Source: Anaeromusa acidaminophila DSM 3853 | Lineage (GTDB): Bacteria; Bacillota; Negativicutes; Anaeromusales; Anaeromusaceae | NCBI RefSeq assembly: GCF_000374545.1 | Contig: NZ_KB894582.1 | Location: forward strand, 248,001 to 312,000 | Length of the DNA stretch: 64,000 nucleotides | Direction of reading: 5' to 3' | Shown: piece after piece, positions 1 through 64,000 of the stretch | How the letters are laid out: each line of letters begins with the position of its first letter | Numbering within the stretch: position 1 is the first letter of the stretch | Notes under the pieces: generated by a model | The model's input: the letters and a program-made list of their open reading frames with translations, nothing else | Databases searched by the model: none | What the model was told of the DNA's origin: nothing | Program-made: the position numbers and the translations under genes

Positions 1-1156
1 CTAGCTGCCGGTCGCCGCGGGCGCCTACCTGCACCGTGCGCTGTTCGATTTTGTTATTGCCGTTGATGACAAACACATAGGTTTGGCCGTTCTTTTCTAA
101 TAGAGCTTCCTTGGGAATGACCAAAGCCTGTTGGCGAAGGGGTAATTGTAAAACTACGCGGGAAAAGAGACCGCCGCGCAGAGTGGCCGGCAAGGGGGGC
201 AAAAGGGAAATGCGCAAAGAAAACGCCAGTGTCTGGGTATCAATAGACGGGCTGATGTAGGTAATGGTCCCCGGCAGAGATTGGCCCAGCGCTTCTAGCT
301 GCACTTGTACCGGCATGCCCAGGGAAAGGGCGGCTAAATCGCTTTCAGCTACTTGGCAGTCGACATACATTTGGCTGTTGTCAACAATGCTCAGCAGTTT
401 TTGGCCTGCAGCTGCCAGATTGCCCACTTCCGCCTGACGATAGCCGATGGTGCCGGAGCGAGGCGCGCGCAGCAGCAGATCAGAACGCTGTTTTTCCATG
501 GCTTGTACGGTATGTTGCGCTTTTTGAGCTGCCGCCTGGGAGGACTGAATAGAGGCGGCCTGGCCGTTTTGCATTTGGTTAGCAAGGGCGTCTAAGGCGC
601 CTTTGGCGTCGGCGGTTTGCTGCTGGATAGATTCCAACTGTTCCAGAGAAATGCCGCCTACATTGTAGAGGCGTTGGGAACGTTGTTCTGTTGCTGCCGC
701 TTTGCGGTAATCCGCCTGGGCCTTTTCGTAGTTGGCATAGAAAGAGGCTTGGGTTGTAATGGCGTCTGCAGAGGCTTGGCTGTAAGCCGCTTGGTTCTGG
801 GCAATCGAAATATCCGCATCTTGCGTATCTTGAACCAGTAAAATATCTCCTTCCGCGACTTGCTGCCCTAGCTCCACATTAACCGCTAGAATCCGTCCTT
901 GGTATTTTGCGGCTAAATCGACTTGGGAGAGAGGAACCGTTTGTCCGGTTAAGGAAATGCGCTTGTAAAGATCAGCGCGGCTGATGGTGAGCATGTCAAC
1001 GGTGGTCTGCTGTTTGCCGCTGGTGTCGCGCGGCGCGTCTTTGGCGGTAAGTAGGTAAATTCCTCCGGCCAATACCAGTAACAGCAGAAAAAAGCCAAGG
1101 CCTTTTTGGGCCTGTTTATTTGTATGTAAGATGGTTTTTAGTTTTGCTACGTTCAT
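1..1156 (-). CDS. HlyD/RND-type efflux periplasmic adaptor, C-terminus cut by window edge
   Basis: The reading frame is open from an ATG at 1156 to the left edge (at least 385 residues), so the 3' end is missing. The protein starts with a short basic stretch and one hydrophobic membrane anchor (about residues 19-40, GFFLLLLLVLAGG), then a lipoyl/biotinyl-type half-motif, a long Ala/Gln-rich helical hairpin (about 120-215) and the second lipoyl half (RAPRSGTIGYRQAEVG), then a beta-barrel region. This is the order of membrane-fusion proteins that link an inner-membrane pump to an outer-membrane channel. The pump (RND or ABC) would lie outside the window, so substrate is unknown. A PhoB-type promoter lies at 1296-1327 on the same strand, leaving a leader of about 130 nt. 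Family assignment is firm; subfamily is not. Confidence 0.85.
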   Translation of the reverse strand, partial: MNVAKLKTILHTNKQAQKGLGFFLLLLVLAGGIYLLTAKDAPRDTSGKQQTTVDMLTISRADLYKRISLTGQTVPLSQVDLAAKYQGRILAVNVELGQQVAEGDILLVQDTQDADISIAQNQAAYSQASADAITTQASFYANYEKAQADYRKAAATEQRSQRLYNVGGISLEQLESIQQQTADAKGALDALANQMQNGQAASIQSSQAAAQKAQHTVQAMEKQRSDLLLRAPRSGTIGYRQAEVGNLAAAGQKLLSIVDNSQMYVDCQVAESDLAALSLGMPVQVQLEALGQSLPGTITYISPSIDTQTLAFSLRISLLPPLPATLRGGLFSRVVLQLPLRQQALVIPKEALLEKNGQTYVFVINGNNKIEQRTVQVGARGDRQL

Positions 1157-1295
1157 GGGATCATTGCTCCTCTCCGGTGATTTTCATTTTTATCATAGCA
1201 TTGAATAGAGACGCAAACAATAAGTTGCTTAAGCAACTAAAATCAAAAACTAACATAGAACTGGAGATTAATGGTAAATTATTGATTTTACGCTT

Positions 1296-1327
1296 ATCTT
1301 ACCACAAAAACGTGACGGTTTTGTGAC
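1296..1327 (-). promoter_or_regulatory. PhoB/OmpR-type activator promoter of the adaptor gene
   Basis: On the minus strand the repeats GTCAC (1327-1323) and GTCAC (1316-1312) are exactly 11 nt apart, and 10 nt further is a -10 box TAAGAT (1301-1296). There is no -35 box, which is the layout of promoters activated by OmpR/PhoB-family regulators. The same geometry recurs at 7377-7419 and 62874-62905. The likely regulator is the response regulator encoded at 7518; that link is inferred. Confidence 0.55.
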
Positions 1328-1349
1328 AATGCGTAGACAGAAAAACGAA

Positions 1350-1390
1350 AAACCGATCTTATTACCGGCAAGCGGCAATAAGATCGGTTT
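1350..1390 (-). terminator. Rho-independent terminator of the chemoreceptor gene
   Basis: Perfect 14-bp stem (1350-1363 with 1377-1390) and a 13-nt loop. Read on the minus strand it is followed by TTTTTCGTTTTT. It lies 23 nt after the chemoreceptor stop codon and separates it from the adaptor promoter. Confidence 0.85.
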
Positions 1391-1413
1391 CATTCTTTAA
1401 AGCAAGCGAGAAG

Positions 1414-3132
1414 TTAGACTTTAAACTCGTGTACTCTGGCGGAAAGCTGCTCCGCCAGTTGGGCTAATTCACGTCCGGCCGAGGCCACTTCATCCATCGA
1501 AGAAGCTTGCTCTTCCATGGCGGAGGATACCTGCTGGATTTCGCTGTTAATATGGTGAGTCGCTTCGTCAATTTGCGCTGCCGAATCGACGATGCTTTGG
1601 GATCCCTTAGCGGTTTCATCGACGGCGCGGCTGATTTCCTGCATTTCTGCAGCTAGGTTTTCAATGGAGGCGACAATTTCGGAGAATTGTCTGCCTGCGG
1701 CGTCAACGCTAGTGGCGCCATCCAACAGAACGGAACTTGCATTATTCGTAGTAGCAAGCGCTTGGGTCATGCTGCGTTCGTTTTCGGCAATCAATTCACC
1801 GATATTACCGGCTGCTTTGGCGCTGTCTTCGGCTAATTTGCGTACTTCTTCGGCAACGACGGCAAAGCCGCGTCCGGCTTCGCCGGCCCGGGCCGCTTCA
1901 ATTGCTGCGTTTAGCGCCAAGAGATTAGTCTGGTCGGCAATGGCGGTAATGACGCCGACAATTTCCGCGATCTTTTTAGAGCCTGCTTCTAGCTGGGTCA
2001 TTGTTTCTTTGACGGCTGCGGAATTTTGAGCGGCGTCTTGGATTTTATGTACGGCTTCCCGAACGGCGGCGCCGCCGTCTTCGGCCGTTTTGGCGGCTGC
2101 GGCCGCTTCTTGAGCTAGATTTTCTACGGTAGCCGAAACTTCCTGGGTGCTGGCGGAAATTTCTTGAATGGCTGCCGAGGTTTTTTCTACGTGCCGCTGC
2201 TGGCATTGGGCCGCTTCGGCGACAATGGACAGAGAGGCTGTAATTTGCTGCGCTGCTTCAGCGCATTGCGCTTCGTTAGCGGTTAATTCTTCCGCCGCAG
2301 CGGCAACTTGATCCGCGGAAGTGATGGAAGTGCTCACTAAATGACGCAGTTTTCCTTGCATACCGTTAAAAGAATGGGTTAGCTGGCCGATTTCGTCTTG
2401 CCCTTCAATAGCGAGGTCTTTACCGGATAAATCGCCTGCAGCTACATCGCCGGCGCGGCGAGTAACCGCTTGCAGGGAAGAAGAAATATGTCCTGCTAAC
2501 CAGAAGGAAAAACAAGCGCCGCAGAAAAGAGCGGCCAGGGAAAAGCCCAACAGCAGCCAACGGCTGCGCGAAGTCATGGCTTCGGCGCGTTCTTTGGCGA
2601 TAAGAGCGCTTTGTTCGGCGTGATCATTTAAAGTGAGCAGCAGTTCATTAGCTTTATCTAGATTAGGCTGCGCTTGAGAAAAGTAAGTAGACCAAGCGGC
2701 TGCGTGTTGTCCTGAGTTTCGCAGCTCAAAAGCGTTCTGGCGGGCGGTAAGCGCTTTTTGATTGGCCTCTTTTGCTTGTGTCAGCAAATTTCGGTCTTCC
2801 GGACTTAAGTCGACTTTTTCCAAACGAGCGATAAGCTCTGTACGGGTTTGCGAATATTTCTCCGATTTTTTTAGTAAGTCCGTCTGCTGTTCTTGGTTTA
2901 AGGGCGCTAACAAATAGGTGGTAATCGATACTTCAATGCCGCGGGTATAGGTGCGAATGGCGTTGACCAAGGACGCTTGCTGCATTTCCTTGGCGTGCAG
3001 TGAATTCAATTCCTCCGTCAACTGATTCGTTACATAGAGTCCTACCGCGCTGCTTAAAACCAGAAATAGTCCCAACAGTCCAGCGACGCTAAGCACTTTT
3101 AAACGTATGTTCCAATCGTGAAAAGCTGACAT
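1414..3132 (-). CDS. Methyl-accepting chemotaxis protein
   Basis: A 572-residue transmembrane chemoreceptor. TM1 is at about 12-34, followed by a helical extracytoplasmic sensor of about 155 residues (four-helix-bundle type), TM2 at about 191-214, a HAMP linker to about 265, then the cytoplasmic signalling domain. The hairpin tip carries the highly conserved [20 protein letters not shown] followed by [16 protein letters not shown] (about 396-432). It should control CheA through CheW. Ligand is unknown. The start is supported by GGAGG ten nt upstream. It lies 29 nt after the HD-GYP gene on the same strand, so the two are probably co-transcribed. No C-terminal CheR-docking pentapeptide is visible (ends VHEFKV). 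Confidence 0.93.
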
Positions 3133-3161
3133 AGTTGAACACCTCCAGGCGTAAAGCCAAT

Positions 3162-4115
3162 TTAATGAATATCGGGTAACGAGAGCAGGCAGTCAACTAT
3201 TTGTCCATCAAATTGGCTGTCGCGTCCCTGTTGGATAATGGAAAGAGCCTGTTCCGTTGACAGGGCTGTACGGTAGACTCGGTGTGCGGTGAGCGCTTCA
3301 AAAACATCGGCTACACTAAGAATGCGCGCTAGAAAAGGAATTTCGTCACCGCTGCGTTTGGTAGGATAGCCGTTGCCGTTCATCCACTCGTGATGGTAGA
3401 GAACATAGTCGGCAAGGTGTGCAAAACGGTTCACTTTGCACAGCACATCGTAGCCGATGCGCGGGTGTTCCTGAATTTGCAAGCGTTCTGTTTCGGTAAG
3501 ACGGCCTGGCTTTAAGAGAACAGACTCCGGGATGCCGATTTTCCCGATGTCGTGCAAAAGAGCGGCCGTAGAAAGATCATCCAACTGAGAGGAAGATAAG
3601 CCTAACTGTTGTCCCAACTTAAGGGCGATGGCGCAGGTATTGGCGGAATGACGTCCTGTATAGGCATCACGTTTTTCAATGAGTTCTGCAAAAGCGAAAA
3701 TGGTTTGTGTAAAGGTCGTTTCGTTATCTTGCTGCAAGGTCAAAGTAGCGGTAGTATCTAGATCTACCTCAAGCACATAGGCAATTTCACCGTTGCCGGC
3801 AAAGACGGGAATGGCTGTTTGCTCCAGCCGGACTAAACGCTGGTCTTCTGTAAAGTTCAGCTTTTCTTGCTTTTCCACGCGTCCGCTGGCAAATGCCTGC
3901 GCAACGGCGCACTGCGGACACGGTTCGGGACGTCCGATCCATTCGTAGCAGCGCCGGGCGTACGCTTCCGGCGGTGTTGGACCGTTGCTGCGGACAGCCG
4001 CGGCGTTGCGGTATAGTATGTAATAATTACGGTCTATTTTTGAGACCGGACAAGGAAATTGATCGAGGAGGCTTTCCGCTATGGGCAGCGGTAAGGACAT
4101 AAAAGAAGCGGGCAT
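3162..4115 (-). CDS. PAS-like plus HD-GYP domain protein (putative c-di-GMP phosphodiesterase)
   Basis: 317 residues from the ATG at 4115, which follows a strong AGGAGAA site at 6-nt spacing; a longer reading frame to 4190 would begin inside the terminator hairpin at 4168-4200 and is not accepted. The N-terminal 130 residues look like a PAS fold with a cysteine cluster ([14 protein letters not shown]), a pattern seen in redox- or metal-responsive PAS domains. The C-terminal HD-GYP domain shows [21 protein letters not shown] and [12 protein letters not shown], all standard metal-binding and GYP signature parts, so the enzyme is probably active in degrading cyclic di-GMP. No membrane segment is seen. 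It precedes a chemoreceptor gene, which suggests a role in motility control. Confidence 0.88.
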
Positions 4116-4167
4116 ACCTATTTCTCCTGCTGAAATGTGTAGAATCATTAAAAAAATGTTGAAAAAA

Positions 4168-4200
4168 GAAGCTCGTATTGTGTGCCACAATAAGAGCTTC
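4168..4200 (-). terminator. Rho-independent terminator of the MacAB-like operon
   Basis: 15-bp stem with one mismatch and a 3-nt loop (GAAGCTC...GAGCTTC ends), followed on the minus strand by TTTTTTC. It lies 120 nt downstream of the ABC permease stop and before the HD-GYP start, and so separates the two transcription units. Confidence 0.88.
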
Positions 4201-4321
4201 GCAGAGTATAAATTAGTAAATATATGTTCAGTATAGCATACATAGGATGATTGAACTAGAAAACAGAGGCGAAAATACCAAAGAAGTACTATTCGGAATT
4301 AACAGAAAAGATGGCGGGCGC

Positions 4322-5542
4322 TTATTCATAACGCAAAGCGTCAATGGGATCTAAGAGCGCGGCTTTTCTAGCGGGATAGATACCGAAGAAAAGGCCGATC
4401 AAGACCGTAATACCGAAAGAGGCGCCGATGGAGAGGGGCGAAATAACGGTTTGCCAGCCGACAACGGAAGTAATGACATACGCAGCGCCGATGCCTAAAA
4501 AGATACCGACTAAGCCGCCGCTAACGCTGACCACCATAGCTTCAATGAGAAATTGCAACAAAATATTGCCATAGGTGGCGCCAATGGCTTTACGAATACC
4601 AATTTCCCGTGTGCGTTCGGTGACCGATACCAACATGATGTTCATAATGCCAATGCCGCCGACCAGTAGGGAAATGGCCGCAATAGCTCCTAGGAAAATA
4701 GTAATGGTGCCGGTTGTTTCCTGCATGGTGCTCATTAATGCCGTCAAATTACGTACCGTAAAGTCATTTTCCGCGGCTGCCGTTAAGCGATGGCGCGAAC
4801 GCAAAAGAGCGGTAATATCTTCTTGGGCTTTGTCTAATAAATCTTCACTTTCCATTTGAACGCTGATCGAGTGGATATAGGTAATGCCCAGCAGTCGTTC
4901 CTGGGCGGTTGTAATAGGAATGATGGCAATGTCATCTTGATCTTGTCCCATGGAAGACTGGCCCTTGGCGTCTAGGACGCCGATGACGCGGAAAGGGGCC
5001 TTGTCAATGCGAATCATCTTGCCAACGGCGGAAGCGTTGCCAAAAAGATTGGTGGCAACTGTATTGCCCAGCACCACTACCCGGGCCCGGTCAGCTTCGT
5101 CTCGGCTGCTGATGAAGGAGCCCGAGGCCAGTGTATAGCTGCGGATGGCTTGTTGGTCCGGCGTCGTGCCTTGCACCGAGGTTTTCCAGTTTTGATTGCC
5201 GTAAACCAATTGATAGGAGGAACTGACTGCCGGCGCAACATTGGCGATACCGCTGACCGATTTTCCAATGGCTTTGGCGTCGCTGTAAGTAAGGGTGATG
5301 TTGGAACCAGCTGCTTGGCGTACGCCGCCGCCGGCGGAAGAACTGGCGCCAGGCATGACGACAAGAAGATTGCTGCCTAGGCTGGAAATCGAAGATTGGA
5401 CTTTTTGCTGCACTCCAAGACCAATGGAAATCATGGCAATAACGGCGCCGACGCCAATGATAATGCCCAGCATGGTCAGGGCGGTGCGCAGTTTATTGGC
5501 AATTAGGCCTTCCCAGGCAATGAGTATGCTTTCCCAAAACAT
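4322..5542 (-). CDS. MacB-like ABC transporter permease
   Basis: 406 residues in the MacB_PCD + FtsX arrangement: an N-terminal TM helix (about 18-40, LGIIIGVGAVIAMISIG), a large extracytoplasmic domain of about 230 residues, then three TM helices in the C-terminal third (FLGAIAAISLLVGGIGIMNIMLVSVTERTREIGIRKAIGA is the conserved FtsX block, split here by its TM). Unlike E. coli MacB the ATPase is a separate protein, as in B. subtilis YknXYZ. It lies 2 nt downstream of the ATPase gene. It most likely drives tripartite efflux of a peptide, antibiotic or envelope compound together with the adaptor at 6248. Confidence 0.92.
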   Translation of the reverse strand: MFWESILIAWEGLIANKLRTALTMLGIIIGVGAVIAMISIGLGVQQKVQSSISSLGSNLLVVMPGASSSAGGGVRQAAGSNITLTYSDAKAIGKSVSGIANVAPAVSSSYQLVYGNQNWKTSVQGTTPDQQAIRSYTLASGSFISSRDEADRARVVVLGNTVATNLFGNASAVGKMIRIDKAPFRVIGVLDAKGQSSMGQDQDDIAIIPITTAQERLLGITYIHSISVQMESEDLLDKAQEDITALLRSRHRLTAAAENDFTVRNLTALMSTMQETTGTITIFLGAIAAISLLVGGIGIMNIMLVSVTERTREIGIRKAIGATYGNILLQFLIEAMVVSVSGGLVGIFLGIGAAYVITSVVGWQTVISPLSIGASFGITVLIGLFFGIYPARKAALLDPIDALRYE

Positions 5543-5544
5543 AG

Positions 5545-6237
5545 TTAGGCCTCCTTTCCGCGCTGTGTGTCTTGCACGACTTGGCCGTCGCGCATTTGAA
5601 CGGTGCGCAGCGCATAGGCGGCAATATCCGGCTCATGAGTGACCATGATTAGTGTTCGGCCTTGCTGATGCAAGGCGGTGAAAATATCCATAATTTCCAA
5701 GCTGGATTTGGTATCTAAGTTGCCGGTGGGCTCGTCGGCAATGAGAATGGGCGGATCGTTAACAAGAGCCCTGGCGATGGCGACCCGCTGGCGTTGGCCG
5801 CCGGAGAGCTCATTCGGCCGATGGTGCATGCGATCGGCGAGGCCGACTTTTTCCAAATGATGTGCTGCGCGCGCTAGTCTTTCTTTTTTTGGCGCATTAG
5901 CATACACCAAAGGCAGGGCCACATTTTGCAGGGCCGACATGCGCGGCAGCAGATTGAAGTTTTGGAAAACAAAGCCCAATTTGGCGTTGCGCACAGCGGC
6001 AAGAGCGGATTCGTCCAATGTGGCTACTTCCTTGCCTTCCAACTGATAAGAGCCGCTCGTGGGGCGGTCCAGGCAGCCGACAATATTCATTAGCGTGGAC
6101 TTGCCGGAGCCGGAAGAACCGATAATGGCGACAAATTCGCCTGTATCAATTTGCAAGCTGACATGGTTTAGGGCATGAACGGAGGTATCGCCCATATGAT
6201 ACGTTTTGGTGATGTCCTTCAAAACAATAATACTCAT
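5545..6237 (-). CDS. MacB/LolD-type ABC transporter ATP-binding protein
   Basis: 230 residues from ATG 6237, chosen because AAGGAG lies 8 nt upstream; the longer frame to 6348 overlaps the adaptor coding region. Shows Walker [11 protein letters not shown]-loop VFQNFNLLP, signature [15 protein letters not shown], Walker [13 protein letters not shown] and the switch histidine in MVTHEPD. The NFNLLPRM and NLDTKSS features are typical of the MacB/LolD/FtsE subfamily. It powers the permease encoded immediately downstream. Confidence 0.95.
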
Positions 6238-6247
6238 GACGCGCTCC

Positions 6248-7348
6248 TTAAATGCGAGGCGGCGGTCCCTGATTGCCGCTGGCGGTTTTGGCCTTGACCG
6301 TGGGCAAGACGACTTGCATTCCTTCTTCCAAACCGCTAATGATTTCAATTTTCTCGTCGTTGCTCAGGCCGGTTTCAACGGCTAAAGTGACTATTTTCCC
6401 GTCTTGCAGCACTTGCACGGTTTTGCGGCCGTTTTCTTCTTTGATAGCGCCGGACGGAACGGCAAGTACTTGCTCACGTTGCGAAATAAGAATGGTTACC
6501 CGCGCGGTCATGGTGGGGAATAACAGGCCTTCAGCCGAGTCTACATCTACATAGACCGGATAGTAAATGACATTGGATGACGTAGTGGCGCTGCGGGAAA
6601 TATTGCTTACAACGCCAGTAAAGGTTCGGTTGGGGTAAGCGTCAACGGTAAAAGACACCTGTTGTCCGTTTTGCACCTTGCCGATGTCGGTTTCGTCCAC
6701 CATAACCTTGATTTGCATTTTAGACATGTCGGCAATGGTCATGATAACTTGAGGCGTAGAAATACCTTGAGCCACTGTTTGACCTGCCGGCGTAGGCTTG
6801 CCGACAACCAGGCCGGTAATAGGGGAGGTAATAACATAGTAGCCGAGCTGGGAAGCGTAGTTGTCGTAGTTAGCTTTAGCTACAAGATAATTGGTGCGGT
6901 CCGCATCAAGCTGTTGTTCTGATTCGCCCCCCCCTGAGGCGAGCTGGCGGCTGCGGGCGTAAATGGATTCGTAGTTGGCAAGCTGCGCCCGGTATTGAGC
7001 CACTTGCGCTTGGAGGCTGCTGTCGTCAAGAACGACCAACACCTGTCCGGCGGAGACCCAGTCATTTTCTTTTACCCGCAGTTCCCGGATCAAGCCGGTT
7101 ACGCGCGAAGAAATATCGACAGAGTTGACAGCGGAAATGGTGCCTGTAGCGGATACTGCGCTTTGAATGGTTTCGCGGCTGACGGATATTGTGTTGACGC
7201 TGGGAACGGAGGCCGCTTTTTGGCGCTCTTGATACCACCAGGCGCCGCCTGCTGCAAAAACGACAATAAGGGCCAAGGCAATAAATTTTTTAGGAACGGC
7301 GTGAAGCGGATTTTTAATGATGGCCACCTCCTGATAAAATGGCCGCAT
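6248..7348 (-). CDS. MacA-like periplasmic adaptor of the ABC efflux system
   Basis: 366 residues if started at the ATG at 7348, 356 if at the ATT at 7318. One TM anchor (FIALALIVVFAAGGAWWYQ), two lipoyl halves flanking a helical hairpin (SVDISSRVTGLIRELRV ... VITSPITGLVVGKPTPAG), then beta-barrel and membrane-proximal domains ending QGPPPRI. It is the first gene of the operon, 10 nt before the ATPase. The ATG at 7348 has no ribosome site, whereas a perfect AGGAGG lies inside the frame 8 nt before an ATT codon (7318-7316) and 5 nt before an ATC; a non-standard start is therefore possible. Homology and context make the efflux-adaptor role clear. Confidence 0.9.
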   Translation of the reverse strand: MRPFYQEVAIIKNPLHAVPKKFIALALIVVFAAGGAWWYQERQKAASVPSVNTISVSRETIQSAVSATGTISAVNSVDISSRVTGLIRELRVKENDWVSAGQVLVVLDDSSLQAQVAQYRAQLANYESIYARSRQLASGGGESEQQLDADRTNYLVAKANYDNYASQLGYYVITSPITGLVVGKPTPAGQTVAQGISTPQVIMTIADMSKMQIKVMVDETDIGKVQNGQQVSFTVDAYPNRTFTGVVSNISRSATTSSNVIYYPVYVDVDSAEGLLFPTMTARVTILISQREQVLAVPSGAIKEENGRKTVQVLQDGKIVTLAVETGLSNDEKIEIISGLEEGMQVVLPTVKAKTASGNQGPPPRI

Positions 7349-7376
7349 AGCGGCAGGGTACTTATGTATATCTTGA

Positions 7377-7419
7377 ATTATGAATCTTCATTGTTACAGT
7401 TTTGTGTCTGTTCTGTGTC
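7377..7419 (-). promoter_or_regulatory. Direct-repeat operator and -10 box of the MacAB-like operon
   Basis: On the minus strand three half-sites GACAC (7419-7415), GACAC (7408-7404) and GTAAC (7397-7393) follow each other with exact 11-nt periodicity, and after 10 nt comes -10 CATAAT (7382-7377). The core ACAAAAC between half-sites two and three matches the site at 1312-1327. This is the expected pattern for a head-to-tail dimer of an OmpR-family regulator; the regulator gene starts 99 bp away on the other strand. Confidence 0.55.
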
Positions 7420-7455
7420 GGTCCTCTGATATTTCGCGCTAAGCCTTCGAGATGG

Positions 7456-7484
7456 TTGATTTTGCCTGCTGAGAACCGTATGCT
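7456..7484 (+). promoter_or_regulatory. Sigma-A promoter of the two-component operon
   Basis: TTGATT (7456-7461), 17-nt spacer, TATGCT (7479-7484), upstream of the regulator ATG at 7518. It lies beside the operator at 7393-7419, so the regulator could also control its own gene. Confidence 0.5.
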
Positions 7485-7517
7485 AAGTAGTAGAAGATGC
7501 AAAAGGAGCGTTGTCAT

Positions 7518-8186
7518 ATGGAACGAACCATCTTGGTAGTGGATGATGAAGAGCGGATGCGCAAGCTAATCGGAGATTTTTTGCGGCGCGAAGGCTATCA
7601 GATAGTAGAAGCTGGCGATGGCCGACAGGCTCTGGAACGGTTGAGCACGGAAAAAGTGGATTTGGTGATTTTAGATGTAATGATGCCGGAACAGGACGGT
7701 TGGACCGTGTGCCGCGAGCTTCGCCGTACCAGCGACATCCCGGTAATTATGCTGACAGCGCGCAGCGAAGAGATGGACCAGCTCTTTGCCTTTGAACTGG
7801 GAGCGGACGAATATGTGACGAAGCCCTTTAGCCCCAAAATTTTGACGGCTCGCGTTAATGCGCTGTTTCGCCGCTTGGATGGCGGCGGGAGAGCTATGCT
7901 GCCGGGCGGCCTTAGTATTGACGCGGCGGCTAGACAGGTATTTGTTGACGGACAGCCGTTGGAACTTAGTCCCAAGGAATATGAGCTGCTCAACTATTTA
8001 GTGGAACATCGGGGGAAAGCGCTCAGTCGTCAACAGATTTTAAACCAAGTTTGGAATTATGACTACTATGGAGACTTGCGTACCGTTGATACTCATATTA
8101 CCCGTTTGCGAGGCAAGCTGGGCGATCAAGCCGCCTTGGTGCAAACCATTCGCGGCTATGGCTATCGTTTTGAGGGGGAACGCTAA
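7518..8186 (+). CDS. OmpR/PhoB-family response regulator
   Basis: 222 residues starting at ATG 7518 (AAGGAG nine nt upstream). Receiver domain at 1-115 with the acidic pair VVDDEE, phospho-acceptor Asp in LVILDVMMP, switch Thr/Ser in IMLTAR and Lys in YVTKPFSP; winged-helix DNA-binding domain at about 125-222 (LSPKEYELLNYLVEHRG, VDTHITRLRGKLG, TIRGYGYRFEG). The downstream kinase overlaps its stop codon by one base. It is probably the regulator of the flanking efflux operons through 11-nt-period direct repeats. Confidence 0.95.
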   Translation: MERTILVVDDEERMRKLIGDFLRREGYQIVEAGDGRQALERLSTEKVDLVILDVMMPEQDGWTVCRELRRTSDIPVIMLTARSEEMDQLFAFELGADEYVTKPFSPKILTARVNALFRRLDGGGRAMLPGGLSIDAAARQVFVDGQPLELSPKEYELLNYLVEHRGKALSRQQILNQVWNYDYYGDLRTVDTHITRLRGKLGDQAALVQTIRGYGYRFEGER

Positions 8187-9709
8187 TGGTTTCCATACGT
8201 ACAAAGCTTTTTGTTTCCTTATTAGCGCTGGTGTCTTTTTTTGGAATTCTTGTTTGGATTGTTATTGACTTTGGCTTGGAGCGTTACTACTTATGGCAAA
8301 AAGAGTCGGTTCTGTTAGTCAGCAGCCGGGCGGTGGCGGACCAATATGACGGCGATCCGGAACATATTGAACTGGAGCTAGAGCGTTTGGCAAGTACCTT
8401 GGGCGCTGGCGTCGTTATTTTGGACAAGGATAAAAATGTAAAATATACTTCCTTTGGTCCTCTGCGCGTGCGGCGCATGACCGGAAGCATAGGACCCAAT
8501 GCCAATGAGGAACTGCATGGACCGCCTAAGCATATCGATAAAGATCGACATTGGGTGGATGAGCATACCGTGGTGGAAACACAGCAGGATTTAGATCTAA
8601 AGATTGACTTTCTTGTATGGCGTCATTGGCTGCCTAACGGCGATTCGTTTATTGTGAGACAGCCGCTGGCTCCTATATCGGAAAGCGCAAATTTGGCAGC
8701 GCAGTTTATGATTTTTGCAGGCTTGATTGCGCTTTTAGCGGGAAGCTGCTGGGCGTTTCTTTTTTCCCGCCGTTTTACGGCTCCTATTTTAGAGCTGAAT
8801 CGTATTGCTCAGAGCATGGCTAGACTCGATTTTTCCCAAAAGTGGACAACCCAGCGCCGAGATGAGCTGGGGGAATTGGGAAGCAGCATTAATCACTTGT
8901 CAAAACAGTTGGGGGAATCAATGGATCGATTGCAGGAGCAAAACCGTCAATTACAGGAAGATGTGGAAAAAGAACGACGCTTGGATCGGATGCGCAAGGA
9001 TTTTGTTTCTGCAGTATCCCATGAGTTGAAGACTCCTTTGGCTTTGATTCTGGGTTATGCTGAGGGCTTGCAGGAACATGTGGTTATCGACGAGGAAAGT
9101 CAGCGTTACTATTGCTCCGTTATTGCCGATGAGGCGCAGAAGATGGATAAGCTGGTCAAGAGCTTGCTGAATCTGTCGCAATTGGAGAGCGGCGCCGGAC
9201 ATTTGCAATGGGAAGAGTTTGATCTGGCCGGTTTGGCGGTGGATGTGGCTCAAAAATATAAAGCCTTGTTAGCGGAAAAAGAGATTGATTTGACCGTGGA
9301 TGCGGCAGTCCCTTGCTTTGTGTATGGAGACGTCTTGGGGGCCGAGCAAATTATAACTAATTTCCTTACTAACGCTTTTTCTCATGCTGATGGCGAGCGT
9401 AAAGTTCGTCTTTGGCTGGAGCCGACGGAGCGGCATTGGAGGCTCCAGGTGGAGAATACGGGGAAGTCTATCCCGGAAGATAGTCTGGATAAAATTTGGA
9501 CCAGCTTTTATAAGGTAGATAAGGCTCGCACCCGTCAATACGGCGGCCACGGTCTAGGGTTGTCCATTGTCCGCGCCATCCAGGAAGCCCATGGCAACGC
9601 CTTTGGTGCAGAGAACACGCCGCAAGGAGTGCTCTTCTGGGCTGATTTCGACGAAATCGAGCAGATACCTGCAGATGAGGAGATTTCTTCCGGTGAGGAG
9701 AAGCAATAA
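8186..9709 (+). CDS. Membrane sensor histidine kinase, partner of the OmpR-type regulator
   Basis: 507 residues. TM1 at about 8-30, an extracytoplasmic sensor of about 135 residues, TM2 at about 168-190, HAMP (RRFTAPILELNRIAQSMARL), HisKA with the phospho-acceptor in SAVSHELKTPLALILGYAEG, and HATPase_c with N-box NFLTNAFSHA, G1 VENTGKSIPE and GGHGLGLSIV. The ATG overlaps the regulator's TAA (TAATG), showing translational coupling. The layout resembles envelope-stress or antibiotic-sensing kinases next to MacAB-like pumps. The signal sensed cannot be deduced. Confidence 0.94.
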   Translation: MVSIRTKLFVSLLALVSFFGILVWIVIDFGLERYYLWQKESVLLVSSRAVADQYDGDPEHIELELERLASTLGAGVVILDKDKNVKYTSFGPLRVRRMTGSIGPNANEELHGPPKHIDKDRHWVDEHTVVETQQDLDLKIDFLVWRHWLPNGDSFIVRQPLAPISESANLAAQFMIFAGLIALLAGSCWAFLFSRRFTAPILELNRIAQSMARLDFSQKWTTQRRDELGELGSSINHLSKQLGESMDRLQEQNRQLQEDVEKERRLDRMRKDFVSAVSHELKTPLALILGYAEGLQEHVVIDEESQRYYCSVIADEAQKMDKLVKSLLNLSQLESGAGHLQWEEFDLAGLAVDVAQKYKALLAEKEIDLTVDAAVPCFVYGDVLGAEQIITNFLTNAFSHADGERKVRLWLEPTERHWRLQVENTGKSIPEDSLDKIWTSFYKVDKARTRQYGGHGLGLSIVRAIQEAHGNAFGAENTPQGVLFWADFDEIEQIPADEEISSGEEKQ

Positions 9710-9710
9710 A

Positions 9711-9748
9711 AGCAGGTTCACAGCGCCTTTTGACGCTGTGAACCTGCT
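9711..9748. terminator. Bidirectional terminator between convergent genes
   Basis: Perfect 15-bp stem (9711-9725 with 9734-9748) and an 8-nt loop. On the minus strand it is followed by TTTTATTG. It lies between the kinase stop (9709) and the end of the convergent flavoprotein gene (9812). Confidence 0.85.
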
Positions 9749-9811
9749 GATTTATGGAGACCTTCGCTTACTCCATTTGCTTGCTCAACATTTCGTTCTC
9801 CGTAACTCGTG

Positions 9812-10447
9812 TTAGCGGATAAAATTAGTGAAGATTTTCTTTTCTGCACTTGGCGGCGGAACCAATTCTTTGGAGGCGTCCAACGCTTTGAGCAGCCAGG
9901 CCATGTTGCGGCCAAGAACGCGCAGTAGTTGCAAGCCTTCTTCATCCTGCAACACTTCGCCGGGCGTTGTGCCGTGAGCGATGTTCCAATAATTGGAGCC
10001 GGGGAGCAGCATTTCAGAATAGGTGATATAGTGGTTTAAGGCGTCAAAGGTGCTGCTACCGCCGCTGCGGCGTACGGCGACAACGCTGGCGCCTACCTTG
10101 TGGCGCAGCAGACCGCCGTTGACACCGGCCACATAGAAGGCTCGATCCAGAAAGCATTTCATGGTGGCGCCGATGCCAGCGTAATGAACCGGCGAGCCTA
10201 AGAGGATGCCATCAGCTTCTTTCATCTTTTGAATCCAACTGTTGAGCTCATCTCCAGGCAAAACGCATTGTTCGTTTTTGTTTCTGGCGCAGCCGTTACA
10301 GGCCGTACAGCCTCGGAGGCTACTGCTTCCGACCTGGACGATTTCAAACTCGATGCCGGCGGCACTAAGCTCTTGGCCTACAACTTGCAGAGAATGAAAG
10401 GTATTTCCTTCTTTGTGGGGGCTGCCGTTAAAGGCGACTACTTTCAT
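9812..10447 (-). CDS. Flavodoxin-fold NAD(P)H-dependent oxidoreductase / iron-sulfur flavoprotein
   Basis: 211 residues. The N-terminus MKVVAFNGSPHKEGNT is the FMN phosphate-binding loop of the NADPH-dependent FMN reductase family. Cysteines CTACNGCARNKNEQC (about 49-63) match the compact [4Fe-4S] motif of iron-sulfur flavoproteins, and GILLGSPVHYAGIGATMKCFLDR is the second flavin-contact region, here separated only by short spacing. An AAGGAGG site lies 8 nt before the ATG. Such proteins carry electrons between ferredoxin and small acceptors or detoxify oxygen species in anaerobes. Monocistronic. The substrate is unknown. Confidence 0.85.
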   Translation of the reverse strand: MKVVAFNGSPHKEGNTFHSLQVVGQELSAAGIEFEIVQVGSSSLRGCTACNGCARNKNEQCVLPGDELNSWIQKMKEADGILLGSPVHYAGIGATMKCFLDRAFYVAGVNGGLLRHKVGASVVAVRRSGGSSTFDALNHYITYSEMLLPGSNYWNIAHGTTPGEVLQDEEGLQLLRVLGRNMAWLLKALDASKELVPPPSAEKKIFTNFIR

Positions 10448-10575
10448 GAGAAAACCTCCTTGGCCGGCCTTTTTTGGAAGGACCTGGCGTTTTCTTTTTT
10501 ACAGTCTTACTTTATAATAAGAAGATATGAGGTGCAAGAACGCACTTTTTGGTGACCTAAGGAGGTAATGGTAAC

Positions 10576-11034
10576 ATGGGAACGTTAATTTACTTCGCCG
10601 CGGTGACGGTGATGTTGTATTTGGGAGAATGGCTGGGCAGCCGGGGAGGGCAGTTGGCCCTGCGTATGGCCATGAACCGGGAAGAGGCTTCCTGGCGACC
10701 GACGCTGGTGCGCACCGCGATGAGCGCGCCGCCGCTTTCCACTTTTGAACGGGGTTTGTTTATTGTGTTGATTATGGCGGTCTTGTTCGCCATTCCCTCG
10801 GAAACCTTAATTGAGAGGGTCTTTCTCTTTTTCTTCTGCGGTTTGGCGTATTCGCTGCTGCAATTGGGCTTTAGCCTGCTCAAAGGATATTGGTCGGTGA
10901 AAGACGCCGGCGATAACATGACCGAAGAAGAGCAGCGCTACTACGCCACGCAGATGGTCATGGAGAGGGGCATGCAGGCGATCGAAGAAGAAAAGAAAAA
11001 AGAAAAACTGCAAAACTCCGCTAAAGAAGAATAA
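10576..11034 (+). CDS. Conserved small membrane protein of unknown function
   Basis: 152 residues, not recognised. Hydrophobic segments are visible at about 3-20 (LIYFAAVTVMLYLGEWLG), 60-77 (GLFIVLIMAVLFAIPSE) and 81-102 (RVFLFFFCGLAYSLLQLGFSLL); the C-terminal 45 residues are charged (EEEKKKEKLQ) and probably cytosolic. A strong AAGGAGG lies 11 nt before the ATG, and the gene is closed by a terminator, so it is a real single-gene unit. Confidence 0.75.
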   Translation: MGTLIYFAAVTVMLYLGEWLGSRGGQLALRMAMNREEASWRPTLVRTAMSAPPLSTFERGLFIVLIMAVLFAIPSETLIERVFLFFFCGLAYSLLQLGFSLLKGYWSVKDAGDNMTEEEQRYYATQMVMERGMQAIEEEKKKEKLQNSAKEE

Positions 11035-11038
11035 CCAA

Positions 11039-11066
11039 GGCCGCGCTAAAAGCGCGGCCCTTTTTT
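11039..11066 (+). terminator. Rho-independent terminator
   Basis: Perfect 9-bp GC-rich stem GGCCGCGCT/AGCGCGGCC with loop AAA, then CTTTTTT. It follows the small membrane protein gene. Confidence 0.92.
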
Positions 11067-11080
11067 ACGGAAGGGATGAT

Positions 11081-11119
11081 TATACCCCTCCATTTACTCC
11101 CTCTACTCTTGTTCAAAAA
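11081..11119 (+). repeat. Intergenic repeat, copy a (plus orientation)
   Basis: ACCCCTCC-ATTTACTCCC-TCTACTCTTGTTCAA form of the dispersed ~35-nt repeat, placed 15 nt after a terminator and before the MFS gene. Confidence 0.65.
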
Positions 11120-11196
11120 TTCGCGCCTTTGTCATTCTGCAGGGATGGCGCGGAACTATGTCGAAAAACAGCAAAGAAAGCAAAGGAGGCGGGCGC

Positions 11197-12360
11197 ATGC
11201 AGGATGACGGATTCCGTTATTTGTCGAGAAACTTCATTTGCCTTTGGGCGGCGAATTTTCTCTATTTCGGCAGCTTTTATCTGCTGTTGCCTACCTTATC
11301 TCCGTATGCTGCCGCCTTGGGGGCTTCGACCTTTCAAGTGGGCTTGGTAATGGGTTTTTTTACGTTTGCATCGGTTACGATTCGGCCGCAATGCGGCGTG
11401 TTGGCCGGGACCTACGGGCGGCGGCCGGTAATGCTGGCGGGGGCAGGCTTCTTTTCTTTAGTCTTTTTTCTTTATGCCTTAGTGGATAACGTATATGTTC
11501 TCTATGCCGTGCGGGCTTTGCACGGTTTAGGACATGCCGCTTTTTTAGCGGCTGCCGCCGCGTATATCGCCGATTTAGCGCCGGTAGAAAGGCGGGGCGA
11601 GGTCATTGGCTATTACAGCCTGTCTAATATTATCTCGATGGCGGTGTTTCCTGCAGCAGGCGTTGCCTGGATGAAATACAGCCAAGATGATTTTGCCGGT
11701 TTGGTTTGGGGAGGCGGTGCAATTGCGCTGGTGGCCTGGGCGTTTGTGGCGGGGCTGCGGGAGTGTTCCACCCAAGAGTCGCGCCGGCCCGGAGCGCCCC
11801 TGAAGCAGGTGGCTGCTCGCAGGGAGGTATGGGCGTCTTCGTTAGCTTTATGGAGCGGCGCTTTGTGTTACGGCGTAGTGATTACTTTTTTACCGCTTTT
11901 CGCGCCGGCGCGAGGCATTGAAGATTTTGGCGTTTTTTTCAGCGTCTATGCTGTCAGTACCGTCGTCAGCCGAGCCGTGGCCGGCAAGCTCTCTGACCGG
12001 ATCGGGCGCAAGAAGGTGATTGTGCCGTTTATGCTGGTTATGGCGGCGGCGATGCTCTTTTTGGCGCAAGTGACCAGCGTGTGGGATCTGGCCGTGGCGG
12101 GTGCGCTGTTTGGCTTTGGCTTGGGGGCGTACTTCCCTGTGCTGAACGCCTTGGTCGTGGATCATACTCCGATGCGAGATCGGGGGACGGCGCTAGGTTT
12201 TTTTACATCCTTCATGGATGTAGGTATTGCCAGCGGTGCGGTGGTGTTGGGCTTTGCCGGAGAATATCTGGGGTATGATGCCATGTTTTTCTGGGGGGCG
12301 GGGATTCTGTTTTTGACGGTTTTTGTGTTCGCCAATGCGGTAAAAAGCGAGAGGAAGTGA
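11197..12360 (+). CDS. MFS transporter
   Basis: 387 residues from ATG 11197, preceded by AAAGGAGG at 7-nt spacing; the upstream in-frame ATG at 11158 has no such site. Twelve hydrophobic segments are apparent; the loop 2-3 motif is degenerate (GTYGRRPVMLAGAG) and loop 8-9 reads GKLSDRIGRKKVI, the classic MFS signature. It resembles drug or organic-acid exporters (YfcJ/ArsJ-like families), but no substrate can be named. Its stop lies 1 nt before the molybdopterin oxidoreductase start, so the carrier may move the substrate or product of that enzyme. Confidence 0.88.
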   Translation: MQDDGFRYLSRNFICLWAANFLYFGSFYLLLPTLSPYAAALGASTFQVGLVMGFFTFASVTIRPQCGVLAGTYGRRPVMLAGAGFFSLVFFLYALVDNVYVLYAVRALHGLGHAAFLAAAAAYIADLAPVERRGEVIGYYSLSNIISMAVFPAAGVAWMKYSQDDFAGLVWGGGAIALVAWAFVAGLRECSTQESRRPGAPLKQVAARREVWASSLALWSGALCYGVVITFLPLFAPARGIEDFGVFFSVYAVSTVVSRAVAGKLSDRIGRKKVIVPFMLVMAAAMLFLAQVTSVWDLAVAGALFGFGLGAYFPVLNALVVDHTPMRDRGTALGFFTSFMDVGIASGAVVLGFAGEYLGYDAMFFWGAGILFLTVFVFANAVKSERK

Positions 12361-12361
12361 A

Positions 12362-14365
12362 ATGATGCAAGAATATAAGCGTTCTGTTTGCCCTTACGAT
12401 TGTCCCGATGCCTGCTCTCTGCTGGTGAAGGTGGAAAACGGACGGGCAATAGAAGTGGTTGGTGAGCCGCAGCATCCGATTACGCAGGGGAAACTCTGTC
12501 CGAAAATGCGGGATTATCCGGCGACTGTATATTCGCCAGAACGGATTTTGACGCCATTGCGGCGCACTGGCGCTAAGGGGAGCGGCGCCTTTACCCCGAT
12601 TTCCTGGGAAGAGGCGATAGCGAGTATTGCCGAACAGTGGCGCGGCTTGGTGGCGCAGTACGGCGGCGAAGCTATTTTGCCGTTTTCTTACGCCGGGACG
12701 ATGGGCGTGGTGCAGCGAAACGCCGGACATGCTTTCTTTCATCGCTTGGGGGCGTCGCAATTGGAGCGCACTCTGTGCTCGCCGGCCAAGGATTACGGTT
12801 GGCGGGCTATTATGGGCGGTACCAAAGGGATGCGGGTGCAGGAGACGGCGCATAGTGATTTGATTGTCATTTGGGGCGCTAACGCCGCGGCTACGTCTGT
12901 GCATTTTCTTCATTTTGTCCAACAGGCTAAGAAAAAAGGCGCTAAGGTCTGGCTGATCGATACGTATGAAACGCCGACGGCGGCGGTGGCGGATCGGGTC
13001 ATTCGGCTGCAGCCTGGCAGTGATGCCGCGTTGGCTTTGGGGCTGGTGCGGCTGCTTGACGAGGAAGGCTTGAGCGATGAAGCTTTTTTAGAAGAGCATG
13101 TTCAAGGATATGAGAAGCTGCGCCAGGAGACGCTGCCGGATTATACGGCGGAGAAGGTGGCGGCTTTAACCGGCGTGACGCCGCAAGAACAGCTGGAGCT
13201 GGCGCAGGCTTTAGGGCGGGCGAAAGCGCCTTTAATCCGCATGGGCAGCGGCATGACGCGCTATGGCAACGGCGCCATGACTATACGGGCTATTCTTTGC
13301 GTGCCTGCCTGGCTGGGCGCTTGGCGGCATTTGGGCGGCGGCGCTTATGGCGATCTCAGTACAGGCGCTGCTGTCGATAAAGACGTAGTTTTGAGACCGG
13401 ATCTTTTAAACCCGGCGACGCGCAGCATCAACATTAATCAATTGGGAGACGCTCTGACCAAAATGGAGCCGCCGGTTCGTTCCTTGTACGTCTACCACTG
13501 CAATCCTGCAGCGGTGGTGGCGGATCAAAATAAGGTGCTGGCCGGTTTGCGGCGAGACGATTTATTTACGGTGGTGCATGAACGCTTTTTGACGGATACC
13601 GCTCTTTTTGCGGACATTGTTCTGCCGGCGACAACGTCGTTGGAGCAGGACGATTTGTTTACCTGTTACGGGCATTACTTTGTACAGCGTTCGCCGGCGG
13701 CCATTGATCCTGTAGGCGAAGCAAAATCGAACTGGGATGTTTTTCGACTGCTTGCGGAAGCCATGGGCTTTGCCGATTTGTATGAGAAAACAGCGGTACA
13801 GATGGTGGACGCCGTTTTGGAACGGCCTACTCCTTGGCTGGAAGCGGCGGGAGTAGAAAAAATCCGCCAGGGAGAATTTGCGGAGCTGCCGCTTCCTGCG
13901 GAGTACAAGCTGCAATATTTTACTCCCTCTGGAAAAATCGAAGTGTGGAATCCTTTGGAACAAGAACCGTTGCCCCGCTGGCTGCCGCCTCATAGCGACG
14001 AGGGAGATTTATGGCTGATGACGGCGCCGAGCGTGTATGGACTCAATTCTTCTTTTCGCGAACAGCCGCGGTTGATGCAGCTGCGGGGGAAGATGAGCCT
14101 TTTGATGCATCCGGCGGATGCTGCGAAAAGAAAGCTGCAGGACGGGATGCTGGTGGAAGCTTGGAATGAACGCGGGAAGGTTTTGTTTACGCTGGCGGTG
14201 ACGGACAAAGCGCAGCCAGGGGTGGTGGTGGCCGAAGGCGTGTGGAAGCTGGCGGATGCGCCCGGTTCGAATACGGTGAACGCCTTGACCTCGCAGCGCT
14301 TGACAGATCGAGCGGCGGGAAGCACGTTCTATGATACGAAAGTGTTTGTGCGCCAAGGCATGTGA
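12362..14365 (+). CDS. Molybdopterin oxidoreductase (cytosolic, formate-dehydrogenase/YoaE-like family)
   Basis: 667 residues. N-terminal [4Fe-4S] binding motif CPYDCPDACSL with a fourth Cys in GKLCPKMRDYP, then the molybdopterin-binding domains (SPERILTPLRRTG, WGANAAATSVH, IDTYETPTA, RPGSDAALALG region) and the C-terminal MGD-contact domain (LMTAPSVYGLNSSF, GMLVEAWNERGKV). LCSPAKDYG at about residue 139 sits where many family members carry the Cys or SeC that ligates Mo; this alignment is by eye. No Tat signal, so it is cytoplasmic. Length is near that of single-subunit members (650-750). It sits between an MFS gene and a GltD-like gene. Substrate unknown. Confidence 0.88.
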   Translation: MMQEYKRSVCPYDCPDACSLLVKVENGRAIEVVGEPQHPITQGKLCPKMRDYPATVYSPERILTPLRRTGAKGSGAFTPISWEEAIASIAEQWRGLVAQYGGEAILPFSYAGTMGVVQRNAGHAFFHRLGASQLERTLCSPAKDYGWRAIMGGTKGMRVQETAHSDLIVIWGANAAATSVHFLHFVQQAKKKGAKVWLIDTYETPTAAVADRVIRLQPGSDAALALGLVRLLDEEGLSDEAFLEEHVQGYEKLRQETLPDYTAEKVAALTGVTPQEQLELAQALGRAKAPLIRMGSGMTRYGNGAMTIRAILCVPAWLGAWRHLGGGAYGDLSTGAAVDKDVVLRPDLLNPATRSININQLGDALTKMEPPVRSLYVYHCNPAAVVADQNKVLAGLRRDDLFTVVHERFLTDTALFADIVLPATTSLEQDDLFTCYGHYFVQRSPAAIDPVGEAKSNWDVFRLLAEAMGFADLYEKTAVQMVDAVLERPTPWLEAAGVEKIRQGEFAELPLPAEYKLQYFTPSGKIEVWNPLEQEPLPRWLPPHSDEGDLWLMTAPSVYGLNSSFREQPRLMQLRGKMSLLMHPADAAKRKLQDGMLVEAWNERGKVLFTLAVTDKAQPGVVVAEGVWKLADAPGSNTVNALTSQRLTDRAAGSTFYDTKVFVRQGM

Positions 14366-14481
14366 AATGGTTCTTTTAAACATAAATACTTATTTTTTCT
14401 AGGCATAGCAGTTGCTTTCGGTATACTGAAAAGCATGGACAAAGGTTTTTGCAAGTAGAAAACGGAAGGAGCAGAACCTCT

Positions 14482-15813
14482 ATGCAGAAAAATGAGGAAT
14501 GGAGTTCCCCAAAATCTTTGGATTTTGAAGAGATTGACGCGGGGCTGGGAACCCGAGAAGCCATCGCGGAAGCGCGGCGTTGTTTGAACTGCCCCAAGCC
14601 GTTATGTCGCACAGGATGTCCGATTGAAAATGATATTCCTGGATTTATTCAGGCGTTATCCAAAGGAAACATAGGCGATGCTAGGGATATTTTGGCGCTG
14701 AGGAGCAATTTGCCTGCCGTTTGCGGCCGCGTTTGTCCGCATGAGAAGCAGTGCGAGGCGCATTGTGTGCTGATGAAAAAAGGCCAGGGCATCGCTATTG
14801 GCAAATTAGAACGCTTTGTGGCCGATTTTGACGCGGAAATGAATCTGGAACGTCGCCAAATACCGCTGAAAACAGAAGGTAAAGTAGCGGTGATTGGTTC
14901 CGGTCCTGCGGGACTGACCGTCGCCGGCGATTTGGCTAAGGAAGGCTTTCATGTGGTGGTGTACGAAGCTGAAGGAGAAGCTGGCGGGGTGCTGCTATAC
15001 GGCATTCCTCAGTTTCGTTTACCAAAGCAGGTAGTGCGTCGCGAGGTGGAGCGCATTGCTTCGTTGGGAGTTACCTTTATTACTCGCTGCTTGGTGGGCG
15101 TTGATGTGACCGTAGACCAGCTTTTTGCGCAGGGATTTGATGCTATCTTTATCGGTACCGGTACGGCTTTGGCGAAGGAATTGGATTTGCCGGGCAAGGA
15201 GCTCCAAGGCATTGTGCAGTCCAGCTATTTCTTGCGGACTGCTACTTTGTGCCATGAAGGGGAGCTTCCAGAAAGAGAAGTCCCCGTGACCAAGGGAGAG
15301 CAAGTGCTGGTAATTGGCGCTGGCAATGTGGCTATGGATGCGGCGCGGACGGCGTTGCGTCTAGGGGCGGCTCGGGTAGGCGTTGTTTATCGGCGAACCG
15401 TAGCGGAAATGACAGCCCTCCAGGCGGAGTATGAGGCTGCGCTGGCGGAAGGGGTGGAATTTTCCTGGCAAACAGCTCCTAAAGCCTATGTGGGAGAAGC
15501 GGGACGTCTGACCGGCCTTGAGGTGGAACAGGATGGTGGGGTGAAAATTCTGTCGGCGGACAAGGTGCTCTTGGCGATCGGATCTCGTCCGGCGGCGCGC
15601 ATTGTGTCTTCGACAACCGGTATTGAGGTTCAGCCGTCTGGGTATGTTATCACTAAGGAAAAGCCCTACGGCATGACCACGCGCCAAGGCGTTTTTGCCG
15701 GCGGTGACGTGGTGCATCAGCCGGCAACCGTGGTGCTAGCTATGAAAGAGGCCAAAAAAGTGGCGCAAGGCATCGCCGCCTATGTGCGAGCGGTGAAGCT
15801 GCTGCAGCCGTGA
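14482..15813 (+). CDS. GltD-like NAD(P)-dependent Fe-S flavoprotein oxidoreductase
   Basis: 443 residues from ATG 14482 (GGAAGGAG 10 nt upstream; the alternative TTG at 14449 has none). N-terminal cysteine-rich domain (RRCLNCPKPLCRTGCPIEND and CGRVCPHEKQCEAHC) for two [4Fe-4S] clusters, FAD-binding GSGPAGLTVAGDLA, NAD(P)-binding GAGNVAMDAARTALRLGA, and the second FAD motif FAGGDVV near the end. This is the domain order of the glutamate synthase small subunit and of its many stand-alone relatives. No large glutamate synthase subunit is nearby, so it probably passes NAD(P)H electrons to another partner; the molybdoenzyme 117 nt upstream is the candidate. Confidence 0.88.
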   Translation: MQKNEEWSSPKSLDFEEIDAGLGTREAIAEARRCLNCPKPLCRTGCPIENDIPGFIQALSKGNIGDARDILALRSNLPAVCGRVCPHEKQCEAHCVLMKKGQGIAIGKLERFVADFDAEMNLERRQIPLKTEGKVAVIGSGPAGLTVAGDLAKEGFHVVVYEAEGEAGGVLLYGIPQFRLPKQVVRREVERIASLGVTFITRCLVGVDVTVDQLFAQGFDAIFIGTGTALAKELDLPGKELQGIVQSSYFLRTATLCHEGELPEREVPVTKGEQVLVIGAGNVAMDAARTALRLGAARVGVVYRRTVAEMTALQAEYEAALAEGVEFSWQTAPKAYVGEAGRLTGLEVEQDGGVKILSADKVLLAIGSRPAARIVSSTTGIEVQPSGYVITKEKPYGMTTRQGVFAGGDVVHQPATVVLAMKEAKKVAQGIAAYVRAVKLLQP

Positions 15814-15820
15814 GATTGAA

Positions 15821-15860
15821 AAAGAGCGCTTCGATGCATTGCATCGGAGCGCTCTTTTTT
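15821..15860 (+). terminator. Rho-independent terminator
   Basis: 17-nt arms (15821-15837 with 15841-15857; AAAGAGCGC...GCGCTCTTT outer part, one mismatch) followed by TTT. Lies 8 nt after the GltD-like gene and also faces the convergent mntH end. Confidence 0.9.
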
Positions 15861-15885
15861 ATGAGATGCATCTACTCTTGTTTCC

Positions 15886-17127
15886 TTACAAATAGCTGTA
15901 CAACAGCATGATGTTGAGGACGCTGACAATAGCGCCCACGAGCAGCAGCAGCCATTTAGTGGTAGGGCGGTTGGCGTAGTCGCCCATTACCTTTTTGGAA
16001 GAGGTTAGATAGATCTGCAGAAAAATCGTCCAGGGCAGTTGGATGCTCAGCAGCATCTGGGAATAAATAAGGCCTTGGAAGGGATCGGAAACGAAAAAGA
16101 TGATGATTAGCGCTGCGATCAGTGTCAGTAAGACGCCAGCGCGGGTTTGGTTGCTGGCAGTGTCGTAGGCTTCGCCGAAAATGCCAGCGAAAATGGAGCC
16201 GCCAGCCATGCCGGCGGTAATGCTTGAGGAAAAACCGGCAAAGAGCAAAGCTACTGCAAAGACGAGGGCGGCGTGGCTTCCTAAGAGCGGTTCTAGCATA
16301 ACCTGGGCTTGCTCAAGAGCGTCAACAGCGACTCCTGCCTGAAAAAAGGTGGTGGCGGCGACCAAAATCATGGCGCTGTTAATAGCCCAACCTAAGATCA
16401 TGGAAAAGAGCGTGTCCAAGAACTCGAAACGAAGCTGCTTGCGGATGATTACCGGATTTTCCAGGTTCCATTGTCGGCTTTGGATGATCTCAGAATGTAA
16501 AAAAAGGTTATGCGGCATGACTACGGCGCCGAGGACACTCATGACTACCGGCAAGGAGCCTTCGGGAATGACGGGAGTAACCCAGCCGGCGGCGGCGCTG
16601 GACCAAGAAATATCTACCAGGCTGAGCTCAAAGAGAAAAGACAGGCCAATGATGGAGACAAAGCCGATAATCCACTTTTCCAGCCGTCTGTAGGAATTGG
16701 TGCCCAGCATGAACAAAACTCCCAATGTGGAAAGAATCGCGCCGTCGCGAATGCTGAGGCCGAAGAGCATGTTAAAAGCGATAGCAGCGCCTAAAATTTC
16801 CGCCATGGCGGTGGAAATGGACGCCAATACGGCGGAAGAAAGAAGCGGTCGAGAGAGCCAGGGCGGCAGGTGTTTTGTAGCCGCTTCGGAGAGGCAGAGA
16901 CCTGTGGCAATGCCTAAATGAGCGACATTATGCTGCAATAGGATGAGCATGATGGTGGAGAGTGTGACCATCCAAAGCAGCAGATAACCGTAGTCAGCGC
17001 CGGCGGCGACATTAGAGGCCCAATTGCCGGGGTCAATAAAGCCAACGGTAACTAAAATTCCAGGGCCTAGGTAGCGCAGCAGCTCACGGGCGTGCTGCAG
17101 GGATGTGCGTGAAAATGAGTTGTTCAT
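15886..17127 (-). CDS. mntH: NRAMP-family divalent metal (Mn2+/Fe2+) transporter
   Basis: 413 residues from ATG 17127, which follows a GAGG at 8 nt; a TTG start at 17148 would overlap the preceding gene. Contains the metal-binding DPGNW motif in TM1 (VGFIDPGNWASNVAAGA) and MPHNLFLHS in TM6, the two unwound helices that coordinate Mn2+ in NRAMP proteins, and about eleven hydrophobic segments. It takes up Mn2+ or Fe2+ with protons. The gene is 17 nt downstream of the FHA membrane protein, and no MntR or Fur box was recognised upstream. Confidence 0.93.
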   Translation of the reverse strand: MNNSFSRTSLQHARELLRYLGPGILVTVGFIDPGNWASNVAAGADYGYLLLWMVTLSTIMLILLQHNVAHLGIATGLCLSEAATKHLPPWLSRPLLSSAVLASISTAMAEILGAAIAFNMLFGLSIRDGAILSTLGVLFMLGTNSYRRLEKWIIGFVSIIGLSFLFELSLVDISWSSAAAGWVTPVIPEGSLPVVMSVLGAVVMPHNLFLHSEIIQSRQWNLENPVIIRKQLRFEFLDTLFSMILGWAINSAMILVAATTFFQAGVAVDALEQAQVMLEPLLGSHAALVFAVALLFAGFSSSITAGMAGGSIFAGIFGEAYDTASNQTRAGVLLTLIAALIIIFFVSDPFQGLIYSQMLLSIQLPWTIFLQIYLTSSKKVMGDYANRPTTKWLLLLVGAIVSVLNIMLLYSYL

Positions 17128-17144
17128 TGAAATACCTCGGATTT

Positions 17145-18056
17145 TCAAAGAGTAGATTCATTTGCTTTTTTTGCTAGCGCAGCTTCTTGGTCTGCAGTTA
17201 AAGCTTGGTTTTGTCCGGGAAGCAGCAAAAAGACGCTTTCGCCGATGCGAATCTTGCTTTTAAAAGGGAGCAGCACCTTTAGGTGCGGTACGGCCTTGTA
17301 CCAGTGCTGACTGTCTGGCCGCTGGTAATACGTGCCATTTTTTGATTTCAAGTCTTCCAGCAATATCGGCGCGCCGTCCCCTAGGTTGGGCAACAGACGG
17401 GCATGAACTTTGGAGACTTGAAGATCGTCAAGCAGTATTTGCGCCGCTTGCGGATCTCGGCCCAAGGCTAAGCCTTCTAAGGGCAGCAGCCAAGGCGGTT
17501 TCTGATTGTCCGGCACTAGAAGCTGTATTTGAATGGAGACTGGCAGTTCAGGCGGTTTGGCCTGTGCAAGGGAAGGAGAAGAGGCGCCGCTAAGGGCCGC
17601 CTCGGCGGGAGCTTCCGGTGGCGTGGATAGAGGCGGCGTGGTTGTGAAGGCTTCCGCTGTTTCTTCGTCAAATTCGTGCGCCGCTTGCGGTTCTTCTCCG
17701 GGGAGCGAATCGTCTAAAGCCGGAAAGACAAAAAGCGGCGGCAAAAGCGTCAAACTCAGGGACCATAGCCAATAGGGACGCTTGTAAAGCGTTTTAGCCA
17801 GACGGTAAAAGAGATAGGGAGCGAAGAAGGGGTAACTTATAGGGAAAAATAAGCCCAACGCCAGCCAGGGCGACAGTCCCAATTGGCGGCAAAGAAGTAC
17901 CAGGGCATAACCTGGAATCAGGTGCGGCACCCAGTCCGCATCGGTGTTGAATTTTAAGGATAAGCGGTATAACAACCAAGATTGAAAAAAATAAGCGCTA
18001 ATAAAAGAAACGGAGGAACCATAAAATACCAGCTGAAAATAATCGCTTTCTTCCAT
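17145..18056 (-). CDS. Membrane protein with C-terminal FHA domain
   Basis: 303 residues. The first 125 residues hold three to four hydrophobic helices (about 9-31, 44-60, 62-85, 94-112). A low-complexity acidic and proline-rich linker follows (about 115-180). The C-terminal 110 residues form an FHA domain with the phosphothreonine-contact signature GRDP, SKVHARL and KNGTYY. FHA domains bind phosphothreonine peptides, so it implies a Ser/Thr kinase elsewhere in the genome. It precedes mntH by 17 nt, apparently in one operon. Function unknown; a link between phospho-signalling and metal uptake is inference. Confidence 0.82.
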   Translation of the reverse strand: MEESDYFQLVFYGSSVSFISAYFFQSWLLYRLSLKFNTDADWVPHLIPGYALVLLCRQLGLSPWLALGLFFPISYPFFAPYLFYRLAKTLYKRPYWLWSLSLTLLPPLFVFPALDDSLPGEEPQAAHEFDEETAEAFTTTPPLSTPPEAPAEAALSGASSPSLAQAKPPELPVSIQIQLLVPDNQKPPWLLPLEGLALGRDPQAAQILLDDLQVSKVHARLLPNLGDGAPILLEDLKSKNGTYYQRPDSQHWYKAVPHLKVLLPFKSKIRIGESVFLLLPGQNQALTADQEAALAKKANESTL

Positions 18057-18190
18057 GGAAGCTGTCCTCCTGTCAATATCAGTCTTTTAACGTACGAGGA
18101 ATGTTTATGTTGCGTGGATATACTTTTGCAATTCTACACAGGACTACGTTTCCCTGCTCGGAATGACCGAGAACCTGGTTGTATTTTATG

Positions 18191-18225
18191 AAAAAAGTCT
18201 CGCTTTTTTGCCGTAGCGAGACTTT
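18191..18225 (-). terminator. Rho-independent terminator of the MFS gene
   Basis: Perfect 11-bp stem AAAGTCTCGCT/AGCGAGACTTT with a 10-nt loop; on the minus strand it ends in TTTTTT. Lies just after the MFS stop at 18236. Confidence 0.88.
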
Positions 18226-18235
18226 AAAAGGATTG

Positions 18236-19441
18236 CTAATTTCTTTGCCGTAAGCGGTCTTTTTGTACGTAGATCCAACTAGTCAATAGCAGGAAAAGCA
18301 GCGCTGTTGTCCAAAAGACGGAACTGGAGCCTAGGGTGATGGCGAGAAAGCCGCCGACTACGGGGCCGATCATGTTGCCGACGAGAGCGGCGGAGCTTGT
18401 GACGCCAAAGGCTAGGCCGCGCTGGTCCGGAGGGATGAGTAGATACGCCAGAGCGTTGACTGTTGGGAGCATAGCTCCCATGAAGAGACCGCCCAGAGCT
18501 CGGGCCAGGCCTAAAGAAAGTACGCTTCCAGCTAAGCCTTGCAGGACAAAAGAGAATGCGCTTAGAAGGCTGGCGGCCAGCAGTGTTGTTTCATAGCGCC
18601 AATACTGACTGAGGCGTCCCATGGCGGCGGAGGAAATCGCGCTGGCCAGCGCGGCGGCTGCCACAACCGCGCCGACGGCACTGGCTACATAGGCGGGGTC
18701 TACAGCCATGCGCTGCACATATAACGGCAAAATGGGGGAAATGACCTGAATTGCAAATTGAATGAGGAACATAATTACCAGCATAGCTCGCAGTCCGGGG
18801 ATGGCAATCATGGCGCGAATTTGGCTGCCTATGGAAGGGCGTTTGGCGGAGCTTTGCGGCTGAAAGTCTTCCTGTACGCCTAGATGAATAATAATCAGAG
18901 ACAAGATGGATAAGGCGGCAAAGGACATGAAGGATTCGGAATAGCCGAGCGTATCAGCGATAAAGCCTCCAAAAAGAGGACCAAAGGCGGCCCCGGCAAT
19001 CATGGCGGTTTGATATACGCTCATGGTAAAATCAATGTGTTCCTTCGGGGTGATGCTGGTGACCAAAGCCAGTACGGCTGCGGTGAAGCCGCCGAATAGT
19101 CCCTGCAAGGCTCGCAGTACGAGCATTTCATAGACAGAGCTGGCGTAGGCCATTGCTAGCATGACTAGAAAGAAAGCGACAGTTACGCGCTCTAGCATGA
19201 GCTTGCGGCCTTTGCGGTCTGCGTAGGAGCCCCAATGGGGGCCGGAAATAGCGGCAAATAGCGGCGCGATCCCTAAAAGAAGCCCGGCCCACCATTCTTG
19301 AGCGGCCGGATCGCTAATGCCTAATTGTTCAACATATAAAGGGAGAAAGGCCAGAACGCCGGTAATGGCTCCCATGCCGCTGAATTGGGCGAACCACAGG
19401 GCGGCTAGATTTTTTTTCCACTGGGGCCAGGCGAAAAACAT
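18236..19441 (-). CDS. MFS multidrug-type efflux transporter
   Basis: 401 residues with twelve hydrophobic segments in two halves. The loop 2-3 signature is GSYADRKGRKLMLERV, and TM5 shows the antiporter-type GPLFGGFIAD; the second half repeats GPVVGGFLA. These glycine-proline motifs mark drug/H+ antiporters of the YqgE/TetA/Bmr type. Monocistronic with its own terminator. The upstream region (19477-19505) has TATACT (-10, minus strand) overlapped by a CAGAC-N8-GTCTG inverted repeat, a possible repressor site. The substrate is unknown. Confidence 0.88.
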   Translation of the reverse strand: MFFAWPQWKKNLAALWFAQFSGMGAITGVLAFLPLYVEQLGISDPAAQEWWAGLLLGIAPLFAAISGPHWGSYADRKGRKLMLERVTVAFFLVMLAMAYASSVYEMLVLRALQGLFGGFTAAVLALVTSITPKEHIDFTMSVYQTAMIAGAAFGPLFGGFIADTLGYSESFMSFAALSILSLIIIHLGVQEDFQPQSSAKRPSIGSQIRAMIAIPGLRAMLVIMFLIQFAIQVISPILPLYVQRMAVDPAYVASAVGAVVAAAALASAISSAAMGRLSQYWRYETTLLAASLLSAFSFVLQGLAGSVLSLGLARALGGLFMGAMLPTVNALAYLLIPPDQRGLAFGVTSSAALVGNMIGPVVGGFLAITLGSSSVFWTTALLFLLLTSWIYVQKDRLRQRN

Positions 19442-19601
19442 AGTAATACCTCCATGAGGGGCTTATTCATCGTTAGTATAGCAGACAAAAGACGGTCTGT
19501 CGCGGGAAGAAGCCAAAGCGCTAAGCAGGTAAGAAGCTCTTAGAGGGAGAATATTATAAAAGTTAGGCAACTTTTCAAAGGACATAGGAGAGAAACAGTG
19601 C

Positions 19602-21662
19602 ATGGTAGAACGTGAACGAAGATATAGAAGACAGGGAACGCAAAACGGTTATGGCCAAACAACAGGCGGGCCGCCGCAGCGGCCTAGGAAAAAACCGTTG
19701 CAATTGCGTTTGGCGGTATGCTTGCTGCTGCTGTTGCTGTTGTTGATAGTAGCGGCAGGGCGTGTAGCCTGGATTCAAGTGGTTCAAGGCGGCGATATGA
19801 AGGAAAAGGCGATAGCCCAGTTGGAGGTCAGTCGCGATATGCAGTCGCCGCGAGGTTCGATTTGCGACCGAAACGGCAATGAGCTGGCAGTCAGCGTAGT
19901 AACGAAATCATTATATGCAAACCCGGATGAATTGCGCAAAAATCAAGCTGACATCGACAGTATTGTAGGCGGTTTGGCGCCTATTTTAGGCATTGACCCT
20001 AAAGAAATGAAAGAGGATTTGCTGCTGCCGGAACGCAAATTTGTTTGGCTAAAGCGGCGGATGGATGCGCCGGTAGCCACCCAAGCGGCGGCGTTTATCA
20101 AGCAGTACCAATTGCCTGGTTTTGGTTTTCTGGAAGAAAATAAGCGTTATTATCCCAATGATAAGCTAGCGGCGCAGCTCTTGGGTTTTGTGGGCAGCGA
20201 TGATCAAGGCTTGGAAGGTTTAGAAGCGAAACTGGATACATTGCTGAAAGGAAATAAGAAAAAGCAAAATATCTTTACAGATAATCAGGGGCGGCCTATT
20301 TTTCAATCGGTATTTTCTTTGAAAACACCGGAAGAAGGTCGTAAAGTGCTGCTGACGATTGACCAAAACATCCAGTTTATTGTGGAACAGAGCTTGGATA
20401 AGGCCATGGCGGCCACCGGATCGGCCGCAGCCACCGCTATTGTTATGGACCCGAAGACCGGCGATGTGTTGGCCATGGTCAGCCGGCCTACGTACAATCC
20501 CAATCAATTTTGGAAGGGCGGGCCGGGAGAGTGGCGCAATCGGGCTGTTGCCAACGTATATGAACCGGGATCAACCTTTAAGAGCATTGTTGTGGCGGCC
20601 GCCCTGAATGAAGGAACCGTCCATCCCGGGCAATGGTTTCAGGATAATGGCATGATTGAAGTATCCGGGAGGCGCATTCAAAACTGGAGCGGCGAGTCGT
20701 ATGGGGCGGTTTCGCTAGAGGAAGTTATTAAGCAATCCTTGAATACAGGATTTGTGCAAATTGGGTTGGGCCTTGGCGGCGAGAGACTGACGCGCTACGC
20801 GCGGGAGTTCGGTTTTGGACGTCCTACCGGCATTGGTTTGGCTGGTGAAGAAGAGGGAATTTTATTTGAACCTAAAGATATGCGTGATTCTGATATTGCT
20901 ACTATGGCCATCGGTCAAAGTATTGCGGTGACGCCGCTGCAATTGGTGACGGCAGTAAGTGCGCTGGCCAATGACGGCGTGCTGTTAAAGCCGCATATTA
21001 TCAAAGAGGTGCAAAATGGCGACGGCTCGGTGCAGCAAGCATACGCTACCGAAGTTGTGCGCCGCGTGATTCGTTCCGAAACAGCCCAAACGCTCAAAGG
21101 GCTTTTGGAAAAAGTCGTTTCTGAAGGCGGCGGCAGCAAAGCCGCTGTTAAAGGGTACCGCATTGCCGGGAAAACAGGAACGGCGGAAAAATTGCGTGAA
21201 GATGGCGGCGGTTATTACCAAGGTCGATATATCGCTTCTTTTGCGGGCTTTGCGCCAGTCGAAGATCCGCGTATCGCGGTGTTGGTAGTGCTGGACGATC
21301 CCCGGGGTATTTATTACGGAGGGCAGATTGCCGCACCGGTGGCTGGTGAAATTTTTAGCCAAATTTTTCGGTACTTGAATATTTTGCCCAGCGGCGTATT
21401 GCTTCCTGAAGAAAAGAAGAAGCCGTCTTCTGCGCCGCAGCCGGCGAGGCCGCCGGCCGCGCCTTTACCGCCGTTGCCGGCGGGACAGGTGCGCATGCCC
21501 AATTTACAAGGAAAAACGATGCGGCAAGCAGCGGCGTTGCTGCATAAGGAAGGTCTCTTTTTCAGACCCGCCGGAGGCGGTTTAGCGGTTAGTCAGGATG
21601 TGCCGCCGGGAACGCCTGTGCCTGTGGGCACTGAGATTGGCGTTTCCTTTAGCGAAAATTGA
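19602..21662 (+). CDS. SpoVD/PBP2b-like class B penicillin-binding protein with PASTA domain
   Basis: 686 residues. A basic cytoplasmic tail, one TM anchor (about 36-55, a run of leucines), the dimerisation/pedestal domain beginning SPRGSICDRNGNELA, the transpeptidase domain with catalytic S in EPGSTFKS (about 325), the SxN motif KQSLNTG and the KTG motif GKTGTAEK (about 522), a Pro-rich linker and one C-terminal PASTA domain (about 625-686). This order matches stage V sporulation protein D and related division PBPs, which crosslink septal or spore cortex peptidoglycan. It stands alone rather than in the mraY/mur cluster, so it may be a second copy used in sporulation. AGGAG precedes the ATG. 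Confidence 0.9.
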   Translation: MVERERRYRRQGTQNGYGQTTGGPPQRPRKKPLQLRLAVCLLLLLLLLIVAAGRVAWIQVVQGGDMKEKAIAQLEVSRDMQSPRGSICDRNGNELAVSVVTKSLYANPDELRKNQADIDSIVGGLAPILGIDPKEMKEDLLLPERKFVWLKRRMDAPVATQAAAFIKQYQLPGFGFLEENKRYYPNDKLAAQLLGFVGSDDQGLEGLEAKLDTLLKGNKKKQNIFTDNQGRPIFQSVFSLKTPEEGRKVLLTIDQNIQFIVEQSLDKAMAATGSAAATAIVMDPKTGDVLAMVSRPTYNPNQFWKGGPGEWRNRAVANVYEPGSTFKSIVVAAALNEGTVHPGQWFQDNGMIEVSGRRIQNWSGESYGAVSLEEVIKQSLNTGFVQIGLGLGGERLTRYAREFGFGRPTGIGLAGEEEGILFEPKDMRDSDIATMAIGQSIAVTPLQLVTAVSALANDGVLLKPHIIKEVQNGDGSVQQAYATEVVRRVIRSETAQTLKGLLEKVVSEGGGSKAAVKGYRIAGKTGTAEKLREDGGGYYQGRYIASFAGFAPVEDPRIAVLVVLDDPRGIYYGGQIAAPVAGEIFSQIFRYLNILPSGVLLPEEKKKPSSAPQPARPPAAPLPPLPAGQVRMPNLQGKTMRQAAALLHKEGLFFRPAGGGLAVSQDVPPGTPVPVGTEIGVSFSEN

Positions 21663-21684
21663 TGACCAACCGCAAACAAGCGGG

Positions 21685-21690
21685 TATAAT
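21685..21690 (+). promoter_or_regulatory. Likely -10 box for the hypA operon
   Basis: TATAAT in the 93-nt gap between the PBP gene and hypA; the -35 is weak (ATGACC at 17-nt spacing), so an activator or partial read-through may matter. Confidence 0.4.
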
Positions 21691-21755
21691 GGAGAATCAT
21701 AGCAAGTGACTGTAGCAGGCCGAAATTACGGCAGATGGGAAAGAAGAGGAAGAAG

Positions 21756-22100
21756 ATGCACGAGGTCAGTTTGGCTCAAGGAATTCTAGATGTGGTGCGG
21801 CGGCATGCGGAGGCTTCCGAAAGCCAAGGAAGCATTCGTCGGATTAAGCTGCGAATCGGAGCCTATACGCAGGTGGATGTACCGTCGCTTCTAACGGCGT
21901 TTCAAGCGGTGGCGGACCAGACGCCGGCGGCGGAGGCTGAACTTTTGATAGAACGCGTTCCGGTTCGGCTGCGCTGTCGAGAGTGCGGCGGAGAATGTGA
22001 AATACAGGGACGAGGGCTTGTATGCGCTCATTGTTCTTCTCTGGCGGTGGATATGTTGAGCGGCAGAGAAATGCAAGTGGAATATCTGGAGGTGGATTAA
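21756..22100 (+). CDS. hypA: Hydrogenase nickel-incorporation protein HypA
   Basis: 114 residues, the usual length. The start at 21756 is set by the invariant MHE: His2 and Glu3 bind nickel, so an N-terminal extension would destroy the site; AGGAAGAAG precedes it. Zinc domain CRECGG...CAHCSS near residues 72-92. HypA hands Ni2+ to the [NiFe]-hydrogenase large subunit. No hydrogenase structural gene is in the window. One nt separates it from hypB. Confidence 0.95.
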   Translation: MHEVSLAQGILDVVRRHAEASESQGSIRRIKLRIGAYTQVDVPSLLTAFQAVADQTPAAEAELLIERVPVRLRCRECGGECEIQGRGLVCAHCSSLAVDMLSGREMQVEYLEVD

Positions 22101-22101
22101 A

Positions 22102-22779
22102 ATGGAAATCAAAGTTATGAGCAATATCTTGGAAAAAAATGAAGCCGTTGCGACCCGCATGCGGCAACGCTTTGCGGAAAAAGGTATTCTGGTGTTGAAT
22201 TTGATGGGGTCTCCCGGCTGCGGCAAAACGACGCTGCTGGAAAATACCATTGCCGCCCTTAAGGCGCGTTTGCGCGTGGCGGTTATTGAAGGCGATTTAT
22301 TTACCGATAAAGATGCTATGCGCATAGAACAGCTGCATGTGCCGGTAATTCAAATTAACACCGAAGGCGGCTGCCATTTGGAAGCGTCGATGGTGGAAGA
22401 GGCGGTTAATTCTCTTAACCTCGACGAACTGGACTTGGTGCTGGTGGAGAATGTGGGGAATTTAGTTTGCCCTGCGGAGTTTGATATCGGCGAAGATGCT
22501 AAGATCGTAGTTCTCAGCGTGACGGAAGGCGACGACAAACCGGCGAAATACCCGATTGCCTTTAATGTGTCGAAGGCGGCGGTTATTAATAAAATGGATT
22601 TATTGCCGCATACGTCGTTTGATATGGAACTGGCGGAGCATGATATTAAAAGCGCCAATAGCGACATCCTTCTTTTTAAAACCTCCTGCCGCGGCGGGCA
22701 AACAACCGGGTTGAGTTCTTGGCTCAATTGGGTCAAGGACGAAGTGCGCCGGAAAAAGCAGCAGGTCAAGGGGGAGTAG
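22102..22779 (+). CDS. hypB: Hydrogenase nickel-incorporation GTPase HypB
   Basis: 225 residues. P-loop NLMGSPGCGKTTLL, switch region EGDLFTDKDAMR, metal site region INTEGGCHLEA with the conserved Cys-His, DLVLVENVGNLVCPAEFDIGE, and the G4 guanine-specificity motif INKMDLL. This is the SIMIBI-class GTPase that works with HypA to insert nickel. It lacks the His-rich N-terminal nickel store and the CXXCGC high-affinity site found in some homologues. Ends 2 nt before alr, so co-transcribed. Confidence 0.96.
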   Translation: MEIKVMSNILEKNEAVATRMRQRFAEKGILVLNLMGSPGCGKTTLLENTIAALKARLRVAVIEGDLFTDKDAMRIEQLHVPVIQINTEGGCHLEASMVEEAVNSLNLDELDLVLVENVGNLVCPAEFDIGEDAKIVVLSVTEGDDKPAKYPIAFNVSKAAVINKMDLLPHTSFDMELAEHDIKSANSDILLFKTSCRGGQTTGLSSWLNWVKDEVRRKKQQVKGE

Positions 22780-22781
22780 TC

Positions 22782-23891
22782 ATGACGCGCCAGGCGGTTT
22801 GGGCGGAAGTGGATTTGGGAGCTATCAAAGAGAATGTGCGGCAGATTCGCAGTACGTTACGCACGGGAGTGCAGTTTTGCGCCGTTGTGAAGGCTGATGC
22901 CTACGGGCATGGCGCTGTCCCTGTGGCAAAAGCAGTGCTGGAAGCCGGGGCGGATCGCCTGGCGGTAGCGATGCTACAAGAGGCGGTCGAATTGCGGCAG
23001 GCCGGTATTGAAGTTCCCATTCTGATTCTAGGCTATACGCCGCCGGAGGAAGCGGCGCAGGTCGTGGCGCAAAAGGTTACCGCCGCTGTATATTCGTTAG
23101 AAACAGCGCAGGCATTGTCGTGCGCTGCGCAAAAACTAGGCTGCAAGGCAGTGGTGCATCTGAAAGTCGATACCGGCATGGGACGCATCGGCGTTCAGCC
23201 GGAAGAAGCCGGATCTTTTGCGGCGCAAGTAGCTGCGCTTCCTGGCATTGAAGTGGAGGGCGTTTTTTCGCATTTTGCAACGGCGGATTGTGAAGATAAG
23301 AGCTACGCCCATGAGCAATTTCGGCGCTTTCAAGAGGCGCTGCAAAATATAGACGCTTACGGTGTCAAGGTAGCCGTCCGCCATATCGCTAACAGCGCGG
23401 CTACGCTGGAATTGCCGGAGTATCACTTGGATATGGTACGGCCGGGGATCATTCTGTATGGAATTTGGCCGTCGGAAGAAGTAAAGCGTTCCCTGCCGCT
23501 AAGACCGGCAATGTCCTGGAAAGCCTGCGTCAGTCATGTGAAGTGCATAGCGCCGGGAAGTCCCGTTAGCTACGGCTGCACCTATAAGGCCTCTCGGGAG
23601 ACTTGCATTGCCACCTTGCCTGTAGGCTATGCGGATGGCTGGACGAGACTTTTAGCCGGCAAGGCGGCGGTTTCTTTAGGCGGGCTGAGGGCGCCGATAG
23701 TAGGGCGGATTTGTATGGACCAGTGCATGGTGGCCTTGCCCGCAGAGTCGAAGATAGCGGTCGGAGAAACCGCGCTGCTTTTTGGGGCGGCAGGGCCGAC
23801 CGTGGAAGAAGTAGCCGCCTGGTTGGGGACGATCCCTTATGAAATTGTGTGCATGGTTGGGAAACGGGTGCCGAGACGCTATCAAGCTTGA
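22782..23891 (+). CDS. alr: Alanine racemase
   Basis: 369 residues from ATG 22782 (GGGGGAG five nt upstream). Pyridoxal-phosphate lysine in VVKADAYGHGAV (residue about 39), HIANSAATLE, the phosphate-binding VRPGIILYG, and the catalytic tyrosine region SYGCTYKASRETCIATLPVGYADG. Converts L- to D-alanine for peptidoglycan. Its position behind hypAB rather than with cell-wall genes is unusual but the 2-nt spacing shows an operon. Confidence 0.96.
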   Translation: MTRQAVWAEVDLGAIKENVRQIRSTLRTGVQFCAVVKADAYGHGAVPVAKAVLEAGADRLAVAMLQEAVELRQAGIEVPILILGYTPPEEAAQVVAQKVTAAVYSLETAQALSCAAQKLGCKAVVHLKVDTGMGRIGVQPEEAGSFAAQVAALPGIEVEGVFSHFATADCEDKSYAHEQFRRFQEALQNIDAYGVKVAVRHIANSAATLELPEYHLDMVRPGIILYGIWPSEEVKRSLPLRPAMSWKACVSHVKCIAPGSPVSYGCTYKASRETCIATLPVGYADGWTRLLAGKAAVSLGGLRAPIVGRICMDQCMVALPAESKIAVGETALLFGAAGPTVEEVAAWLGTIPYEIVCMVGKRVPRRYQA

Positions 23892-23963
23892 CTGCTTCTT
23901 GCGGCAATGAAAAGCTCATGGTACGATAAACTAAATGATTGCAATACGAACGGAGGCGGCAGG

Positions 23964-24749
23964 ATGGACCAAATGGAACAGGATTGGGAAGCGTTTAAAC
24001 AGAAATTTAATGCCAAAGCCGGTATTGATTTGAATTATTACAAACGGGCGCAGATGCAACGGCGCATTACGAACTTGATGACTCGTCACGGTCATAGCAG
24101 CTATACCGCTTTTTTTTCTCAGTTGGAAAAAGATCCGAAAGCTTACAAAGAATTTGTTGAGTACATCACTATTAACGTGACGGAATTTTTTCGGACGCCG
24201 GAGAAGTTTGAGGAATTGGAGAAAAAGGTGCTCGCAGACTTGCTGCAGCGCAGTCCGAAACTCAATATCTGGAGCGCCGGTTGTTCTATGGGGGCGGAAC
24301 CTTACTCGCTATCCATGATCTTAGCCGATTTAACGCCTAATGCGCGGCATCGCATTTTGGCAACGGATTTGGATGAAGAGGTGTTGGGTAAGGCCAGGGA
24401 AGGCAAGTTCAGCGCGAACGAATACAAGAATATTTCCACCCATCGAGCTTCTAAATATTTTACGAAAGAAGGCGACCGCTATGTAGTGGTCCCTGATATC
24501 CGTTCGAGAGTGGAATTTAAGAAACACAATTTGCTGCTGGATAAATTTGAGAGCGGCTTTGATCTTATTCTTTGCCGTAATGTAGTAATTTATTTTACGG
24601 AAGAAGCCAAGGACGCTCTATATCGACGTTTCCTAGAAGCGTTGAAGCCGGGCGGCGTTCTTTTCGTCGGCGGTACGGAAGCTATCTTGAATTTCCGCGA
24701 CATCGGCTATCAAAGCTATATGCCTTTCTTCTACCAAAAGCCGTTTTAA
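23964..24749 (+). CDS. cheR: CheR-type chemoreceptor methyltransferase
   Basis: 261 residues from ATG 23964 (GGAGG 8 nt upstream). N-terminal four-helix CheR_N domain (YYKRAQMQRRITNLMTRHG), then the SAM-binding domain with the characteristic NVTEFFRTPEKFEEL, IWSAGCSMGAEPYSLSMI and LILCRNVVIYF. It methylates glutamates of chemoreceptors such as those at 1414 and 42801. No cheB or cheW is adjacent. It ends at a repeat-terminator-repeat region. Confidence 0.95.
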   Translation: MDQMEQDWEAFKQKFNAKAGIDLNYYKRAQMQRRITNLMTRHGHSSYTAFFSQLEKDPKAYKEFVEYITINVTEFFRTPEKFEELEKKVLADLLQRSPKLNIWSAGCSMGAEPYSLSMILADLTPNARHRILATDLDEEVLGKAREGKFSANEYKNISTHRASKYFTKEGDRYVVVPDIRSRVEFKKHNLLLDKFESGFDLILCRNVVIYFTEEAKDALYRRFLEALKPGGVLFVGGTEAILNFRDIGYQSYMPFFYQKPF

Positions 24750-24763
24750 GCGGAACGAGAGAT

Positions 24764-24806
24764 TTACGAACAAGAGAACCAGAGTGACCAGAGGGTTACG
24801 CTGAGG
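24764..24806 (-). repeat. Intergenic repeat, copy b (minus orientation)
   Basis: Begins ACGAACAAGAGAACC-AGAGT and ends GAGGGTTACGCTGAGG; reverse complement matches the plus copies. Starts 15 nt after the cheR stop and precedes a terminator. Confidence 0.6.
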
Positions 24807-24819
24807 GATTGAAAACAGT

Positions 24820-24862
24820 AAAGACACACAGGCTCTGGCGCAAGCTGGGGCCTGTGTCTTTT
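24820..24862 (+). terminator. Rho-independent terminator after cheR
   Basis: AAAGACAC(ac)AGGC pairs with GCCTGTGTCTTTT with a 2-nt bulge. Followed by a short T run. Confidence 0.7.
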
Positions 24863-24904
24863 GATATGCCAGAATTTATAAGATGAATTGGCGGGGCGTT
24901 AGTA

Positions 24905-24938
24905 ACGAACCGCGAAATACACGAAATACGCGAAAGGG
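24905..24938 (+). repeat. CGCGAA/ACACGAA short tandem-like repeat, copy 1
   Basis: ACGAACCGCGAAATACACGA then AATACGCGAAAGGG; three degenerate units of about 9 nt (CGCGAAATA, CACGAAATA, CGCGAAAGG). A second copy is at 63288-63322, also between a terminator and the ~35-nt repeat. Confidence 0.6.
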
Positions 24939-24986
24939 TTTTTCAAGGGACAGGAGCTTCTGTATAAATGGCGGCATAACTTTATT

Positions 24987-25036
24987 TTCCGTAACTCTTC
25001 GTCGTACCCTCCGCGACTCCCGCGACTCTTATTTAA
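24987..25036 (+). repeat. Intergenic repeat, copy c (plus orientation, diverged)
   Basis: TCGTACCCTCCGCGACTCCC then GCGACTCTTATTTAAT. With copy b it brackets the terminator at 24820-24862 in inverted orientation. The rest of the 24750-25187 gap contains no convincing gene. Confidence 0.6.
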
Positions 25037-25187
25037 TCTTAGTACTCTCTGGCTTTTCTCTGCTGCTGAGTGGCGTATCCTTCGCTATGCCCTCAGATTC
25101 TCCGGTTCTCTTATGTATTTCTTGCGGGCGTGTTTTGTACAGTTTGTCTGCCATTTTCAGACTGCCTGTTTTTTTCCGCCGTGGGAG

Positions 25188-25216
25188 TTGTTTCGCCCTC
25201 GGGGGAGTAGTATAAT
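25188..25216 (+). promoter_or_regulatory. Sigma-A promoter of a candidate small RNA / leader
   Basis: TTGTTT (25188-25193), 17-nt spacer, perfect TATAAT (25211-25216). Confidence 0.65.
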
Positions 25217-25222
25217 GGGAAA

Positions 25223-25285
25223 ACCGGGCAAATCGTCCTGAACGATGACAAGTCGTAATGGGTCCACGGCAGTGGGCCTTTTTTC
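25223..25285 (+). ncRNA. Candidate small RNA or attenuating leader
   Basis: Starting about 7 nt after a strong promoter, the transcript would be about 62 nt: a hairpin ATCGT-CCTGA-ACGAT, then GGTCCAC-GGCA-GTGGGCC followed by TTTTTT, a full terminator. The next gene starts 74 nt later with its own ribosome site, so this is either an independent small RNA or a leader that attenuates the 990-residue ATPase gene. It does not match any riboswitch consensus I recognise, and no open frame fits inside it. Confidence 0.5.
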
Positions 25286-25358
25286 TATCTATACGTGACT
25301 GGTAAAAAATGAAAGGGGTCGAAGGCGTGGCAGCAGTAAGTAGGAGGAATAGAAATAT

Positions 25359-28331
25359 ATGAGCGTGAAGGAGATGCAGGCGCTAAAAAAGGGGTATTTT
25401 GTCAAGGAAGCCGGCAATGTTCTGGGGACTGGGAAAATCAAGGATATACGAGCAGGCAGCGTGGTGGTGGAGTTCTTTTCTTCGCCTGTTAGTCGCCAGG
25501 ATGTAGAAATCCCTTTTGAGTCGCTTCGTCCATTAGGACGGTTGCAGCCTAAAACGCGTTGCTTTGTATACATAGAAGCGCTGGGGCGTTGGTACGCAGG
25601 CAGGGTAGAACAATTTGACGCAGCCAGCGGCGAATATCAAGTGAAATTTCCGGAAGGGACGCTGCCGGGCAATTTGCGCATGTTGCCTGTGCCGACGGAA
25701 GATGTGTATGTGCGCTGGAACCGGCCTCTTGGAGACGCAGTCTCCATGCTGGCGGAAACGCTGCAAGAGACGGCTTTTTTGCGTGAAACCAGGGCGTCTT
25801 TTGTGAGAGGGCTTTTAGAACAGAGAGCGGCGACACGAGGCGTTACAGGTCTTTTGTCCGCCAAAGTACAGGTAGTTCCAGAACAGATTGAAGCGGTGTG
25901 GGAGCTTGTTAGCGGCGTTTCTCAGCGGCGGGTGCTGGCAGCGCCTCCTGGCTGGGGGAAAACGATAGCTGCCGGTGCGGTGGTGCGCCAATTTTTGCTG
26001 GATGACCCTGCAGGCAAAGTGTTGTTGGTGGTGCCTCCGCTGATGGTTGCTTTCTGGGAAGAAATGCTGCGTAAACATTTTTACTTGCAACCGAACGACC
26101 CGCGCTTAAAGCTGATTGCCGCTGATCGGGCGGTGACGGCTAAAGACTTTGTTTTGAAGCAGCGCCCAGGCTTGGTCGTTTTTGATGACGCGCAACTTGT
26201 GGCCGCGGATGTATTAACGAAAGACGAAGCGGCGCAGCGGCGTTACCGTTTTTATGCGGCTGTCGCGCAACAGGCCGAGCGGGTGCTCTTGACAACACCA
26301 TTGGCCTCGCAAGAACAGGAAGCTTTATATTGGGCGATGTTTCACTTGGTGGATCGAGACGCCTATCCGTTGGAACAGTTACCGGAGGCGGCAGCGCTCT
26401 GGGGGAAAAAGGCAGAGCCGCGCTTGTTGGAAATTGGCGGGGTCGAATTGCCGCTAGGCCGACAGACCGGGAAGGTAAAAGTGCTGCAAGTGGCGGGAGA
26501 AGCCGCGGAAGAACTGGAAGAAACGCTGGAACAATGGCGTTTGCTCATGAAAAAAGCGATGGAGAGCGATGCGGATCTGGCGCAGCATCGCCAATTGGTG
26601 GAAGTTCTATATTTGGCGTTTGCGGAATGCGCCGGCAGCAGCTACAAGTTGTTAAAAGAATTAGTAGGATGCCGTTTGGGACGGCAGACGCCGGCGCAGC
26701 TGGAAGAAGAGCTGCCGAAAACTTGGCTGCATTTGTGTCGGAAGATGCCCTTGTTAGAGGGAGAAGAAGCTCTCTTGCAGCGCCTTGACGCATTGACGCC
26801 CGACTCTGACGAAGCTGAACCTAGATTGGCTTCATTGGCTGCCTATATCAAGACGCTGCCGAAGGCTCGCAAGGTGGCCATCTTTACGCGTTTTGCCGCC
26901 ACTTGTCAGACGGTAACTGAAGAATTGAGCAAGCTTTTGGGGGCTAAAGCCGTGGCGCAAGTGCACCGGGCGCAAACGGTTCGCGAGGTCCAAGCGGCGC
27001 AAGTGCGCTTTCGGGATGAGGCTTCCTGCCAAGTGCTGGTGTTGGATCCGCGGGGCGAAGACTATTGCGACTTGGGTCACGCCCAGATGGTGGTGCATTT
27101 TGATTTGCCCTTTGATTTGCGTCGTCTAGAACGGCGCATGTCGCGAGTGGAACGGCGTAATCGTTCGGAAACTTTGCAAACCGTAGTTGTTCTCGGTTCG
27201 GGCGGCGATTATTCTCTGGCCAATGTTTGGTGCGAGGTACTGGAAGAAGAGTTGTCTTTTTTTCGCCAGTCTCTTCACAACATAGATGGCTGGGCGAGAA
27301 AGGTAGCTACGCCGTTGGTGCGTAAGTCGCTTCTTGAAGAAGGCTATGAAGGTCTTTTAGATGCCGCCGCAAACTTGGAAGAGGCTTTTGGTCAATGGCA
27401 AGCCTCTCGTCCGGCTGCGCAAGCGACGGCTGGTTGGGGCGAAGCGGCCCTCGCGTATGATAATGATTGCGATGGTCAGCGTCAAGCCTTTGAACCTTGG
27501 ATTGCCATGGCGCTGGGGCTAGGTCGTCAAGGGCCTCGTTATACCGCAACAAGCGATACGGTGTTGATGCCCTTTGATTGGCTCAGCCGCATGCAAGAAG
27601 ATTTGCAGCGGCCGCTGCCGTATGACCGGAGCGAGTCTTTGCAGATTCCAGAAGCTGCGGTAGTTCGTTCAGGTCAGTCTTTTTTGGATACGGTGTCGCG
27701 CTACTTGGATTGGGATGACCGAGGGCAAACTTTTGCTTTTTGGCGTCCGGAGGCGCGGTGGAGCGAGGAAAAAGGCGATGAATGGGCTGGGTTTTGCTAT
27801 GAATATACGCTGGAAGCGGATATGAAGCTTGTTAAAGGCTTTTTAAAGAAGTTGGGCCTGCCGGAACGTTTGTGGAAAACGCTCCGTCGCCGTGCGGATG
27901 GCTTTTTGGCGCCGTTGACGGTGCGGTTATATTTGGATCAGCAAGGACGGCGTGTGCGCCATCCGGAGCTTTTGGAAATTTTAGATCAGCCCTTTAGCAA
28001 GGCCCGTGATATTAACTTGATTAAGGGGCGGGTCAAACAGCTTCATGAGGTAATTGGCGTTGAGGATTGGAAGGATGCTTGCGGTAAAACCTACGAAGCT
28101 TCCTTGAAACTGTTGGAAAAAGACGCCTGGTATCAGGAGTTGGTACCGGCTGCGTGTGAAGCGCTGGAAAAAGACACGGCTCAGCGAGCTAAAGCTTGGA
28201 ATGAAGCAGGCCGAACAGACTTGGCGGAGCAGGAAATTGCTCTTTCCCGGGCGCTGGCGGCGGGTATGAAGAAGCCGGCTGTGCGCCTCTTGGCGGCAGG
28301 CTGCATTATTGTCTCTGGCCGCAAACCTTAA
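25359..28331 (+). CDS. SNF2/RapA-like superfamily 2 ATPase (DpdE-like), orphan
   Basis: 990 residues. N-terminus (about 10-120) has two Tudor/SH3-like beta segments (GTGKIKDIRAGSVVVEFF and YAGRVEQFDAASGEYQVKF). The ATPase core has Walker A APPGWGKT (195-202), motif II FDDAQ (275-279, in place of DEAH), motif III TTPLAS, and in the second RecA lobe IFTRF, VLVLDPRGEDYCDLGHAQMV and motif VI LERRMSRVERRN (590-601), the SNF2-type arginine-finger region. The last 380 residues match nothing I recognise. Architecture and length resemble RapA and the DpdE protein of 7-deazaguanine DNA-modification islands, but no other dpd gene is nearby. AGGAGG lies 10 nt before the ATG. Monocistronic, flanked by repeats on both sides. 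Confidence 0.75.
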   Translation: MSVKEMQALKKGYFVKEAGNVLGTGKIKDIRAGSVVVEFFSSPVSRQDVEIPFESLRPLGRLQPKTRCFVYIEALGRWYAGRVEQFDAASGEYQVKFPEGTLPGNLRMLPVPTEDVYVRWNRPLGDAVSMLAETLQETAFLRETRASFVRGLLEQRAATRGVTGLLSAKVQVVPEQIEAVWELVSGVSQRRVLAAPPGWGKTIAAGAVVRQFLLDDPAGKVLLVVPPLMVAFWEEMLRKHFYLQPNDPRLKLIAADRAVTAKDFVLKQRPGLVVFDDAQLVAADVLTKDEAAQRRYRFYAAVAQQAERVLLTTPLASQEQEALYWAMFHLVDRDAYPLEQLPEAAALWGKKAEPRLLEIGGVELPLGRQTGKVKVLQVAGEAAEELEETLEQWRLLMKKAMESDADLAQHRQLVEVLYLAFAECAGSSYKLLKELVGCRLGRQTPAQLEEELPKTWLHLCRKMPLLEGEEALLQRLDALTPDSDEAEPRLASLAAYIKTLPKARKVAIFTRFAATCQTVTEELSKLLGAKAVAQVHRAQTVREVQAAQVRFRDEASCQVLVLDPRGEDYCDLGHAQMVVHFDLPFDLRRLERRMSRVERRNRSETLQTVVVLGSGGDYSLANVWCEVLEEELSFFRQSLHNIDGWARKVATPLVRKSLLEEGYEGLLDAAANLEEAFGQWQASRPAAQATAGWGEAALAYDNDCDGQRQAFEPWIAMALGLGRQGPRYTATSDTVLMPFDWLSRMQEDLQRPLPYDRSESLQIPEAAVVRSGQSFLDTVSRYLDWDDRGQTFAFWRPEARWSEEKGDEWAGFCYEYTLEADMKLVKGFLKKLGLPERLWKTLRRRADGFLAPLTVRLYLDQQGRRVRHPELLEILDQPFSKARDINLIKGRVKQLHEVIGVEDWKDACGKTYEASLKLLEKDAWYQELVPAACEALEKDTAQRAKAWNEAGRTDLAEQEIALSRALAAGMKKPAVRLLAAGCIIVSGRKP

Positions 28332-28335
28332 ATCG

Positions 28336-28385
28336 AAAAATCTCCTTGCTCGCAGTTTCAAAAACTGCAGGCAAGGAGATTTTTT
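28336..28385 (+). terminator. Rho-independent terminator, duplicated cassette copy 1
   Basis: 14-bp stem AAAAATCTCCTTGC/GCAAGGAGATTTTT enclosing a second 7-bp hairpin GCAGTTT/AAACTGC, then T. Nearly identical in sequence to 29526-29573. Confidence 0.9.
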
Positions 28386-28430
28386 ACTATGGCTGAAAGT
28401 ATAAGCTGTTGTGCTTGGAAAGGCAATGAC

Positions 28431-28640
28431 GTTAAGGGGGGAGCGAGCCTGAATAAAAAGGCGGCGGCCATTGTGTTTGATACAAGATTTGCGCGCACCT
28501 CGAAAAAACTGGCTAAGTCGGCAGTTTCTTAACTCGCTGTGCTCAAACAGGCGAAACTGTGATCCCCCTTAGCCGGTTTTTCCGTCCTGCGGACCGGCTT
28601 ACTCCAATAAAAGTCTCAAACACAATGGCAGCCGCCGTCG
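28431..28640. repeat. Nested inverted-repeat element (MITE-like or structured RNA)
   Basis: Outer arms GCGGCGGCCATTGTGTTTGA (28461-28480) and TCAAACACAATGGCAGCCGC (28616-28635) are a 20-bp inverted repeat with a 1-nt offset. Inner arms AAAAACTGGCTAAG (28504-28517) and CTTAGCCGGTTTTT (28568-28581) pair over 14 bp with one mismatch, and GTTAAGGGGG (28431-28440) can compete for CCCCCTTAGC. A further hairpin spans 28571-28598. No transposase or convincing frame lies within. The 28332-28817 gap otherwise holds two terminators and repeat copy d. Confidence 0.55.
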
Positions 28641-28644
28641 CAGC

Positions 28645-28685
28645 CCTCAGTCGTACCCTCCCTTGACTCCCTCTACTCTTGTTTA
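28645..28685 (+). repeat. Intergenic repeat, copy d (plus orientation)
   Basis: TCGTACCCTCCCTTGACTCC then CTCTACTCTTGTTTAA; follows directly on the nested inverted-repeat element. Confidence 0.65.
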
Positions 28686-28748
28686 AAAAGTGCTTCGTTG
28701 TTTTTGAACCATCGTCATGGCGCAAAATGAATATTTTGTAAAAAATGG

Positions 28749-28774
28749 AAAAGCGGCTTAAAAAGCCGCTTTTC
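28749..28774 (+). terminator. Hairpin with terminator shape upstream of the secreted hypothetical
   Basis: Perfect 11-bp stem AAAAGCGGCTT/AAGCCGCTTTT with loop AAA. TATAGT at 28781-28786 just after it is a possible -10 for the next gene. Confidence 0.65.
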
Positions 28775-28817
28775 TTGTAGTATAGTGAAAGTATGAAATC
28801 AAAAAGGGGGCGGACCG

Positions 28818-29450
28818 ATGAAAAAATGGTGGCGGCTGGCGATTTTGCTTGTAGGCTTTGCGATTTTGGGCGGCAGTGTTTTCGTAGTTCAGGCGGCGGT
28901 GGCAGTAGAAAATGACTGGTTGTGTCTGCCCTATGAACGATTAGGGCCGATCAGAGCTTCGGCTAAAGAGGAAGATTTGCTGCAGTTGTTTGGCGCTGAG
29001 CAGGTGCAGCGCAGGACCATTTATGTGGCGGAAGGAACTGAAAAACGGGATGTATCGGTCATTTATCCTTATAGTGTTAACGAAATAATCTTGTTTTGGC
29101 GGAACAATCAATACGGGCAGGTGTTGTCGCACGCTTGGGTGAAAAAAGAGGGAACGTCTTGGCGGACGGCGGAAAATATTACCGTCGGTACGCCCTTGGA
29201 AGAGCTGAATCGTTTGAACGGCCAGCCTTTCCGTATTGTCGGTTTCGGCTGGGACTACGGCGGCTATATTCCGGTGCGTCAGGAAGGAAGGCTGATTCAG
29301 CAAAAAGGCTTGTGCCTGCGCTTGGCCCCGGTGCGGCAGCTGCCACGCGGGTATTACGGCGACGGAGTGAAAGTATCTTCTGAGGACCCGGAATTATTGC
29401 CGGATGCGGTGAGAGTAGTATCCTTTGAAGTGACCCTGAACGAAAAATAA
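28818..29450 (+). CDS. Secreted hypothetical protein
   Basis: 210 residues, not recognised. N-terminal signal peptide: MKKWWR, hydrophobic core LAILLVGFAILGGSVFVV, probable cleavage after QAA or AVA (about 26-29). The mature part has aromatic-rich beta-like segments (VIYPYSVNEIILFWRNNQYG, GFGWDYGGYIPV) and no cysteine pairs beyond two single Cys, so it is likely a small periplasmic or envelope domain. AAAAAGGGGG precedes the ATG. It ends at another repeat-terminator-repeat block. Confidence 0.75.
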   Translation: MKKWWRLAILLVGFAILGGSVFVVQAAVAVENDWLCLPYERLGPIRASAKEEDLLQLFGAEQVQRRTIYVAEGTEKRDVSVIYPYSVNEIILFWRNNQYGQVLSHAWVKKEGTSWRTAENITVGTPLEELNRLNGQPFRIVGFGWDYGGYIPVRQEGRLIQQKGLCLRLAPVRQLPRGYYGDGVKVSSEDPELLPDAVRVVSFEVTLNEK

Positions 29451-29453
29451 CGA

Positions 29454-29502
29454 GGAACGAACAAGAGGACCGGAGTAATCGGAGGGCGTGCTGAGGGTAC
29501 GG
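29454..29502 (-). repeat. Intergenic repeat, copy e (minus orientation)
   Basis: GAACGAACAAGAGGACCGGA then GTAATCGGAGGGCGTGCTGAGGG; begins 3 nt after the stop of the secreted hypothetical and precedes a terminator. Confidence 0.65.
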
Positions 29503-29525
29503 ACTTTAAGCACTTGCTCCAATAA

Positions 29526-29573
29526 AAAATCTCCTTGCTCGCAGGTGAAAAACTGCAGGCAAGGAGATTTTTG
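29526..29573. terminator. Rho-independent terminator, duplicated cassette copy 2
   Basis: Stem AAAATCTCCTTGC/GCAAGGAGATTTT with the same internal CTCGCAG...CTGCAG segment as 28336-28385; only the loop differs. It lies between convergent genes (hypothetical and lexA). Confidence 0.9.
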
Positions 29574-29597
29574 TAATTTCAAATACAAATTTCTAAA

Positions 29598-29699
29598 ACC
29601 CTCTGTGGTGTCCTCTGGTATTCTCGCGACTTTTGTTCAATCCGTATTCTCTGGCTTTTCTCTGTTCCTCAGTTACTCTGAGTTCCGTTCCCTCCTCAG
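29598..29699 (+). repeat. Intergenic repeat, copy f with a diverged tail
   Basis: ACCCTCTGTGGTGTCCTCTG ... GCGACTTTTGTTCAA (29598-29640), followed by TCTGGCTTTTCTCTGTTCCT, a segment also present after copy c at 25048-25066 (TCTGGCTTTTCTCTG). Runs into the end of lexA. Confidence 0.55.
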
Positions 29700-30316
29700 A
29701 ATTTACGGAACAGGCCGACTACATGGCCGAGAATGTCCACATGCTCTGGACGGATGGGCTCCATGGCGTCGTTTTCCGGTTTGAGTAGAATCTGCTTGCC
29801 GTCTTTCCAGAAGCGCTTGACGGTGGCTTCTTCGCCGTCGACTAAGGCCACGACAATATCGCCGTTTTTGGCGCTGTCACAGGGGCGGACGAGGAGGAAG
29901 TCACCGTCATGAATACCGACATTGATCATACTCTCGCCGCTGACGGTGAGCATGAACAGGTCCTCGTTGCCTCGGCCTAATAAGGATGCGGGCAAGGGAA
30001 ACGTATCTTCAATATTTTCTTCCGCCAGAACGGGCAAGCCAGCGGTAACACGGCCTACTAAAGGAACGGGAATCATTTCCTTTTGCCGCCAGGGAGATTC
30101 GGCAACAAGTTCAATAGCGCGGGGCTTGGTAGGATCCCGGCGGATGAGGCCGTCTTCTTCCAGACGGTTTAAGTAGCCATGGACTGTGGAACTGGAGCTG
30201 AGTCCGACAGCGGAGCCGATCTCGCGGATGGAAGGGGGATAGCCGTTGGTCCGCAGTCGTTCGCGGATAAAGCTGAGAATTTCAGCCGGCTTGTCGCCGG
30301 TGCGCTTGCGTGGCAT
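29696..30316 (-). CDS. lexA: LexA SOS repressor
   Basis: 206 residues from ATG 30316 (GAGGTGAG four nt upstream; a GTG at 30325 overlaps that site). Winged-helix DNA-binding domain (PPSIREIGSAVGLSSSSTVHGYLNRLEEDGLI), self-cleavage Ala-Gly in RVTAGLPV (92-93), catalytic Ser in SGESM and Lys in EATVKRF (about 167). RecA-stimulated autocleavage would release the SOS genes. A probable LexA box lies upstream at 30376-30389, implying autoregulation. The window's repair genes (sbcDC, addBA) show no matching box. Confidence 0.96.
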   Translation of the reverse strand: MPRKRTGDKPAEILSFIRERLRTNGYPPSIREIGSAVGLSSSSTVHGYLNRLEEDGLIRRDPTKPRAIELVAESPWRQKEMIPVPLVGRVTAGLPVLAEENIEDTFPLPASLLGRGNEDLFMLTVSGESMINVGIHDGDFLLVRPCDSAKNGDIVVALVDGEEATVKRFWKDGKQILLKPENDAMEPIRPEHVDILGHVVGLFRKF

Positions 30317-30375
30317 CAGGCTCACCTCGTTATTCTTGAATTTTTTTTCAGTATATCAGAAAATGCCTTGCTTTT

Positions 30376-30389
30376 CAAACTCTTGTTCG
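30376..30389 (-). promoter_or_regulatory. Putative LexA (SOS) box
   Basis: Read on the minus strand CGAACAAGAGTTTG matches the Gram-positive consensus CGAAC-N4-GTTYG on both arms. It sits 60 nt before the lexA start and 75 nt before the divergent GalT-like gene, so it could serve both. Confidence 0.65.
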
Positions 30390-30463
30390 CATTACACCTG
30401 CAGGTAAGAAGCATGACAGCGGCGAATTGGCAATAGTAGGCAGTTAATGAAGGAGGACTTATT

Positions 30464-31237
30464 ATGGTCCATACGCATCTTGTTTTTGATACAGGCATTG
30501 GGCGGCGGAAGCCGGAAAATATTGTGCATAAGGAAGCGTCTTGTCCGTTTTGCGATCGCCGCGGCCTAAGTGGCATTTTGGCGGAAGAGGGCCCGGTCCT
30601 TTGGCTTAAAAACAAATATCCTGTTTTTCCGGATGCTTACCAGACGGTGCTGGTGGAAAGCTATACTTGCGAAGAAGAGTTATCAACCTATGCACCGGAT
30701 CATTTACAGGCAGTGGTCGGCTTTGGCCTTGAAAAGTGGCGCGAATTGTCTCGGAGCGGGCAATTTCGGTCCGTTTTGTTTTTCAAGAATCATGGTCCTT
30801 GCTCCGGGGGGTCTATGCGGCATCCCCATATGCAGATTGTCGGTTTGGATCATATTGACTATCAGCACAGCATGGAGGAGGAAGCGTTTCATGGCATTCC
30901 TATCTGGCAGAATGGCGAGGTAGAAGTGAATCTGTCTACACGTCCGAGGGTAGGTTTCTTTGAATTTAATATTTTGTTGCAGAAAGAAGGGGCGATTGCT
31001 CCGTTTGCCCATGGTATTCAGTCTGTGGCGCATTATATTTTGAATCATTTTCATCGACATTGCAGCAGCTATAATTTGTTCTTTTATGAATGCGGCGGTG
31101 CGGTGCGGGCGAAAATGATGCCGCGTTTTGTCTTGTCGCCAGTTTATGTAGGTTACGGAATTCCGCAGGTTTCCAGTCAGGTGGAAGAGGTGGCGGAATT
31201 TGTGCGTACCCTGTATTTTGCCAAAAAAACATATTGA
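30464..31237 (+). CDS. GalT/HIT-like protein (DUF4931-type)
   Basis: 257 residues. Contains a zinc-type pair CPFC (about 27-30) and the histidine motif GGSMRHPHMQIVG (about 115-127), which matches the HxHxQ active site of galactose-1-phosphate uridylyltransferase relatives where the middle His is the nucleotidylated residue. The remainder resembles DUF4931 proteins. It may transfer or hydrolyse a nucleoside phosphate; the substrate is unknown. GGAGGA precedes the ATG. Divergent from lexA. Confidence 0.78.
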   Translation: MVHTHLVFDTGIGRRKPENIVHKEASCPFCDRRGLSGILAEEGPVLWLKNKYPVFPDAYQTVLVESYTCEEELSTYAPDHLQAVVGFGLEKWRELSRSGQFRSVLFFKNHGPCSGGSMRHPHMQIVGLDHIDYQHSMEEEAFHGIPIWQNGEVEVNLSTRPRVGFFEFNILLQKEGAIAPFAHGIQSVAHYILNHFHRHCSSYNLFFYECGGAVRAKMMPRFVLSPVYVGYGIPQVSSQVEEVAEFVRTLYFAKKTY

Positions 31238-31467
31238 ACTTGCTTTTGAGGCGCTTTTTGCAAAGAGGTCTTTCTGGCGCGAAGAAGAAAGCTGCTAAGC
31301 CGTTTGTATACGTGTTGTATATTAAATGCAAAATTCTTGAAAAATAGTTTTGTCGTATTATGTAGTTTTTTGATTAGGCTCCTTTCATACTAGAAGCAGA
31401 AACTGGAACGGGCGTACCTGGCAGAAGCACGGCTGGTTTCCCAACTATTTTATAAGGGGGCGTACGC

Positions 31468-32724
31468 ATGGCAGAAGAAAAGAAATCTGGCGGTATTGGT
31501 CTTACTACACAAATCTTCATCGGTCTCATTTTAGGCGTTCTTTTCGGCTATCTCTTTCCTTCCTACGGTGAACAGCTTAAACCCATTGGCGACATCTTTA
31601 TTCGTATGATTAAGATGATCGTGGTGCCGTTGATCTTCAGTTCGTTGATCATGGGCATTGCGGGCACAGGCGACTTCAAAAAATTGGGTCGTTTGGGCGC
31701 GAAATCCATTTTGTGGTTTGAATTGGCAACCACGGTGGCTCTTTTTGTAGGTCTGCTGGTAGTTAACGTCTTTGAACCCGGCGTAGGCGTGCAGATCGTT
31801 TCGAGCGATGCTGCATCAGCTGCGGCTGCTGCAAAAAAATCCATCGATATGACGGACATGCTGATTAAATTGGTTCCTACTAATGCGGTAGATGCGGCGG
31901 CGCGCGGCGATATGCTGCAAATTATCGTGTTTTCCTGTTTCTTTGGCGTAGCAACAGCTGCAATGGGCGAAAAGGGCAAACCGGTTTTGCAAGTCGCCAC
32001 CAGCATTGCGGAAGTTATGTTCAAATTTACCCACTACGTCATGTGCTTGGCGCCGATCGGTATTTTTGCCATGATCGCGTTCACGGTTGGCAAATTCGGC
32101 CTGGGCATGCTGATTCCGTTGATGAAACTGATCGGCTCCTTGTATTTCGCTCTGATCTTCTTCCTCTTCTTGGTCTTCTTGATGGCGACGATTATCTTCC
32201 GGATCAACTTCTTCCAGTTGCTGCGGGCCATTAAAGATCCTCTCATGTTGGCCTTCTCAACAGCTTCCAGCGAAGCGGCTTTGCCGTCGGCGATGGAAAA
32301 ACTGGAGAAATTCGGTGTTCCACGTCATATCATCACCTTTGTGTTGCCTACAGGTTATACCTTTAACTTGGACGGCTCCACTCTCTACAGCGCTTTGGCA
32401 GTTGTTTTTATTGCCCAGGTGTACGGTATTCACTTCCCGATTGAAACCCAGTTGCTGATGGTTATCACCTTGATGCTTTCCACTAAAGGTATCGCTGCTG
32501 TTCCGGGGGCATCCCTCATCGTTATCGCCGGTACTGCTGCTGCTTTCGGATTGCCTGTTGAAGGTATCGCCATTATCCTCGGCGTGGACCGCATTCTCGA
32601 CATGGCTCGTACCGCCTGCAACTTGGTTGGTAACTGCGTAGCTGCTGTTGTTGTGGCCCGTTGGGAAAACGAACTGCCTGACGAAGTGCTGAAGGTAGCT
32701 TACACGAAAGATTATAGTGACTAA
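31468..32724 (+). CDS. Dicarboxylate/amino acid:cation symporter (DAACS family)
   Basis: 418 residues with about eight hydrophobic segments and two re-entrant loops. Diagnostic motifs: serine-rich hairpin AFSTASSEAALP, substrate/Na+ site NLDGSTLYSALAVVFIAQ (the NMDGT motif, here NLDGS), and GVDRILDMARTACNLVGNCVAAVVVARWE in TM8. The Asp-x-x-Arg-Thr-x-x-Asn pattern is read in glutamate/aspartate or C4-dicarboxylate carriers; GltP and DctA cannot be told apart by eye. It lies just upstream of a GlnK/GlnL-like two-component system that may control it. AAGGGGG precedes the ATG. No convincing promoter was recognised in 31238-31467. Confidence 0.93.
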   Translation: MAEEKKSGGIGLTTQIFIGLILGVLFGYLFPSYGEQLKPIGDIFIRMIKMIVVPLIFSSLIMGIAGTGDFKKLGRLGAKSILWFELATTVALFVGLLVVNVFEPGVGVQIVSSDAASAAAAAKKSIDMTDMLIKLVPTNAVDAAARGDMLQIIVFSCFFGVATAAMGEKGKPVLQVATSIAEVMFKFTHYVMCLAPIGIFAMIAFTVGKFGLGMLIPLMKLIGSLYFALIFFLFLVFLMATIIFRINFFQLLRAIKDPLMLAFSTASSEAALPSAMEKLEKFGVPRHIITFVLPTGYTFNLDGSTLYSALAVVFIAQVYGIHFPIETQLLMVITLMLSTKGIAAVPGASLIVIAGTAAAFGLPVEGIAIILGVDRILDMARTACNLVGNCVAAVVVARWENELPDEVLKVAYTKDYSD

Positions 32725-32810
32725 ATTCCTGTAAAAAAGGAATTTACCAACTTTATCACGAAAAGATGTGGACAGGGGACCTCTAAGGCGCCCCTGGCCA
32801 CATCTTTTTT
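32723..32810 (+). terminator. Double hairpin terminator after the symporter
   Basis: A small AAATTCCT/AGGAATTT hairpin overlapping the stop codon, then a strong stem AAAAGATGTGG(a)CAGGGG / CCCCTG(g)CCACATCTTTT (32761-32808) followed by TT. Separates the symporter from the two-component genes. Confidence 0.88.
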
Positions 32811-32924
32811 CATGCACAGGGGACGCAGATTTAAAATCGTTCGAAGCTTTTTGACAATGCCTGGCGGAAAAAGCTCCGTTTTGGCGTGAGATGTGAATAA
32901 TTAGTAGTCCCTGTAGGAGGAAGA

Positions 32925-34214
32925 ATGTTAGGATCGTCATATCTGTCCTTGTGGCAAACAATGCTGCTTGTGACAACTTTCTTTGCCCTTGGCGGCATGA
33001 TCACCGTACATCCTTTCAACAGCCCCTTTCAGCTGTCCTTTGCCCCGGTGATTTTTAGCTCTTTGTTAATGTACTTTCGCCGTCTTTCGGTGGAATATAC
33101 CGCTTTTTTCGGCAGCATTGTCATGGTCATTTTGCGGGTAGTAACGGATGTATCCACCTCCAATATGGAACTCATGGAAATTTTGCTGGAGCGGGCGCCG
33201 ACCTTTTTCTTTTATATTATCTACTCTATTGGTTTTAATTTGACTCGAGTAAGAGATCAGCGGGACAATGTGCTGATGACCGTCATGCTGCTGACTCTTT
33301 GTGATGGCTTTTCCAATGCAGCGGAGCTGGCTATGCGGGGCGAACTTTTCAGTCGTCCCGTTGATGTGACCTTTGGCATTTTGGCGGGCGTGGCTATTGC
33401 CAGGGCGGTGATGGCGGTCTTCATCTGCTACGGCCTGCGGGAAGCTCAGGCGGTGGCGTTGGCGGAAGAACAAGTGGCTCATTACAATGAGTTGACCCTG
33501 CTGATTGCCCAGCTCAAGGCGGAGTTGTTTTATTTGCGCAAATCCTCCCGGGATATTGAGCAGGTTATGGTGGATAGTTACGGCTTGTATCAGGAGATGC
33601 AGAATTGCCAGTGCCGGGAGCAAGAACGCCAATTGTTGGTAGCGGATCAGGCTCTGGCGATTGCTCGTAATATTCACGAAGTAAAAAAAGATTACCAGAG
33701 AGTTGTCGCTGGCATTGAAAAGGTACTGGAACCATCCGAAGGCGATCGCAAGAGCTTATTATCCGGCATCTTTCAGCTGATTGAGCAAAACGCCAGGCGG
33801 GTGCTGGCGCAGCGTGGGGCTGACGTCTCGTTGCAGTTTGAATGTCGTCAGGATTTTTGGACGGATCAGCACTATGTTATTGTGTCGATTTTGAACAATT
33901 TACTGATTAACGCCATTGAAGCCTGCGGCGATAAAGGGGCGATTCAAGTCAGTGAATCCATAGAAAAGGATACGGTTATTTTTGAAGTGCAAGACAGCGG
34001 CTGCGGTATTGCGGAGGCGGACCGGGAGCTTATTTTTCAGCCGGGTTATTCGACCAAGTTTGATCGCCGTACTGGCGCTATGTCTACCGGCTTGGGCTTG
34101 TCTCATGTACAGAATCTGACCAAGCTTCTGGGGGGGCAAGTGGTGGTGACATCCGGCGAGACCGGAGGAGCTCATTTTTATATTTCAATCCCAACTGTTC
34201 GGTTGATTGCCTGA
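32925..34214 (+). CDS. Membrane sensor histidine kinase, GlnK(YcbA)/DcuS-like
   Basis: 429 residues. The first 175 residues hold about five TM helices with no extracytoplasmic domain of note, so sensing is probably within the membrane or through a partner. A coiled coil (about 180-240) leads to the phospho-acceptor region IARNIHEVKKDYQRVVAGIEKVL, then HATPase_c with NNLLINAIEACG, DSGCGIAEADRELIFQPGYSTK and STGLGLSHV. The His-Glu-x-Lys-Lys-Asp motif belongs to the HPK group that pairs with YcbB-type regulators. GGAGGAAGA precedes the ATG. The regulator gene follows after 34 nt. Confidence 0.9.
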   Translation: MLGSSYLSLWQTMLLVTTFFALGGMITVHPFNSPFQLSFAPVIFSSLLMYFRRLSVEYTAFFGSIVMVILRVVTDVSTSNMELMEILLERAPTFFFYIIYSIGFNLTRVRDQRDNVLMTVMLLTLCDGFSNAAELAMRGELFSRPVDVTFGILAGVAIARAVMAVFICYGLREAQAVALAEEQVAHYNELTLLIAQLKAELFYLRKSSRDIEQVMVDSYGLYQEMQNCQCREQERQLLVADQALAIARNIHEVKKDYQRVVAGIEKVLEPSEGDRKSLLSGIFQLIEQNARRVLAQRGADVSLQFECRQDFWTDQHYVIVSILNNLLINAIEACGDKGAIQVSESIEKDTVIFEVQDSGCGIAEADRELIFQPGYSTKFDRRTGAMSTGLGLSHVQNLTKLLGGQVVVTSGETGGAHFYISIPTVRLIA

Positions 34215-34248
34215 TGGTTGCGACAAAAAGGACAAAGGTGGCGAAACG

Positions 34249-35115
34249 ATGACATTGCGTTTGGTGATTGTAGACGACGATGCAGGGGTGCGCCGGATTT
34301 TGAAAAACATTATTGCCGAGTACCGCCTGGGAACGGTGCTGGGCGAGTGTAGCGACGGACTTTCGGCGGAAAGAGTCATTGCAGACTTTCAACCGGACTT
34401 GGCTTTGGTGGACTTGCTGCTTCCAGGGCAAGACGGTTTGACCTTGATTGATCATGTAAGCCCTTCCTTGCCCAATACGACCTTTATTATGATTTCTCAA
34501 AGCGAAAGCCAGCAAATGATTACGAAGGCATACGAACGAGGCGTTAGCTTTTTCATTCGCAAACCCATCAATGTGGTGGAAGTAGTAAAGGTTATTGAGC
34601 GGGTAGGGGAAAGTCAACGTTTGCGGCAAGCCTTGTCGTTGATTTCTGAAACGGCGACCCGAATTACCGGGCCGGTGCAGGGCGGACATGGAGAAAATGC
34701 GGAAAACACCCTGCGCTCTCGCGTTTATCGCAGTTTTTCCGATGTAGGTATTTTGGGAGAGACCGGCGCAAAAACGATTTTTCAAATGATTGAGCATATT
34801 GCGCCTCTTCTGGCGGACGGAACCAGCGAGTATCAGTTGAGTGACATGTATCAGCAAATTTCGGAAAAAACTTCTACCGATACCAAAACCATAGAGCAGC
34901 GCGTCCGGCGGACGATTACTAAAGCGTTGCAAAATATGGCGAATCTCGGTGCGGAAGATTATGATAACGAAAAGTTTCAGACCTACAGTACGGCTCTTTT
35001 TGATTTTAAGGAAGTGCGCCAGGAAATGAACTACATTCAAGGGAAAAGTCCGTATCACGGGAAAATCAGCGTGCGCAAATTTTTAGAGGGACTTATCTAT
35101 TTAGCGCAGGATTAG
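34249..35115 (+). CDS. Response regulator with YcbB/GlnL-type output domain
   Basis: 288 residues from ATG 34249 (AAAGGTGG upstream; the TTG at 34207 overlaps the kinase end). Receiver domain with VDDDAG, phospho-Asp in LALVDLLLPGQDG, MISQSES and FFIRKPINV. The C-terminal 165 residues contain helical segments (TGAKTIFQMIEHIAPLL, TKTIEQRVRRTITKALQNMANLG, GKISVRKFLEGLIYLAQ) typical of the YcbB domain, known from B. subtilis GlnL, which controls glutamine uptake and utilisation. With the kinase at 32925 it probably controls uptake of glutamate, glutamine or dicarboxylates, perhaps the symporter upstream. Confidence 0.88.
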   Translation: MTLRLVIVDDDAGVRRILKNIIAEYRLGTVLGECSDGLSAERVIADFQPDLALVDLLLPGQDGLTLIDHVSPSLPNTTFIMISQSESQQMITKAYERGVSFFIRKPINVVEVVKVIERVGESQRLRQALSLISETATRITGPVQGGHGENAENTLRSRVYRSFSDVGILGETGAKTIFQMIEHIAPLLADGTSEYQLSDMYQQISEKTSTDTKTIEQRVRRTITKALQNMANLGAEDYDNEKFQTYSTALFDFKEVRQEMNYIQGKSPYHGKISVRKFLEGLIYLAQD

Positions 35116-35236
35116 AAAACTTGTATGGAAGTTTTCATGACGTGTTTCCTATTTCTTTTTTTGCAGGGCAGGATTTGCCGGAAGACAGCGCGAAGCAGAC
35201 AAAACGGTCACAATCTTGTGCAAGGAGGGGACTGCT

Positions 35237-35623
35237 ATGGAAATCGCAGGCAAGACGATTATCCGGGAAGAGGTATTTGCACAGCTGGCGCTGGGCGCCA
35301 TGGAAAAGCTGGAGGTTATGCCGGTAGCGGCAGCCGAGGGGACGCTGCTGGAAAAGGCCAAGGCGCTTTTAAGCCGCATGGGACCCCGAATTGTGGTTAA
35401 AAAAGACGAGGAAAACCGAACGGTGATTTTGGAGCTAGGCATTGCCGTGCCTTATGGGACCTTTATTCCAGAGATTGCTGCGCGCATTCGTCAACAGGTG
35501 GCTGCTGAAATTCGCAAGGTAACCTGCTGGGAAGTAGAACGTATAGATGTGCTTGTGGAGCGCTTGGTTTTTACGGCGACGCCGGGAAAGGAAGATTGGC
35601 CCGAATGGCCGCCGGTTATGTAG
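35237..35623 (+). CDS. Asp23/Gls24 family protein
   Basis: 128 residues from ATG 35237 (AAGGAGGGG, 6 nt spacing). The core VVKKDEENRTVILELGIAVPYGTFIPEIAARIRQQVAAEI and VERIDVLVERLVF matches Asp23/Gls24 proteins, small alkaline-shock or envelope-stress scaffold proteins; divided here only for recognition. It lacks a membrane anchor, and its extra N-terminal 45 residues are helical. Role unknown in diderm Firmicutes. Fifteen nt precede the next gene, so it heads an operon. Confidence 0.75.
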   Translation: MEIAGKTIIREEVFAQLALGAMEKLEVMPVAAAEGTLLEKAKALLSRMGPRIVVKKDEENRTVILELGIAVPYGTFIPEIAARIRQQVAAEIRKVTCWEVERIDVLVERLVFTATPGKEDWPEWPPVM

Positions 35624-35638
35624 AGACGAAGGAGGAGT

Positions 35639-36535
35639 ATGATGGGACAGGGAACAAAACCTACAGTGGGCTTTATCGGTATTGGCGTGATGGGAAAAAG
35701 TATGGCCGGACATTTGCTGGCCGCTGGCTATCCCTTAGTTGTCTATAACCGGACGAAAGCAAAAGCGGAAGCGCTATTGGAGCAGGGAGCCTCTTGGGCT
35801 GAATGCCCGGGAGCCGTAGCGAAAGCGTGTGACGTGGTTATTACCATGGTTGGCTATCCTAAGGATGTGGAAGAAACCTATTTTGGGGAAAATGGTTTAA
35901 TTGCTAAAGGACGCCAGGGAGCGCTTTTTATTGATATGACTACTTCTAGTCCGGCTTTGGCGCGACGTATTGCTGTTGCGGCCAAGAACGCCGGCATGGC
36001 GGCCCTGGATGCGCCGGTATCGGGAGGCGACGTTGGCGCTCGCGAAGCGCGGCTGGCGATTATGGTCGGCGGTGAGCAGGCGGACTTTGAACGGGCTAAG
36101 CCTATTTTTGACTTGTTGGGTACGAATGTGGTTCATCAAGGAGAGGCAGGCGCGGGGCAGCATACGAAGATGTGCAACCAAATCGTTATTGCCGGCAATA
36201 TGGTTGGCGTTTGCGAAGCGCTGGCTTATGCTAAAACCGCCGGCTTGGAGCCGGAAAAGGTTTTGGGCGTTATTGGCAGCGGCGCTGCCGGGAGCTGGTC
36301 GCTGAGCAATTTGGGACCGCGCATGTTGAGCGGCGATTTTGCCCCTGGATTTTATGTGAAGCATTTTATTAAAGATATGACGATTGCCTTGGAAGAAGCG
36401 GCGGCAATGGGCCTAGACACGCCAGGCTTAGCTCTAACGAAGTCCCTTTATGAGCGCTTGGCGGCGCTGGGCGAGGCCGATAGCGGCACGCAGGCTTTAT
36501 ACAAACTATATGTAAGGGAGGATGTGCCATGTTAA
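35639..36535 (+). CDS. 3-hydroxyisobutyrate dehydrogenase family (2-hydroxy-3-oxopropionate reductase-like)
   Basis: 298 residues. NAD(P)-binding Rossmann motif GFIGIGVMGKSMAGHL, substrate-binding DAPVSGGDVGAREARL, and catalytic Lys region GAGQHTKMCNQIV (K in HTKMCN), the three signatures of beta-hydroxyacid dehydrogenases. Oxidises 3-hydroxyisobutyrate or reduces tartronate semialdehyde; the exact substrate is not decided by the sequence. The second ATG (35642) has better spacing from GGAGGA than the first. Overlaps the nitroreductase gene by 7 nt. Confidence 0.92.
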   Translation: MMGQGTKPTVGFIGIGVMGKSMAGHLLAAGYPLVVYNRTKAKAEALLEQGASWAECPGAVAKACDVVITMVGYPKDVEETYFGENGLIAKGRQGALFIDMTTSSPALARRIAVAAKNAGMAALDAPVSGGDVGAREARLAIMVGGEQADFERAKPIFDLLGTNVVHQGEAGAGQHTKMCNQIVIAGNMVGVCEALAYAKTAGLEPEKVLGVIGSGAAGSWSLSNLGPRMLSGDFAPGFYVKHFIKDMTIALEEAAAMGLDTPGLALTKSLYERLAALGEADSGTQALYKLYVREDVPC

Positions 36536-37101
36536 AGGAATTAGTAGCAAAATCACGTAGTTACCGGCGCTTTGACGAAGCGGTAAAAATCAGCCGCCAG
36601 ACGCTGGTGGAGCTGGTTGATTTGGCTCGCCTTTCTCCGTCCGGCGCCAATATGCAGCCGCTGAAGTTTTACGTTTCGGCGGATGCGGAAAAAAATGAGA
36701 GCATTTTTCCTACCCTTGGCTGGGCAGGGTATTTGAAAGAGTGGGCCGGTCCGGAAGCAGGGGAACGTCCTACCGGCTATATTTTGGTTCTTAAGGACAA
36801 GAGCATTGCTCATGTGGCTGGCATTGATCACGGCATTGCCGCGCAAAGCATTATGCTGGGGGCTGTGGAAAAAGGTTTGGGCGGTTGTTATATCGGTAAT
36901 ATTGATCGGCCGCGGCTGTTCCAAGTTACCGGCTTGTCGCCGGATGACTATGAAATTCTGCTGGTGCTGGCTTTAGGCAAGCCTGTAGAACAGGTTGTCG
37001 TGGATGACATTAATGAAAACGGCGATGTGAAATACTGGCGTGACGCTTCCGGCGTGCATCATGTGCCGAAACGGACGCTGCAAGATCTGGTGGTTGGCTG
37101 A
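36529..37101 (+). CDS. Nitroreductase family FMN protein
   Basis: 190 residues. N-terminal KSRSYRRFDEAVKISRQTLVELVDLARLSPSGANMQPLKF carries the FMN-phosphate Arg-Arg/Ser motif of the family, given here only as the region 7-46. DHGIAAQSIMLGAVEKGLGGCYIG is the second flavin-contact helix. NAD(P)H-dependent reduction of a nitro, quinone or enone compound; short form without a ferredoxin domain. AAGGGAGG precedes the ATG, which lies within the preceding gene; its TGA overlaps a small downstream ATG. Confidence 0.9.
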   Translation: MLKELVAKSRSYRRFDEAVKISRQTLVELVDLARLSPSGANMQPLKFYVSADAEKNESIFPTLGWAGYLKEWAGPEAGERPTGYILVLKDKSIAHVAGIDHGIAAQSIMLGAVEKGLGGCYIGNIDRPRLFQVTGLSPDDYEILLVLALGKPVEQVVVDDINENGDVKYWRDASGVHHVPKRTLQDLVVG

Positions 37102-37280
37102 TGCTTTGGTATGTGATTGCAGCGCTTTTAAGCGCAGGCGTGTATAGCTATGGAGGGGAGTTCGGCTTGACTCCTTTGTGGAAATGGATCGGGATCGGTC
37201 TAGTGTGGTGCGCAGCGGTGCACTTCGCGGGGCTTGGCAAGGAGGGGTATTATCATAAAAAGTGGTATAAGCTTTTTTAA
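37101..37280 (+). CDS. Small membrane protein ORF (59 residues)
   Basis: Frame begins at an ATG that overlaps the nitroreductase stop (TGATG) and ends at TAA 37278-37280. The product MLWYVIAALLSAGVYSYGGE plus a second hydrophobic stretch (about 25-43) and a basic, aromatic C-terminus (YYHKKWYKLF) looks like a two-TM small protein. It overlaps the 5' end of dacF by 47 nt and contains that gene's ribosome site, so it could couple translation. Coupled start and sensible topology support it; no homology is recognised. Confidence 0.5.
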   Translation: MLWYVIAALLSAGVYSYGGEFGLTPLWKWIGIGLVWCAAVHFAGLGKEGYYHKKWYKLF

Positions 37281-38076
37281 GCTCATTTTGTTGGTGGCTT
37301 TGATGTGCCTAACGGGAGGCGGAGCGGCGATAGCTGCACCGCCTCCTCCTGCCGTTATAGCCGAAGCGGCGGTGGTGGTAGATGGAAGCAGCGGGAAAAC
37401 CTTGTTTGCCAAGAACGCCGATAAGGTAATGTATCCGGCGAGTACGACAAAAATTATGACTTGCTTGGTGGCCTTGGAGCGAGGAAATTTGGACAGCGTG
37501 GTGACAGTTGGCTGGCGGGCCGCTAGCACGGATGAGTCTTCGCTGGGCTTGCGTGCGGGCGATAAGCTGACCTTGCGTGAATTGCTTATGGGGATGATGG
37601 TTGTTTCCGGTAACGATGCTGCAGAGGCTGTGGCGGAACATGTCGGCGGCGGTTCAAGGTCTCGCTTTATTCAATGGATGAATGAAAAGGCGGACTCCCT
37701 AGGAATGTCTCAAACGCATTTCAGTAATCCCCATGGGCTGCCGGATCCTGTAAATCATTTTACAACGGCGGCGGATTTAGCTAAGTTAACCTTGGCGGCG
37801 CAACAAGAACCGGAATTTCGGCGTATTGTGGCGACGAATGAACGGAATGTTACTTTTTTGAACCGGCGACCGGTATTTGTGCGTAATACTAATCGCCTTC
37901 TGCGAACCTTTCCAGGGGCTGATGGCGTGAAAACGGGCTATACTGACGCTGCCGGCGAATGCCTTGTGGCTTCCGCTACTCGTCAGGGAAAGTCGGTGGT
38001 AGCAGTGATTCTTAACAGTGATTTGCGATGGGAAGAGGCTAAGTATTTGCTGGAATACGGCTTTGCGTCGCTTTAA
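37234..38076 (+). CDS. D-alanyl-D-alanine carboxypeptidase (DacF/PBP5-like)
   Basis: 280 residues if started at TTG 37234. Signal peptide (KLILLVALMCLTGGGAAIA), then SxxK in YPASTTKIMT, SxN in MVVSGNDAAEAVAEH and KTG in DGVKTGYTDAAG. Removes the terminal D-alanine of peptidoglycan side chains. It ends LEYGFASL without the usual C-terminal beta domain or amphipathic anchor, so it is a short secreted form like DacF. The TTG has no good ribosome site, but AAGGAGGGG is followed at 3-9 nt by ATT, ATC and ATA codons in frame; the true start may be one of these. Confidence 0.92.
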   Translation: MARRGIIIKSGISFFKLILLVALMCLTGGGAAIAAPPPPAVIAEAAVVVDGSSGKTLFAKNADKVMYPASTTKIMTCLVALERGNLDSVVTVGWRAASTDESSLGLRAGDKLTLRELLMGMMVVSGNDAAEAVAEHVGGGSRSRFIQWMNEKADSLGMSQTHFSNPHGLPDPVNHFTTAADLAKLTLAAQQEPEFRRIVATNERNVTFLNRRPVFVRNTNRLLRTFPGADGVKTGYTDAAGECLVASATRQGKSVVAVILNSDLRWEEAKYLLEYGFASL

Positions 38077-38090
38077 TAGCAGAGGAATAG

Positions 38091-38780
38091 ATGATGAATA
38101 ACCTATTGGAAGTAAAAAACTTAGAGGTAACGATCGGCGAAAAAGCGTTGTTGCAGGATATTTCTTTTGTCGTAACCTCCGGGGATAGTGTGGCGGTGGC
38201 CGGACCCTCCGGCTGCGGCAAATCTACGCTTTTGCGTACTTTATGCCTTTTGACGCCTCCTAGCGGCGGTGAAGTGTTTTTTGCAGGTAAGGAATTTCGC
38301 AGCTACGCGCCTGCGGATTTGCGGCGGCGTATTGGCTATGTGCCGCAAAAAGCAGTGCTTTTTGGTAAAACCGTAGAAGAAGATTTGGCCTATCCCTTTC
38401 AAATTGCCAAGCAAAAACCGGATGAAGGGCGGATGAAAAAATTGTTGGCGGCCGTAGGGCTGACTGCAGCTTTTTTTAACGCTAAAACCGAGACGTTGTC
38501 CGGCGGTGAGGCGCAACGCGTGGCGCTGGTGCGTTCGCTCTTGGCGCAGCCGCAAGTGCTGCTGTTGGATGAAAGCACCTCCGCGTTGGATGTGACGGCG
38601 ACGGCGCAGGTAGAAGAGCTGCTGCAGCAGTTGCGCCGCGAGGAAGGGTTAACTCTTTTATGGGTGTCTCATCAAGAAGCGCAGGTGCGGCGTGTGGCGT
38701 CTCAGGTGCTGGGGCTGCGCAGCGGAACGGCGGTATTTTGGGATCGCGTAGAGAAGTGGCCTGCGGGAGGTGTGGTATGA
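38091..38780 (+). CDS. ABC transporter ATPase, FetA/YbbL-like
   Basis: 229 residues. Walker A GPSGCGKST, Q-loop YVPQKAVLF, signature LSGGEAQRVALVRSL, Walker B VLLLDESTSALD and H-loop WVSHQEAQ. It overlaps (ATGA) the UPF0014-type permease gene, the pairing of E. coli FetA-FetB (YbbL-YbbM), an iron exporter that protects against oxidative stress. A role in metal export is inferred from that pairing. Confidence 0.9.
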   Translation: MMNNLLEVKNLEVTIGEKALLQDISFVVTSGDSVAVAGPSGCGKSTLLRTLCLLTPPSGGEVFFAGKEFRSYAPADLRRRIGYVPQKAVLFGKTVEEDLAYPFQIAKQKPDEGRMKKLLAAVGLTAAFFNAKTETLSGGEAQRVALVRSLLAQPQVLLLDESTSALDVTATAQVEELLQQLRREEGLTLLWVSHQEAQVRRVASQVLGLRSGTAVFWDRVEKWPAGGVV

Positions 38781-39535
38781 GCAATGAAGCGCTGATTTTA
38801 TCATACGGCCTGATTTTGTTGGCCATGGCGTTGTCGCATCGGGAAAAGCTGGGCTTGGGCAAAGAAATGTTGATTGGCAGTCTGCGGGCGGTGGTGCAGC
38901 TGCTGGTAATCGGCATGGTCCTGTCCTTTTTGTTTGATGCTGACCATCCTGCGCTGACGACACTGCTCTTGTGCGTTATGCTTTATACGGCTTCCGGCGT
39001 ATCGGCCCAACGCGGCAAGGAAGTTCCGGGAGCTAGGCGAATTGCCTGCATTTCCATTGCGATATCCATGGCGGTAACATTAGGAACGTTGGTGCTTTGC
39101 GGCGCTATTACCTACCGGCCTAGTGAAGTGGTGCCGGTAGGAGGTATGGTAGCAGGACAGTCCATGGTGGCTGTGGGGTTGTTGTTGCGAACCTTGGCCG
39201 GATCTTTTGCCTCGCGCCGGGCGGAAGTGGAAGCTAGGCTGGCTTTGGGGGCGGCGCCCAAGGAAGCGGCGGCCGTCATTATTCGGGACAGTTTGCATAC
39301 CGCTAGCGCTCCCATGGTGGATGCTATGAAAACAGTAGGCTTAGTACAGCTTCCGGGTATGATGACAGGCCTAATTCTAGCGGGAGTAGCGCCAACAGAA
39401 GCGATAAAATATCAGATTATGGTGACCTTTATGCTCACCGGCGCCGTTGTGACGGCTTCCTATGCGGCTGCGTATCAAGCGTATCAAGGATTTTTTGGCT
39501 TGTATGGATCGGTGCGGCAAGAAACCGGCAAATAG
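38777..39535 (+). CDS. UPF0014/FetB-like ABC permease
   Basis: 252 residues from ATG 38777, overlapping the ATPase TGA. About seven hydrophobic helices; conserved family segments GSLRAVVQLLVIGMVL, GQSMVAVGLLLRTL, EARLALGA and MKTVGLVQLPGMMTGLILAGVAP. FetB-family permeases move iron out of the cytosol. Longer frames upstream overlap the ATPase and are discarded. Confidence 0.92.
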   Translation: MSNEALILSYGLILLAMALSHREKLGLGKEMLIGSLRAVVQLLVIGMVLSFLFDADHPALTTLLLCVMLYTASGVSAQRGKEVPGARRIACISIAISMAVTLGTLVLCGAITYRPSEVVPVGGMVAGQSMVAVGLLLRTLAGSFASRRAEVEARLALGAAPKEAAAVIIRDSLHTASAPMVDAMKTVGLVQLPGMMTGLILAGVAPTEAIKYQIMVTFMLTGAVVTASYAAAYQAYQGFFGLYGSVRQETGK

Positions 39536-39655
39536 AAGGCAAAAGGGCGCTCATAGGACGGAGGGTGGATTGACAGAAGGGACCTTCATGAGAGAAAATA
39601 ATAAGATAGGTGCAGTATTTCCTGAATACGTACGGGTGGCAAGGAGTTTAAAGGA

Positions 39656-40021
39656 ATGAATGACATCTTTCTTTCTTTCGTATCTTACTTATGGAGCATA
39701 GGGATTAAAAGCAATGTGGAAGTTCTTGCAGTTGTACTACTCCCGGAAATAGCTCTGTTGGGACTTATTTATTTTATTTTTATGCATGTAGAAGAATTAG
39801 GCTTAGCTGATTTTTGGGAGCAGGAACAACGCTTGCTGGGAGAACGATTGGCGAGGTATAATCTTCAACATGAGCGGCGAGTCCGCGAATTAAATGGCTC
39901 TAAAGGCGATGGTGAGCAGCCTGCAAGGACTCTTGGAGGAGAAGCGGCAGGCGCCGCTTATACGCAGGATCAGCTTGTTAAGGACGTGGTTGGTTACCTT
40001 CGCGATGAGGAAAACAAATAA
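39656..40021 (+). CDS. Single-TM protein of unknown function
   Basis: 121 residues, not recognised. A hydrophobic N-terminal half (NVEVLAVVLLPEIALLGLIYFIFMHV, about 20-45) is followed by a charged coiled-coil-like tail (EQEQRLLGERLARYNLQHERRVREL) and ends LVKDVVGYLRDEENK. The topology suggests a membrane-anchored cytosolic helix. AAGGAG lies 9 nt before the ATG; 16 nt separate it from the DUF4127 gene, with which it is likely co-transcribed. Confidence 0.65.
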   Translation: MNDIFLSFVSYLWSIGIKSNVEVLAVVLLPEIALLGLIYFIFMHVEELGLADFWEQEQRLLGERLARYNLQHERRVRELNGSKGDGEQPARTLGGEAAGAAYTQDQLVKDVVGYLRDEENK

Positions 40022-40037
40022 GGGGGTTCCTTAAAGG

Positions 40038-41621
40038 ATGGAAAAGAGAACGTACATACGCTGGCTATGCACGGTCATGACGGCGGTTTGCCTTTTGGCG
40101 GGCTTGCCGACAGCGGCTTGGGCGAAAACCATTTTGTTTGTGCCGCAGGACAATCGGCCGGTGAGTTTTAGAGAGGCTGTAGAAACAGCGCAGGCTGCTG
40201 GGTTTGAGGTGCTGACGCCGCCGGAAGATTTGCTGGCCAGCCGGGGACGCGAAGGAAATCCCGAAGCGGTTTGGGACTGGGTGATGGCTAACGGCAAAAG
40301 CGTAGATGCTATGGTTTTGTCGGCTGATACTTTGGTTTACGGCGGTTTGGTGGATTCACGCATTCATCAGCTTGGTTCGGATCTGCTCTGGGTGAGACAG
40401 GCTCGCTTTGATAAGCTGAAAAAACTCAACCCGACGGCGAGACAATATGTATTTGCGACAATTATGAGGACGCCGCGCATGACTGCTGGCGGCGTAGAAC
40501 CCTCGTATTATGAAAAATATGGTCCCAATATTTTTGAGCTGACGGTTCTACAGGACAAGGAAACGGTCCTGGGACTGACGAGCGAAGAGAAGCGTCAGTT
40601 GAAAAAGTTGAAAGAAACCATTCCTCAGGATGCCTTGGAAGATTGGTTTTCGCGACGAGACAAAAACTTCCAGGTCAACCGAAACTTTGTGGATAAAACC
40701 ATCAAAGGGGATATTCAATATTTGCTATTAGGGCGGGATGATACTGCGCCTTTTTCTCAAACGCACAAGGAAGCCAGATTGCTGGTGAACCAGGCGGCGA
40801 AGCTGCCGGCCAGCCGTTTTGCTTCGTTCCCTGGCGCGGATCAACTGGGTATGCTGCTGTTGACCCGGGCGATTAACGACTTGGAGCATCGCGTGCCGGT
40901 GGTTTCAGTACAATATGCTTTAGGTACGGGGCCCAAATCACTGCCAACTTACGAAGATCAGCCGATAGGCAAGAGTATCGTGGACCAGATTGTTTCAGCG
41001 GGAGGCATTGTGCTGCCGCAGCCGCAAAAACCGGATTTAGTACTGGCGGTGCATACTTCGCCGGATGGTCACACAGATGAAGCCGAATGGGTCAGCAATA
41101 TTACCTACGCCAGCGCGGGAACAAAGCAGTTTGTGGCTAATGTTGCCAAAGATCTTGCCAAAGGGCAGGCGGTGGCTATCGGGAATATTTCTTTTGTAAA
41201 CGGTTCGGATAATTCGTTGATGCAGGAATTGAGCGAGCAGAAGCTGCTGGGCAAACTGACAGCGTATTCCGGCTGGAATACGCCGAGCAATACCTTGGGC
41301 TTCGCTATTTCTCAAGGCATGTTGGCGCCGCAGATGACGACAGCGTCAAGGCAGAAACTGCTGGCGGAACGCTATTTGGATGATTGGGCGTATCAGGCCA
41401 ACATTCGCAGTCAGCTGAATCGGGAAATCGTTTACGCTAAAGGCGGCAGCCTGGTGCAACTGGATGCTCTTGAGGGAGAATTGACTGTAGCGGCGCAGAA
41501 GAAACTGCGTGAATTCGCCAAACAGCATTTGGACTTTTTGAAGCCGGAACAAGTGCAAGTGAGCTTCCCTTGGAACCGGATGTTTGAAATTGATGTGCGG
41601 ATTACACCGCCGCAAAAATAA
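40038..41621 (+). CDS. Secreted DUF4127 family protein
   Basis: 527 residues. Signal peptide MEKRTYIRWLCTVMTAVCLL with cleavage near AWA. The mature N-terminus TILFVPQDNRPVS, SADTLVYGGLVDSRIH, FATIMRTPRM and ISFVNGSDN match DUF4127, a family of extracytoplasmic proteins of unknown function in Firmicutes; the clustered Asp/Asn/His residues resemble a polysaccharide- or peptide-active fold, but no activity is established. It ends with its own terminator. Confidence 0.85.
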   Translation: MEKRTYIRWLCTVMTAVCLLAGLPTAAWAKTILFVPQDNRPVSFREAVETAQAAGFEVLTPPEDLLASRGREGNPEAVWDWVMANGKSVDAMVLSADTLVYGGLVDSRIHQLGSDLLWVRQARFDKLKKLNPTARQYVFATIMRTPRMTAGGVEPSYYEKYGPNIFELTVLQDKETVLGLTSEEKRQLKKLKETIPQDALEDWFSRRDKNFQVNRNFVDKTIKGDIQYLLLGRDDTAPFSQTHKEARLLVNQAAKLPASRFASFPGADQLGMLLLTRAINDLEHRVPVVSVQYALGTGPKSLPTYEDQPIGKSIVDQIVSAGGIVLPQPQKPDLVLAVHTSPDGHTDEAEWVSNITYASAGTKQFVANVAKDLAKGQAVAIGNISFVNGSDNSLMQELSEQKLLGKLTAYSGWNTPSNTLGFAISQGMLAPQMTTASRQKLLAERYLDDWAYQANIRSQLNREIVYAKGGSLVQLDALEGELTVAAQKKLREFAKQHLDFLKPEQVQVSFPWNRMFEIDVRITPPQK

Positions 41622-41633
41622 GAAACGACTCTG

Positions 41634-41664
41634 ACAGGCGTCCTTAAAGGGCGTCTGTTTTTTC
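41634..41664 (+). terminator. Rho-independent terminator after the DUF4127 gene
   Basis: ACAGGCGTCC / GGGCGTCTGT 10-bp stem with two G-T pairs and loop TTAAA, then TTTTT. Confidence 0.85.
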
Positions 41665-41711
41665 TTCTTCTCTTTGAAATTTCCAAAGGAGAAAGTCTCT
41701 CGGACAGTGAA

Positions 41712-41728
41712 TTGATATACGATATCAA
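41712..41728. promoter_or_regulatory. 17-bp palindromic operator candidate
   Basis: TTGATAT-ACG-ATATCAA, a perfect 7-bp inverted repeat 24 nt before the DMT transporter ATG. Length and symmetry suit a dimeric repressor; no regulator gene is adjacent. Confidence 0.5.
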
Positions 41729-41752
41729 GACGGTAAAAAGGAGAAATAAACG

Positions 41753-42631
41753 ATGTCGCATGTGCACGGAGTGTTAGTATTGGTTGCGTTGCTGTGGGGG
41801 CTCAATCCGCCGGTAATGAAATTGGGATTGGAAGAAGTGCCCCCTATGGCGTATAATGCCATTCGCATGCTGGCGGCCTTGGCGGTGGGGTGGATTGTCT
41901 TCCGGCGGGCGGCGGTATGGCTGCCTTTAAGGCGTGAGGACTTGCGGCTGCTGGCGGTGTCCAGTTTCGGCTTTTTCTCGTTTCAGATTTTTTTTACCTT
42001 TGGCGTACAACTGACGACGGCCGGAAATGCCTCTTTGATTTTAGGGTTGCTCCCTGTGAGTGTGGCGATCATCAATCGCATACATGGCCTGGAGGGCATT
42101 CGGCGCTTGACGGTGGCGGGGATTGTTGTTTCTCTGCTGGGCGTGCTGGTTATGGTTTGGGGGGCTGGCAAGGAGTTTAGTTTGGCAGGACCGCATGTAT
42201 TGGGAGGCTTGCTTTTGCTTTGCGCTCAGCTAGGCTATGGATACTATACGGTTTTTTCCCGGCTGCTGCTCGTGCGATATTCGCCGTACCAGGTTACGGC
42301 GTACGTGATCTTGACGACGACGATCTTATTTGTACTAGTGGCGTTGCCGGATATGCTGGCGGTGGATTGGTCTGCGCTGTCGACGGTGGCCTGGAGCAGC
42401 GTCCTTTATTCCGGCGTGTTTCCGCTTAGTCTGGCCAATGGTCTTTGGGTATGGGATACTGGCAAGGTGGGGAGTACAACGGCCTCTCTTTATAATAATT
42501 TGGCGCCGGTCTTCGCCGTGGCGGCGGGATATGCATTTCTGGGCGAAGCCTTCGGCGGCGTCCAAGTATTGGGCGCGGGAGTTATTTTTGCCGGTCTGTA
42601 TTTGACGCGCTGGGCCCAAAGGCGCCCGTGA
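41753..42631 (+). CDS. EamA/DMT-family transporter
   Basis: 292 residues with ten hydrophobic helices arranged as two EamA repeats (ALLWGLNPPVMKLGLEEVPP at the start; LYNNLAPVFAVAAGYAFLGE near the end, the typical proline- and glutamate-containing second-repeat motif). Drug/metabolite exporters of this group carry amino acids or other small metabolites; the substrate is not predictable. AAAAGGAG precedes the ATG. Monocistronic. Confidence 0.92.
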   Translation: MSHVHGVLVLVALLWGLNPPVMKLGLEEVPPMAYNAIRMLAALAVGWIVFRRAAVWLPLRREDLRLLAVSSFGFFSFQIFFTFGVQLTTAGNASLILGLLPVSVAIINRIHGLEGIRRLTVAGIVVSLLGVLVMVWGAGKEFSLAGPHVLGGLLLLCAQLGYGYYTVFSRLLLVRYSPYQVTAYVILTTTILFVLVALPDMLAVDWSALSTVAWSSVLYSGVFPLSLANGLWVWDTGKVGSTTASLYNNLAPVFAVAAGYAFLGEAFGGVQVLGAGVIFAGLYLTRWAQRRP

Positions 42632-42800
42632 TAATGGAAAAATAAGGATTGCCAATAGCGGCGCCCTTTATTTTTTATGGAAATTTATAAGTTTTTGTTC
42701 CACTTTTGGGCAGGGGGGCGTGATTCTTTTGGAGAAACCTAAACTGCAAAATAAGTTTGATGATTCGAACAATAAACAGGGGAAGGAATGAAGCAAGAAC

Positions 42801-44702
42801 ATGAAAGAGAGGCGTGTTTTAGCGGCGGCGGTCGCGGTTATCGCGGCTGTAATGGCGGCTGTGGCGCAACAGGCAGGTTTGTGGGCGGTCGTGCTGGCTA
42901 CAGTAGCAGGGGGGATTGGCGTTTTTTATTTGAGCGGAAGCAGAGGCGGTGCGGAGACCGTTTCTAAACCGCTTGTCGGAGTGGCTGTTAGCGAGAAAAA
43001 GCAAGGGTATGGCAATGACTTATATTCCTTGGCGGAGACGATGGGATTTATTTCTCAGCAATTGGTTTGGTTAGTAGGGAAAAGCACAACGGCTTTGCAG
43101 CAGTTGAGCGTACATACGCAGAAAGTGGCTGATGCCAGTCATCACAACGCCAGTGGTTTAGAGGAGGCCTCGGCCAGCACCGAAGAAATGGCCGCCTCGG
43201 CGGAACTTGTCAGCGTGTCCAGCGGTGAAGCCCTAGAAGAATGTCGCCGATCGACGCAGCTTGCCGTAGGCAATCGGCAGGAGGTGCGCGCGTTGGCGTC
43301 GGATATGCTGCAGGTGGCGCATATTGTGGAAGAGGCTTCGAAGTCTATAGGGCAATTGGAGGAAGCGTCCCGCCGTATTGTGGATAGTGTTGGCAGCATA
43401 CATGCTATTGCGGATCAAACTAATCTTTTGGCTCTAAATGCGGCTATTGAGGCGGCTCGAGCCGGTGAGCAGGGGCGCGGTTTTGCGGTAGTAGCGGAAG
43501 AAGTACGCAAGCTGGCTGGTGAAAGCGCTGTTATCAGCAAGGAGATCGCTACGACCGTCGGAGAAATGGCCCAGCGTACGCAGGCTGTGACACAGGCTAT
43601 GCAAGGAGCGCAAACGGCGTTGCAAGGCGTGGATGAAGCGGCTGGGCGTTCGGAAAAAGCGTTGGATGAAATCGTAGCTTCTATGGGAGGCATTGAAAAA
43701 TCAGTGGAGCGTTTGGCACAGGCTTCGGATGAGCAGCGTCACGGAGCTGCGGAGATGGCGACTGTGCTGGAGGAACTTAGCCGCGCCACTGTGGAGATTG
43801 CTGCGAGTACGCAAGAAGCCTTGGATAGCGTTACTTCCCAGGAAAAAACAGCGGAAGAAATCTTGCAGCAGGCGAAGAAGATGGCGGAATCGGTAGACGG
43901 CATGCAGGAATTCGCCAGCCATTTTAAGCAGTCTGAGGATTTGATTTTTGCAGTTAATCCTTTCGCAGCGCCCCAGGTGATTCGCGAGCGTTATGTGCCG
44001 GTTTTAGAGGAAGTAGCTCGGCAGGTGGGTAAAAAAGCCAGAGTAATTATTGTTTCAGATTATGACGCCCTGGGACGCGCCTTGGCTAACGGCACCGCCG
44101 ACATTGGATGGTTTTCGCCATTTGCCTATATTGCAGCCAGGGAGCGTCATGGAGTGCGACCGCTTGTGACGCCTGTCGTCAACGGCAGTCCTTCTTACCA
44201 TGGTTTGATTATTGCTCGTAAGGACAGACGGCTTCAGACATTGGAATCCTTGGACGGCAAGCGCTTTGCTTTTGTAGACCCGCAGTCCGCATCAGGTTAT
44301 GTATATCCTAAAGCCATGTTGCTGGAACAAGGGAAGAACCCGGAACGCTTTTTCGGTGAAACGCGCTTTTTGGGTAGCCATAACCGGGTGATTGACGCCG
44401 TCTTGTCAGGACAAATGGATGCTGGCGCTACTTATACGGAAGCGATGGATGCGGCGCGTGCGGCGGGTTCGGCGGTACATGAATTGATGGAAGTGGCCCG
44501 AACGGAGGCCATTCCTAAAGACGCTATTGCAGCCCGGGCTGACGTGGATAAAGAATTGACGCAGGCTATCAGCGAAGCGTTTGTTCGTTTAAGCTCAGCG
44601 GGAGGTCAGGAGTTGCTGCGCAAAAGTCAAATCGACGGCTTTGTACGTAGTGATGACGCGGCATATGATGTCATTCGCCGAGCGGCTAAGGTAACGCAGT
44701 AA
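42801..44702 (+). CDS. Chemoreceptor with C-terminal PhnD-like binding domain
   Basis: 633 residues. Two closely spaced TM helices (about 6-21 and 27-47) with almost no extracytoplasmic loop; no HAMP. Then the chemoreceptor signalling domain (about 75-375), tip [20 protein letters not shown] at 203-222 and [16 protein letters not shown]. Residues 380-633 form a second domain resembling PhnD/phosphonate-binding proteins: [33 protein letters not shown] (434-446), [18 protein letters not shown] (491-508) and [16 protein letters not shown]. With an even number of TM helices the binding domain would be cytosolic. A weak GGAAGGA lies 14 nt before the ATG. Soluble-side ligand sensing for taxis is the likely role. 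Confidence 0.9.
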
Positions 44703-44709
44703 TTAAAAG

Positions 44710-44755
44710 AATAGCAAAGCCCGCTGACAGGCAGTTGTCAGCGGGTTTTGCTATT
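44710..44755 (+). terminator. Long hairpin after the chemoreceptor
   Basis: 20-bp stem with one G-T pair (AATAGCAAAG... / ...TTTTGCTATT) and a 6-nt loop. The T-rich segment is within the stem, so it should stop transcription, possibly less efficiently. Confidence 0.7.
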
Positions 44756-44780
44756 CTAGAATAAAGCAGAAGCTCTTACT

Positions 44781-44802
44781 GGAGCGGAAGGACTTCCGCT
44801 CC
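44781..44802 (+). promoter_or_regulatory. Palindrome before sbcD
   Basis: GGAGCGGAAG-GA-CTTCCGCTCC, a perfect 10-bp inverted repeat 50 nt before sbcD. Either an operator or a 5' leader hairpin; nothing decides between these. Confidence 0.4.
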
Positions 44803-44851
44803 AAGGCGGCGAAAAGAAAAAAGAAACTACGTTCGCATTCGGAGGTGGAGT

Positions 44852-45985
44852 ATGCGCTTTTTACATACATCGGATTGGCATTTAGGCCGTCTGTTTCACG
44901 GCGTGCATTTAACGGAGGATCAGGCTTATGTTTTGGAACAACTGGTGGCTTTAGCCAAAGAAGCCAAGGTAGACGCCGTACTCGTAGCCGGAGATATTTA
45001 TGACCGGGCGGTGCCACCGGCGGAAGCAGTGGAACTTTTGAACGAGGTACTGCGTAAGTTGGTGTTGGAGTGCGCTTTGCCGACGGTATTGATCGCCGGC
45101 AATCACGACAGTCCGGAGCGGCTGGGTTTTGGGAGCGCTCTTTTGGCGCGCCAGGGGTTGCATGTGGCAGGCCCGCTGCAGGCGCGGCAGCCTGCGCTTA
45201 TCTTAGAAGACATGGCCGGTCCTGTGCATATTTTATCCTTGCCTTATGCCGAGCCGGCGGCCGTTCGCTACGCTTTGGGGGAGGAAGCGGCCGATCATGA
45301 TGCGGCTCTGCACTGCCAAATAGCGGCTGCCTTGGCAAACGTGCCGCAGGGAGTCCGCAAGGTGGCGGTAGCGCATGCTTTTGTGGCTGGCGGAGCGGCC
45401 AGCGATTCGGAACGTCCCTTGTCCGTGGGCGGCAGCGGTATGGTGGGGGCGGACGCTTTTGCGGCCTTTGACTATACGGCATTAGGCCATTTACACGGCT
45501 GTCAGCAAAGCGGCCATAAGGTTCGCTATTCCGGTTCGCTGCTGAAATACTCTTTTCAAGAGGCGGAGCAGACTAAGGGCGTTCATTTGGTGGATCTGGC
45601 GGCGGATGGCGCTGTATCGGTGGAAACGGTGCGCTTGACGCCGCGGCGTGATGTGGTGTGCTGGCAGGGAAACTTCCAGGAGCTGTTGGCTCGGTCTAAG
45701 TGCAGCGATTATTTGATGGTGACCCTAACAGACGATGCGCCGGTGCTTGACGCCAAGGGGCGGCTGCAGCAGCATCATCCGGAAATTCTGCATTTAGAAT
45801 ACGCCCGCTTGCAAAAGCTGAAGGAGCAGCAAGGCGTGCAGGATCATCGCCGTTTGGGACCGGAAGAGCTGTTTGCCTGCTTTTTCCGTGAAGTGGCTGG
45901 GCGGGAATGGAAGCGCGAAGAAGAGGCGCTTTTTGCCGCTTTAGTAGAAGAAGAATATCGGCGGCAGCGGGAGGTGGGCTTATGA
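44852..45985 (+). CDS. sbcD: Exonuclease SbcCD subunit D
   Basis: 377 residues. Calcineurin-type phosphoesterase metal motifs: SDWHLGR, VAGDIYDR, IAGNHDSPERL, VAHAFVAGG and LGHLHG. This is the Mre11-like nuclease that opens hairpins and trims blocked DNA ends. A GGAGGTGGAGT lies before the ATG. Its TGA overlaps the sbcC ATG (ATGA). First gene of an 11.3-kb repair operon. Confidence 0.96.
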   Translation: MRFLHTSDWHLGRLFHGVHLTEDQAYVLEQLVALAKEAKVDAVLVAGDIYDRAVPPAEAVELLNEVLRKLVLECALPTVLIAGNHDSPERLGFGSALLARQGLHVAGPLQARQPALILEDMAGPVHILSLPYAEPAAVRYALGEEAADHDAALHCQIAAALANVPQGVRKVAVAHAFVAGGAASDSERPLSVGGSGMVGADAFAAFDYTALGHLHGCQQSGHKVRYSGSLLKYSFQEAEQTKGVHLVDLAADGAVSVETVRLTPRRDVVCWQGNFQELLARSKCSDYLMVTLTDDAPVLDAKGRLQQHHPEILHLEYARLQKLKEQQGVQDHRRLGPEELFACFFREVAGREWKREEEALFAALVEEEYRRQREVGL

Positions 45986-48900
45986 GGCCGTTATGGCTGC
46001 GCATACAGGCCTTTGGCGCTTATGCGGCGTCGCAGACGTTGGATTTTTCTTGTTTAGGAGATGTGCGTTTATTTTTGATTCACGGGCCGACCGGCGCTGG
46101 AAAAACGACCGTGTTGGACGCGATTTGCTTTGCTTTATACGGCAGCGCCAGCGGCGATTTGCGAGAGGTGCGCCATTTGCGCAGCGACTATGCGTCGCCT
46201 CAAGAGGCTACCGAGGTGGAGCTTCGTTTTGCTGTGGGCGAGCGTATTTTGCGCGTGCAGCGGCGGCCGGAGCAGCAGCGTCCGAAATTGCGGGGCGAAG
46301 GCTTTCGTCAGATTCCGGCGGAAGCGATTTTATATGAAGAGGGGCCGGACGGGGAGAAACTTCTGGCCTCTCGCTGGCAGGATGTTACGCGCCGTGTGGA
46401 GGAGATCTTAGGCTTTCAAGCGGCTCAGTTCCGGCAAGTGGTGCTGCTGCCGCAGGGGCAATTCCGGCAATTGTTGGTGGCTGGCTCTAAAGAGCGAGAA
46501 GAAATCTTGCAAAACCTCTTTCGCACGGAATTGTACGCACGCTTGGAGCAAGGACTGAAAGAGAAAGCACAAAGCGGCGCGAAGCGTTTTCAGGCGCTGC
46601 GCGATGAAGAAACCTGGCTGCTGGCGGAAGCGGGGGCGGAGTCAAAAACAGCTCTGCAGGAGCGTTGCGTGACGGCGCAGCAGGCAGCGGCAGAAGCGGA
46701 GCTTCGCCTAAGGGACGGGCAACAGGCGGCGGAAGAACGACGTATGGAGTTGGCGGCGGCGCAGCAAGCGGCAGATCGTTTTACGGAAAAAGAAGCTGCC
46801 GACCAAGAGGTGTTGCAATTACTGGCAGGCGGTGAAGAGGCGGCAAAGCTGGCGGCTCGGTTAGAAGCGGCGCAGCAAGCGGCCTCTTTGGAGGATCTCT
46901 GGCGGCAATGGCAGCAGTTAGCGCAAGAGGCGGCATCTCAAGAAAAAGAAAGCAGGCGTGCAGAGGAACATGCTTCTGCCGCGGCAACGGCGAAGGAAGC
47001 CGCTCGGGATGCTTGGGAAAAGCTGCAGCCCCAAGAAGCGGTTTTGCGGCAACTTCAAGCTAGGCAATTGGAACTGGAAGGGCAGGCGCAAGAGTACGAA
47101 CGCTGGCAAACAGCGCGTCAGCAGGCGGCGGAGCTAGAATCGGCTTGGATTCAAGCCCAAGAACGGGCGGTGCGGCAAGAAGAACGGCTGCAACAGCGGC
47201 AACGCGCCTGGACGGAGTTGGAAACGAAGCAGCAAAGCTTAACCATGGCGGGTGAGAAAGCGCCGCAACTGGAGCGAGAAGCGGCCAGGCTGCAAAGCCG
47301 GCTGTCTATTTTGCAGCGCCTGACGGAACTGCGCGTGAAGCTGACAGAACAGGCGCGGCGTCAGCACGAGCATTCGGTAACGCTGCAAAATGCCTGTGCC
47401 AGCGAGGAAAGCGCCAGGCGAACCTTAGCGGCGCTGCGGCAGCAATGGCAGAAACAGCAAGCTGCGCTGCTGGCGGCTGAACTGGAGGCGGGAGAGCCTT
47501 GTCCGGTTTGCGGCGCGCTGGAACATCCCCAAAAAGCTTCTTTTGCAGGAATGCTGCAGCCGCAGGATGTGGAGCAGGCCGAAGCGGCGTGGTTGAAATG
47601 GCAGCAGGCGCATAGTAAGGCGTTAGCGCAGGCGGCGCAGCAGGAAGCGGCGCAAAAGCTGCTGGCGGAGCAGGAAAACGAGTGCTTGCAGGAACTGGGG
47701 GAGCAGCAGGACTTGTCCCTTCTGGAAGCGAAGGCGGAGGCGCAACAAGCGGCGGAGCTGGCGCAACAGGCGCAGCAAGCTTTGGAAGAAGCAGCCCGGT
47801 GCGCTGCGAAACGACAAGGAGAGCAGGAAAAACTGCTTCAAGTCGAAAGAGAGCGTGAAGCGGCGGTTTTTGCTAGAGAAAAAGCCGGCAGCGCCTTAGA
47901 GGCGGCCAAGGCGGTGCTGCAGGAATGTTCCAAGCGAGTACCGGAAGCGTTACGTCAGGAAGGCGCGCTGGCGGCGGCGCGGCGCGCTTGCACCCAGCAA
48001 CTGGAGCAAGTGCAGATTTCTTTAGTCCAGGCGGAGAAGCGCCTCCACGAAACGGCGCAGCATTTTGAAACAGCGCAGGCTTTGTCTAAGCAGGCTCAGA
48101 CGGCGGCAGCAGCCGCGGCGGCGAGGCTGGAGGAAGGAAACGTTTTTTGGCTGCAACGCTTGCAGCAGAGCGGTTTTGCGGGACAGGAAGCTTTTGAACA
48201 GTCACGGGCCGCCGAAGCGCAGCGGCGTTTGTGGGGGCAGCAGCTTGAAGCAAGGCGGCAAAAAGAGGCAGCGTCGCAGGAACGTGTGCGGCGGGCCCAG
48301 GAAGCGGTAGCCGGGCTGACGCCGCCGAATTTGGCGGCGTTTGTGGCCGCGCAGGAACAAGCCGCGGCTGTGGAGGCGGCCTTGAGGGAAACAAAAGTTC
48401 GCTTGGAAGAAGCCTGGAAACGGGACCAGGAACGAGTGACACGTTTGCAAAGCATCGCCAAAGAATTAGCGGCTGTGGAGGAAGCGCAAGGCGCAGTAGC
48501 GGCGTTAGCGGCGATGGCGGGAGGCGGCAACGCTTTGAACTTGACCTTTCAGCGTTATGTGCTGCGCACGCTGCTGGATGATGTGGTGGAAGAAGCGAAT
48601 GCGCGTCTTTCCTTAATGAGCCGGGGTCGTTATGCTCTGCAGCGTTCCAGCGTGCTAGCGGACGCCCGCAAGGCTGGCGGCTTGGATTTAGAGGTGTTTG
48701 ACAGCTATACGGGCGTGCCCAGGCCGGTGGGAACCTTGTCCGGCGGCGAAAGTTTTCTGGCGTCTTTGGCGCTGGCCCTGGGGCTTTCCGATGTGGTGCA
48801 GGCCTATGCGGGGGGCATGCGCCTGGACACGATTTTAGTGGATGAGGGATTTGGCACCCTCGACCCGGAAGCCCTGGAACTGGCTATGCGAGCGTTAGTG

Positions 48901-49029
48901 GATCTACAGAGCGGCGGACGGCTGGTAGGAATTATTTCTCATGTGCCGGAGTTGAAGGAGCGGATTGGCGCGCGCCTGGAGGTCATTCCCGGCGAGCGGG
49001 GCAGTCGCGCGGTTTTTCATTTACCCTAG
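45982..49029 (+). CDS. sbcC: Exonuclease SbcCD subunit C (Rad50-like ATPase)
   Basis: 1015 residues from ATG 45982, coupled to sbcD. N-terminal ATPase half with Walker A IHGPTGAGKTTVLDAICFAL and Q-loop QVVLLPQGQFRQLL; about 750 residues of Ala/Gln/Glu-rich coiled coil broken by the zinc hook CPVC (in EPCPVCGALEHP, about residue 506); C-terminal half with signature TLSGGESFLASLALALGLSD, Walker B LVDEGFGTLD and ISHVPELK. Clamps DNA and drives the SbcD nuclease. The coil is unusually rich in repeated Gln-Ala codons. Confidence 0.95.
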   Translation: MRPLWLRIQAFGAYAASQTLDFSCLGDVRLFLIHGPTGAGKTTVLDAICFALYGSASGDLREVRHLRSDYASPQEATEVELRFAVGERILRVQRRPEQQRPKLRGEGFRQIPAEAILYEEGPDGEKLLASRWQDVTRRVEEILGFQAAQFRQVVLLPQGQFRQLLVAGSKEREEILQNLFRTELYARLEQGLKEKAQSGAKRFQALRDEETWLLAEAGAESKTALQERCVTAQQAAAEAELRLRDGQQAAEERRMELAAAQQAADRFTEKEAADQEVLQLLAGGEEAAKLAARLEAAQQAASLEDLWRQWQQLAQEAASQEKESRRAEEHASAAATAKEAARDAWEKLQPQEAVLRQLQARQLELEGQAQEYERWQTARQQAAELESAWIQAQERAVRQEERLQQRQRAWTELETKQQSLTMAGEKAPQLEREAARLQSRLSILQRLTELRVKLTEQARRQHEHSVTLQNACASEESARRTLAALRQQWQKQQAALLAAELEAGEPCPVCGALEHPQKASFAGMLQPQDVEQAEAAWLKWQQAHSKALAQAAQQEAAQKLLAEQENECLQELGEQQDLSLLEAKAEAQQAAELAQQAQQALEEAARCAAKRQGEQEKLLQVEREREAAVFAREKAGSALEAAKAVLQECSKRVPEALRQEGALAAARRACTQQLEQVQISLVQAEKRLHETAQHFETAQALSKQAQTAAAAAAARLEEGNVFWLQRLQQSGFAGQEAFEQSRAAEAQRRLWGQQLEARRQKEAASQERVRRAQEAVAGLTPPNLAAFVAAQEQAAAVEAALRETKVRLEEAWKRDQERVTRLQSIAKELAAVEEAQGAVAALAAMAGGGNALNLTFQRYVLRTLLDDVVEEANARLSLMSRGRYALQRSSVLADARKAGGLDLEVFDSYTGVPRPVGTLSGGESFLASLALALGLSDVVQAYAGGMRLDTILVDEGFGTLDPEALELAMRALVDLQSGGRLVGIISHVPELKERIGARLEVIPGERGSRAVFHLP

Positions 49030-49055
49030 GGCTAAAGGTTTAAGGAGGAACATGC

Positions 49056-52000
49056 ATGAAGCTAAGAGTGGTTATGGGGCGCGCCGGGAGCGGAAAGACC
49101 CATTTGTGCTTGGAAGAGATACGCCGCAAGCTACTGGCTCAGCCGGAGGGAGCGCCCTTAGTGCTGCTGCTGCCGGAACACGCCACGTATCAGGTGGAGC
49201 GGGAACTGGCGGCGACGCCGGGCTTGCAGGGATTTATTCGCGCTCATGTGTTGGGCTTCCGGCGTTTGTCCTATCGGGTGTTGCAGGAAACCGGCGGCGC
49301 GGCGCGGCCTCAATTGGATGAGCTGGGGAAAACGCTGCTGGTCACGCGCCTGTTGCGGCAACTGGAGCCGCAGCTGCGTTCCTTCGGGCGGGCGGCGAGG
49401 CAGCGCGGCTTTGCCATGCAGGCTATGGGACTTTTGGAAGAATGCAAAACCTATCGCCTGCCGCCGGAAGCCTTGCAGACAGCGGCCCGGACGGAACAGC
49501 GGCAAGGACGCTCTTTGCTGGCGGACAAACTACATGACTTGGCGCTTCTTTATACGGAGTTTTCGCAGTCCTTGCAGGAACGCTATCATGATGCGCAAGA
49601 CCGCATGACGATGTTGGCGGAACGGGCCCAAGAGTCGGCGCTGCTGCGAGGCTGCGAGGTTTGGGTTGATGGCTTTGCCTGGTTCAATCCGCAGGAGCTG
49701 GCAGTCTTGGGCGCGATTTTGCCGCTAGCCGCAGAGGTGACCGTAACACTGTGCCTTGACGGCGCGGAACTTGCGCGATATGAAGCGGAAACGTCCTTGT
49801 TTCACAGGCAATGGCGGACGAGGGAAGATTTGCGGCGTTTGGCAGCGCAGTTGGGCGCCCAGTATGAAGAAGTCAATCTGGAAAAACAATGGCGTTTTGA
49901 CAGCGGCGCATTGCAGCATTTAGAAGAGCGTTTTTTCCGCTTTCCTGTGCGCTCCTTGCCGGAAGCGCCTCAGGGCGTAGTTCTTGTAGAAGCGGCGAAT
50001 GGGCGCGCCGCGGCGGCGGGCATTGCTAGAGACATGCTGCGCTTGGTGCGCGAAGAGGGCTGGCGTTGGCGCGATATAGCCGTGCTGGTGCGTGACGAAG
50101 AGTATCGGGATTGGCTGGAGGCCGCGTTAACGGATTACGGCATTCCTTACTTTAGCGACCAGCCCAGGCAGGCGCAGCATCACCCTTTGGCGGAGCTTAT
50201 TCGTTCCGCCCTGGAAGTCGTTATGGGAAATTGGGGTTATGAGGCTATTTTCCGTTGCCTGAAAACAGATTTTTTTCCGTTAGAGCGAGCTGCAGTGGAT
50301 AAATTGGAAAACTATGTCTTGTGCTTTGGCTTGCGCGGCCGCCGCTGGACGCAAGAGGAGCCTTGGCGTTATTGGCGGCGTCTGGCTTTGGCGGAGGAGG
50401 ACGAAGGCTTGGATGAAGCAAGTCAAGAAGAATTGGCTTGTCTCGATAACTGGCGGCGTCAAGCGGCGCAACCGCTGGCGGAGCTGGAAATGTCTCTGGG
50501 CCGGGCCTCTACCGTGCGAGCCCAGGCAACGGCTTTGTTCCAGTTTTTGGAGCGCTTGGAAGCGCCTCTGCGTTTAGAAGAATGGGCGCAGCGAGCCGAG
50601 GAGCTGCAAGAACTGGATGAAGCGCTGGAACACAGACAGTTTTGGGGGCAGACGGTGGCTTTGTTAGAACAACTAGTGGAGGTTCTAGGGGATGAATCTC
50701 TGCCGCCGGAGGAGTTTGCGGCTCTTTTGCAGGAAGGGCTGGAAGCTATGACTCTTAGTCTGGTGCCTCCCGGTTTGGACCATGTAGTGCTGGCGACGCT
50801 GGGCAATACAAGTCTGGCCAACGTGAAGGCCGTATATCTTCCCGGCGTCAACGAAGGCGCTCTGCCTAGGAGAGCCAGGGAAGAGGGGCTTTTGAGCGAC
50901 AGCGAGCGGCGGGCGTTGCGCGGCGCCGGGCTGGAGCTCGCGCCGGGAGCGCAGGCGGATATGCTCGGAGAGCGATTTTTAGTATATACGGCGTTGAGTC
51001 GTTCTTGCCGTTATTTATGGCTCAGTTACGCTTTGGCTGATGCAGAGGGGAAAAGTCAAGCGCCTTCCTTGATTGTACGCCGCCTGCGCGAATTGTGGCC
51101 GCAGCTGCCGCTGCAAAGCTTGCCGCTGGATATTCCGGCAGGCGAGGAGGCTGCTTATGCAGTACAGCCGGAACAAGCCTTGGCGGCTTTGCCGGGCGTG
51201 CTGCGGCGCTATCGGGAAAGCGGCGAATTAGCGCCGCTTTGGCGGGAAGTGTATAATTGGGGGCTTCGCTGCCGCCCAGAGGAGTTGCGGCGCTATTTGA
51301 CAGGCTTATTCCATGATAATCGCGAACGGCTGCTGCCGCCGGAATTAGCGCAGCGTCTGTTTTTGCGCGGTCAGCGCCTCAGCGGCAGCGTGACGCGCTT
51401 TGAGGCCTTTCAAGCCTGCCCGTTTCGGCATTTCGCGCGCTATGGCTTAGGCTTGCGGCAACGTTCCGTCTTTCGCTTGGCGGCGCCCGATTTGGGGCAG
51501 TTTCTGCATGCGTCCTTGAAAGAATATGGTGAACGCTTAGCGGCCAAAGGGCAAAGCTGGGCGGACCCGGGAGACGACGAGCGCGTGGCTTTGTGTGAAG
51601 AAGTAGTGAATGCGTTGGCGCCGAGGCTGCAAAATGAAATTTTGCTCAGTTCCGGCCAGCACAGGCACCTGCTGCGCCGCTTAGGACGCACGGTGCGCCG
51701 AGCGGCGAAACAATTGAGCGATTTTGCGGCGGCCGGCAGTTTTAAGACTTGCTGGCTGGAGCAGTGCTTTGGCCGTGGCGAGCAGGCGCTGCCGCCATTG
51801 ACGTTTCATTTGCCCGGAGGGCAGCGTTTGGATATTTCCGGGCAGATTGACCGGGTAGATAGCGCCGAGCAAGATGGCCTTCGCTATTTGCTTGTGATTG
51901 ACTATAAGTCCGGCAAGGCGGGACTGAATCTCGATCAGATTTACTATGGACTGCGCCTGCAGCTTCTGACCTACTTGCTGGTGGCGCTCGAAGCCGGCCG

Positions 52001-52523
52001 CAGCGTATTTGGCCAGGAATGTCTGCCTGCAGGGATGCTGTACTATTTCTTGCAGGATCCGGCCGTGAGCGGCGAGGGGCCGAAAAGCGAAGCGGAAATT
52101 GAAGCGGAAGTGGCTAAAAAATTGAAACTGCCCGGCTGGACGCTGCAGGAACCCCAGGTGTCCCGGCTGCTGGATTCGTCGATTGAGGGCAGCTGGTCTA
52201 AGTTTTTATCCATATCCTTAAAAAAAGACGGCGACTATCATCCGACCTGTTTGCGTCAAGTGCGCTCGGCGGAACAGTTTGGGGCGTTATTGCTGCATGC
52301 GCGCAAGGTATTGCAGGAAACTGGTGAGGCTATTTTAGAGGGTCAGGTGACGCCGGCGCCCTATGAGCTGGAAGGGCAGAGTCCGTGCCTGTGGTGCGAG
52401 TATCGCAGCGTTTGTCAGTTTGACAAAGCCATTGAAGGCCAAGCTTGCCGTTTGCTGAAAAAAATGAAGGAAGATGAAGTATGGCTGCGCTTGCTGCCAA
52501 CAGGAAGGGAGAATCAAGCATGA
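49056..52523 (+). CDS. addB: ATP-dependent helicase/deoxyribonuclease subunit B
   Basis: 1155 residues. Walker A GRAGSGKTHLC at the N-terminus, but degenerate later helicase motifs, as expected for AddB. The C-terminal nuclease has DYKSGKAG in LLVIDYKSGKAGLN. Four cysteines for the [4Fe-4S] cluster: one in FEAFQACPFRHFARYG (about 790) and three in CLWCEYRSVCQF (about 1112-1121). With AddA it resects double-strand breaks before RecA loading. AAGGAGG precedes the ATG; ends in an ATGA overlap with addA. Confidence 0.96.
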   Translation: MKLRVVMGRAGSGKTHLCLEEIRRKLLAQPEGAPLVLLLPEHATYQVERELAATPGLQGFIRAHVLGFRRLSYRVLQETGGAARPQLDELGKTLLVTRLLRQLEPQLRSFGRAARQRGFAMQAMGLLEECKTYRLPPEALQTAARTEQRQGRSLLADKLHDLALLYTEFSQSLQERYHDAQDRMTMLAERAQESALLRGCEVWVDGFAWFNPQELAVLGAILPLAAEVTVTLCLDGAELARYEAETSLFHRQWRTREDLRRLAAQLGAQYEEVNLEKQWRFDSGALQHLEERFFRFPVRSLPEAPQGVVLVEAANGRAAAAGIARDMLRLVREEGWRWRDIAVLVRDEEYRDWLEAALTDYGIPYFSDQPRQAQHHPLAELIRSALEVVMGNWGYEAIFRCLKTDFFPLERAAVDKLENYVLCFGLRGRRWTQEEPWRYWRRLALAEEDEGLDEASQEELACLDNWRRQAAQPLAELEMSLGRASTVRAQATALFQFLERLEAPLRLEEWAQRAEELQELDEALEHRQFWGQTVALLEQLVEVLGDESLPPEEFAALLQEGLEAMTLSLVPPGLDHVVLATLGNTSLANVKAVYLPGVNEGALPRRAREEGLLSDSERRALRGAGLELAPGAQADMLGERFLVYTALSRSCRYLWLSYALADAEGKSQAPSLIVRRLRELWPQLPLQSLPLDIPAGEEAAYAVQPEQALAALPGVLRRYRESGELAPLWREVYNWGLRCRPEELRRYLTGLFHDNRERLLPPELAQRLFLRGQRLSGSVTRFEAFQACPFRHFARYGLGLRQRSVFRLAAPDLGQFLHASLKEYGERLAAKGQSWADPGDDERVALCEEVVNALAPRLQNEILLSSGQHRHLLRRLGRTVRRAAKQLSDFAAAGSFKTCWLEQCFGRGEQALPPLTFHLPGGQRLDISGQIDRVDSAEQDGLRYLLVIDYKSGKAGLNLDQIYYGLRLQLLTYLLVALEAGRSVFGQECLPAGMLYYFLQDPAVSGEGPKSEAEIEAEVAKKLKLPGWTLQEPQVSRLLDSSIEGSWSKFLSISLKKDGDYHPTCLRQVRSAEQFGALLLHARKVLQETGEAILEGQVTPAPYELEGQSPCLWCEYRSVCQFDKAIEGQACRLLKKMKEDEVWLRLLPTGRENQA

Positions 52524-55500
52524 GCTGGTCAGAGAGACAGCGCCGGGCGATTGAAGCGAGGCGTAAAAATTTGCTGGTTTCGGCGGCGGCTGGCTCCGGC
52601 AAGACCGCGGTGCTGGTGGAACGAGTCATTCAGCGCATGCTGGATGTCGCAGACCCTTTGGATATCGACAGACTGTTAGTCGTTACCTTTACCAATGCGG
52701 CGGCCTTGGAAATGAGAGAGCGCATTGCCGCGGCGCTGGGGAAAGAGCTGAGCCGTCAGGATTTGCCGACAGACAGGCTGGAACGTCTGGAACGGCAGTT
52801 GGCGTTGTTAGGCTCGGCTTCTATTTCGACCATTCATTCTTTTTGTCAGTCTGTAGTGCGGCAGCATTTTCACCAATTGGATTTGGATCCGCGTTTTCGC
52901 GTGGCTTCGCAGGCGGAGGCGGATTTGCTGCGCCGCGATGTTCTGGAAGAGGTGCTAGAAAAACGCTATGCTGCAGATGATCCGGCAATGTTCCTGTTGG
53001 CGGATTGCTATGGCGGCGAGCGGGATGATGCGGAGCTGGGCGCGATGATTGTGGAGCTCTACGAGTTTTCACGCTCGCTTCCAGAACCGGAGCTCTGGCT
53101 GCAAGGCTGTCTGGATGTATTTGCGCCGCCGGAGCTAGTTTCCTTTGATGAACTGCCGCAGGCCAAACTGTTGCTGCGCCAGGCGAAACTGCGCCTGGGA
53201 ACACTGGCTGTGGCGGCTGCGGACTTGCTGGAATTGGCGGAATTGGCTGGCGAAAAAGAAGTGCAACTGGCGCAGGAGTATGCGGCAGTTATTGCCGAGC
53301 TGCAGGCAGCTTCCACTTGGAGCGAGCTGGAGCGCGCCTGCAGGCAAGGCGAAAAAACCGCCTATACCCGCCTGAGCGGCGGCAAAAAAGATCCTGCCGG
53401 GCAAGAGGCGCGGGACGCGTTTAAGCAGGAGCGGGATCAGTTGAAAAAGCAGCTGGAAAAAGTCTATGTCTTAGTTGATCGGCCCGGGGAGGAGCTTTTA
53501 GAGGACTTGCGTCACTGCCAGCCGTTAATGGCGGCGCTGGTGGCGGTGACCTTGGAGTTTGCCTCCGCCTTTCGCGAAGCGAAGGCTAGTCGTAATTTGC
53601 TGGATTTCGGAGATTTGGAACATTTTTGTTTGGCGGTTTTGCGCGACGGCGAGGGCCCTTCGGCGGCGGCGCTGGACTTGCAAGAACGCTTTCAGGAAGT
53701 GATGGTCGACGAATATCAGGATACGAACGGCGTGCAGGAAGCCATTTTGCAATGTCTGTGTCCGGTAGCGAGCGGCCGGCTGTTTTTAGTAGGCGATGTG
53801 AAGCAAAGCATTTACCGTTTTCGCCTGGCGGAGCCGGAGTTGTTTCGCGAAAAATATGAAAGCTATCCAGCGTTGGGCGAGGGCTATGAACGAATTGATC
53901 TGGCGCAAAATTTTCGCAGCCGCGCCAACGTGCTGGCAGGGGTCAATTATCTTTTTCGACAGTTGATGGAACCGCAGGTGGCGGAGCTAGCGTATGGGGA
54001 AGCTGAATTTCTGCGGCCGGGGCTGCCGTATCCTCCTTGCGAAGGGAAAAGTTTGGACGGACCGAATGAGCTTTGGCTGCTGGAGGAGACAGGGCAAGAG
54101 GCGACAGAAAGCGAAGAGGACGGCGCGGGTGAAGAACTGCCGGAAGGCTTTGCTGCCGAAGCGGCTCTGATTGCCAGACGCTTGCAAAAGCTGCATGAAG
54201 AGCAAGTGCAGGTATATGATAAGGGGCTGGGCGGTTATCGGGCGTTGGCTTGGCGGGATGTAGTAGTGTTGTTGCGTTCCGTGCGGGCTAAGGGACCGGT
54301 GCTGCTGGAGGCATTGCGCGAAGCAGGTATTCCTGCGTACGCGGATGTGGATGAAGGATATTTCCGAGAGATCGAAGTAGAGGTGCTGTTGGCTGCCTTG
54401 GCGGTAGTGGACAACCCTCGTCAAGATATTCCCTTGGCTGCGTTTTTGCGGTCCCCCTTAGTGGGCTGTAAAGCGGAAGAGTTGGCCGAAATTCGTCTTG
54501 CTGGCGCCGAGCGAAGCGATTTGTGGGATGCGGTAACGGTTTTCGCGGAGTTGGAAACAGAAGCAGGCCATAAAGCGGCGCGCGCCCAGGAGCTTTTGGA
54601 AGGCTGGCGTCGGTTGGCGCGGCGGCGAGGCGTGCCGGAGCTGCTTTTGCGCATGTACCGCGATACGGGGTATTACGAGTACGTAGGCGGCTTGCCTGGG
54701 GGCGCGCTGCGGCAAGCCAACCTGCGCGCTCTTTATGATCGGGCGCGGCAGTTTGAGAACACCCATTATCGAGGCCTTTTCCGCTTTTTGCGTTTTGTGG
54801 AGGATCTGCGCGAAGGCGGCGCTGATATGGCGGTGGCTCGAATTTTGGGGGAGCAAGAAAATGTTGTGCGGGTTATGACCATCCACAAAAGCAAAGGGCT
54901 CGAGTTTCCGGTAGTGGTTGTGGCCGATGCGGGCAAGCAGTTTAACCTGCAGGACTTGAAAAAGCCGGTTCTTTTTCATAAAACTCAGGGGTTGGGGCCG
55001 CAAGTTATTGATGTAAAGACGCGTTACCGTTACCCTGGCGCGGCTCGTAAGGCCGTAGCTCATTGCTTGGAAATGGAGACGAAAGCCGAAGAGTTGCGTG
55101 TCTTATATGTGGCTCTTACGCGGGCGCGGGAAAAATTGATTTTAACGGGACGCCTCAAGCACGCAGACAAGGCGGCCGCCAACTGGTGCCGGCAAAGCTG
55201 TCGCAGGGAAGAGTTGCTGCCAGCCGGCTTGATTGCTGAAGCCAAAGGCTATTTGGACTGGCTGGGGCCGGCTTTAGTGCGGCACCAAGCTGCCGGAGAT
55301 TTGCGTCGTTTGGGTGGTGCGCCCCAAGACGAATGCCTGTTACCGGACGAAAGCCTTTGGGGGATTCATATTTGTCCGCCTGCAGCGGCGGAGGCTGCTG
55401 GTGAGGCGGCCTTGCCTGACGATTGGTCTTGTTTAGAAGAAGGCCAGCCGTTGCCTGGCGGCGAAGAGGCTCGAACCGCAGCCTGCCTGGAGTGGCAATA

Positions 55501-56173
55501 TCCTTGGCAGGATACGGTCGGCAAGGCGGCTAAGCTGTCGGTAACGGAAATAAAGCGCCGTTTTGCCGATGTAGACGAAAGCGCTCGCCCTTGGCCGGCG
55601 CGGTCTGGTTCGGTATATGACCGGCCGATTTTTTTGCAGGCGCAGCAAGGGCCGAAGGGCGGCGAATACGGTGTCTGGATGCATACGGTGATGCAGCATT
55701 TGCCGCTAGAGGGCAGGCTGAATGAGGAACAGGTGCAGTCTGTTTTGGAAGAATTAGTTGCCAAGGAAGTGCTGCTGCCGGAGCAGGCGTCAGCCTTGGA
55801 AGCATCGAAAATTGCCGCCTTTTTGGCTTCCTCCCTGGGAAGCCGCTTGCTGGCGTCCGCGCAAGTTCGACGGGAGGTTCCTTTTAGCGTTCTGTTGCCG
55901 GCGGAAGAATTTTATCCTGAAGTGGCCGGTCAGGAAGAAACTGTCTTTGTGCAAGGCGTGGCGGACTTGTTGTTTAAAGAAGGCGACGCTTGGATTTTGG
56001 TAGACTATAAAAGTGATCGAGGTTTGTCGCCGGCAGAATTGGCAAGCCGCTATCGTTTGCAGTTGGAGCTCTACGCCCGAGCCTTGGGCGGCATTCTGCG
56101 GCAGCCTGTCAAAGAGTGCTGGCTGTACTCCTTCGCACTGGGGGAAACCATTCTTTTAGAGAATGAGGATTGA
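52520..56173 (+). CDS. addA: ATP-dependent helicase/nuclease subunit A
   Basis: 1217 residues from ATG 52520, which overlaps the addB stop. UvrD-type helicase: Walker A SAAAGSGKTAVLVERV, VTFTNAAALEMRERI, ISTIHSFCQSVV, motif II VDEYQDTNGVQ, VGDVKQSIYRFRLAEP, motif V TIHKSKGLEFPVV and motif VI LYVALTRAREKLI. C-terminal RecB-type nuclease with GVADLLFKEG and LVDYKSDRG. It is the helicase/nuclease motor of AddAB. The stop codon lies inside a copy of the intergenic repeat. Confidence 0.97.
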   Translation: MSWSERQRRAIEARRKNLLVSAAAGSGKTAVLVERVIQRMLDVADPLDIDRLLVVTFTNAAALEMRERIAAALGKELSRQDLPTDRLERLERQLALLGSASISTIHSFCQSVVRQHFHQLDLDPRFRVASQAEADLLRRDVLEEVLEKRYAADDPAMFLLADCYGGERDDAELGAMIVELYEFSRSLPEPELWLQGCLDVFAPPELVSFDELPQAKLLLRQAKLRLGTLAVAAADLLELAELAGEKEVQLAQEYAAVIAELQAASTWSELERACRQGEKTAYTRLSGGKKDPAGQEARDAFKQERDQLKKQLEKVYVLVDRPGEELLEDLRHCQPLMAALVAVTLEFASAFREAKASRNLLDFGDLEHFCLAVLRDGEGPSAAALDLQERFQEVMVDEYQDTNGVQEAILQCLCPVASGRLFLVGDVKQSIYRFRLAEPELFREKYESYPALGEGYERIDLAQNFRSRANVLAGVNYLFRQLMEPQVAELAYGEAEFLRPGLPYPPCEGKSLDGPNELWLLEETGQEATESEEDGAGEELPEGFAAEAALIARRLQKLHEEQVQVYDKGLGGYRALAWRDVVVLLRSVRAKGPVLLEALREAGIPAYADVDEGYFREIEVEVLLAALAVVDNPRQDIPLAAFLRSPLVGCKAEELAEIRLAGAERSDLWDAVTVFAELETEAGHKAARAQELLEGWRRLARRRGVPELLLRMYRDTGYYEYVGGLPGGALRQANLRALYDRARQFENTHYRGLFRFLRFVEDLREGGADMAVARILGEQENVVRVMTIHKSKGLEFPVVVVADAGKQFNLQDLKKPVLFHKTQGLGPQVIDVKTRYRYPGAARKAVAHCLEMETKAEELRVLYVALTRAREKLILTGRLKHADKAAANWCRQSCRREELLPAGLIAEAKGYLDWLGPALVRHQAAGDLRRLGGAPQDECLLPDESLWGIHICPPAAAEAAGEAALPDDWSCLEEGQPLPGGEEARTAACLEWQYPWQDTVGKAAKLSVTEIKRRFADVDESARPWPARSGSVYDRPIFLQAQQGPKGGEYGVWMHTVMQHLPLEGRLNEEQVQSVLEELVAKEVLLPEQASALEASKIAAFLASSLGSRLLASAQVRREVPFSVLLPAEEFYPEVAGQEETVFVQGVADLLFKEGDAWILVDYKSDRGLSPAELASRYRLQLELYARALGGILRQPVKECWLYSFALGETILLENED

Positions 56174-56249
56174 ACAAGAGTCGCGAGAGGGTATGCAGGA
56201 GGGGGCGAAATTTAACAAGAGTAGAGTGAGTAGAGAGAGGGTGCGCAGG
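56171..56249 (-). repeat. Intergenic repeat, copies g1 and g2 in tandem (minus orientation)
   Basis: g1 TGAACAAGAGTCGCGAGAGG-GTATGCAGG (56171-56199) begins with the addA stop codon; g2 TTAACAAGAGTAGAGTGAGT-...-GAGGGTGCGCAGG (56211-56249). Both precede the terminator at 56315. Confidence 0.65.
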
Positions 56250-56314
56250 CGGCGGTTACTATATTTGAGAATTTTATTAAAACAAGACAGTCAGGCGTAA
56301 TAATCTGATATAGC

Positions 56315-56360
56315 AAAAACAGAGTCCGTGAAAGATTGCTTTCATGGACTCTGTTTTTTA
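56315..56360. terminator. Bidirectional terminator between addA and the prenyltransferase gene
   Basis: 20-bp stem AAAAACAGAGTCC... / ...GGACTCTGTTTTT with a single G-T pair and loop ATTG; U-rich ends on both strands. Confidence 0.92.
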
Positions 56361-56387
56361 AAAGTCATTAAATTATAAAACCCGTAA

Positions 56388-56430
56388 TCCTCGGTCGTAC
56401 CCTCCGATTACTCCCTCTACTCTTGTTCAA
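56388..56430 (+). repeat. Intergenic repeat, copy h (plus orientation)
   Basis: TCGTACCCTCCGATTACTCC then CTCTACTCTTGTTCAA. Forms an inverted pair with g1/g2 around the terminator; abuts the end of the prenyltransferase gene. Confidence 0.68.
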
Positions 56431-56450
56431 ATGCCGTGGTCTCGTGCCTC

Positions 56451-57308
56451 TCACGTTCCCCGGGTCAGCACGTCGAGGAGCACGCCGGCGAAGAAGAGCA
56501 GGCTTAAAAGGCTATTGCAGTGAAAAAAGGCTACCTGACTGCGGGACAGATCCGCCGGACTTACCAGGTGGTGCTGCCACCAAAGCGGAAAAGCGGCGGC
56601 GCCAAGGGCCGCCCAGTACCAGGGACCCAGCGCTAAAAGCCAGCCGGTAATTACGAAAAAACTGGCGGCGAAGACATGGAAAAAGGCGGCCAGGCGCAGT
56701 GAGTGAGCGAGGCCAAAGCGGGCGGGAATAGAGTACAGTCCGGCTTGACGGTCAAATTCCATATCGCTGCAGGCGTAGATGATATCAAAACCGGCTACCC
56801 AGAAGAGGACGCCACCCCACAAAGAAAGAGCGGGCGTGCTGAGCGTGTCAGCGATAGCGGCCCAAGCGCAAAGAGGCGCTAGGCCCAATGTACCGCCGAG
56901 AAAGAGATGGCATAGCCAGGTGAAACGCTTCGTGTAGGAGTAGAAGGTAAGACAAAAGACGACTGGCAGCAGCAATTTTACAGCCAGCGAGCTGAGTTGA
57001 AATGCAGCCAGAGCCAAGAGCAGCAGGGAAAGGATCGTGTAGAGGGACACCGCACCAAGGCTTAAGCGTTTTTGCGGTAGAGCGCGATCAGCGGTACGGG
57101 GGTTGGCGGCGTCGATGCGCCGATCCGCTAAGCGGTTAAAGGACATGGCGGCGGTACGCGCGCCCGCCATGGCGATGGTAATCCAAAAAAGATCATGAAG
57201 CGAAGGGATACGCTGGGCGGTTAACAACGCGCCCGCATAGGCGAAAGGCAACGCGAATAAAGTGTGTTTAAACTTAATCATTTCCAGAAAAATGCGCAAT
57301 GTCTGCAT
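56451..57308 (-). CDS. UbiA-family prenyltransferase (MqnP/UbiA-like, menaquinone pathway)
   Basis: 285 residues from ATG 57308, 1 nt after the methyltransferase stop with GAGG six nt upstream. About eight TM helices; first Asp-rich motif NRLADRRIDAANPRTADRAL and second motif SDMEFDRQAGLYSIPARFG bind the prenyl diphosphate via Mg2+. The NPRTADR form is common in UbiA-like enzymes of the futalosine (Mqn) pathway, so MqnP is the best guess; MenA is less likely. It prenylates the aromatic head group in the membrane, and the adjacent MenG then methylates the product. Confidence 0.88.
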   Translation of the reverse strand: MQTLRIFLEMIKFKHTLFALPFAYAGALLTAQRIPSLHDLFWITIAMAGARTAAMSFNRLADRRIDAANPRTADRALPQKRLSLGAVSLYTILSLLLLALAAFQLSSLAVKLLLPVVFCLTFYSYTKRFTWLCHLFLGGTLGLAPLCAWAAIADTLSTPALSLWGGVLFWVAGFDIIYACSDMEFDRQAGLYSIPARFGLAHSLRLAAFFHVFAASFFVITGWLLALGPWYWAALGAAAFPLWWQHHLVSPADLSRSQVAFFHCNSLLSLLFFAGVLLDVLTRGT

Positions 57309-57309
57309 A

Positions 57310-58038
57310 TCAAACCTCGCTTTTAACGGCTGTAACAATGGAGACGATGCCGTTTGTTAAATTTTTCCCTGAAATAGTTGCAGCGCCCAGCTGGTCCAGA
57401 ATTTGAGAAATTGCTTCGCCCGAAGGAAGGGTATGAAGCGATTCCGGCAGCCAGCGCTGAAAGGTGACGGGAAGGCCAAGGTATAAGCTTCCTGCCAGGG
57501 GCAGTACATGCTCAAAATAAAAATGAAATAGCGGCGTCAGAAAAGTATCCGAGGGTTGAGAAAGTTCTAGCAGCAGTAGTTTGCCTCCGGGACGAAGTAC
57601 GCGGAGCATTTCTCGTAGCGCCTGTTCCGTACCGGCGACACTGTACAAGCCAAAGGCGATGGAGACGCCATCAAAGGAAGCGTCGCCAAACGGCAGGTGC
57701 AGTACATTGCCATGAACCCAGGAAACTTGGCGGCAGCGAGGATGATAGCGGAGATTTGCTTCCGCTTCGCGCAGCATGTTGGCGGAAAAGTCCAACCCGG
57801 TAATACGGCCTATTTCGTCGCAATGACGTAGCAATTCTTGCGTCAGGCGTCCAGTGCCGCAGCAGACATCCAACAGTTTTGCCTGCGGCGGGAAGTCGGC
57901 TTGTTCCACCGCTTTGCGTCGCCAATATTGATCGTGAAAAAAGCTGATCATGCGGTTAAGGCAGTTGTAGCGAGGAGCGATGGACTGGAAAATGGCATGC
58001 ATTTTTTCTTCTTTGCGGTAAAAATGAAAGCATTGCAT
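57310..58038 (-). CDS. menG: Demethylmenaquinone methyltransferase (MenG/UbiE)
   Basis: 242 residues from ATG 58038 (GGAGGG 7 nt upstream); the longer frame to 58113 has no ribosome site. UbiE signatures: MHAIFQSIAPRYNCLNRMISF near the N-terminus (first 17-37), SAM motif LLDVCCGTGRLT, and the later WVHGNVLHLPFGDASFDGVSIAFGLYSV region with LRVLRPGGKLLLLE. Performs the last C-methylation of menaquinone. Forms an operon with the prenyltransferase. TATAAT at about 58130 (minus strand reads through ATTATA) marks an AT-rich promoter region in the 58039-58291 gap. Confidence 0.93.
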   Translation of the reverse strand: MQCFHFYRKEEKMHAIFQSIAPRYNCLNRMISFFHDQYWRRKAVEQADFPPQAKLLDVCCGTGRLTQELLRHCDEIGRITGLDFSANMLREAEANLRYHPRCRQVSWVHGNVLHLPFGDASFDGVSIAFGLYSVAGTEQALREMLRVLRPGGKLLLLELSQPSDTFLTPLFHFYFEHVLPLAGSLYLGLPVTFQRWLPESLHTLPSGEAISQILDQLGAATISGKNLTNGIVSIVTAVKSEV

Positions 58039-58291
58039 AGCAAATCCCTCCTGCTTGTGATGTCGGAAAAAATCCGACATATATTGGAACTGACTACTGG
58101 AACGTAATGACAAATGAAAAGCTATCTTTTATAATATAGGGAAATAAACTCTGTAAAAAGAGCTGTATTGGGCAGCATCTTTTATAGATTCAACGAAGCG
58201 TTCCTGAAGACGGAGTTATTCTATTAGTCTCAGCATACACGAAACAGGCTTTTTTTTGCAAGCGGCAACACCTGTTGGAAAGGAGCCGGCC

Positions 58292-59368
58292 ATGGGCATG
58301 CAAGGTTGGTTGTCCGGTTCGCACGGCGATGCGTGGGTAGCGCAGCTGGAGCGTATCGAATGGAAAGAAAATGAACTATTGCTGCTCTTAGCAGCGTCTG
58401 CTTCACGGGCTGCGTTGCCGGCGGTATGGCAATGGGCCCGTGACAAAGGCGTGGCTTTAGCGGGTTCTTTATTTCCTGCTCTCATTCAAGGAGAGCGCGT
58501 TGCCAAGGAAGGGGCCTGCTGGCTGAGGCTGTCTCTGGCTGCACCGCTTTTGCCGTTGTATCCTAAACAAGAGGAGCCGCCTTGGCGGCATGACGTGCAA
58601 AATACGACTGCTTTTTTGCTGTTTAATTGCCAGCGCGGCGAAACAGAGCATTTACTGGACGTTTTATACGATTATCTGGGGCATTCGATTCGCTGCATTG
58701 GTGCTGTGGGTGAATGCGACTTGCCGAAAACAGATACTGGTTTGTTTACGCAGGATGGGTGGTGCGAGGCTGTCGGCTTGGCCGTATTTGCCACCTGTGG
58801 ACTTCAGACTTCACGCGGTTATGGCTTTAGTAGTCTGCCTGATGTATTGGTCGTGACCAAGGCGGAGAAAAATCGTATTTTGGAGCTGAATTGGCAGACA
58901 GCGCAGGCCGCTTACCAGGGAGTGTTGGCGGCGCATGGCCTAGCATTGGATGATTTTGGTCATTATCCGCTGGGCATTGTGCGTGAAGAAAGCGTAGATT
59001 TGGTACGCAGCATTGTAGAAATGACAGAAGACGGCGGCTTGATTTGCGCTGGTGAAGTGCCGGAAAATGCCGTTCTTAGCGTGCTTGTCGCCGAGGAAGA
59101 GGCTATGGCGGCCTCGGCGGCTGCCGCTGCGGAAGAAGTTGAAGTTACTGCGGCGCAAGGGGCCTTGATCGTAAATTGTTATGCCAGAGCGCAACTGGAA
59201 GGACCCATATTTACAAAAGAACTTTCGGCCATTCGGCAAAATCTGCAACGGCGAAATCCGAAACTGGATGCTCTTTACGGAGTATTGAGCTATGGGGAAA
59301 TTGTCTTGCCGTCAGACGGAATCTTGGAATTATGCAATAAAACCGTTGTTATTGGAGTGATGGTATGA
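58292..59368 (+). CDS. FIST-domain sensory protein
   Basis: 358 residues from ATG 58292 (AAAGGAG 7 nt upstream). The N-terminal half resembles the FIST_N domain (LLLLLAASASRAALPAVWQWAR, GVALAGSLFPALI), with VGLAVFATCGLQTSRGYGF and the C-terminal FIST_C part ending GALIVNCYARAQLEG and LDALYGVLSYGEIVLP. FIST proteins are thought to bind small ligands such as amino acids and feed signalling proteins. It has no TM and overlaps (ATGA) the GGDEF/HD-GYP gene, making a sensor-output pair likely. Confidence 0.85.
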   Translation: MGMQGWLSGSHGDAWVAQLERIEWKENELLLLLAASASRAALPAVWQWARDKGVALAGSLFPALIQGERVAKEGACWLRLSLAAPLLPLYPKQEEPPWRHDVQNTTAFLLFNCQRGETEHLLDVLYDYLGHSIRCIGAVGECDLPKTDTGLFTQDGWCEAVGLAVFATCGLQTSRGYGFSSLPDVLVVTKAEKNRILELNWQTAQAAYQGVLAAHGLALDDFGHYPLGIVREESVDLVRSIVEMTEDGGLICAGEVPENAVLSVLVAEEEAMAASAAAAAEEVEVTAAQGALIVNCYARAQLEGPIFTKELSAIRQNLQRRNPKLDALYGVLSYGEIVLPSDGILELCNKTVVIGVMV

Positions 59369-61026
59369 AGCCGGTACAAGGGCTCCAGATGGTGAGGGAA
59401 TTAGCGGTTTTGTATGAATTGTCTCTGGCAGTAGGCCGGACGTTGGAATTGGAGGATAATTGCGCCCGGTTTCTGCAGGTATTATTGCGGCGGAAGGCCT
59501 TTCGGTACGGAGCGGTCTGGTTGAACGACGGAGAGCAGGAACGGGCTCGCTTGATTTACGGGTATCCAAATTATTATGTGGAAAATGTGATGGGTGTTTT
59601 GCCTGCGCCTGCTAAAGCTTGCATAGACAATGGTGAAGGCTTGGTAATTACAGCGCAGATGCCTGGCTTTGATGAATTGGTGCAGGAACGGCAGATCGAC
59701 GGCGGTTGTTATTTCTTGTATCCTTTGGGGAAATTGGGAGTGCTTAAGCTCTACAGCGCTCAGGAAGCGCTGGCGGAGAATGAAACGCTACAGCGCATGC
59801 TGACGCAAGTGATGCAAAAATTTGCTGTATCTCTTGAGGCTTGCCTGCTTTTTGAACGGCTGCGCGAGGAGGCGGAAGAGCGCCGTCAAGCAGAGGAAGA
59901 AGTGCGTTCTTTCAATAATCAATTAGAACAGCGTGTGGCCAAACGGACGGCGCAGCTATTGGAGGCTAACGCCAAGCTGCGTCAGGAAATCACAGAGCGC
60001 AAGCGCGTGGAAGAACAATTGCGCATTTATAGCGAAAAAGATGCCTTAACCGGTTTGGCCAATCGTTCTCGTTTTGAGCGATTGCGTCAGGAATTGGAGG
60101 AAATGACCCAAGGGACTTTAGGGGTTTTAGCTATTGATGTCAACGATTTGAAGCTGGTTAACGATCTGGAAGGCCACGAGGCGGGGGATGAGTTGTTGCG
60201 CCGAGTTAGCGGCGTATTACAAGATGCCTTTGGTGAGGCGGAAGTGTTAGCGCGTGTTGGCGGCGATGAATTTATAGCGTTGTATTGTGATGAACCGGAA
60301 GAGTTGATGAAGCAGAAAGCGGAAATACTTGCCCAAAAAGCCAAGGCAGCGCGTGTTTCTTTGTCGGTGGGCTGGTCTTGGGGTGATTTGTCTCAGACGG
60401 TCAGTCAGAGCTTGCTGCAGGCTGCGGACAGTGCTATGTATGCGGAAAAATACAAATTTACGTCGCAGTATGATCAGGGCGGGCTGGCCAGACTGCGGCG
60501 CATGCTGGAGGTTGGCAGCCGTTGGACAGGACCTCATGTACAGCGGCTGGAGGGGATTTTAGTTCGCTTTGGTCGTTACCTGCAGCTTTCGGACAGTGAA
60601 GAATCATTGCGTTTGCTAGCGATGTTTCACGATGTAGGGACGCTGCTGCTGCCGGAGGTACTGGTAAACAAGGACGCTGTATATACGCCGGAAGAACGTG
60701 CTTTGATGGAAAGTCATGCGGAAAAGGGGGCTCAGCTGGCGCAGATGATGCCGGAATTAGCTCCGTTAGCAAACCTTATCTTGCATCATCATGAACGGTG
60801 GGACGGAGCCGGGTATCCGGGCAAGCTGCAAAGGGAAGAAATTCCCTATCTCAGCAGGGTGCTGGCTGTGGCGGATGCGTATGAATCTATGACCGGGACG
60901 CGCGTGCATCGGGAGCCGTTAAATCGGGCGCAGGCCTTGGCGGAGTTAGAACGTTGCTCCGGCAGCCAATTTGATCCGCATGTGGTAAAGGCGTTTCAGG
61001 AGATGCTGTCTTTTGATGAAGGATAA
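59365..61026 (+). CDS. GGDEF and HD-GYP dual-domain cyclic di-GMP protein
   Basis: 553 residues. N-terminal GAF-like domain (about 1-165), coiled coil (170-225, EERRQAEEEVRSFNNQLEQR), GGDEF domain (about 226-375) with the intact active site RVGGDEF and DALTGLANRSRF, then HD-GYP domain with MFHDVGTLLLPEVLVNK, ILHHHERWDGAGYPGKL and VLAVADAYESMTG. Both active sites look complete, so synthesis and breakdown of c-di-GMP are both possible. No membrane segment. Translationally coupled to the FIST gene. Confidence 0.92.
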   Translation: MKPVQGLQMVRELAVLYELSLAVGRTLELEDNCARFLQVLLRRKAFRYGAVWLNDGEQERARLIYGYPNYYVENVMGVLPAPAKACIDNGEGLVITAQMPGFDELVQERQIDGGCYFLYPLGKLGVLKLYSAQEALAENETLQRMLTQVMQKFAVSLEACLLFERLREEAEERRQAEEEVRSFNNQLEQRVAKRTAQLLEANAKLRQEITERKRVEEQLRIYSEKDALTGLANRSRFERLRQELEEMTQGTLGVLAIDVNDLKLVNDLEGHEAGDELLRRVSGVLQDAFGEAEVLARVGGDEFIALYCDEPEELMKQKAEILAQKAKAARVSLSVGWSWGDLSQTVSQSLLQAADSAMYAEKYKFTSQYDQGGLARLRRMLEVGSRWTGPHVQRLEGILVRFGRYLQLSDSEESLRLLAMFHDVGTLLLPEVLVNKDAVYTPEERALMESHAEKGAQLAQMMPELAPLANLILHHHERWDGAGYPGKLQREEIPYLSRVLAVADAYESMTGTRVHREPLNRAQALAELERCSGSQFDPHVVKAFQEMLSFDEG

Positions 61027-61117
61027 TGTAGCCTGCTTGTCATTTTTTGTATTTTGTATTACACTCTAAACAAGTGAAAATTCAAAAAAATTATTTGATA
61101 AGCAGGGGGAAAAACAG

Positions 61118-61561
61118 ATGGCAATAAAGAAATTTGAGACTCACCATTTGGTGACCGGAGCTGATACCAATCATCATGGCACATTGTTTGCCGGCCGCGG
61201 CGCTGCGTGGTTCGTGGAAGCCGGCTTTGTCGCCGCCGCCAGCATGACTTGTACGGCGGAGACTGTATGCGCTACAGTACATGGCATGGTCTTTAATCGT
61301 CCGGTAAAAAAAGGAAGCATTCTGCGTTTTGACAGCCGGGTCGTGTATACCGGTCGTTCCAGCTTAGTCGTATATGTCGATGTGGTAACCGCCGACAAGG
61401 AAGAGTTTGTAGTTGACGGCTTTTTGACCTTTATTCATGTCGATGAAACCGGCCATTCGGCGCCGCACGGCATTGTGGTGGAGCCGGAGACTGAGGAAGA
61501 AAAGGAGCTCTATGAACGGGCCAGTAAACTCACAAGACCGCAAAATCGCAGCGGTCATTAA
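61118..61561 (+). CDS. Hotdog-fold acyl-CoA thioesterase (YciA-like)
   Basis: 147 residues. The catalytic segment DTNHHGTLFAGRGAAWFVEAGFVAA matches YciA/BACH-type thioesterases (the conserved N-x-x-G-T-L-F-G/A-G), followed by FNRPVKKGSILRFDSRVVYTG. Hydrolyses acyl-CoA to free acid and CoA. AGGGGGAAAAA precedes the ATG. The last 50 nt overlap the MFS gene in another frame. Confidence 0.88.
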   Translation: MAIKKFETHHLVTGADTNHHGTLFAGRGAAWFVEAGFVAAASMTCTAETVCATVHGMVFNRPVKKGSILRFDSRVVYTGRSSLVVYVDVVTADKEEFVVDGFLTFIHVDETGHSAPHGIVVEPETEEEKELYERASKLTRPQNRSGH

Positions 61562-62849
61562 TAAACAGTTTCGCCAGTTGCTTAGGCAAGGGCGCCTCTT
61601 AGGACGCGCTCTTGCCTACCCTAACTTCCGTTTGTTTTTTTGCGGCCAAGGGCTGTCTTTATTGGGTACGTGGGTGCAAAGCATTGCTATGAGCTGGCTG
61701 GTGTATCGCCTGACTGGTTCTGGCTTGCTATTGGGTTTGGTAAGTTTTTCCGGACAGATTCCTAGCTTGCTTTTTTCGCCATTTATCGGCGTCTGGGTGG
61801 ATCGCCTGCCGCGAAGGCAGGTGCTTGTTGCCACCCAGGCGCTTTCTTTATTGCAGGCGCTTATATTGGCTTGGTTGGTTTGGACAGGAACCGCGGAAAT
61901 TTGGCATTTGTTGGCGCTGAGCTTGCTCTTGGGCTGCATCAATGCGGCTGATATGCCGGCGCGGCAGGCCTTGGTCGTGGAGTTAGTGGAAGCGCGTGAA
62001 GATCGGGGGAACGCCATTGCTTTAAACTCCGTCATGTTCAATGCGACCCGTTTAGTGGGGCCGGCGTTGGGAGGGCTTTTAATTCCCCTGGTTGGCGAAG
62101 CGGTCTGCTTTGCGTTGAACGCGGTAAGCTATCTTTTTTCTCTAGTTTCCTTGCTGGTGTTGCAGCTGGCTGCAGCAGAGAAAGAAACGGAGAAAAAAAG
62201 CTGGCGCCGAGGTTTTTGGGACGGTTGGAATTATACCTTCGGGCATCCGCCTATTCGCCAATTGTTGCAGCTTTTGGCGTTGATGAGCCTTTCCGCTATG
62301 CCGTATACTGTGCTTTTGCCGGTGCTGGCAGTACGTTATTTTGGCGGTGGTGCGCCGCTGTTGGGAACGCTAATGGCTATGGCCGGAGCCGGCTCGTTAT
62401 GCGGAGCGCTTATTTTGGCTTTTCGCCGCAGTATCGTCGGGTTGGAGCGCTGGGTTGGCGCGGCGGCTCTTTTGGCGGCTTTGAGCCTGCTGTCGCTTTC
62501 TGTAGGCGTGCCTGTGGAGGTAGCAAGCGTGCTGCTGTTTGCTTTAGGAGTGGGTCTGCTTTTTTTGATCGTCGGCGTCAATACCTTGTTGCAGCATATG
62601 GTTCCAGATCGTTTGCGGGGACGGGTTATGGGATTTTACAACATGTCTTTTTTGGGTTTAGTTCCTCTAGGCGGTATTGCCGCAGGGCAGGGGGCGGACT
62701 TGTTTGGCGTTTTGGCTATGCTCCAATATTGCGGTTGGGCATGCTTAGTTGGGGCAATTCTTTTTCTGCGGCAATTACCTTCCTTTCAAGGCAAGGCTTG
62801 TCAGATTTATCAAGACTCCGGTCACTTGGGGCCAGATGAAAAATGTTGA
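61512..62849 (+). CDS. MFS transporter (EntS/enterobactin-exporter-like)
   Basis: 445 residues from ATG 61512 (AAGGAG, 5-nt spacing), 50 nt inside the thioesterase gene. Family signature at the start: FRLFFCGQGLSLLGTWVQSIAMSWLVYRLTGSGLLLGL, the region typical of the EntS/MFS_3 group, then GVWVDRLPRRQVLVATQ (loop 2-3) and RLVGPALGGLLI. Twelve hydrophobic segments. Exports siderophores or other small molecules in related proteins; substrate here unknown. Confidence 0.9.
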   Translation: MNGPVNSQDRKIAAVINKQFRQLLRQGRLLGRALAYPNFRLFFCGQGLSLLGTWVQSIAMSWLVYRLTGSGLLLGLVSFSGQIPSLLFSPFIGVWVDRLPRRQVLVATQALSLLQALILAWLVWTGTAEIWHLLALSLLLGCINAADMPARQALVVELVEAREDRGNAIALNSVMFNATRLVGPALGGLLIPLVGEAVCFALNAVSYLFSLVSLLVLQLAAAEKETEKKSWRRGFWDGWNYTFGHPPIRQLLQLLALMSLSAMPYTVLLPVLAVRYFGGGAPLLGTLMAMAGAGSLCGALILAFRRSIVGLERWVGAAALLAALSLLSLSVGVPVEVASVLLFALGVGLLFLIVGVNTLLQHMVPDRLRGRVMGFYNMSFLGLVPLGGIAAGQGADLFGVLAMLQYCGWACLVGAILFLRQLPSFQGKACQIYQDSGHLGPDEKC

Positions 62850-62873
62850 GGATGGACAAACTGTAATTAGCCT

Positions 62874-62905
62874 GTCACGAAGTTGTCACAGTCATTGTCT
62901 ATACT
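62874..62905 (+). promoter_or_regulatory. PhoB/OmpR-type activator promoter of the DUF4405 gene
   Basis: GTCAC (62874-62878) and GTCAC (62885-62889), exactly 11 nt apart, then 10 nt to TATACT (62900-62905). No -35 box. Geometry is the same as at 1296-1327 and 7377-7419. The predicted start is about 25 nt before the gene. Confidence 0.55.
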
Positions 62906-62936
62906 AGATACAAGAGCAAAAGAAAGGGTGTTGAGA

Positions 62937-63245
62937 ATGAATTTGGAAAGACTGCGGCCGACAGTGACTTTATTGGCGTTAAGTCTTTTTGTAATTTCCT
63001 TAGTGACAGGATTGGTTTTGTGGCTCGTGCCTGGTCGTGGAGCTTTTTTGGGCCTGTCCAAGGGGATTTATAAGGACGTTCATATTTACTTAAGTCTGGG
63101 AGTGACTGTCATCGTCGTAATCCATGGCTGGCTGAATCGCCAGGCTTTAAGCCGATACTTAGGTTTAAGTCGGGCTGCTTGTTGGCAAGCTGGCGCGGTA
63201 ACGGCGCTGCTGTTGGCGGCTGTAGTTGGGATGAAATCGTTTTAA
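62937..63245 (+). CDS. Small DUF4405-like membrane protein
   Basis: 102 residues from ATG 62937 (AAAGGG upstream). Three hydrophobic helices (about 9-29, 47-62, 84-100) with histidines in DVHIYLSLGVTVIVVIHGWLN, the position of the conserved His of DUF4405, a family with a cytochrome-b561-like look. It could bind haem or accompany a membrane electron-transfer system; unproven. Transcribed from the direct-repeat promoter just upstream and closed by a terminator. Confidence 0.8.
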   Translation: MNLERLRPTVTLLALSLFVISLVTGLVLWLVPGRGAFLGLSKGIYKDVHIYLSLGVTVIVVIHGWLNRQALSRYLGLSRAACWQAGAVTALLLAAVVGMKSF

Positions 63246-63267
63246 AAAGCCGCGCAAGCGGCTTTTT
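63244..63267 (+). terminator. Rho-independent terminator after the DUF4405 gene
   Basis: Perfect stem AAAAAGCCGC/GCGGCTTTTT with loop GCAA, overlapping the stop codon. Confidence 0.9.
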
Positions 63268-63287
63268 CTATATAGCATAACTTATAA

Positions 63288-63322
63288 AACGAACCGCGAA
63301 CTACACGAAAAACGCGAAAGGG
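63288..63322 (+). repeat. CGCGAA/ACACGAA repeat, copy 2
   Basis: AAACGAACCGCGAACTACAC then GAAAAACGCGAAAGGGG, matching copy 1 at 24905-24938 in order and spacing. Confidence 0.6.
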
Positions 63323-63358
63323 GAGTTCAAGAGCTTATGACTTTCCCTTTTTTTCTTC

Positions 63359-63397
63359 TCCTGCGTACCCTCTCGCGACTCCGGTTCTCTTGTTCAA
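63359..63397 (+). repeat. Intergenic repeat, copy i (plus orientation)
   Basis: TCCTGCGTACCCTCTCGCGA then CTCCGGTTCTCTTGTTCAA. Lies 90 nt after a terminator, as the other plus copies do. Confidence 0.65.
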
Positions 63398-63433
63398 TAT
63401 TTTCACTGTTCTGTGTTCCGTTTTTTGCTAAGG

Positions 63434-63453
63434 ACCGCGCAAGCGGTTTTTTT
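63434..63453 (+). terminator. Short terminator
   Basis: ACCGC/GCGGT with loop GCAA then TTTTTTT; its core CCGCGCAAGCGG is the same as in the terminator at 63244. The rest of 63246-63538 contains repeats only. Confidence 0.7.
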
Positions 63454-63538
63454 ATTTGGCAGGAAAGCTTGAAATTTTGCAGAATATATCTTTAAGAATC
63501 ATTTTTCTTAAAAAATCTCTACAAAGGCGGTGCGGAGA

Positions 63539-64000
63539 ATGAATTTACCAGAACAGTATCAACAGTTTTATGCTAAGATCCGCAGCACCATCCCGGAAGG
63601 CCGTATTTTTACGGATCCGGTGCGGACCCTGGCTTATGGCACTGATGCCAGCTTTTATCGTTTGATTCCTAAAATCGTGGTAAAAGTGAGGACCGTGCCG
63701 GAAGTTATCGCGGTCATTCATGCAGCTCATTTGCACAAAGTACCTCTTACGTTTCGAGCGGCAGGAACCAGCTTGTCCGGGCAGGCAGTGACCGATTCGG
63801 TTTTGGTCATGCTCACCGGCGCCTGGGGGCGCTACGAAATCTTGGAAAATGGCGAAAAAATCGTGTTGGAGCCGGGGATTATCGGTGCAGAGGCCAACAT
63901 GTATCTCAAACCGTTTGATCGTAAGATCGGCCCGGACCCGGCTTCGATCAACGCGGCCATGATCGGCGGCATTGCCGCCAATAACGCCAGCGGCATGTGC
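63539..64000 (+). CDS. FAD-binding dehydrogenase (D-lactate/glycolate-type), C-terminus cut by window edge
   Basis: Open frame from ATG 63539 to the right edge (154 residues). The N-terminal half of a PCMH-type FAD domain is seen: TDPVRTLAYGTDASFYR, FRAAGTSLSGQAV (the flavin-pyrophosphate loop) and KIGPDPASINAAMIGGIAANNASGM. This matches the large FAD- and Fe-S-linked D-lactate or glycolate dehydrogenases (about 930-1000 residues with C-terminal GlpC-like Cys-rich domains), or shorter GlcD-type proteins; the missing part would decide. GGCGGTGCGGAG upstream is a modest ribosome site. Such enzymes pass electrons to menaquinone or flavoproteins. Confidence 0.88.
   Translation, partial: MNLPEQYQQFYAKIRSTIPEGRIFTDPVRTLAYGTDASFYRLIPKIVVKVRTVPEVIAVIHAAHLHKVPLTFRAAGTSLSGQAVTDSVLVMLTGAWGRYEILENGEKIVLEPGIIGAEANMYLKPFDRKIGPDPASINAAMIGGIAANNASGMC

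Follow-up and report, generated by a model that had tools for sequence, protein, structure and literature searches.

Non-palindromic repeats with fixed polarity at intrinsic terminators in Anaeromusa acidaminophila and its sister genomes

Repeats and terminators in the window

The window analysed here is a stretch of 64,000 nucleotides from Anaeromusa acidaminophila DSM 3853 (bases 248001–312000 of contig C1, in a genome of 3.48 Mb and 61 contigs). It carries short repeats of two related subfamilies, A and B, which were scored with two sequence models, R1 for A and R2 for B, together with intrinsic terminators and additional repeat modules. The first of these repeats is a B copy at 11080–11119 (plus strand; R2, 40.9 bits, and sequence), located 3' of a plus-strand intrinsic terminator at 11039–11059, which was recognized from the sequence and by a terminator scan as a hairpin GGCCGCGC..GCGCGGCC followed by a T-run. 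Further on, an A copy on the minus strand (24762–24807; R1, 30.6 bits) occupies the space between the stop codon at 24749 and a plus-strand intrinsic terminator at 24826–24857. This terminator is bracketed by repeats, its downstream side carrying, all on the plus strand, a purine-rich D repeat with a 9-nt period that begins AACGAACCGCGAAATACACG (24904–24947, just 3' of the terminator), a degenerate A copy (24985–25030; R1, 15.0 bits) and a partial A copy (25088–25112; R1, 14.8 bits).

Two near-identical terminator hairpins are found at 28–29 kb. The first (28336–28384, plus strand) is followed by a MITE-like element, M (28460–28636, no strand assigned), whose 24-nt inverted arms are 92% complementary and which lies upstream of a B copy (28641–28690, plus strand; R2, 45.0 bits). 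The second is a bidirectional intrinsic terminator detected by the scan (29523–29572, no strand assigned); it is separated from the stop codon at 29450 by an A copy on the minus strand (29453–29497; R1, 22.0 bits) and followed on the plus strand by a degenerate A/B-like copy that runs into a C repeat beginning CTCTGGCTTTTCTCTG (29590–29660), recognized from its sequence and the C pattern and missed by R1 and R2. At 56 kb, a short A copy on the minus strand (56167–56204; R1, 29.2 bits, and sequence) provides the TGA stop codon for the gene whose end is at 56173 and is adjoined by a B copy of the same strand (56207–56247; R2, 40.4 bits). A bidirectional intrinsic terminator, detected by the scan and in the fold of 56160–56450 (56319–56354, no strand assigned), separates this B copy from an inverted one on the plus strand (56383–56434; R2, 37.3 bits). 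Finally, the terminator hairpin of an upstream gene (63248–63263, plus strand) is followed on the same strand by a second D repeat (63288–63331), found with the D pattern and 89% identical to 24904–24947, and by an A copy (63353–63401; R1, 57.1 bits). The core of this hairpin, CCGCGCAAGCGG, recurs at about 63435–63446, beyond the repeat block, and a single hairpin is present at the corresponding empty site of the sister species G002.

A sequence-only reading of the window had described about ten copies sharing one motif, and these repeats were confirmed in place. R1 and R2 recovered nine of the ten at E<0.01 (11081, 24764 minus, 24987, 28645, 29454 minus, both minus copies at 56171, 56388 and 63359), in addition to the partial copy at 25088, which that reading lacked; the tenth, at 29598, is too degenerate. 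The proposed formula was slightly wrong, in that exact patterns had no match in the window or the genome, because the spacers differ between subfamilies A and B.

Sequence and genomic range of the family

Both subfamilies are non-palindromic and have a pyrimidine-rich strand on which CTC recurs every ~9 nt. The A consensus reads TACCCTC-N-CGYG-ACTC-CGRTT-CTC-YTGTTCAATCC, often with an extra GTARCCCTC 5' of it, and the B consensus RCCCTC-NCTCT-ACTC-NCTCT-ACTC-YTGTTNAA; head-to-tail A/B neighbours, forming tandem AB/BA arrays, are common. R1 and R2 are models without structure. The former was built from 41 A sequences (78 distinct, 45 printed, four with shifted or odd left halves removed by eye) and the latter from 38 B sequences (52 distinct, 40 printed, two extended arrays removed). 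With one mismatch allowed, a 20-base core had 44 matches in the A. acidaminophila genome and none in the reversed control, and at a threshold of 15 position weight matrices (PWMs) detected 16 A and 28 B matches over 464 kb, before overlaps were merged, and none in the reversed sequence. Since core and PWM matches are absent from the reversed controls, a chance origin of A and B is rejected, and the genome-wide motif search suggested by the sequence-only reading thus places the repeats throughout the genome and not by chance in the window alone.

Copies of A were found with R1 in A. acidaminophila (at least 98) and in the related genomes G001 (at least 100), G002 (35) and G003 (at least 98), the high counts being lower bounds because scoring covered about 98 candidates in each genome. 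No R1 match was found in the other 56 of 60 Negativicutes genomes, all of which belong to other genera of the class. B copies found with R2 numbered 108 in A. acidaminophila, at least 150 in G001 and 38 in G002. Among named records of GTDB contigs, a collection in which entries close to that of the window may be hidden, the A pattern occurred in Negativicutes bacterium INTA.CYC.032 alone, and it had no match in viral contigs. Among the genomes searched, A and B are therefore restricted to the genus. The window had no Rfam match above the gathering score, no paper in the literature collection searched by full text contained the A core or a D string, and topic searches listed none describing the A/B family. 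Of the B copies listed on G001 contig C2, 70 of 83 lie within 0.5 Mb of dnaA (1401332–1401538), a span equal to 37% of the contig; the dnaA contig of A. acidaminophila, C3, is likewise copy-rich.

Placement and polarity relative to genes and terminators

Placement was assessed in 20 stretches of 20 kb, chosen regardless of matches, which together with the window make up 464 kb of the A. acidaminophila genome; copies were called by the PWMs and genes by a simple gene caller. Of the 43 copies in this sample, 42 lie between genes. The statement that all copies are intergenic was nearly right, the copy at 56167–56204 overlapping a gene end whose stop it provides. The context counts leave out gaps shorter than 40 nt as well as duplicated gap sequences and use 41 of the 43 copies, the two excluded being one inside a called ORF and one in a gap just under 40 nt. 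These 41 copies are distributed over convergent (16), tandem (24) and divergent (1) gaps. Counted by gap, a copy is borne by 12 of 32 convergent, 19 of 184 tandem and one of 41 divergent gaps, which amounts to a strong enrichment in convergent gaps and a near absence from divergent ones.

A strong terminator was defined as a hairpin of -12 kcal/mol or lower with a T-run, on either strand. Along the pyrimidine strand, it lies 5' only of 28 of the 41 copies, 3' only of four, on both sides of two and near none of seven (sign test, p 2e-5). Proximity to a terminator, claimed for every copy, thus holds for 34 of the 41, the scan finding none at the other seven. The distance from terminator to copy ranges widely, from 2 to 326 nt, which indicates that anchoring is by side and polarity and not by exact position. 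All 16 copies of convergent gaps in the 464 kb point outward, into the 3' end of the nearer gene. The same was found for 9/9 convergent copies in G001 (80 kb) and 6/6 in G003 (66 kb), counts that are not independent draws since the 64-kb regions of these genomes are orthologous to the window. At further G003 loci, chosen for holding an A copy, 34 of 35 convergent copies face the closer gene. Among A. acidaminophila copies in tandem gaps, the pyrimidine-rich strand is sense in 18 cases and antisense in six; at the A-selected G003 loci the corresponding numbers are 25 and 15, which is not significant.

Altogether, the outward-facing order of repeat, terminator and inverted repeat noticed in the window is borne out statistically, both genome-wide and in sister species. 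As a fixed unit, however, it is not the rule: at most sites copies occupy one flank only, and the terminators are mostly gene-specific. Self-comparison of gaps showed that repeat blocks often begin soon 3' of the T-run of a terminator unique to its gene. Furthermore, 81 copies are directed at a gene end no more than 70 nt away, and 16 of them include the stop codon of that gene; such donated stop codons are expected of copies landing on gene ends.

Associated modules

Several other modules accompany A and B; patterns for C, D, E and M were searched allowing substitutions only. A repeat block can be ordered as D (purine-rich, 9-nt period), a spacer, the MITE-like M and then A/B. Module C is a pyrimidine repeat beginning CTCTGGCTTTTCTCTGTT that obeys the convergent polarity rule of A/B in 8/8 cases, with a terminator 5' only at 12 copies, 3' only at three, on both sides of four and near none of five. 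D lies on the inner side and faces the opposite way; relative to its own pyrimidine strand, the terminator is 3' only at 12 copies, 5' only at two, on both sides of 12 and near none of five. The slot between the stop codon at 24749 and its terminator holds an A-like repeat in A. acidaminophila, G003 and G002 and a C-like repeat in G001, with the same polarity. A broad C pattern run over 398 genomes of the phylum proved too strict to be of use, having no match even in the A. acidaminophila genome.

D-like repeats beginning AACCGCNAAGTACGCGAAG, with a 9-nt period, occur in three genomes from at least two other Negativicutes genera (G005, five matches; G020, five; G025, one). Module E is a REP-like chain of small palindromes (ATGCCATCCATGGCAT, GGTACCTCACGTACC and GGCGCATCCAGCGCC) within some A/B copies, at locus L102 position 4425, L108 position 11455 and L103 position 7189. 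The M element measures about 150–180 nt and has the inverted ends TATTTGAGAC..GTCTCAAATA; besides 28460–28636 in the window, it was seen at L098, L103 and L114. At the orthologous place in G001, the window element is absent (an empty site).

Turnover between sister genomes

Orthologous gaps of the 64-kb region were compared across A. acidaminophila, G001, G002 and G003, as the sequence-only reading had suggested, and presence/absence polymorphism was found together with rapid turnover of length and copy number. The closest comparison is that of G001 and G003, whose coding DNA is 97.4% identical in this region. Their gaps differ in length by more than 10 nt in 8/9 cases where A/B is present, as against 3/20 of the other gaps (Fisher, p 3e-4), and orientation is unchanged at all seven sites with copies in both genomes. 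With greater distance between the genomes this excess of length changes becomes weaker (A. acidaminophila with G003, p 0.18; with G001, p 0.16; with G002, p 0.046). Between G001 and G003, aligned copies are identical at 362/423 bases (86%) compared with 5033/5290 (95%) of other gap bases, and between A. acidaminophila and the other genomes conservation of the copies is similar to that of the sequence around them (216/237, 208/231 for the copies); these identities come from small numbers and from alignments of repeats, which are fallible. G002 has no copies at four of the five A. acidaminophila gaps compared.

The gap at 63246–63539 provides a clean pair of empty and filled sites, measuring 107 nt in G002 and 293–325 nt in the others, with the terminator core flanking the additional DNA at either end. 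No flanking direct repeats of 13 nt or more were found outside repeat sequence, and a duplicated terminator core was seen at this one site only. Within the same gap, an internal unit is swapped (CGGTT-CTC for CCGCG-ACTC). In addition, a stretch composed of terminator plus repeat is common to two different gaps in A. acidaminophila and G001 and occurs in one gap only in G003 and G002.

Origin and possible function

The repeats A and B, together with the related C, D, E and M, are probably genus-specific, non-autonomous mosaic repeats that spread by insertion or copying and are anchored to intrinsic terminators with fixed polarity. A mobile or copied element is preferred because of the polymorphism between genomes, the restriction to one genus, the donated stop codons, the fast turnover and the lack of extra conservation; a fast-moving non-autonomous repeat is favoured over a conserved RNA element. 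One of the two origins offered by the sequence-only reading, a mobilised element without its own transposase, is supported by these results, namely by presence and absence at orthologous gaps, turnover of length and copy number, donated stops and absence from other genera. In the polarity seen here, the CTCYTGTT end faces away from the hairpin. A bidirectional terminator would present a hairpin and T-run on each strand, so that copies could land on either flank, giving inverted repeats that bracket the terminator and sometimes reach into the adjoining stop codon. Copying would be carried out by an enzyme acting in trans, possibly a strand-specific transposase that recognizes hairpins or a similar protein; polarity would be set by the hairpin and T-run rather than by selection, and any benefit to the host would be secondary.

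Several observations stand against terminator-anchored mobility: no enzyme was identified among the Y1-transposase matches, no constant target-site duplication was seen among flanking direct repeats of 13 nt or more, the distance from terminator to copy varies widely, and the excess of length turnover fades in the more distant pairs. The A. acidaminophila genome has nine Y1_Tnp matches, mostly fragments. The sole near-complete domain adjoins an ORF read as IscB-like and has no repeat nearby. No A/B copies flank the Y1_Tnp matches in loci of 1.6–3.4 kb, the nearest lying about 1.4 kb away (L039). A RAYT or IS200-IS605 enzyme was therefore rejected as the mobiliser, the Y1 matches being mostly fragments and the near-complete one having no A/B at its borders.

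Constant polarity despite turnover could also reflect selection, and insulation by selection is judged the main rival, a DNA-binding role being a lesser one. As functional insulators, outward copies would be selected to block read-through or antisense transcription through an extended stem, RNase cleavage or a protein roadblock. This is unlikely overall, although it would account for polarity staying constant while content changes and for the enrichment of convergent gaps, and it is attractive in a class where Rho was not found. Folding speaks on both sides. The bracketed site 56160–56450 folds at -105.9 kcal/mol compared with -71.1 kcal/mol for shuffled sequences (z -7.0), with its B arms paired, a value partly due to the terminator itself and to the inverted members of one family. 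Single A/B copies, however, have no consistent fold or common hairpin (z -2.65 to 0.38 for eight strands of four copies). Moreover, copies are one-sided at most sites, show no more conservation than the flanking sequence (and show less of it in the G001–G003 comparison) and are missing from most of the G002 gaps compared. The second origin offered by the sequence-only reading, a 3'-end processing or insulating structure, gains no positive support: single copies lack a consistent fold and extra conservation and are absent from most of these sites in a sister species. One paired site does fold strongly as a whole.

Mobility and insulation are combined in a further proposal, to be regarded as quite unlikely, by which a hitherto unrecognised mobile system, in a class with no detectable Rho, writes 9-nt-periodic repeats on the downstream flank of terminators, using the hairpin/T-run strand as target, and the resulting bracket has perhaps been co-opted as a gene insulator. 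Under such writing, the filling of the same slots by A, B and C types with the same polarity would mean that the targeting rule is conserved and not the sequence. Alternatively, the repeats could be binding sites for a DNA protein such as a nucleoid protein, gyrase or a replication or segregation factor, as has been proposed for REP/BIME of E. coli. The near-helical phasing of CTC every ~9 nt and the clustering of listed G001 C2 copies around dnaA would fit, and yet this role is improbable, because a DNA-organising site would not be expected to keep a polarity towards terminators and genes and because unrelated sequences (A/B and C) at equivalent positions argue against a single sequence-specific binder; moreover, copies also abound on G001 contig C1, which is unplaced on the chromosome. 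A very improbable origin is local slippage and decay, in which degenerate 9-nt tandem arrays arise in terminator flanks without transposition. The unit swaps at gap 63246 and the tandem AB/BA arrays are compatible with slippage, but near-identical copies of 40–50 nt at hundreds of unlinked loci, together with the terminator-plus-repeat stretch present in two gaps of A. acidaminophila and G001 and in one of G003 and G002, require copying between loci.

Rut sites are unstructured stretches of RNA, rich in C and poor in G, in which YC dinucleotides recur at regular intervals, features that the C-rich, G-poor strand of A/B matches in composition and YC spacing, as it does in lying downstream of intrinsic terminators. 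A Rho-loading role as back-up Rho-dependent terminators behind the intrinsic ones is nonetheless rejected as next to negligible, since the host class has no detectable Rho: PF07497 was found in 0/60 Negativicutes genomes (controls positive, 9/14), and TIGR00767 matches in A. acidaminophila fall below the family cut-off, the best one being read as a FliI-like (flagellar-type) ATPase.

Relation to known systems

Interspersed intergenic repeats are usually explained by palindromes and dedicated transposases. A/B constitutes an abundant non-palindromic family with strict terminator polarity and fast turnover between close relatives. Group IIC introns insert behind terminators, and their polar insertion downstream of intrinsic terminators resembles the placement of A/B; unlike them, A/B copies are tens of nucleotides long and have no intron-like body or reverse transcriptase. 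MITEs are similarly non-autonomous and intergenic and show presence/absence polymorphism, but terminal inverted repeats are absent from the A/B alignments, and among flanking direct repeats of 13 nt or more no regular target duplication was found; the nested M (28460–28636) is the MITE-like component. Should targeting be the source of the polarity, a mode of insertion that recognizes terminators would come to light; should selection be its source, the repeats would illustrate the insulation of neighbouring genes in a lineage without Rho. Empty and filled sites in several species make both targeting and selection directly testable.

REP/BIME elements, with their RAYT transposases, are similarly short, number about 100 or more in a genome, lie between genes in alternating orientation and are clade-specific, mosaic and strain-variable (PMC2817692, PMC3733652). 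The alternating orientation of BIMEs in composite intergenic arrays is paralleled by inverted copies at terminators and by A/B/C/D mosaics, although the A/B units are not REPs. REPs are palindromes, whereas A/B alignments have no palindromic core and only the embedded E is palindromic. Moreover, the palindrome of a REP is bordered on one side by a GTAG or CGTC tag (PMC3733652), and neither the A nor the B consensus contains a hairpin so tagged; no RAYT gene flanked by A/B was seen in the A. acidaminophila genome.

Further observations on gaps and neighbouring genes

A repeat of about 160 nt, family F, is common to many gaps (L106 11475–11971, L109, L111, L115 and others) and is also present in G002 and G003 in the gap after window position 28331. 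For the genes at 14482–15813 and 42801–44702, the orthologous regions of the three sister genomes (G001, G002 and G003) contain no match over the full length; in G001 and G003, A/B repeats are present in the gaps at these places. Finally, the two near-identical terminator hairpins at 28336–28384 and 29523–29572 flank the gene at 28818–29450, and in G001 the two gaps have hairpin, spacer and B repeat in common, which looks as though the block of one had been copied into the other.

Follow-up and report, generated by a model that had tools for sequence, protein, structure and literature searches.

A chemoreceptor family with a C-terminal PF12974 domain predicted to lie inside the cell, and glycerol-3-phosphate as its candidate ligand

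Results and discussion

Gene and domain organisation

The window (the whole stretch of 64,000 nucleotides of Anaeromusa acidaminophila DSM 3853 that was analysed) contains a chemoreceptor gene with the following features:

42801..44702, + strand: whole chemoreceptor gene with C-terminal PF12974 domain, stop included (633 aa, ATG start)
42816..42938, + strand: predicted transmembrane hairpin of two helices with both ends inside (residues ~6-46; hydropathy, AlphaFold2 and the positive-inside pattern of the family)
42939..42998, + strand: variable linker, predicted to be disordered (residues ~47-66; pLDDT <50 at 46-67, conservation 0.23)
42999..43925, + strand: MCP signalling coiled coil (residues 67-375, hairpin tip near residue 221; PF00015, AlphaFold2 and the match to 2ch7)
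43938..44699, + strand: PF12974 (PhnD/PtxB-type) binding domain (residues 380-633; Pfam, AlphaFold2 pLDDT 92.3, structural matches to HtxB and PtxB)
44719..44745, no strand assigned: 10-bp inverted repeat directly 3' of the gene, resembling a terminator only when read on the minus strand; the regional number of such sites is not above that in shuffled sequences

A Pfam scan of the 633 aa placed MCPsignal (PF00015) at residues 174-328 (126.6 bits, cut-off 34.6), followed by a full-profile match to Phosphonate-bd (PF12974) at residues 383-622 (240.9 bits, cut-off 27), and hydropathy analysis gave two N-terminal transmembrane segments, at residues 6-22 and 26-42, and none further on. No match to HAMP was found in the receptor. 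This bears out a sequence-only reading of the same DNA, which had described a PhnD-like binding domain behind the signalling domain, two adjacent transmembrane helices with a minimal outer loop and the absence of HAMP. With the outer loop almost absent the protein does not show the design of a classical transmembrane chemoreceptor (N-terminal periplasmic ligand domain together with HAMP), and as the same scan gave no match to a Cache domain it does not belong to the sCache_PC3 group. Nor does it resemble the SBP of an ABC transporter, the domain being fused to an MCP with no cognate transporter directly adjoining, and apart from the hairpin its N-terminus has nothing resembling a signal peptide.

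When compared with NCBIfam the receptor passed TIGR01098 (171.5 bits, cut-off 112.05) and stayed below the cut-off of the PhnD equivalog TIGR03431 (160.9 vs 261.1 bits). The nearest solved sequences to the PF12974 domain are ArrX, PtxB and HtxB, and the best solved match of the signalling part is the Thermotoga (T. maritima) receptor 2ch7 (profile positions 94-379). The residues of the MCP hairpin tip are conserved in the receptor family, and the genome of the window holds three PF02895 matches above cut-off for CheA.

The gene does not adjoin glp genes in the window, where its neighbours (an EamA transporter, a DUF4127 protein and homologues of sbcD and sbcC) are little informative. A 121-aa ORF without Pfam match (39656-40021) lies directly before the gene for the DUF4127 protein (40038-41621).

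Predicted structure and topology

The full-length AlphaFold2 model consists of helices at residues 2-22 and 27-46, a disordered stretch at 46-67, a single helix from 67 to 375 and a PBP fold from residue 380, the mutual placing of the domains not being reliable in this monomer model (pTM 0.56). For the C-terminal domain, modelled with 23 homologues as input, the mean pLDDT of 92.3 allows a type II PBP fold to be predicted with confidence, as the sequence-only reading had presupposed. At the top of the VIA-align matches to this model stand HtxB (Z 28.2, 2.3 Å over 258) and PtxB (Z 27.8, 2.5 Å over 252), and since both of these structures are open the model is in the open state; the VIA and Foldseek matches comprise those ranked high by Foldseek, and absence from them carries no meaning.

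Of 53 family members, 45 have two and only two hydrophobic segments at the N-terminus, and in the family the charges follow the positive-inside rule for a hairpin with both ends in the cytosol (K+R per protein: 1.91 ahead of the hairpin, 0.31 in the loop and 2.44 behind it); none of the 53 has a TM-like segment after residue 350. The remaining eight have either one long hydrophobic segment (three members) or none (L043, L050, L060, L076 and L078). No convincing hairpin is encoded in any frame just upstream of L043, L050 and L060, and the hydrophobic stretches upstream of L076 and L078 are interrupted by stops; in the tree the TM-less members occupy at least four places and thus represent at least four lineages.

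Since no transmembrane segment follows the signalling domain, some members have none at all and the signalling domain must face CheA, the PF12974 sensor domain must be cytosolic according to both the topology prediction and the TM-less relatives, as proposed earlier for this receptor. That the domain lies outside, through an odd number of transmembrane segments or through export, would fit its relatives, which are exported SBPs, but is hardly conceivable with an even segment count and positive-inside charges in addition to the features just given.

Family and distribution

When searching 300 Negativicutes genomes the domain was found at high identity in 37 (mostly 52-61%, one copy at 43% and one split), with open frames that are nearly always ~600-700 aa long and with a gap in identity down to ordinary SBPs at ~30% or less. 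Because the PBP part is so similar across many Negativicutes and lies in frames of this length, the fusion of an MCP chemoreceptor to a C-terminal PBP-type domain is confirmed as a real architecture and not a chance joining. Both PF00015 and PF12974 were matched by all 23 aligned members (L078 was left out of the alignments as it has an in-frame stop near its end). The domain is rare in a sample of Clostridia (8/391), each time in a frame whose length could accommodate the fusion, and a scan of GTDB genomes showed the fusion clade to span Negativicutes, Clostridia, Synergistota (Acetomicrobium) and Spirochaetota, so the receptor is not a single oddity; it is one of a multi-phylum family. In the tree all fusions fall on one side of a single branch with a support of 99/96, and the nearest stand-alone SBP is L081, on a long branch. 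This protein (Verrucomicrobiota, 41% identical, the nearest canonical relative) was considered as a clue to the ligand and set aside, its contig starting just upstream of the gene and mfd following it.

Some further proteins were noted in these searches. Two more Clostridia fusions (L126:8681-10576 and L127:8037-9932) have N-termini that are apparently TM-less, and adjoin butyrate-kinase-like and aminopeptidase-like genes. A partial PF12974 match was seen in a 649-aa open frame at L006 (G000:C1:204580-204822) and also at L016, L018 and L020, the frame being conserved in 4/4 genomes of the genus. Ordinary PF12974-like domains, roughly 25-30% identical, were found at G090:C27:83605-84351, G034:C167:51402-52112 and G204:C4:165841-166473; the open frames that hold them are 530-587 aa long and may represent other fusions.

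Gene neighbourhood and co-occurrence

At 18 of 64 loci the receptor gene lies in or beside a glycerol operon (glpP-glpF-glpK-glpABC or glpO), in six families of Negativicutes and in three Clostridia, and 46 loci, including those of the Selenomonadaceae type, have no glp neighbour. The names of the neighbours were verified with NCBIfam and Pfam (GlpK, GlpA, GlpB, GlpC, pyruvate kinase, GAPDH, MIP channel and the G3P-responsive antiterminator PF04309). L079, suggested as glycerol-linked by clustering, was not counted since its kinase is xylulokinase-like. The Negativicutes operon reads, along a single strand, glpP, glpF-like, glpK, glpA, glpB, glpC, receptor, pyk, cggR-like, gapA, pgk, tpiA, gpmI, eno, and at L057, L097 and L098 the receptor precedes glpABC. 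The TM-less receptor of L099 and L106 starts 16 and 31 nt after glpC and ends 15 and 11 nt before pyk, respectively, while the Clostridia loci L065, L075 and L128 have other arrangements of glpP, glpK and glpF with a gene resembling a type-2 G3P oxidase (glpO-like). This placement suggests that the receptor reports glycerol uptake and steers the cell by glycerol-3-phosphate.

As the operon of the Negativicutes often continues into glycolysis, other C3 phosphates are possible ligands. A wider version, in which the same design detects another signal from central metabolism, either a phosphorylated compound or an oxyanion (3-phosphoglycerate, PEP, inorganic phosphate, arsenate), is a minor possibility: in Negativicutes the gene is often flanked by glpC and pyk-cggR-gapA-pgk-tpiA-gpmI-eno, or else by eno and glpA, and the head-group pocket described below would suit any phosphate-like group, but L065, L075 and L128 have glp genes and no glycolysis genes around the receptor.

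The link to glycerol was also seen at the level of whole genomes. Among 172 MCP-bearing Negativicutes genomes, 37 with and 135 without the fusion, GlpK was present in 37/37 against 73/135 (Fisher p 7.7e-9) and GlpA in 35/37 against 58/135 (Fisher p 3.7e-9), the relatedness of the genomes being ignored in both tests, and GlpK was found in 19 of 20 further fusion genomes beyond this set. The genome of the window has glpA and glpK though its receptor is not glp-linked; three congeners of the species lack the fusion, though these carry glp operons. Genes for phosphonate breakdown are scarce, with PhnJ in 1/60 and PhnX in 6/60 fusion genomes (either one in 7/60), and no phosphonate genes were seen to recur beside the receptor at the loci surveyed.

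Two other conserved gene groups were observed. The Selenomonadaceae-type loci (L105-L118) have constant upstream DUF445-like genes together with a 2-hydroxyacyl-CoA dehydratase activator-like gene, and downstream of the receptor follows a PTS/murQ-like set encoded on the other strand. At L121 (L121:7153-14853, in the window's genome, G000:C4), L122, L123 and L124, spanning the genus of the window and two other families, genes for a secreted PF12974 lipoprotein, a sensor kinase (with HAMP and sCache_3_2 at L121) and a LuxR-type regulator adjoin glpABC, with a GlpT-looking MFS transporter added at L123 and L124; this set is possibly a three-component sensor of external glycerol-3-phosphate.

Binding pocket and putative ligand

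To compare the pocket, 23 family rows were aligned with E. coli PhnD and Te_PtxB, for which contact residues have been described (PMC5700983). The equivalent positions in the receptor of the window, all on the + strand, are:

44061..44063: Y421, equivalent of the head-group residue Tyr47 (E. coli PhnD) / Y55 (Te_PtxB)
44196..44198: Y466, equivalent of Y93 / Y100
44286..44294: S496-A497-S498, equivalent of the S-T-S oxyanion motif, with Thr replaced by Ala in 23/23 rows
44379..44381: H527, equivalent of H157 / H160
44439..44441: E547, tail-binding position (E177 in E. coli PhnD)
44520..44522: D574, tail-binding/cap position (D205 in E. coli PhnD, Y208 in Te_PtxB)

Y421, Y466, S496, S498, H527, E547 and D574 are invariant in all 23 rows, so that the head-group set of Tyr, Tyr, S-T-S and His is retained save for the middle Thr (A497 for Thr128). 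The conserved pocket is accordingly predicted, from this alignment, to accept any phosphate-like head group. Of the internal phosphonate- or phosphate-like metabolite envisaged in the sequence-only reading, the phosphate-like part is upheld by these invariant residues, whereas a phosphonate is unlikely and was rejected as the ligand in view of the few genomes with PhnJ or PhnX and of recurrent neighbours that are glycerol genes.

That the PBP domain has no free metabolite as ligand, and serves as a protein-interaction or degenerate module, is very improbable. The sterol-transporting 7t1m, a relative sharing the fold among the VIA and Foldseek matches, shows that the fold can switch use, and the Thr of S-T-S is Ala throughout the family, but every other head-group residue is invariant and conservation is higher in the PBP (0.64) than in the MCP arms (~0.5), the N-terminal linker being lowest of the protein (0.23).

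At the tail positions, E547 and D574 align without gap to E177 and D205 of E. coli PhnD, which hold the amine of 2-AEP (PMC5700983), and an aminophosphonate or amino-alkyl phosphate (2-AEP, phosphoethanolamine) would suit this invariant pair. Such a ligand for the same design is nevertheless unlikely given the scarcity of PhnJ and PhnX, the lack of recurrent phosphonate genes beside the receptor and the replacement of Thr14 by F388 and of Thr128 by A497, although phosphoethanolamine itself is still conceivable. GpxB, of the same SBP family (PF12974), binds G3P and G1P and holds the glycerol hydroxyls by an Arg/Thr pair (R223/T247) at the positions equivalent to E177/D205 (PMC12718374); the aligned family has E547/D574 in place of this pair, which counts against glycerol-3-phosphate, and D574 in place of the capping Tyr208 of PtxB.

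Taken with the recurrence of the receptor in glycerol operons and its co-occurrence with GlpK and GlpA, the cytosolic receptor probably, though by no means assuredly, senses a phosphate ester that arises within the cell, the foremost candidate being glycerol-3-phosphate or a closely related triose phosphate (DHAP, for example). The more specific proposal, that a widespread chemoreceptor family with its PBP inside the cell binds glycerol-3-phosphate directly, and that a family of proteins for external uptake was on a single occasion co-opted for sensing metabolites in the cytosol, is evenly balanced. The prediction is weakest for the copy in the window, which is not glp-linked; we infer that it shares its ligand with the receptors that are.

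Proposed signalling mechanism

Glycerol reaches the cytosol by facilitated diffusion (GlpF) and is trapped as glycerol-3-phosphate by GlpK, and a glycerol receptor can therefore usefully sit inside the cell and read glycerol-3-phosphate. In the proposed mechanism glycerol would enter via the facilitator and be phosphorylated by GlpK, binding of glycerol-3-phosphate would close the two-lobed PBP, and lobe closure may then alter the packing of the coiled-coil bundle and so change CheA activity at its tip. No more than the short stretch of residues 376-379, with the conserved Q369 and K376 nearby, separates the PBP from the end of the C-arm. The end of the C-arm and the start of the N-arm share the HAMP-side end of the MCP hairpin, and the PBP thus feeds in where input normally arrives, only through the other of the two helices; the mechanical coupling to the bundle and the direction of the response are put forward as presumed. 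As the linker at 46-67 is variable and disordered and the hairpin is lost in several relatives, the N-terminal hairpin would serve purely as a membrane anchor, and the earlier suggestion that signal input comes from its far end is not retained.

Relation to known systems

AioX/ArrX-type PF12974 proteins serve signalling, not transport, and feed histidine kinases. They thus share this use of the domain with the receptor described here, but are exported, separate proteins that act on the kinase from outside. The sensor of H. pylori TlpD (CZB) is C-terminal, as in the fusion receptors. TlpD is a cytoplasmic chemoreceptor with, likewise, cytosolic input to the MCP bundle (PMC6715182), but its sensor domain and signal are others and most fusion receptors keep a membrane anchor.

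Chemoreceptors for glycerol-3-phosphate have been known since 2025, when periplasmic sCache_PC3 receptors were presented as the earliest case of chemoreceptors that recognise phosphorylated compounds (PMC12395807). These (PacP of Pectobacterium) likewise respond to phosphorylated C3 compounds with glycerol-3-phosphate preferred, but through a periplasmic sCache_2 between two transmembrane segments, whereas here a cytosolic PF12974 PBP follows the signalling domain, in other phyla. The PhnT-family SBPs PhnD, PtxB, HtxB and GpxB (PF12974) have the fold and the phosphate-head residues in common with the receptor domain, but are exported transporter subunits and not fused to an MCP inside the cell, and the tail residues of GpxB and PtxB are unlike those of the receptor. 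In E. coli, PTS-mediated glycerol chemotaxis requires glpK, which shows that such internal cues occur, as proposed here, but it runs through PTS proteins without a dedicated receptor (PMC4996493). No description of a cytosolic PBP chemoreceptor of such architecture was found in the literature searched, which covered few subscription papers. The novelty lies in the combination of a cytosolic PF12974 PBP with an MCP, both glycerol-3-phosphate chemoreceptors and PF12974 SBPs binding glycerol-3-phosphate being already known.

Since some members are fully soluble, the family lends itself to studying, in a simple setting, how an MCP bundle is driven by a Venus-flytrap domain without transmembrane signalling or HAMP. 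If the proposal is true, a nutrient that diffuses freely would be turned into a chemotactic signal through the first product made from it in the cell, and metabolism-dependent taxis, so far mostly explained indirectly by energy or PTS sensing, would have a receptor of its own.
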